Below the pieces are notes generated by a model. It saw nothing but the letters and a program-made list of their open reading frames with translations. It was not told the origin of the DNA and ran no database searches. This document shows positions 1 through 10,627 of a stretch of DNA of 10,627 bases, piece by piece. Position numbers and translations under genes: made by a program. Each line of letters opens with the position of its first letter. Positions within the stretch are counted from its first letter, which is position 1. The stretch comes from Thermomicrobiaceae bacterium (lineage in GTDB: Bacteria > Chloroflexota > Chloroflexia > Thermomicrobiales > Thermomicrobiaceae): positions 1 through 10,627 of the forward strand of contig SKTL01000530.1 of assembly GCA_007122555.1 (NCBI GenBank), read 5' to 3'.

Positions 1-360
1 CTGGCTATCTCGACCAACTTTCACCTCTCGGTGGCGCTTCAGCTCGCAATCGGGGCCTGTTTCGGAGCCTTCGGGGCGATGCAGTCAGTGATTGTCGCCC
101 GCGCGGTTCAGCCGGAAATGCGCGCCCGCGCGATGGGAATCCTGGCGATGGCGATCGGGACCGGTCCGATCGGCATCCTGATGACCGGAACGCTGAGCTC
201 GGCCATTGGTCCGTCGTGGACGATTGGCGGACTGGCCGGGATCGCCACACTCCTCTTGCTTGTGACACTTCTGCGAAATCAAGAGCTGTTACTGGGTAAT
301 GATCTGGATGCGGTTGAGCGCAGCGTTACCAGCACAACACAAAGATCCATACGCCCGTGA
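1..360 (+). CDS. MFS transporter, C-terminal fragment (5' end outside window)
   Basis: The frame is open from base 1 to the TGA at 358-360, giving the last 119 residues of a membrane protein. Hydrophobic, Gly/Ala-rich segments cover roughly residues 10-33, 40-63 and 67-93. A basic loop with R-A-R-A-M-G follows the first one. This alternation, a Gly-rich helix, a short Arg-rich cytoplasmic loop, then a helix with T-G-P-I-G and a final helix, is typical of the C-terminal half of major-facilitator exporters (the EntS-like or MFS_3 style). These are proton-coupled carriers in the inner membrane. The tail after the last helix is polar and ends without a further domain. The substrate cannot be read from this fragment. 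The GTG at 31 lies inside the gene and is not its start. The next feature downstream is a hairpin, so the gene probably ends its transcription unit. Confidence 0.8.
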   Translation: MAISTNFHLSVALQLAIGACFGAFGAMQSVIVARAVQPEMRARAMGILAMAIGTGPIGILMTGTLSSAIGPSWTIGGLAGIATLLLLVTLLRNQELLLGNDLDAVERSVTSTTQRSIRP

Positions 361-369
361 GAGCCTCGT

Positions 370-393
370 GAGGGTCAGAGGAGTCTGACCCTC
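370..393 (+). terminator. Perfect 10-bp hairpin just after the transporter gene
   Basis: Ten bases after the transporter stop codon, GAGGGTCAGA (370-379) and TCTGACCCTC (384-393) form a perfect stem with a GGAG tetraloop. No T-run follows (the next bases are GATGGTCCCG), so it is not a classical U-tailed terminator. Its position suggests 3'-end formation or mRNA 3'-end protection. Confidence 0.55.
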
Positions 394-694
394 GATGGTC
401 CCGCAGCGCGATCTGCGATACAGGTTTTCGAGCTTTCGGAAAGTTTCGTTCCGCCTCGCGGTATGCCCGTTGTTAGAACTCGCCGAAACGCAGATTGGAA
501 ATTCTTGCTCAGAACGTGTAGTCTGCGATTGACGCGCTAGCATTACTATTTCACTTCTCGAACCGGTTCTCATGGATCATGGCCGAAGTCGGGGATTTGG
601 TGATGCTGGAGAGACTGTGATCGGTCAGCTCAGTCCACACCAGTGTCGACGGTTCGATCAGCTACGGCATCAAACTGACGGAACGGGGGAACGA
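394..694. other. Intergenic stretch without a recognised gene
   Basis: No frame here has coding character. A TTGACG at 529-534 resembles a -35 box, but no acceptable -10 lies at the right distance. ATG 572 and GTG 617 are in frame with the lipoprotein downstream. GTG 617 has a good GGAGAG (608-613) in front of it, so the lipoprotein reading frame could begin here, but the amino acids encoded from 572 to 694 look like untranslated sequence. A small CGGAA/TTCCG hairpin is also present. Nothing else is recognisable. Confidence 0.4.
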
Positions 695-1984
695 TTGGTT
701 CAGCCTAATCCCATAGGGCGAACACCCGGTGTCCGGGGACTCTGTCGCTTCGTTAGCGTTTCCAGCCTCTTGCTGGTGATCCTGGCTCTTGCTGCCTGCG
801 AGGTCGATGTCACAATCAACGGGCAAGGCGACGACGAGCCAGCGCCGACGGCGACCCCGGAACCCGTCGGGGCCGAGCCAACTGCGATCCCCGAGGACGT
901 CGCCGAGGCGACAGCGATACCGACGCTTGAACCAACACCCGAGCCGACGCCGGAGCCGCAGCCGACCGCGACGCCAGAAATCGCGGAGCCGGAATCAGTT
1001 CAGCTGTATCCCATCCGTGACGGCGACCGATGGGGCTATATTGATCGTGATGGCGCCGTCGTCATTGAACCGCAGTGGGATCGAGCGTTTGAGTTCAACG
1101 AAGGACGAGCGATCGTTCGTCAGGATGGTCTCTTCGGCGCGATCGACCCGGATGGAAACGTTGCGGTCGAGGTCATGTACGATGGAATGGCTCCATTCTC
1201 CGAAGGTCTGGCGCCGATCGGCGTCGGCGGCGAACCGGGGCATCACGGAACCCTCATCGATGCTGACTGGGGCTATGTCGATCGAAATGGGAACGTGGTC
1301 ATCGAGCCGCAGTTCGAGCTCGCCGGAGAGTTCAGCGAAGACCGCGCTCCAGTCGGCGTCGGCGGATTGGTCGGATTCATCGACCAGTCCGGAGAAATCG
1401 TGATCGAACCGGAATACGAATGGGCCGACCCCTTCTCCGAGGGGATCTCGCGCGCGGTTGTCGATAACCAGTATGACGTCTACATCGATCGGGACGGCGA
1501 AATTGTCAAGGAATGGGGCGACCAGCGCGTTTCCGGATTCACCGACGGATATGCGTCGATCATGGGCGCCGACGGATTCGGGTTCATTAATCGCGATTTC
1601 GAGATTGTCATCGAACCGCGGTTCCTGATCGTCCGGCACTTCAGCGATGGACTCGCCGCAGTCGCTCCGGAGGAAGGCGTCTGGGGATACGTCAACGAGA
1701 ACGACGAGATGGTCATCGAGCCGCGATTCAATGAAGCGGAACCCTTCAGCGACGGCTTCGCGGCCGTCCGGACCGGCGACAAAATGGGGTTCATCGACGA
1801 GGACGGGGCGTGGCGAATTCAGCCGGATTTCGATCGCGTCTTTCCGTTCGAGGATGGCCTGGCGATCGGCGCGTTCGGGGAGGAAATTCGGTTTGCCGCA
1901 GGCGGATTCGACCCGCTCGAAGTTTATGGGGGCTGGGGCTACATCGATACGAACGGCGACTTTGTCTGGGGACCGATCGACTGA
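695..1984 (+). CDS. WG-repeat lipoprotein with Pro-rich stalk
   Basis: About 429 residues. The hydrophobic run S-S-L-L-L-V-I-L-A-L-A-A-C ends in a lipobox with the lipidated Cys at residue 35, so the mature protein should be anchored to the outer face of the membrane. The TTG at 695, preceded by GGGGGA (685-690), is chosen because it gives a signal peptide of near-normal length. The in-frame GTG 617 (better RBS) and ATG 572 would put the Cys at residue 61 or 76, which is too far in. Residues about 47-101 are a Pro/Thr/Glu/Ala stalk with T-P-E-P units. From residue 113 to the end run about eight WG (KWG) repeats plus a partial ninth, each of the form WGYIDRDG-x-VVIEPQFD-x-A-x-PFSEGLA-x-V. WG repeats are beta-rich modules whose ligands are mostly unknown. 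The last repeat ends at the stop, so the gene looks complete. It converges on metG. Function is not known; surface binding or sensing is only a guess. Confidence 0.85.
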   Translation: MVQPNPIGRTPGVRGLCRFVSVSSLLLVILALAACEVDVTINGQGDDEPAPTATPEPVGAEPTAIPEDVAEATAIPTLEPTPEPTPEPQPTATPEIAEPESVQLYPIRDGDRWGYIDRDGAVVIEPQWDRAFEFNEGRAIVRQDGLFGAIDPDGNVAVEVMYDGMAPFSEGLAPIGVGGEPGHHGTLIDADWGYVDRNGNVVIEPQFELAGEFSEDRAPVGVGGLVGFIDQSGEIVIEPEYEWADPFSEGISRAVVDNQYDVYIDRDGEIVKEWGDQRVSGFTDGYASIMGADGFGFINRDFEIVIEPRFLIVRHFSDGLAAVAPEEGVWGYVNENDEMVIEPRFNEAEPFSDGFAAVRTGDKMGFIDEDGAWRIQPDFDRVFPFEDGLAIGAFGEEIRFAAGGFDPLEVYGGWGYIDTNGDFVWGPID

Positions 1985-1989
1985 TCGGT
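1972..1989. terminator. Hairpin between convergent lipoprotein gene and metG
   Basis: ACCGATC (1972-1978) and GATCGGT (1983-1989) form a perfect 7-bp stem with a GACT loop that includes the lipoprotein stop codon. A second stem, CGGCGA/TCGCCG (2000-2005 with 2011-2016), spans the metG stop. Neither has a T-run. With just 21 bases between the two stops, these may act as compact bidirectional 3'-end signals. Confidence 0.35.
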
Positions 1990-2005
1990 GACGTAGTCCC
2001 GGCGA

Positions 2006-3601
2006 TTAGCTCGCCGCGCTCTCTTCGCGTTCGATCCGAGGGAAGATCGGGCGGGCTTTCTCAACGCGTTCGACGCGCGGCGCGGCGCCCCATTGCAGGG
2101 CGTCGGTCCAGCCGTGGTCGATCAGCTCAAATCCGAGCTGCTCAGCCATACGGTGGGAAGCTGCTGGCAGGAACGGCCGGATGGCGTGACAGGTTACTCG
2201 CAGTGTTTCCACTAGATGATACAGCGTTTCATCGAGTTTCAGTGTCGCCGACTCGTCGCCGTTGCGCTCCTCTTTTGAGACCGCCCACGGAGCCATCTCT
2301 TCGACGTATCGATTTGCCCGTGCGACCAGATCGTTGATCGCCGCCAGCGCCGCCTGCGGGTCGTAATCGTCGCCCATCGTCGCGTGGAGTCGATCCGGCA
2401 ACCCTTCGGCGGCACTCCGAAGCTCGCGGCTTTCCGGCAATGCCGTCTCGCCGTCTGGTACGAGACCCTTTCGATAGCGCCCAACCATACTGACCGTCCG
2501 GTTCAGCAGGTTGCCGAGATCGTTTGCCAGGTCCGCGTTGTAGCGGCGTTCCAGCTTGTCATTGGTGAAGTCCGCGTCGAGCGTTGCCGGAACCTCGCGG
2601 AGCAGCCAGTAGCGAACCGCATCCGCGCCATACGCGGCGCAGAGATCGACCGGGTCAATCGTGTTGCCGAGGGATTTACTGATTTTTCCGCCGGCGATCG
2701 TCAGGTAGCCGTGGACGAACACCGTTGTTGGCAATGGTTCTCCGGCGGATAGAAGCATTGCCGGCCAGTAAACGGCGTGAAATCGCAAAATGCCCTTGCC
2801 GATGCAATGAACGCGATCCGGACTGTTCACCCAGTAGCGATCGTACAGTTCCGAATCCTGTCCGTAACCGAGCGCGGTAATGTAGTTCGCCAGCGCATCA
2901 ACCCAGACGTACATGACCTGATCGGGATCGTTTGGCACCGGAACACCCCACCCTCGGGCGCGCTCGCGAGAACGTGAAACGCTCAAGTCTTCGAGGCCGC
3001 GAGCCACGAATGATCGAACTTCGTTTCGACGCGATTCCGGGATGATTCGCATGCGTCCGGAGTCTATGAATTCAAGCAGCTGATCCTGATAACGTGAAAG
3101 CCGGAAGAAGTAATTCTCTTCCTCCACCAGGTCTGGCCGAACACCGTGATCAGGACAGAGCCCGTCAACGAGTTCATCCTCGTTGTAGAACTGCTCGCAC
3201 CCGACGCAATAGAGTCCCTGGTAGGCCTTACGATAAAGGTCGCCGTTCGCTTCCAGCTTCTTCCAGAGACGGGTTGCTCCCGCGAAATGCCTCGGATCCA
3301 CTGCGGTGCGAATGAAATCGTCATACGACACATGAAGCAGGTCGAGAACGTCGACAAATCCCTGCGCATTTCGGTCGACCAGTTCCCGCGTGGTTATTCC
3401 CTCGCGCTCGGCCGCCTGGACACTCTTGAGCGAGTTCTCGTCGGTGCCGGTCAGGAAGCGGGTATCTCGGTCGATCAACCGGTGATAGCGGGCAAAGACG
3501 TCTGTTTGCACCATCTCCAGGGCGTGCCCGATGTGCGGCAACGCATTGACGTAGGAGATGGAAGTGGTTATGTAGTAACGATCTCGAGCTTCACCTGACA
3601 C
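2006..3601 (-). CDS. metG: Methionyl-tRNA synthetase (short form)
   Basis: 531 residues. It attaches methionine to tRNA-Met in the cytoplasm by ATP-dependent activation, for both initiation and elongation. Class I signatures are present: HIGH at 23-26 and the KMSKS-type loop as KISKS at 306-310. The connective insert carries one zinc knuckle, C132-x2-C135-x13-C149-x2-H152, as in the Thermus-type enzymes, and not the two-knuckle E. coli arrangement. The anticodon-binding helical domain follows, with N-R-Y-V-E-E-M-A-P-W at 430-439. The protein ends after a R-P-I-F-P-R-I-E segment, so the C-terminal Trbp111-like tRNA-binding domain found in many MetRS is absent, which is usual for this short class. 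The start is GTG at 3599-3601, with AAGGTG (complement of 3609-3614) seven bases upstream. No T-box-like leader is visible. It is transcribed toward the lipoprotein gene and away from ftsH. Confidence 0.96.
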   Translation of the reverse strand: MSGEARDRYYITTSISYVNALPHIGHALEMVQTDVFARYHRLIDRDTRFLTGTDENSLKSVQAAEREGITTRELVDRNAQGFVDVLDLLHVSYDDFIRTAVDPRHFAGATRLWKKLEANGDLYRKAYQGLYCVGCEQFYNEDELVDGLCPDHGVRPDLVEEENYFFRLSRYQDQLLEFIDSGRMRIIPESRRNEVRSFVARGLEDLSVSRSRERARGWGVPVPNDPDQVMYVWVDALANYITALGYGQDSELYDRYWVNSPDRVHCIGKGILRFHAVYWPAMLLSAGEPLPTTVFVHGYLTIAGGKISKSLGNTIDPVDLCAAYGADAVRYWLLREVPATLDADFTNDKLERRYNADLANDLGNLLNRTVSMVGRYRKGLVPDGETALPESRELRSAAEGLPDRLHATMGDDYDPQAALAAINDLVARANRYVEEMAPWAVSKEERNGDESATLKLDETLYHLVETLRVTCHAIRPFLPAASHRMAEQLGFELIDHGWTDALQWGAAPRVERVEKARPIFPRIEREESAAS

Positions 3602-3660
3602 AGCTTCACACCTTACTCAGCGGGGCTCGTCTGACGCGACGATTTTCGGCCATATTTCAA

Positions 3661-3676
3661 GCGAAAGGATACCACG
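3661..3676 (-). promoter_or_regulatory. Candidate metG promoter with extended -10
   Basis: On the minus strand this reads CGTGGTATCCTTTCGC, containing TGG-TATCCT, an extended -10-like element (TG-n-TATxxT). Transcription would start about 57 bases before the metG GTG. There is no clear -35. Nearly the same 16-mer (14 of 16 identical) lies upstream of fabD at 6312-6327, which is the main support. The rest of 3602-3776 holds only small hairpins, GGATAC/GTGTCC (3667-3682) and TTCAG/CTGAA (3740-3754), and no reading frame of note. Confidence 0.4.
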
Positions 3677-3776
3677 GTGTCCGATGATCTCCGGCCTGAG
3701 GGACTACCATTTCACGGCAGCTATGGCCACGACTGATGCTTCAGATGACCTGAAACCAGTCAATCCTCCATTCGTC

Positions 3777-4099
3777 TTAACCGTACACAGCTATCAACTG
3801 CAGGGGACGATTCGCTGCCGTCAGGCGGGAAATACGACGACCTGACAGGCGGATCCGGGTCTCCTGCAGGGAGCTGGAATGCCGAATCAGGACTATTTCT
3901 CTACAGATTAGTAGAGAATGCGTCGGTTCCAGAGGTGGACATTTTGGTTCACAGGGGCCACAATAGGGGTATGGCGCTGGTCGACGTACGAGTCGGCTGA
4001 CTGAGCGCCTGAGACACGCTCCGTTACTCTTGCACACTAGACTCATCTCCTCCTCACGTGCGGGGCAGCCGTTACAAAGCGGCTGCCTCGTGCGGTTTA
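3777..4099 (+). ncRNA. Candidate multibranched structured RNA, unknown class
   Basis: Hand folding of the + strand gives adjoining helices. P1 closes the domain: AACC (3779-3782) with GGTT (4094-4097). P2 (3788-3876): CAGCT/AGCTG; then an 11-bp stem of 3798-3808 with 3859-3869; then CTGCC-GTCAGG (3815-3825) with CCTGAC-A-GGCGG (3841-3852). P3 (3877-3930): GAA/TTC, CCGA/TCGG and a perfect 8-bp TTCTCTAC/GTAGAGAA hairpin. P4 (3932-3939 with 4048-4055): 8 positions with one U-U mismatch, enclosing three hairpins, namely 3942-3963, GGCGCT/AGCGCC with inner GTCGAC/GTCGGC (3973-4009), and TGAG/CTCA (4010-4045). P5: a 15-bp stem of 4057-4071 with 4080-4094. P3, P4 and P5 are separated by single A residues (3931, 4056). 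The stems contain several G-U pairs that would be A-C mismatches on the other strand, which favours + transcription, although I searched mainly that strand. It is either a free-standing RNA or a far-upstream part of the ftsH leader. No known family is recognised. A decayed palindromic element is the main alternative. Confidence 0.45.
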
Positions 4100-4122
4100 T
4101 GGCGGATTTTCCACGCATTTCA

Positions 4123-4150
4123 TTGCCCGAGACGTTAGAATTGGTAGTAT
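4123..4150 (+). promoter_or_regulatory. Weak candidate ftsH promoter
   Basis: TTGCCC (4123-4128), a 16-base spacer and TAGTAT (4145-4150) resemble -35 and -10 boxes, each matching 4 of 6 consensus bases. A start near 4157 would give a leader of roughly 95 bases that begins just at the hairpin 4161-4184. Support is modest. Confidence 0.25.
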
Positions 4151-4160
4151 GAACTGGGAT

Positions 4161-4252
4161 CTGTGGGTACGCTGGAACCCACGGATTGCGCCACATGACG
4201 AATTTATGCGAATACCAGGATGAATTCGCCTGCCGAAGGGGTTCCCCGCCTT
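4161..4252 (+). promoter_or_regulatory. Hairpin-rich ftsH leader with possibly occluded RBS
   Basis: Three hairpins follow one another. CTGTGGGT (4161-4168) pairs with ACCCACGG (4177-4184), including one U-G. GCGAAT (4208-4213) pairs with ATTCGC (4224-4229), in competition with CAGG/CCTG (4216-4219 with 4229-4232). The Shine-Dalgarno AAGGGG (4236-4241) can pair with CCCCTT-like bases downstream: AAGG with CCTT (4249-4252) plus GG with CC (4246-4247), with a bulged G4248 and a UUCC loop. The last one would hide the ribosome site directly in front of the start. Whether it melts with heat or binds a factor is unknown. Confidence 0.35.
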
Positions 4253-4253
4253 G

Positions 4254-6263
4254 ATGAATAACCGAGATGATCAATCTAACCGGCAGAAGAAATCCGGTGG
4301 GCAGGACGGAGAGCAGAAGTCCCGGCCCAGCTTTCCGATCTGGATCCTCTGGGCCCTGCTGATCTCGCTGTTCGCCTACAGCGCTTACGCGTATTTCTGG
4401 CCGTCTGGCGATCCGACGATCGACATTTCGTATTCCGAACTCCGCCAGCAGGTGGAAGCCGGAAGCATCAGCCGGATCACGATGGAGGGCGAGAACGTCT
4501 CTGGCGAGTTTACCGCCGAGATGGTGGAGTACGAAGGTCAGATTTATGGCCCGGACGAGGCGCTGCCGTCGGGAGCCGATTCCGAGGAGATTACGCAGAG
4601 CGTTTACTTTGATTCGGCGGTTCCAGAGAACACCCAACCGGATTTTGTCGCCTTCGCCACCGAAAACAATGTGTCAGTGACGGCCGAGCCGTCATCGGAC
4701 GGAATGTTCGGATCACTGCTCTTCCTTGCGATTCCGCTCCTGCTGTTCATCGTCATCCTCTTCTTCATTGGTCGGAGCATGTCTCGCGGGCAGCAGAATG
4801 TGTTCAGTTTCGGGAAATCAAAGGCCAAACAGTACGATCCTGAGCGTCCGAAACTGACGTTTGCCGACGTTGCCGGTGAAGAAGAATCCAAAGCGGAACT
4901 GGAAGAGCTGGTTCAGTATCTTAAAGATCCGGCCAAGTTCCATAATATCGGAGCCCGGTTGCCGCGCGGTATTCTGCTGGTGGGCCCGCCGGGAACCGGC
5001 AAGACGCTGCTTGCCAAGGCGGTCGCCGGTGAAGCTGGTGTTCCATTCTTCAGTGTTAGCGCTTCTGAATTCGTCGAGATGTTCGTCGGTGTCGGCGCAA
5101 GCCGTGTCCGCGACCTCTTCGAGAAAGCGAAGACGAACTCGCCGGCGATTATCTTCGTTGACGAGCTCGACGCGGTGGGTCGTCAGCGTTTTGCCGGCGT
5201 CGGCGGCGGTAATGACGAGCGTGAGCAGACGTTGAACCAGTTGCTCGTTGAGATGGACGGGTTCGATCCGCATGAAGACGTTATCGTGGTCGCCGCCACG
5301 AACCGACCCGATGTGCTCGATCCCGCCTTGCTGCGACCAGGACGTTTTGACCGTCAGGTGACGGTTGGTCTGCCGGACAAGAGAGGTCGCGAGGCGATTC
5401 TGAAGATCCACACCCGCGGTATCCCCGTCGACCAGAATCTGGATCTTGGCCTGATTGCCTCGGCGACACCCGGTTTTGCTGGCGCCGACCTGGCGAACCT
5501 GGTTAACGAGTCGGCATTGATGGCCGCGAGACGGGATAAGAAGGTCGTCGAGAAGGACGATTTCGATCTTGCGCTGGACAAAATCATTCTGGGCACCGAA
5601 CGCTCGATGGTTATGAACGATCACGAAAAGCGCGTTGTCGCCTACCACGAGGGCGGCCACGCTATCTGTGCGCACTTCTCACCGGGAGCGGATCCGCTTC
5701 GCAAGGTCACAATCGTTCCGCGGGGCCGCGCGCTCGGTGTAACGATTCAGGCGCCGGAAGAGGATCGCTTCAACTACTCGCGGAGCTACCTGCTCGACCG
5801 CCTGGTTGTCATAATGGGCGGGCGCGCTGCCGAGCGGCTCGTGTTCAACGAGATCACGACCGGCGCGCAGAACGACCTGAAAGAGGCGACGCTGCTTGCC
5901 AGGCGAATGGTCGGACTCTGGGGCATGAGTGACGAGATTGGCCCCATCTTCCTCGGTATGGGCGAGCAGCACGTCTTCCTTGGGCGCGAGATGGGCCAGG
6001 AACGCGAAGTCGGCGAAAAGACGGTCGACCGAGCTGATGAAGCGGTTCAGCGAATCCTCTATGAGGCGATGGATCGCGCTGAGACACTCCTGCGCCAATA
6101 TCGGGATCGACTGGACGCGCTGGCCGATCAACTCATTGAAGATGAGACCGTGGATCGAGAGGGATTGTTTGAGCTCCTTGGCCCGCACGCCGTTCCGGCC
6201 GGTGATTCCACGGCAGTCGCCGATATGACACGCACTGATGAGCACGGTCACGGATCCGGGTGA
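4254..6263 (+). CDS. ftsH: ATP-dependent zinc metalloprotease FtsH
   Basis: 669 residues. It is a membrane-anchored hexameric AAA+ protease that unfolds and degrades misassembled membrane proteins and short-lived regulators. The N-terminal tail is cytoplasmic and polar. TM1 is at about 28-49, an extracytoplasmic segment of about 100 residues follows, and TM2 is at about 152-174. The AAA module has Walker A GPPGTGKT (244-251), the pore loop M-F-V-G (276-279), Walker B IIFVDELD (299-306) and the second region of homology with A-T-N-R-P and R-P-G-R-F-D-R (348-367). The M41 protease domain has HEGGH (465-469; E. coli-type enzymes have HEAGH) and the third zinc ligand Asp541 in N-D-L-K-E-A-T. All catalytic residues are present and the length is normal for the family. 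ATG 4254 is taken as the start. The adjacent TTG 4251 is also in frame and is closer to the AAGGGG site (9 bases against 12), so the first residue is uncertain by one codon. The long leader suggests post-transcriptional control. Confidence 0.97.
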
Positions 6264-6291
6264 GCGCGGCGGCGAACGGCGCTGTAGCGAT

Positions 6292-6345
6292 GCGAGAACC
6301 GGCAGAATCTGCGTGGTATCATTCCGCAGTTTGCCGGTTATTCGC
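6292..6345 (+). terminator. Long imperfect hairpin between ftsH and fabD
   Basis: GCGAG (6292-6296) pairs with TTCGC (6341-6345). AACCGGCA (6297-6304) pairs perfectly with TGCCGGTT (6332-6339), with A6340 bulged. CTGCG (6309-6313) pairs with CGCAG (6325-6329) around an 11-base loop. It starts 28 bases after the ftsH stop. There is no T-run, so it could be a non-canonical ftsH terminator, but the top of the hairpin contains the fabD promoter candidate, so it may equally be an operator-like palindrome. Confidence 0.35.
6312..6327 (+). promoter_or_regulatory. Candidate fabD promoter with extended -10
   Basis: CGTGGTATCATTCCGC contains TGG-TATCAT, an extended -10 with 5 of 6 consensus bases. It would start transcription near 6329, about 85 bases before fabD. 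No -35 is evident. It matches the motif upstream of metG in 14 of 16 bases. It is flanked by inverted repeats that could bind a regulator such as a FapR- or FabT-like protein, but neither operator sequence is recognised here. Confidence 0.4.
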
Positions 6346-6413
6346 TTTCATTCATCACGCGAATTGCATCGATTCTGGTGTTGTTCATACGTGGGATGAA
6401 GGGGAACAGAACA

Positions 6414-7370
6414 ATGAACGTAAAAGAGGACATCGCTCAGCGGATCGCCTGGGTGTTTCCGGGGCAGGGTAGTCAGTACGTCGGGATGGGCCAGCGGGTT
6501 TATGAGGTGTCCGATGCCGCCCGCCGGATCTTCAATCAGGCTGACGAAGTGCTGGGGTATTCCATCTCTTCCCTCTGTTTCAATGGTCCTGCCGATGAAC
6601 TGGAAGACACGGTCAACGCGCAGCCGGCCATCTTTACCGTCAGCATCGCCTACCTTGAAGCGTTGCGAGAGCGATCGCGAGATGTCGGCAAATCGATCGC
6701 TCCAGTGTACGTTGCCGGGCATAGCCTCGGTGAATTCACTGCGCTCGTCGCCGCGGGGGTCCTCGATTTCCGTGACGCGCTGGTCCTGGTGCGCGAGCGA
6801 GGTCGGCTGATGAAAGAGAGCGGCGAAGAGCGTCCCGGCGGGATGGCCGCGGTCATCGGGCTTGATCGCGAAGATCTGGAACAGGTTTGCGAAGAGGCAG
6901 GGAATGTCGGCATCGTTGTGCTCGCAAACGACAACTGCCCGGGTCAGTCGGTCATTTCCGGTGAGATTGCCGCACTTGAACGGGCGATGGAGCTGGCGGA
7001 GGCGCGCGGAGCCCGCCGCACTGTTCGGTTGGGGATTTCTATTGCATCGCACTCGCCGCTCATGGAGCGTGCAGCCCAGCAACTGAACGATTTCGTTTCC
7101 CGCATGCCGCTTCGCGACCCGCAGATTCCGATTGTGGCGAACATGACCGGACAACTTCTGACGACGGTGGACGACGTTCGGAACGAGATCTCCCAGCATG
7201 TCCTGATGCCGGTTCAATGGTCGAGCTCGGTAAAGGAAATGGTCAATGGCGGGGTCAATACGTTCCTGGAAGTCGGACCCGGACAGGTACTCAGTGGATT
7301 GATTCGACGGATTCGACGAGACGTACAGACGCTCAGCGTCAAGGATTACGGGGTCTACGGCCAGGAGTGA
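6414..7370 (+). CDS. fabD: Malonyl-CoA:ACP transacylase
   Basis: 318 residues, the usual size. It transfers the malonyl group from CoA to acyl carrier protein, supplying the extender unit for type II fatty acid synthesis in the cytoplasm. Motifs: G-Q-G-S-Q at 17-21 (oxyanion hole), the nucleophile elbow GHSLGEF with Ser104, Arg129 in E-R-G-R-L-M (binds the malonyl carboxylate), His213 in S-I-A-S-H-S-P-L-M (catalytic partner), and the closing P-G-Q-V-L-S-G-L near 288-295. These line up with E. coli FabD Ser92, Arg117 and His201 at a constant offset of 12. ATG 6414 is chosen because AAGGGG (6399-6404) lies nine bases before it. The GTG at 6378 would add 12 residues and place this site inside the gene. 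fabF follows after 27 bases, so the two are probably one operon. Confidence 0.96.
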   Translation: MNVKEDIAQRIAWVFPGQGSQYVGMGQRVYEVSDAARRIFNQADEVLGYSISSLCFNGPADELEDTVNAQPAIFTVSIAYLEALRERSRDVGKSIAPVYVAGHSLGEFTALVAAGVLDFRDALVLVRERGRLMKESGEERPGGMAAVIGLDREDLEQVCEEAGNVGIVVLANDNCPGQSVISGEIAALERAMELAEARGARRTVRLGISIASHSPLMERAAQQLNDFVSRMPLRDPQIPIVANMTGQLLTTVDDVRNEISQHVLMPVQWSSSVKEMVNGGVNTFLEVGPGQVLSGLIRRIRRDVQTLSVKDYGVYGQE

Positions 7371-7397
7371 GCGCCGCGCGGCCAGGGAGGTTGGATA

Positions 7398-8636
7398 GTG
7401 CATCGAGTTGTCGTTACCGGATTGGGCGCCATCACACCGATTGGCAACAGTGTCCCGGAGTTCTGGGAGAACCTTGTCAATGGAGTAAACGGTGTCACAC
7501 GCATTGCTGCGTTCGATCCAAGTCCCCTTGAGGTCCAGATCGCTGCCGAGGTCAAGGAATTTGATCCGAAACAGCATATGGATTTTAAGGCCGCTCGCCG
7601 GATGGATCGGTTCTCGCAGTTTGCCGTCGCCGCTGCGGGAGAAGCGATCAAAGATTCCGGGCTGGAGATCAACGAGGAGAACAGCGAAAGCATCGGCGTC
7701 ATGGTCAACACGGGAGGCGGCGGCATCCCCACGCTAACGCGCGAAGTCCTGAACTATCATCAGAAGAGCCCGAGCCGGGTTAGCCCATTCTTCATTCCTA
7801 TGTTCGCGCCGAATATGGCGGCCTGCCAGGTCTCGATTCGATTCGGCATTCACGGGCCGGTTCAGGCATCAGTTGCGGCCTGCGCGGCCGGAAACCAGGC
7901 GTTCGTTGACGCCCTGCGAATGCTGCAGCTCGGCGAGGTGGATGTCATGATCAGCGGCGGAACCGAAGCAGGCATGGACCCGGTTTCGATCGCCGCGTTC
8001 GGCAATATGGGGGCGCTGTCCAAGCGCAATGACGATCCGGCGCACGCCAGCCGCCCATTTGACAAAGACCGCGATGGCTTCGTCTTCGGAGAAGGGGCGG
8101 GCGTCCTGATTCTCGAGACTGAAGAGCATGCCCGGAAGCGCGGCGCGAACGTCTACTGTGAACTCGTCGGTGGCGGCGTCACTGGCGACGCATTCCACAT
8201 CAGCGCGCCGCTCCCCGGTGGTTCAGGCGCTGCGCGGGCAATGGCTCTGGCGCTGAAGTCGGCGAACATGGCGCCGGACGACCTTGATTACATCTCGGCG
8301 CACGGCACGAGTACGCCGTTGAATGACGTCTCGGAGACGGCGGCAATCAAGACTGTGTTCAAAGATCACGCCTATAAGATGCCGGTCAGCTCGCCCAAGA
8401 GCATGATTGGCCATCTCGTTGGCGCCGCCGGAGCTGTAGGCGGCGTGGTATCCGTGCTGGCAATCCGAGACGGCGTGCTGCCGCCCACAATCAACCATGA
8501 CGAGCCGGATCCGGAATGCGATCTCGATTATGTGCCCAATCAGGCGCGTGAAATGACTGTCAATACGTCGATGGCGAATGCGTTCGGCTTCGGTGGTCAG
8601 AACGTCGCCGCGATCTTCAAGCGGTACGACGGGTAG
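7398..8636 (+). CDS. fabF: 3-oxoacyl-ACP synthase II (KAS II)
   Basis: 412 residues. It condenses malonyl-ACP with acyl-ACP to extend the fatty acid chain. It is a thiolase-fold enzyme with the Cys-His-His set typical of KAS I/II: Cys162, His302 in A-H-G-T-S-T-P-L-N-D and His339 in K-S-M-I-G-H, with Lys334. This is the E. coli FabF numbering minus one. The Gly-rich loop near the C terminus reads N-A-F-G-F-G-G-Q-N. The nucleophile loop is V-A-A-C-A-A-G-N-Q, where the common form is T-A-C-A-T-G-T-H; the catalytic Cys is kept. The start is GTG 7398 with AGGGAGG (7384-7390) seven bases before it. It follows fabD directly, with no fabG or acpP between them, unlike the common fabD-fabG-acpP-fabF order. 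A strong hairpin follows. A polyketide-type KS is unlikely given the plain single-domain layout and fabD as a partner. Confidence 0.95.
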   Translation: MHRVVVTGLGAITPIGNSVPEFWENLVNGVNGVTRIAAFDPSPLEVQIAAEVKEFDPKQHMDFKAARRMDRFSQFAVAAAGEAIKDSGLEINEENSESIGVMVNTGGGGIPTLTREVLNYHQKSPSRVSPFFIPMFAPNMAACQVSIRFGIHGPVQASVAACAAGNQAFVDALRMLQLGEVDVMISGGTEAGMDPVSIAAFGNMGALSKRNDDPAHASRPFDKDRDGFVFGEGAGVLILETEEHARKRGANVYCELVGGGVTGDAFHISAPLPGGSGAARAMALALKSANMAPDDLDYISAHGTSTPLNDVSETAAIKTVFKDHAYKMPVSSPKSMIGHLVGAAGAVGGVVSVLAIRDGVLPPTINHDEPDPECDLDYVPNQAREMTVNTSMANAFGFGGQNVAAIFKRYDG

Positions 8637-8665
8637 CGCTGCCGGGATCCTGACTCACAACGACG

Positions 8666-8703
8666 AAGCGGGAGCATCTCGACTTGATCGACGCTCCCGC
8701 TTT
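8666..8703. terminator. Bidirectional terminator between fabF and the kinase gene
   Basis: AAGCGGGAGC (8666-8675) and GCTCCCGCTT (8693-8702) form a perfect 10-bp GC-rich stem, with a further TCGA/TCGA pairing inside the loop. On the + strand the arm runs into TTTGCGTTT, a short T-rich tail. It sits between the fabF stop (8636) and the convergent kinase stop (8727), so it can serve both genes. Confidence 0.75.
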
Positions 8704-8726
8704 GCGTTTCCCACGTTCACTGAGCG

Positions 8727-10454
8727 CTACCGGTAGTAGATCGTCACCTCGTCTATCAGCAGCCACGGAAGCTCTCCGACATTCCCCTGTTCGGCCATGT
8801 TTTCAATCCGAATGACATTCTCGCCGGGCTGAATTGCTCCACTCTCGCGATACCACCAGCGGATAGTTTCGGTGTCGTCGTTGTTAAAGGGACTTTCGCC
8901 GCGGAACACCAGTGTCTCGTTCACCCAGATCTCGATGGGCAATTCTTCGAGCAATCCGCCGGTGAGCGCAGTCATCTCGATCCCGACAAAGATCCCTCCG
9001 GCCGCTTCCTGGGCGACGAATAGCGCTTCTCCAGAGGAGAAGTCCGTGGCCTGACTGTAGAGGAATGTCGACTGATCCGGCAGGTTCTCCCAGTTGTTCG
9101 GAACGAACGATCCATCGAAATCAACTCCCTGTAACTCGGATGACGGGGCGCCGAGGACCATTGCATTGAATGCGATGCTCTGCATCTCGCTGCCGACACC
9201 CGGGTCCTCGGCTGGGTCCGGAGTGGGCGTAGGCTCCGGAGTTGGTTCAGGTGTCGGCGATGGCTCAGGGGTCGGAGTAGGCTCCGGAGTTGGTTCGGGA
9301 GTTGGCGACGGCTCCGGCGTTGCCGTTGGCTCCGGTGTGGGTTCCGGGGTTGGTTCTGGTGTCTCAGTCGGCGTTACTTCGGGCGTGACAATCGGAGTTG
9401 GCGTCGGATCATCAGTCACCGCGTCTTCCCGGGTCGCCAGGAACCAGATTCCCGCGATGGCAAACAGAATCAACATGCCCGCCACCAGAAAGACCGGCCA
9501 TCTGGACGAATTCCGTTTGCGTCGGGTGCGTCTCGGAGGTGGCGGTCGCCGTCCTCCACTACCGGCCGCGGCTGCCGGCATTGCCCGGGTGCGGTCTGGA
9601 GCAGCGGCGGCCATGATTCGCGTCTCTTCGTCGCCGGACGGAGGCTGCTCGATCGCGGCAAGCATCTCCGCGGCGGTCGCGAACCGATCCGCCGGTTCTT
9701 TGGCCAACGCCTTCATCACGACCAGCGCCAGGCCGGCCGGGATGTTCGGGTTGAGCTGGCGAGGATCGGGCGGTTGCTCGTTGACATGGTGATACATGAC
9801 CTGAAGCGGATTTTCACCGGGGAACGGAAGCCGGCCGGTCAGCATCTCGAACAGGATGACGCCAGCAGCGTAGAGATCGGCTGCGGGACCCACCTCACCG
9901 GCGCGCGCCTGTTCGGGCGCCATGTAGGCGGCAGTGCCCAGCGCCATGCCCGTATCGGTGAGCCCGGCGTCGAACGCTCCACGGGCAATACCGAAGTCGG
10001 AGATCTTGGCTGTTCCGCTTGGATCAACCAGAACGTTCTGCGGCTTGACATCCCGATGTACGATGCCCGCTTCGTGGATTACCTGCAAACCCTGAAGAAC
10101 GTCCCGCATCACTCGTGCGGCGTCGTCAGGCGTCAGTTGTCCTCGTCCGCGGAGGTACTCCTTGAGATTCGGGCCGTCCACCCACTCCATCACCATGAAC
10201 AGGGTGGCGTTGTCCTGTCCGTAGTCGAATACATCTACGATGTTGACGTGACGGACAGACGCAGCAGCTCGTGCTTCGCGCTCAAACCGGAGCGCGTAGC
10301 GCTCATCGTTGGCGTACTGTGAGCGGAGGATCTTGATCGCCACCTGACGGCTGAGCGTGGTGTCTTCGGCAAGGTACGTTTCGGCGAAACTGCCCTGTCC
10401 CAGGTGACGATCCAGGCGGTATCGTCCGGCAACCAGATCGGGTGTTTCAGACAC
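8727..10454 (-). CDS. Transmembrane Ser/Thr protein kinase (PknB-like) with Pro-rich stalk
   Basis: 575 residues. The kinase domain spans about 12-268: Gly-rich loop GQGSFAETY (19-27), catalytic Lys41 in V-A-I-K, probable partner Glu60, HRDVKPQN (133-140) with catalytic Asp135, DFG at 153-155, activation loop with Thr166, Thr168 and Thr174, and APE at 179-181. All catalytic residues are intact. A Pro/Arg-rich linker (about 270-318) leads to a single TM helix (about 319-340). Outside follow a Thr-Pro-Glu-Pro stalk (about 349-414) and a C-terminal domain of about 155 residues rich in Trp, Asn and beta-type pattern. The stalk replaces the PASTA repeats of classical PknB. The outer domain is not one I recognise; a jelly-roll or carbohydrate-binding fold is possible, but that is inference. 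The likely role is sensing outside the membrane and phosphorylating cytoplasmic targets. The start is GTG 10452-10454 with AAGGAGGG three bases upstream, a strong but close site. It is alone on this strand. Confidence 0.93.
9222..9317 (-). repeat. Two 48-bp tandem repeats coding the kinase stalk
   Basis: The units 9222-9269 and 9270-9317 each encode [16 protein letters not shown] (kinase residues 396-411 and 380-395). The proteins are identical and the DNA matches at about 40 of 48 positions by eye, with one uninterrupted 20-base identity. Most differences are at third codon positions, so the unit was duplicated some time ago and is kept for its protein sequence. Shorter T-P-E-P units flank it up to about 9410. 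Confidence 0.85.
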
Positions 10455-10627
10455 AGACCCTCCTTGCGGATGGACGACCGCCTGATGTTATCTGCGTCGC
10501 ACAATCGAGGGACGGCGCCGGATCAACGCGAATCACGTTCAGTTCCTTCAATCAACAAACAATTGGAATGCGCGGAGCAATCGCCCCACGCATGAGCAGG
10601 CAGTTCTGAGCGCGTCAGGCGTTGCTA
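10455..10627 (-). promoter_or_regulatory. Kinase leader with strong ribosome site; no gene seen to window end
   Basis: On the minus strand AAGGAGGG (complement of 10458-10465) is a near-perfect Shine-Dalgarno for the kinase. Further up, an AT-richer stretch around 10530-10575 with TTG-rich sequence, and a GATAACAT (complement near 10488-10495), could hold promoter elements, but no pair with proper spacing is convincing. No tRNA or coding frame is supported between here and the edge. Confidence 0.4.

Follow-up and report, generated by a model that had tools for sequence, protein, structure and literature searches.

Beside ftsH, the Thermomicrobiaceae probably carry a previously unlisted small RNA gene that has so far been found only in this one family of the Chloroflexota. 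It is seen here in a window of 10,627 nucleotides, the whole stretch of DNA analysed. Judged from its sequence, the conserved unit at 3971-4098 is, with moderate confidence, a trans-acting base-pairing small RNA (sRNA) of the family, which would be countered by a partner or sponge RNA made from an ECF-type promoter. The features concerned are:

3752..3780, plus strand: putative ECF-like promoter, GAAACC-N15-CGTCTTAA, in the window's genus only
3788..3918, plus strand: upstream folded stretch, a long imperfect hairpin and an 8-bp hairpin, from the predicted fold
3936..3964, plus strand: predicted sigma-70-type promoter of the sRNA from a consensus scan, -35 TGGACA, 17 bp, -10 CACAAT
3971..4098, plus strand: proposed sRNA, about 100-144 nt in the family, both ends predicted
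3973..4009, plus strand: 5' hairpin from the predicted fold, differing widely in sequence and length among relatives
4032..4056, plus strand: single-stranded region with the anti-Shine-Dalgarno seed CUCAUCUCCUCCUCA, mostly invariant in 20/20 loci
4057..4094, plus strand: 3' hairpin CGUGCGRGGCAGCCG/CGGCUGCCUCGUGCG, stem nearly invariant, loop variable, U-tract weak or absent
4136..4141, plus strand: -10-like element TAGAAT with a weak -35, a putative separate ftsH promoter
4251..6263, plus strand: ftsH (M41 protease), adjoining the sRNA in 20/20 loci

The element lies where the first-pass annotation had placed it, in the 649-bp gap (3602-4250) between the divergent genes metG (minus strand, 2006-3601) and ftsH (plus strand, 4251-6263). 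This gap measures 612-693 bp in the five loci of the genus. By tblastn, ftsH is present in 20/20 loci, and metG in the five genus loci and in none of the 15 others across the flanks retrieved, which reach ~1.5 kb at most. Elsewhere in the window, the product of 572-1984 is a protein of 470 aa that contains seven WG beta repeats. Upstream of ftsH, 20 of the 21 family genomes share an almost invariant segment, some 66 nt long. In a DNA search of 101 genomes, from which matches with E > 1e-9 were dropped, 20/21 family genomes matched at E 1.5e-10 or better, the window's own included; the part common to all family matches is approximately 4032-4094, and within the genus the match reaches 4143-4168. 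A core covariance model (R1) likewise recovered 20/21 family genomes (E 2.5e-22 to 2.2e-20), with a best E of 0.0012 among the other 40 of the 61 genomes of the order. Under stricter filters, 11 of 400 sampled genomes of the phylum matched R1 at E<=1e-4, all of them from the family. The one family genome without the sRNA (G020) is 54% complete and also gives no ftsH match. An exact 29-nt pattern occurs in 16 named stretches, titled Thermomicrobiaceae, Sphaerobacter(aceae), Thermomicrobium, Thermalbibacter or Bacterium HR26-28. Outside the family, three ftsH homologues (L202-L204) have in the 450 nt preceding them neither CTCCTCCTCA, with one mismatch allowed, nor a perfect hairpin of >=10 bp; four further loci, partly not in ftsH orientation, were left out of this comparison.

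The first-pass annotation had proposed a new structured RNA of 323 nt (3777-4099), closed by a terminal helix. A plus-strand RNA is supported, with different boundaries: only the 3' third of that stretch is conserved, and the unit that relatives share is approximately 3971-4098. Folding beyond chance was borne out on the plus strand, where the stretch reaches -144.2 kcal/mol and 100 dinucleotide shuffles average -110.8 +/- 5.2 (z -6.40; 0/100 as good); the minus strand gives z -3.07. The 15-bp stem exists as described (4057-4071 paired with 4080-4094), and its wobble pairs do fit the plus strand, with 0-1 non-pairs over 14 stem positions in 20 relatives, compared with 2-3 on the minus strand. 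The single closed design did not hold up: judged by eye, the alignment of the 5' half to four congeners is poor and the terminal helix is not kept in them, and the upstream stems are not kept outside the genus. As that annotation had judged from the absence of the usual landmarks, the stretch matches no familiar RNA class. No tRNA or tmRNA was found, and no Rfam 15 family reached its gathering score in the whole window; at E<=5, the sole match in 3600-4260 is unrelated (25 nt, other strand, E 2.9). A dispersed repeat or mobile element was considered and rejected: the element has one match in its own genome and none at E<=1e-5 in phage and plasmid collections, and no repeats were reported in 3602-4250.

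The proposed sRNA runs from a 5' hairpin through a single-stranded seed to a 3' hairpin (3971-4100, z -3.61), its start placed 7 nt past the -10 and its end at the 3' hairpin. The site at 3936-3964 is the sole promoter-like site reported in 3602-4260, a scan that did not report the TAGAAT at 4136-4141; since shuffles give 0.7 such sites on average, this match alone is not significant. At the corresponding place, the pattern T[GA]GAC[AG]-N17-[GC][AC][TCG]A[AC]T occurs in 20/20 loci (N18 in three), so that each sRNA locus has, by sequence, a putative promoter of its own. The background is 19 occurrences in 440 kb of strand sequence, or 0.006 per 144 nt, for a pattern devised after inspection of the alignment and a set that itself includes 16 sRNA loci. 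The 5' hairpin is predicted in most of the 20 loci, with a different fold in a few (such as L004, L017 and L019). Its covariation, in the 11 of 20 sequences that were aligned, is limited: both sides are changed in 3/22 pairs (covariation term -0.34), and two pairs are broken in 3-4 sequences. The anti-Shine-Dalgarno stretch reads CUCAUCUCCUCCUCAC. Within it the pyrimidine-rich CUCCUCCUCAC is invariant in 20/20 loci, and the 10-nt seed is predicted to be accessible, with a mean unpaired probability of 0.45-0.98 in 16 genomes.

Among the 20 sequences, the stem of the 3' hairpin has A-U changed to G-U in six and G-C changed to G-U in one, and shows a U-U mismatch in three. Each sequence contains 2-3 G-U pairs, which are meaningful on the plus strand only. 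Compensatory changes, which the first-pass annotation had proposed to seek in this stem (its P5), are absent; the stem is conserved in sequence, and because it hardly varies, covariation cannot prove it. No intrinsic terminator above threshold was found for the window's sRNA, which has a strong hairpin and a poor U-tract, and by eye a T-run follows the hairpin in 2/20 loci.

Weak R1 matches were tried as further members and rejected, none having the sRNA promoter pattern in the 10 of 13 fetched regions that were read. Many other second R1 matches read the same hairpin on its opposite strand. Several of the weak ones lie at gene ends, where CUCCUCCUC precedes an unrelated hairpin; these are possible siblings rather than members. 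Five such places (L188-L191 and L194; G013:C73, G010:C322, G005:C1, G003:C135 and G010:C99) have CUCCUCCUC and then a strong unrelated hairpin, and may be sibling anti-Shine-Dalgarno 3' ends. Those in G003 and G010 (C99) lie, by eye, shortly past the stop of apparently the same gene.

The second component is a cassette at the end of miaA, a gene of tRNA modification. A search with CTCCTCCTCACGTGCG (<=1 mismatch) in the 21 family genomes gave 40 matches: 20 to the sRNA, 16 to the partner in 15 genomes, and 4 others; the reversed-pattern control gave 3. A second, contig-end partner copy in G002 is counted here as a match and not as a genome. In the partner, the 3' end of miaA bears CGCACGTGAGGAGGAG, the reverse complement. 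With a variant in G007 counted, the partner is present in 16/16 family genomes that have a miaA match. No miaA match came from the other five; among them is the window's own genome, an 85%-complete assembly with neither miaA nor partner.

In order, the cassette consists of an ECF-like GAAAC-N18-CGTA, the seed complement and a hairpin. The spacing is 18 bp in 17/18 copies, the one in G047 having 17 bp, and the intervening bases vary; the -35 is AAAAC in G007 and GAATC in G018. The arrangement resembles ECF-sigma promoters, the sigma-W promoter of B. subtilis being TGAAAC-N16-CGTA. The exact pattern occurs 17 times in 440 kb, a set that contains the partner loci and is no independent control. 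A hairpin of 8-16 bp begins 0-5 nt past the partner site in 17/17 copies scanned. Its stems differ among genera and still pair, and a T-run is present in the window's genus. The miaA gene ends before the cassette in the g1 and g2 loci read; the site lies inside the miaA frame in g3 (L085) and overlaps the miaA stop in g6 (L090), so some coding constraint at these two loci is conceivable. Because miaA varies in position relative to the cassette, and the hairpin stems change yet pair, the cassette is conserved as nucleic acid.

Several loci depart from this plan. G013 has a second partner copy 3.5 kb past miaA, and the gene between its two cassette copies (L082, L113; G013:C61) looks by eye like a molybdopterin-type dehydrogenase. 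At the miaA end of G007 (L116), one partner RNA would contain two complement-like sites, CGCGCGTGGGGAGGAGG and GGCACGTGAGGAGGCAC, the second directly before the hairpin. In G047:C98 (L097/L124), from another family, a family-like miaA with cassette occurs in a genome that has a second miaA; this partner copy, probably foreign or contaminating, enters the spacing and hairpin counts and no genome count. Upstream of dnaA in G004 (L138; G004:C219:1849-1881) there is GAAACC-N17-CGTAGATTAA without the complement, which suggests a further member of the same sigma regulon. Given this occurrence, the ECF-like pattern is a promoter-like motif and no proof of a partner.

The sRNA and its partner share a continuous duplex of 13-23 pairs in 17/17 copies from 16 genomes, an extended seed:partner complementarity of the RosA/RoxS type. 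Shuffled sRNAs reach 8.7-10.1 pairs on average and 12-15 at most (100 mononucleotide shuffles each, which also break up the CUCC repeats). From the seed, the duplex extends into the 5' arm of the 3' hairpin, through CGUGCG in most genomes and to AGGC in six (21-23 bp). Partner changes within the site in the genera g3, g4 and g6 replace A by G, so that G-U pairing is retained. Changes that break pairs are an outermost C-to-G in G005 and G010 and an internal one in the miaA-adjacent copy of G013, whose duplex has 13 pairs, the longest among its shuffles having 12. The sRNA side hardly varies, so double changes are not to be expected. Total duplex energies lie below the shuffled mean in 12/12 computed pairs (200 mononucleotide shuffles each) and beat all 200 shuffles in three (G001, G002, G003); in the other nine, the shuffled minimum is lower than the real energy. 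This measure discriminates poorly because both RNAs are G+C-rich hairpins. The continuous-pairing count separates the pair, and total energy, which joins both long hairpins, does not do so well. Words like the Shine-Dalgarno and anti-Shine-Dalgarno sequences have little complexity, and convergence could therefore account for part of the match.

Taken together, these features suggest how the sRNA could act. A vegetative sigma-70-type promoter would make an RNA of 100-144 nt, whose 5' hairpin would protect its end and whose 3' hairpin would end and stabilise it. Its single-stranded CUCAUCUCCUCCUCAC seed would cover purine-rich ribosome-binding sites of mRNAs. A second RNA, made from the ECF-like promoter where miaA ends, would present the seed complement just before its own terminator and, by pairing in the cell, titrate or destabilise the sRNA while the alternative sigma factor is active. 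No family-wide mRNA target emerged when GTGAGGAGGAGATGA, the 15-nt complement of a ribosome-binding site, was sought with <=1 mismatch in the 21 genomes; apart from the complement that the sRNA itself has, there were 14 sites against 6 for the reversed control, with a few variants recurring in 2-3 genomes. Hfq passed the Pfam cut-off in 0/61 genomes of the order and in 5/14 control genomes, the one weak match (G013) scoring 22.3 bits against a cut-off of 27. With no Hfq over the cut-off in these 61 genomes, pairing would be Hfq-independent. A more elaborate and rather speculative version is an Hfq-independent two-RNA switch, in which the ECF-driven miaA-end RNA would pair with the toehold, invade the lower 3' hairpin, free ribosome-binding sites and open read-through into ftsH; the network would also include, as siblings, the further 3' ends with CUCCUCCUC and a hairpin.

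The sRNA reading is weakest where a clear U-tract is missing, and for this reason a leader of ftsH, one of three options offered in the first-pass annotation, stays a rival, although not the preferred one. Here the 3' hairpin would be an attenuator, and RNA from the miaA end would bind the CUCCUCCUCAC toehold, invade the 5' arm and permit read-through into ftsH under ECF stress. We regard this as unlikely, with some points to its credit. The gene adjoins the element at every locus, and in the single family genome that lacks the element no ftsH was matched; the duplex does pass from the toehold into the stem arm (CGUGCG, or AGGC in six genomes). FtsH is a stress protease, a role that fits such control. 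An attenuator would, however, also want a U-tract, and in most relatives a separate TAGAAT or TACAAT stands 3' of the hairpin, roughly 30-90 nt downstream by eye; this -10-like element is probably the promoter of ftsH. Alternatively, a partner that opens the hairpin and changes ftsH in cis may coexist with a trans-acting sRNA, the two being not exclusive; StsR is reported to act in this way on UpsM and the dcw leader (PMC8307010). Of the other options in that annotation, the free regulatory RNA is the best and a ribozyme-like element is without support.

A nearly invariant stem with a variable loop and no covariation is also what a DNA operator would leave, the palindrome and spacer being bound by a regulator of ftsH and the RNA fold a by-product. 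This is improbable, because the conserved G-U pairs are mismatches in a DNA palindrome, about 25 nt 5' of the stem are about equally conserved, the upstream promoter is kept with near-exact spacing, and the partner shares the seed together with CACGTG within a promoter-terminator cassette.

A single 323-nt RNA (3777-4099), read in the window's genus from the ECF-like promoter at 3752-3780, is less probable again. The strong fold of the whole speaks for it, as does the ECF-like site (GAAACC-N15-CGTC, with TTAA), which ends where 3777-4099 begins. This site has a counterpart in 5/5 genus loci (one with ACAAC) and in 0/15 other family loci, 700 nt upstream being searched (434 nt in one); the exact GAAACC-N15 pattern has two matches in the 21 family genomes, both at this place. 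As a lead only, it could start a long RNA at about 3784, near the start proposed earlier. The 8-bp hairpin UUCUCUAC/GUAGAGAA (3897-3918), outside the sRNA, is recognisable by eye in 4/5 genus members; one C-G pair has become U-A, a compensatory exchange, and two members show a mismatch. The 5' half, 3777-3935, gives z -5.41 in the window's genome and, over 60 shuffles, -4.20 on the plus and -4.13 on the minus strand. Against one long RNA, its counterparts in four congeners, the first two near-identical in sequence, fold more weakly (z -2.1, -3.3, -1.1 and -0.4 on the plus strand; -3.3, -3.1, -3.1 and +0.2 on the minus strand), most no more on the plus strand than on the minus. No conservation of 3777-3935 was found beyond the genus, its closing helix is not conserved, and the family-wide sigma-70-type promoter (3936-3964) falls midway inside. 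Least credible is the opposite strand, where the reverse complement of the block reads as a Shine-Dalgarno sequence and then AUG in 20/20 loci, so that GUGAGGAGGAGAUGAG would either supply a micro-ORF (MSLVC/MRLVC/MRQVC) with its ribosome-binding site and start codon or belong to a leader of metG: the frame is lost by eye after five codons, metG is there only in genus loci, and the stem has 2-3 mismatches on that strand.

The favoured reading, an sRNA with a sponge, has parallels elsewhere. In B. subtilis, C-rich regions of RoxS and FsrA act on mRNAs and the sponge RosA carries a G-rich complement, while in Firmicutes Hfq has no global role in sRNA pairing (PMC8216469). The likeness, at the level of description, is that of a C-rich sRNA and a G-rich complementary second sRNA independent of Hfq; the RNAs described here differ in being linked to ftsH and miaA. 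StsR of Rhodobacter sphaeroides depends on an alternative sigma factor, pairs with UpsM and alters its structure, and acts on the dcw leader (PMC8307010). There too, an alternative-sigma sRNA pairs with another sRNA, one that originates 5' of a conserved gene cluster; UpsM, however, comes from the dcw 5' UTR and binds Hfq, whereas the ftsH-side RNA would have its own predicted promoter and no Hfq was found in the order. RNAs related to SmelA075 and SmelA099 bear the names 'cuckoo' and CcsR. SmelA075 and SmelA099 display CCUCCUCCC in three or four hairpin loops (PMC3927594). The shared feature is an anti-Shine-Dalgarno motif of the CCUCC type, and in place of CCUCCUCCC in several loops the RNA described here has one CUCCUCCUC in the linker between two hairpins. 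The Caulobacter sponge CrfA is reported to inactivate the sRNAs SisA-D under stress (PMC12559287), a likeness at the level of description; CrfA differs in being Hfq-associated and having four sibling targets. For the Chloroflexi, a 2010 survey of structured RNAs mentions Chloroflexi-1 (Chloroflexus aggregans) and the pan motif; its main text names neither ftsH nor Thermomicrob (PMC2864571). Among the matches listed in open-licence literature on Thermomicrobia sRNAs, Chloroflexi structured RNAs, anti-Shine-Dalgarno sRNAs and sponges, no title or opening of an abstract describes this RNA, a weak absence, and none names a regulatory sRNA of Thermomicrobia.

If the favoured reading is true, circuits of an anti-Shine-Dalgarno-seed sRNA and its sponge exist outside the usual model phyla. 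For the Thermomicrobiaceae, an sRNA almost unchanged across the family and a conserved partner, with no detectable Hfq, offer two exact sequences to probe.
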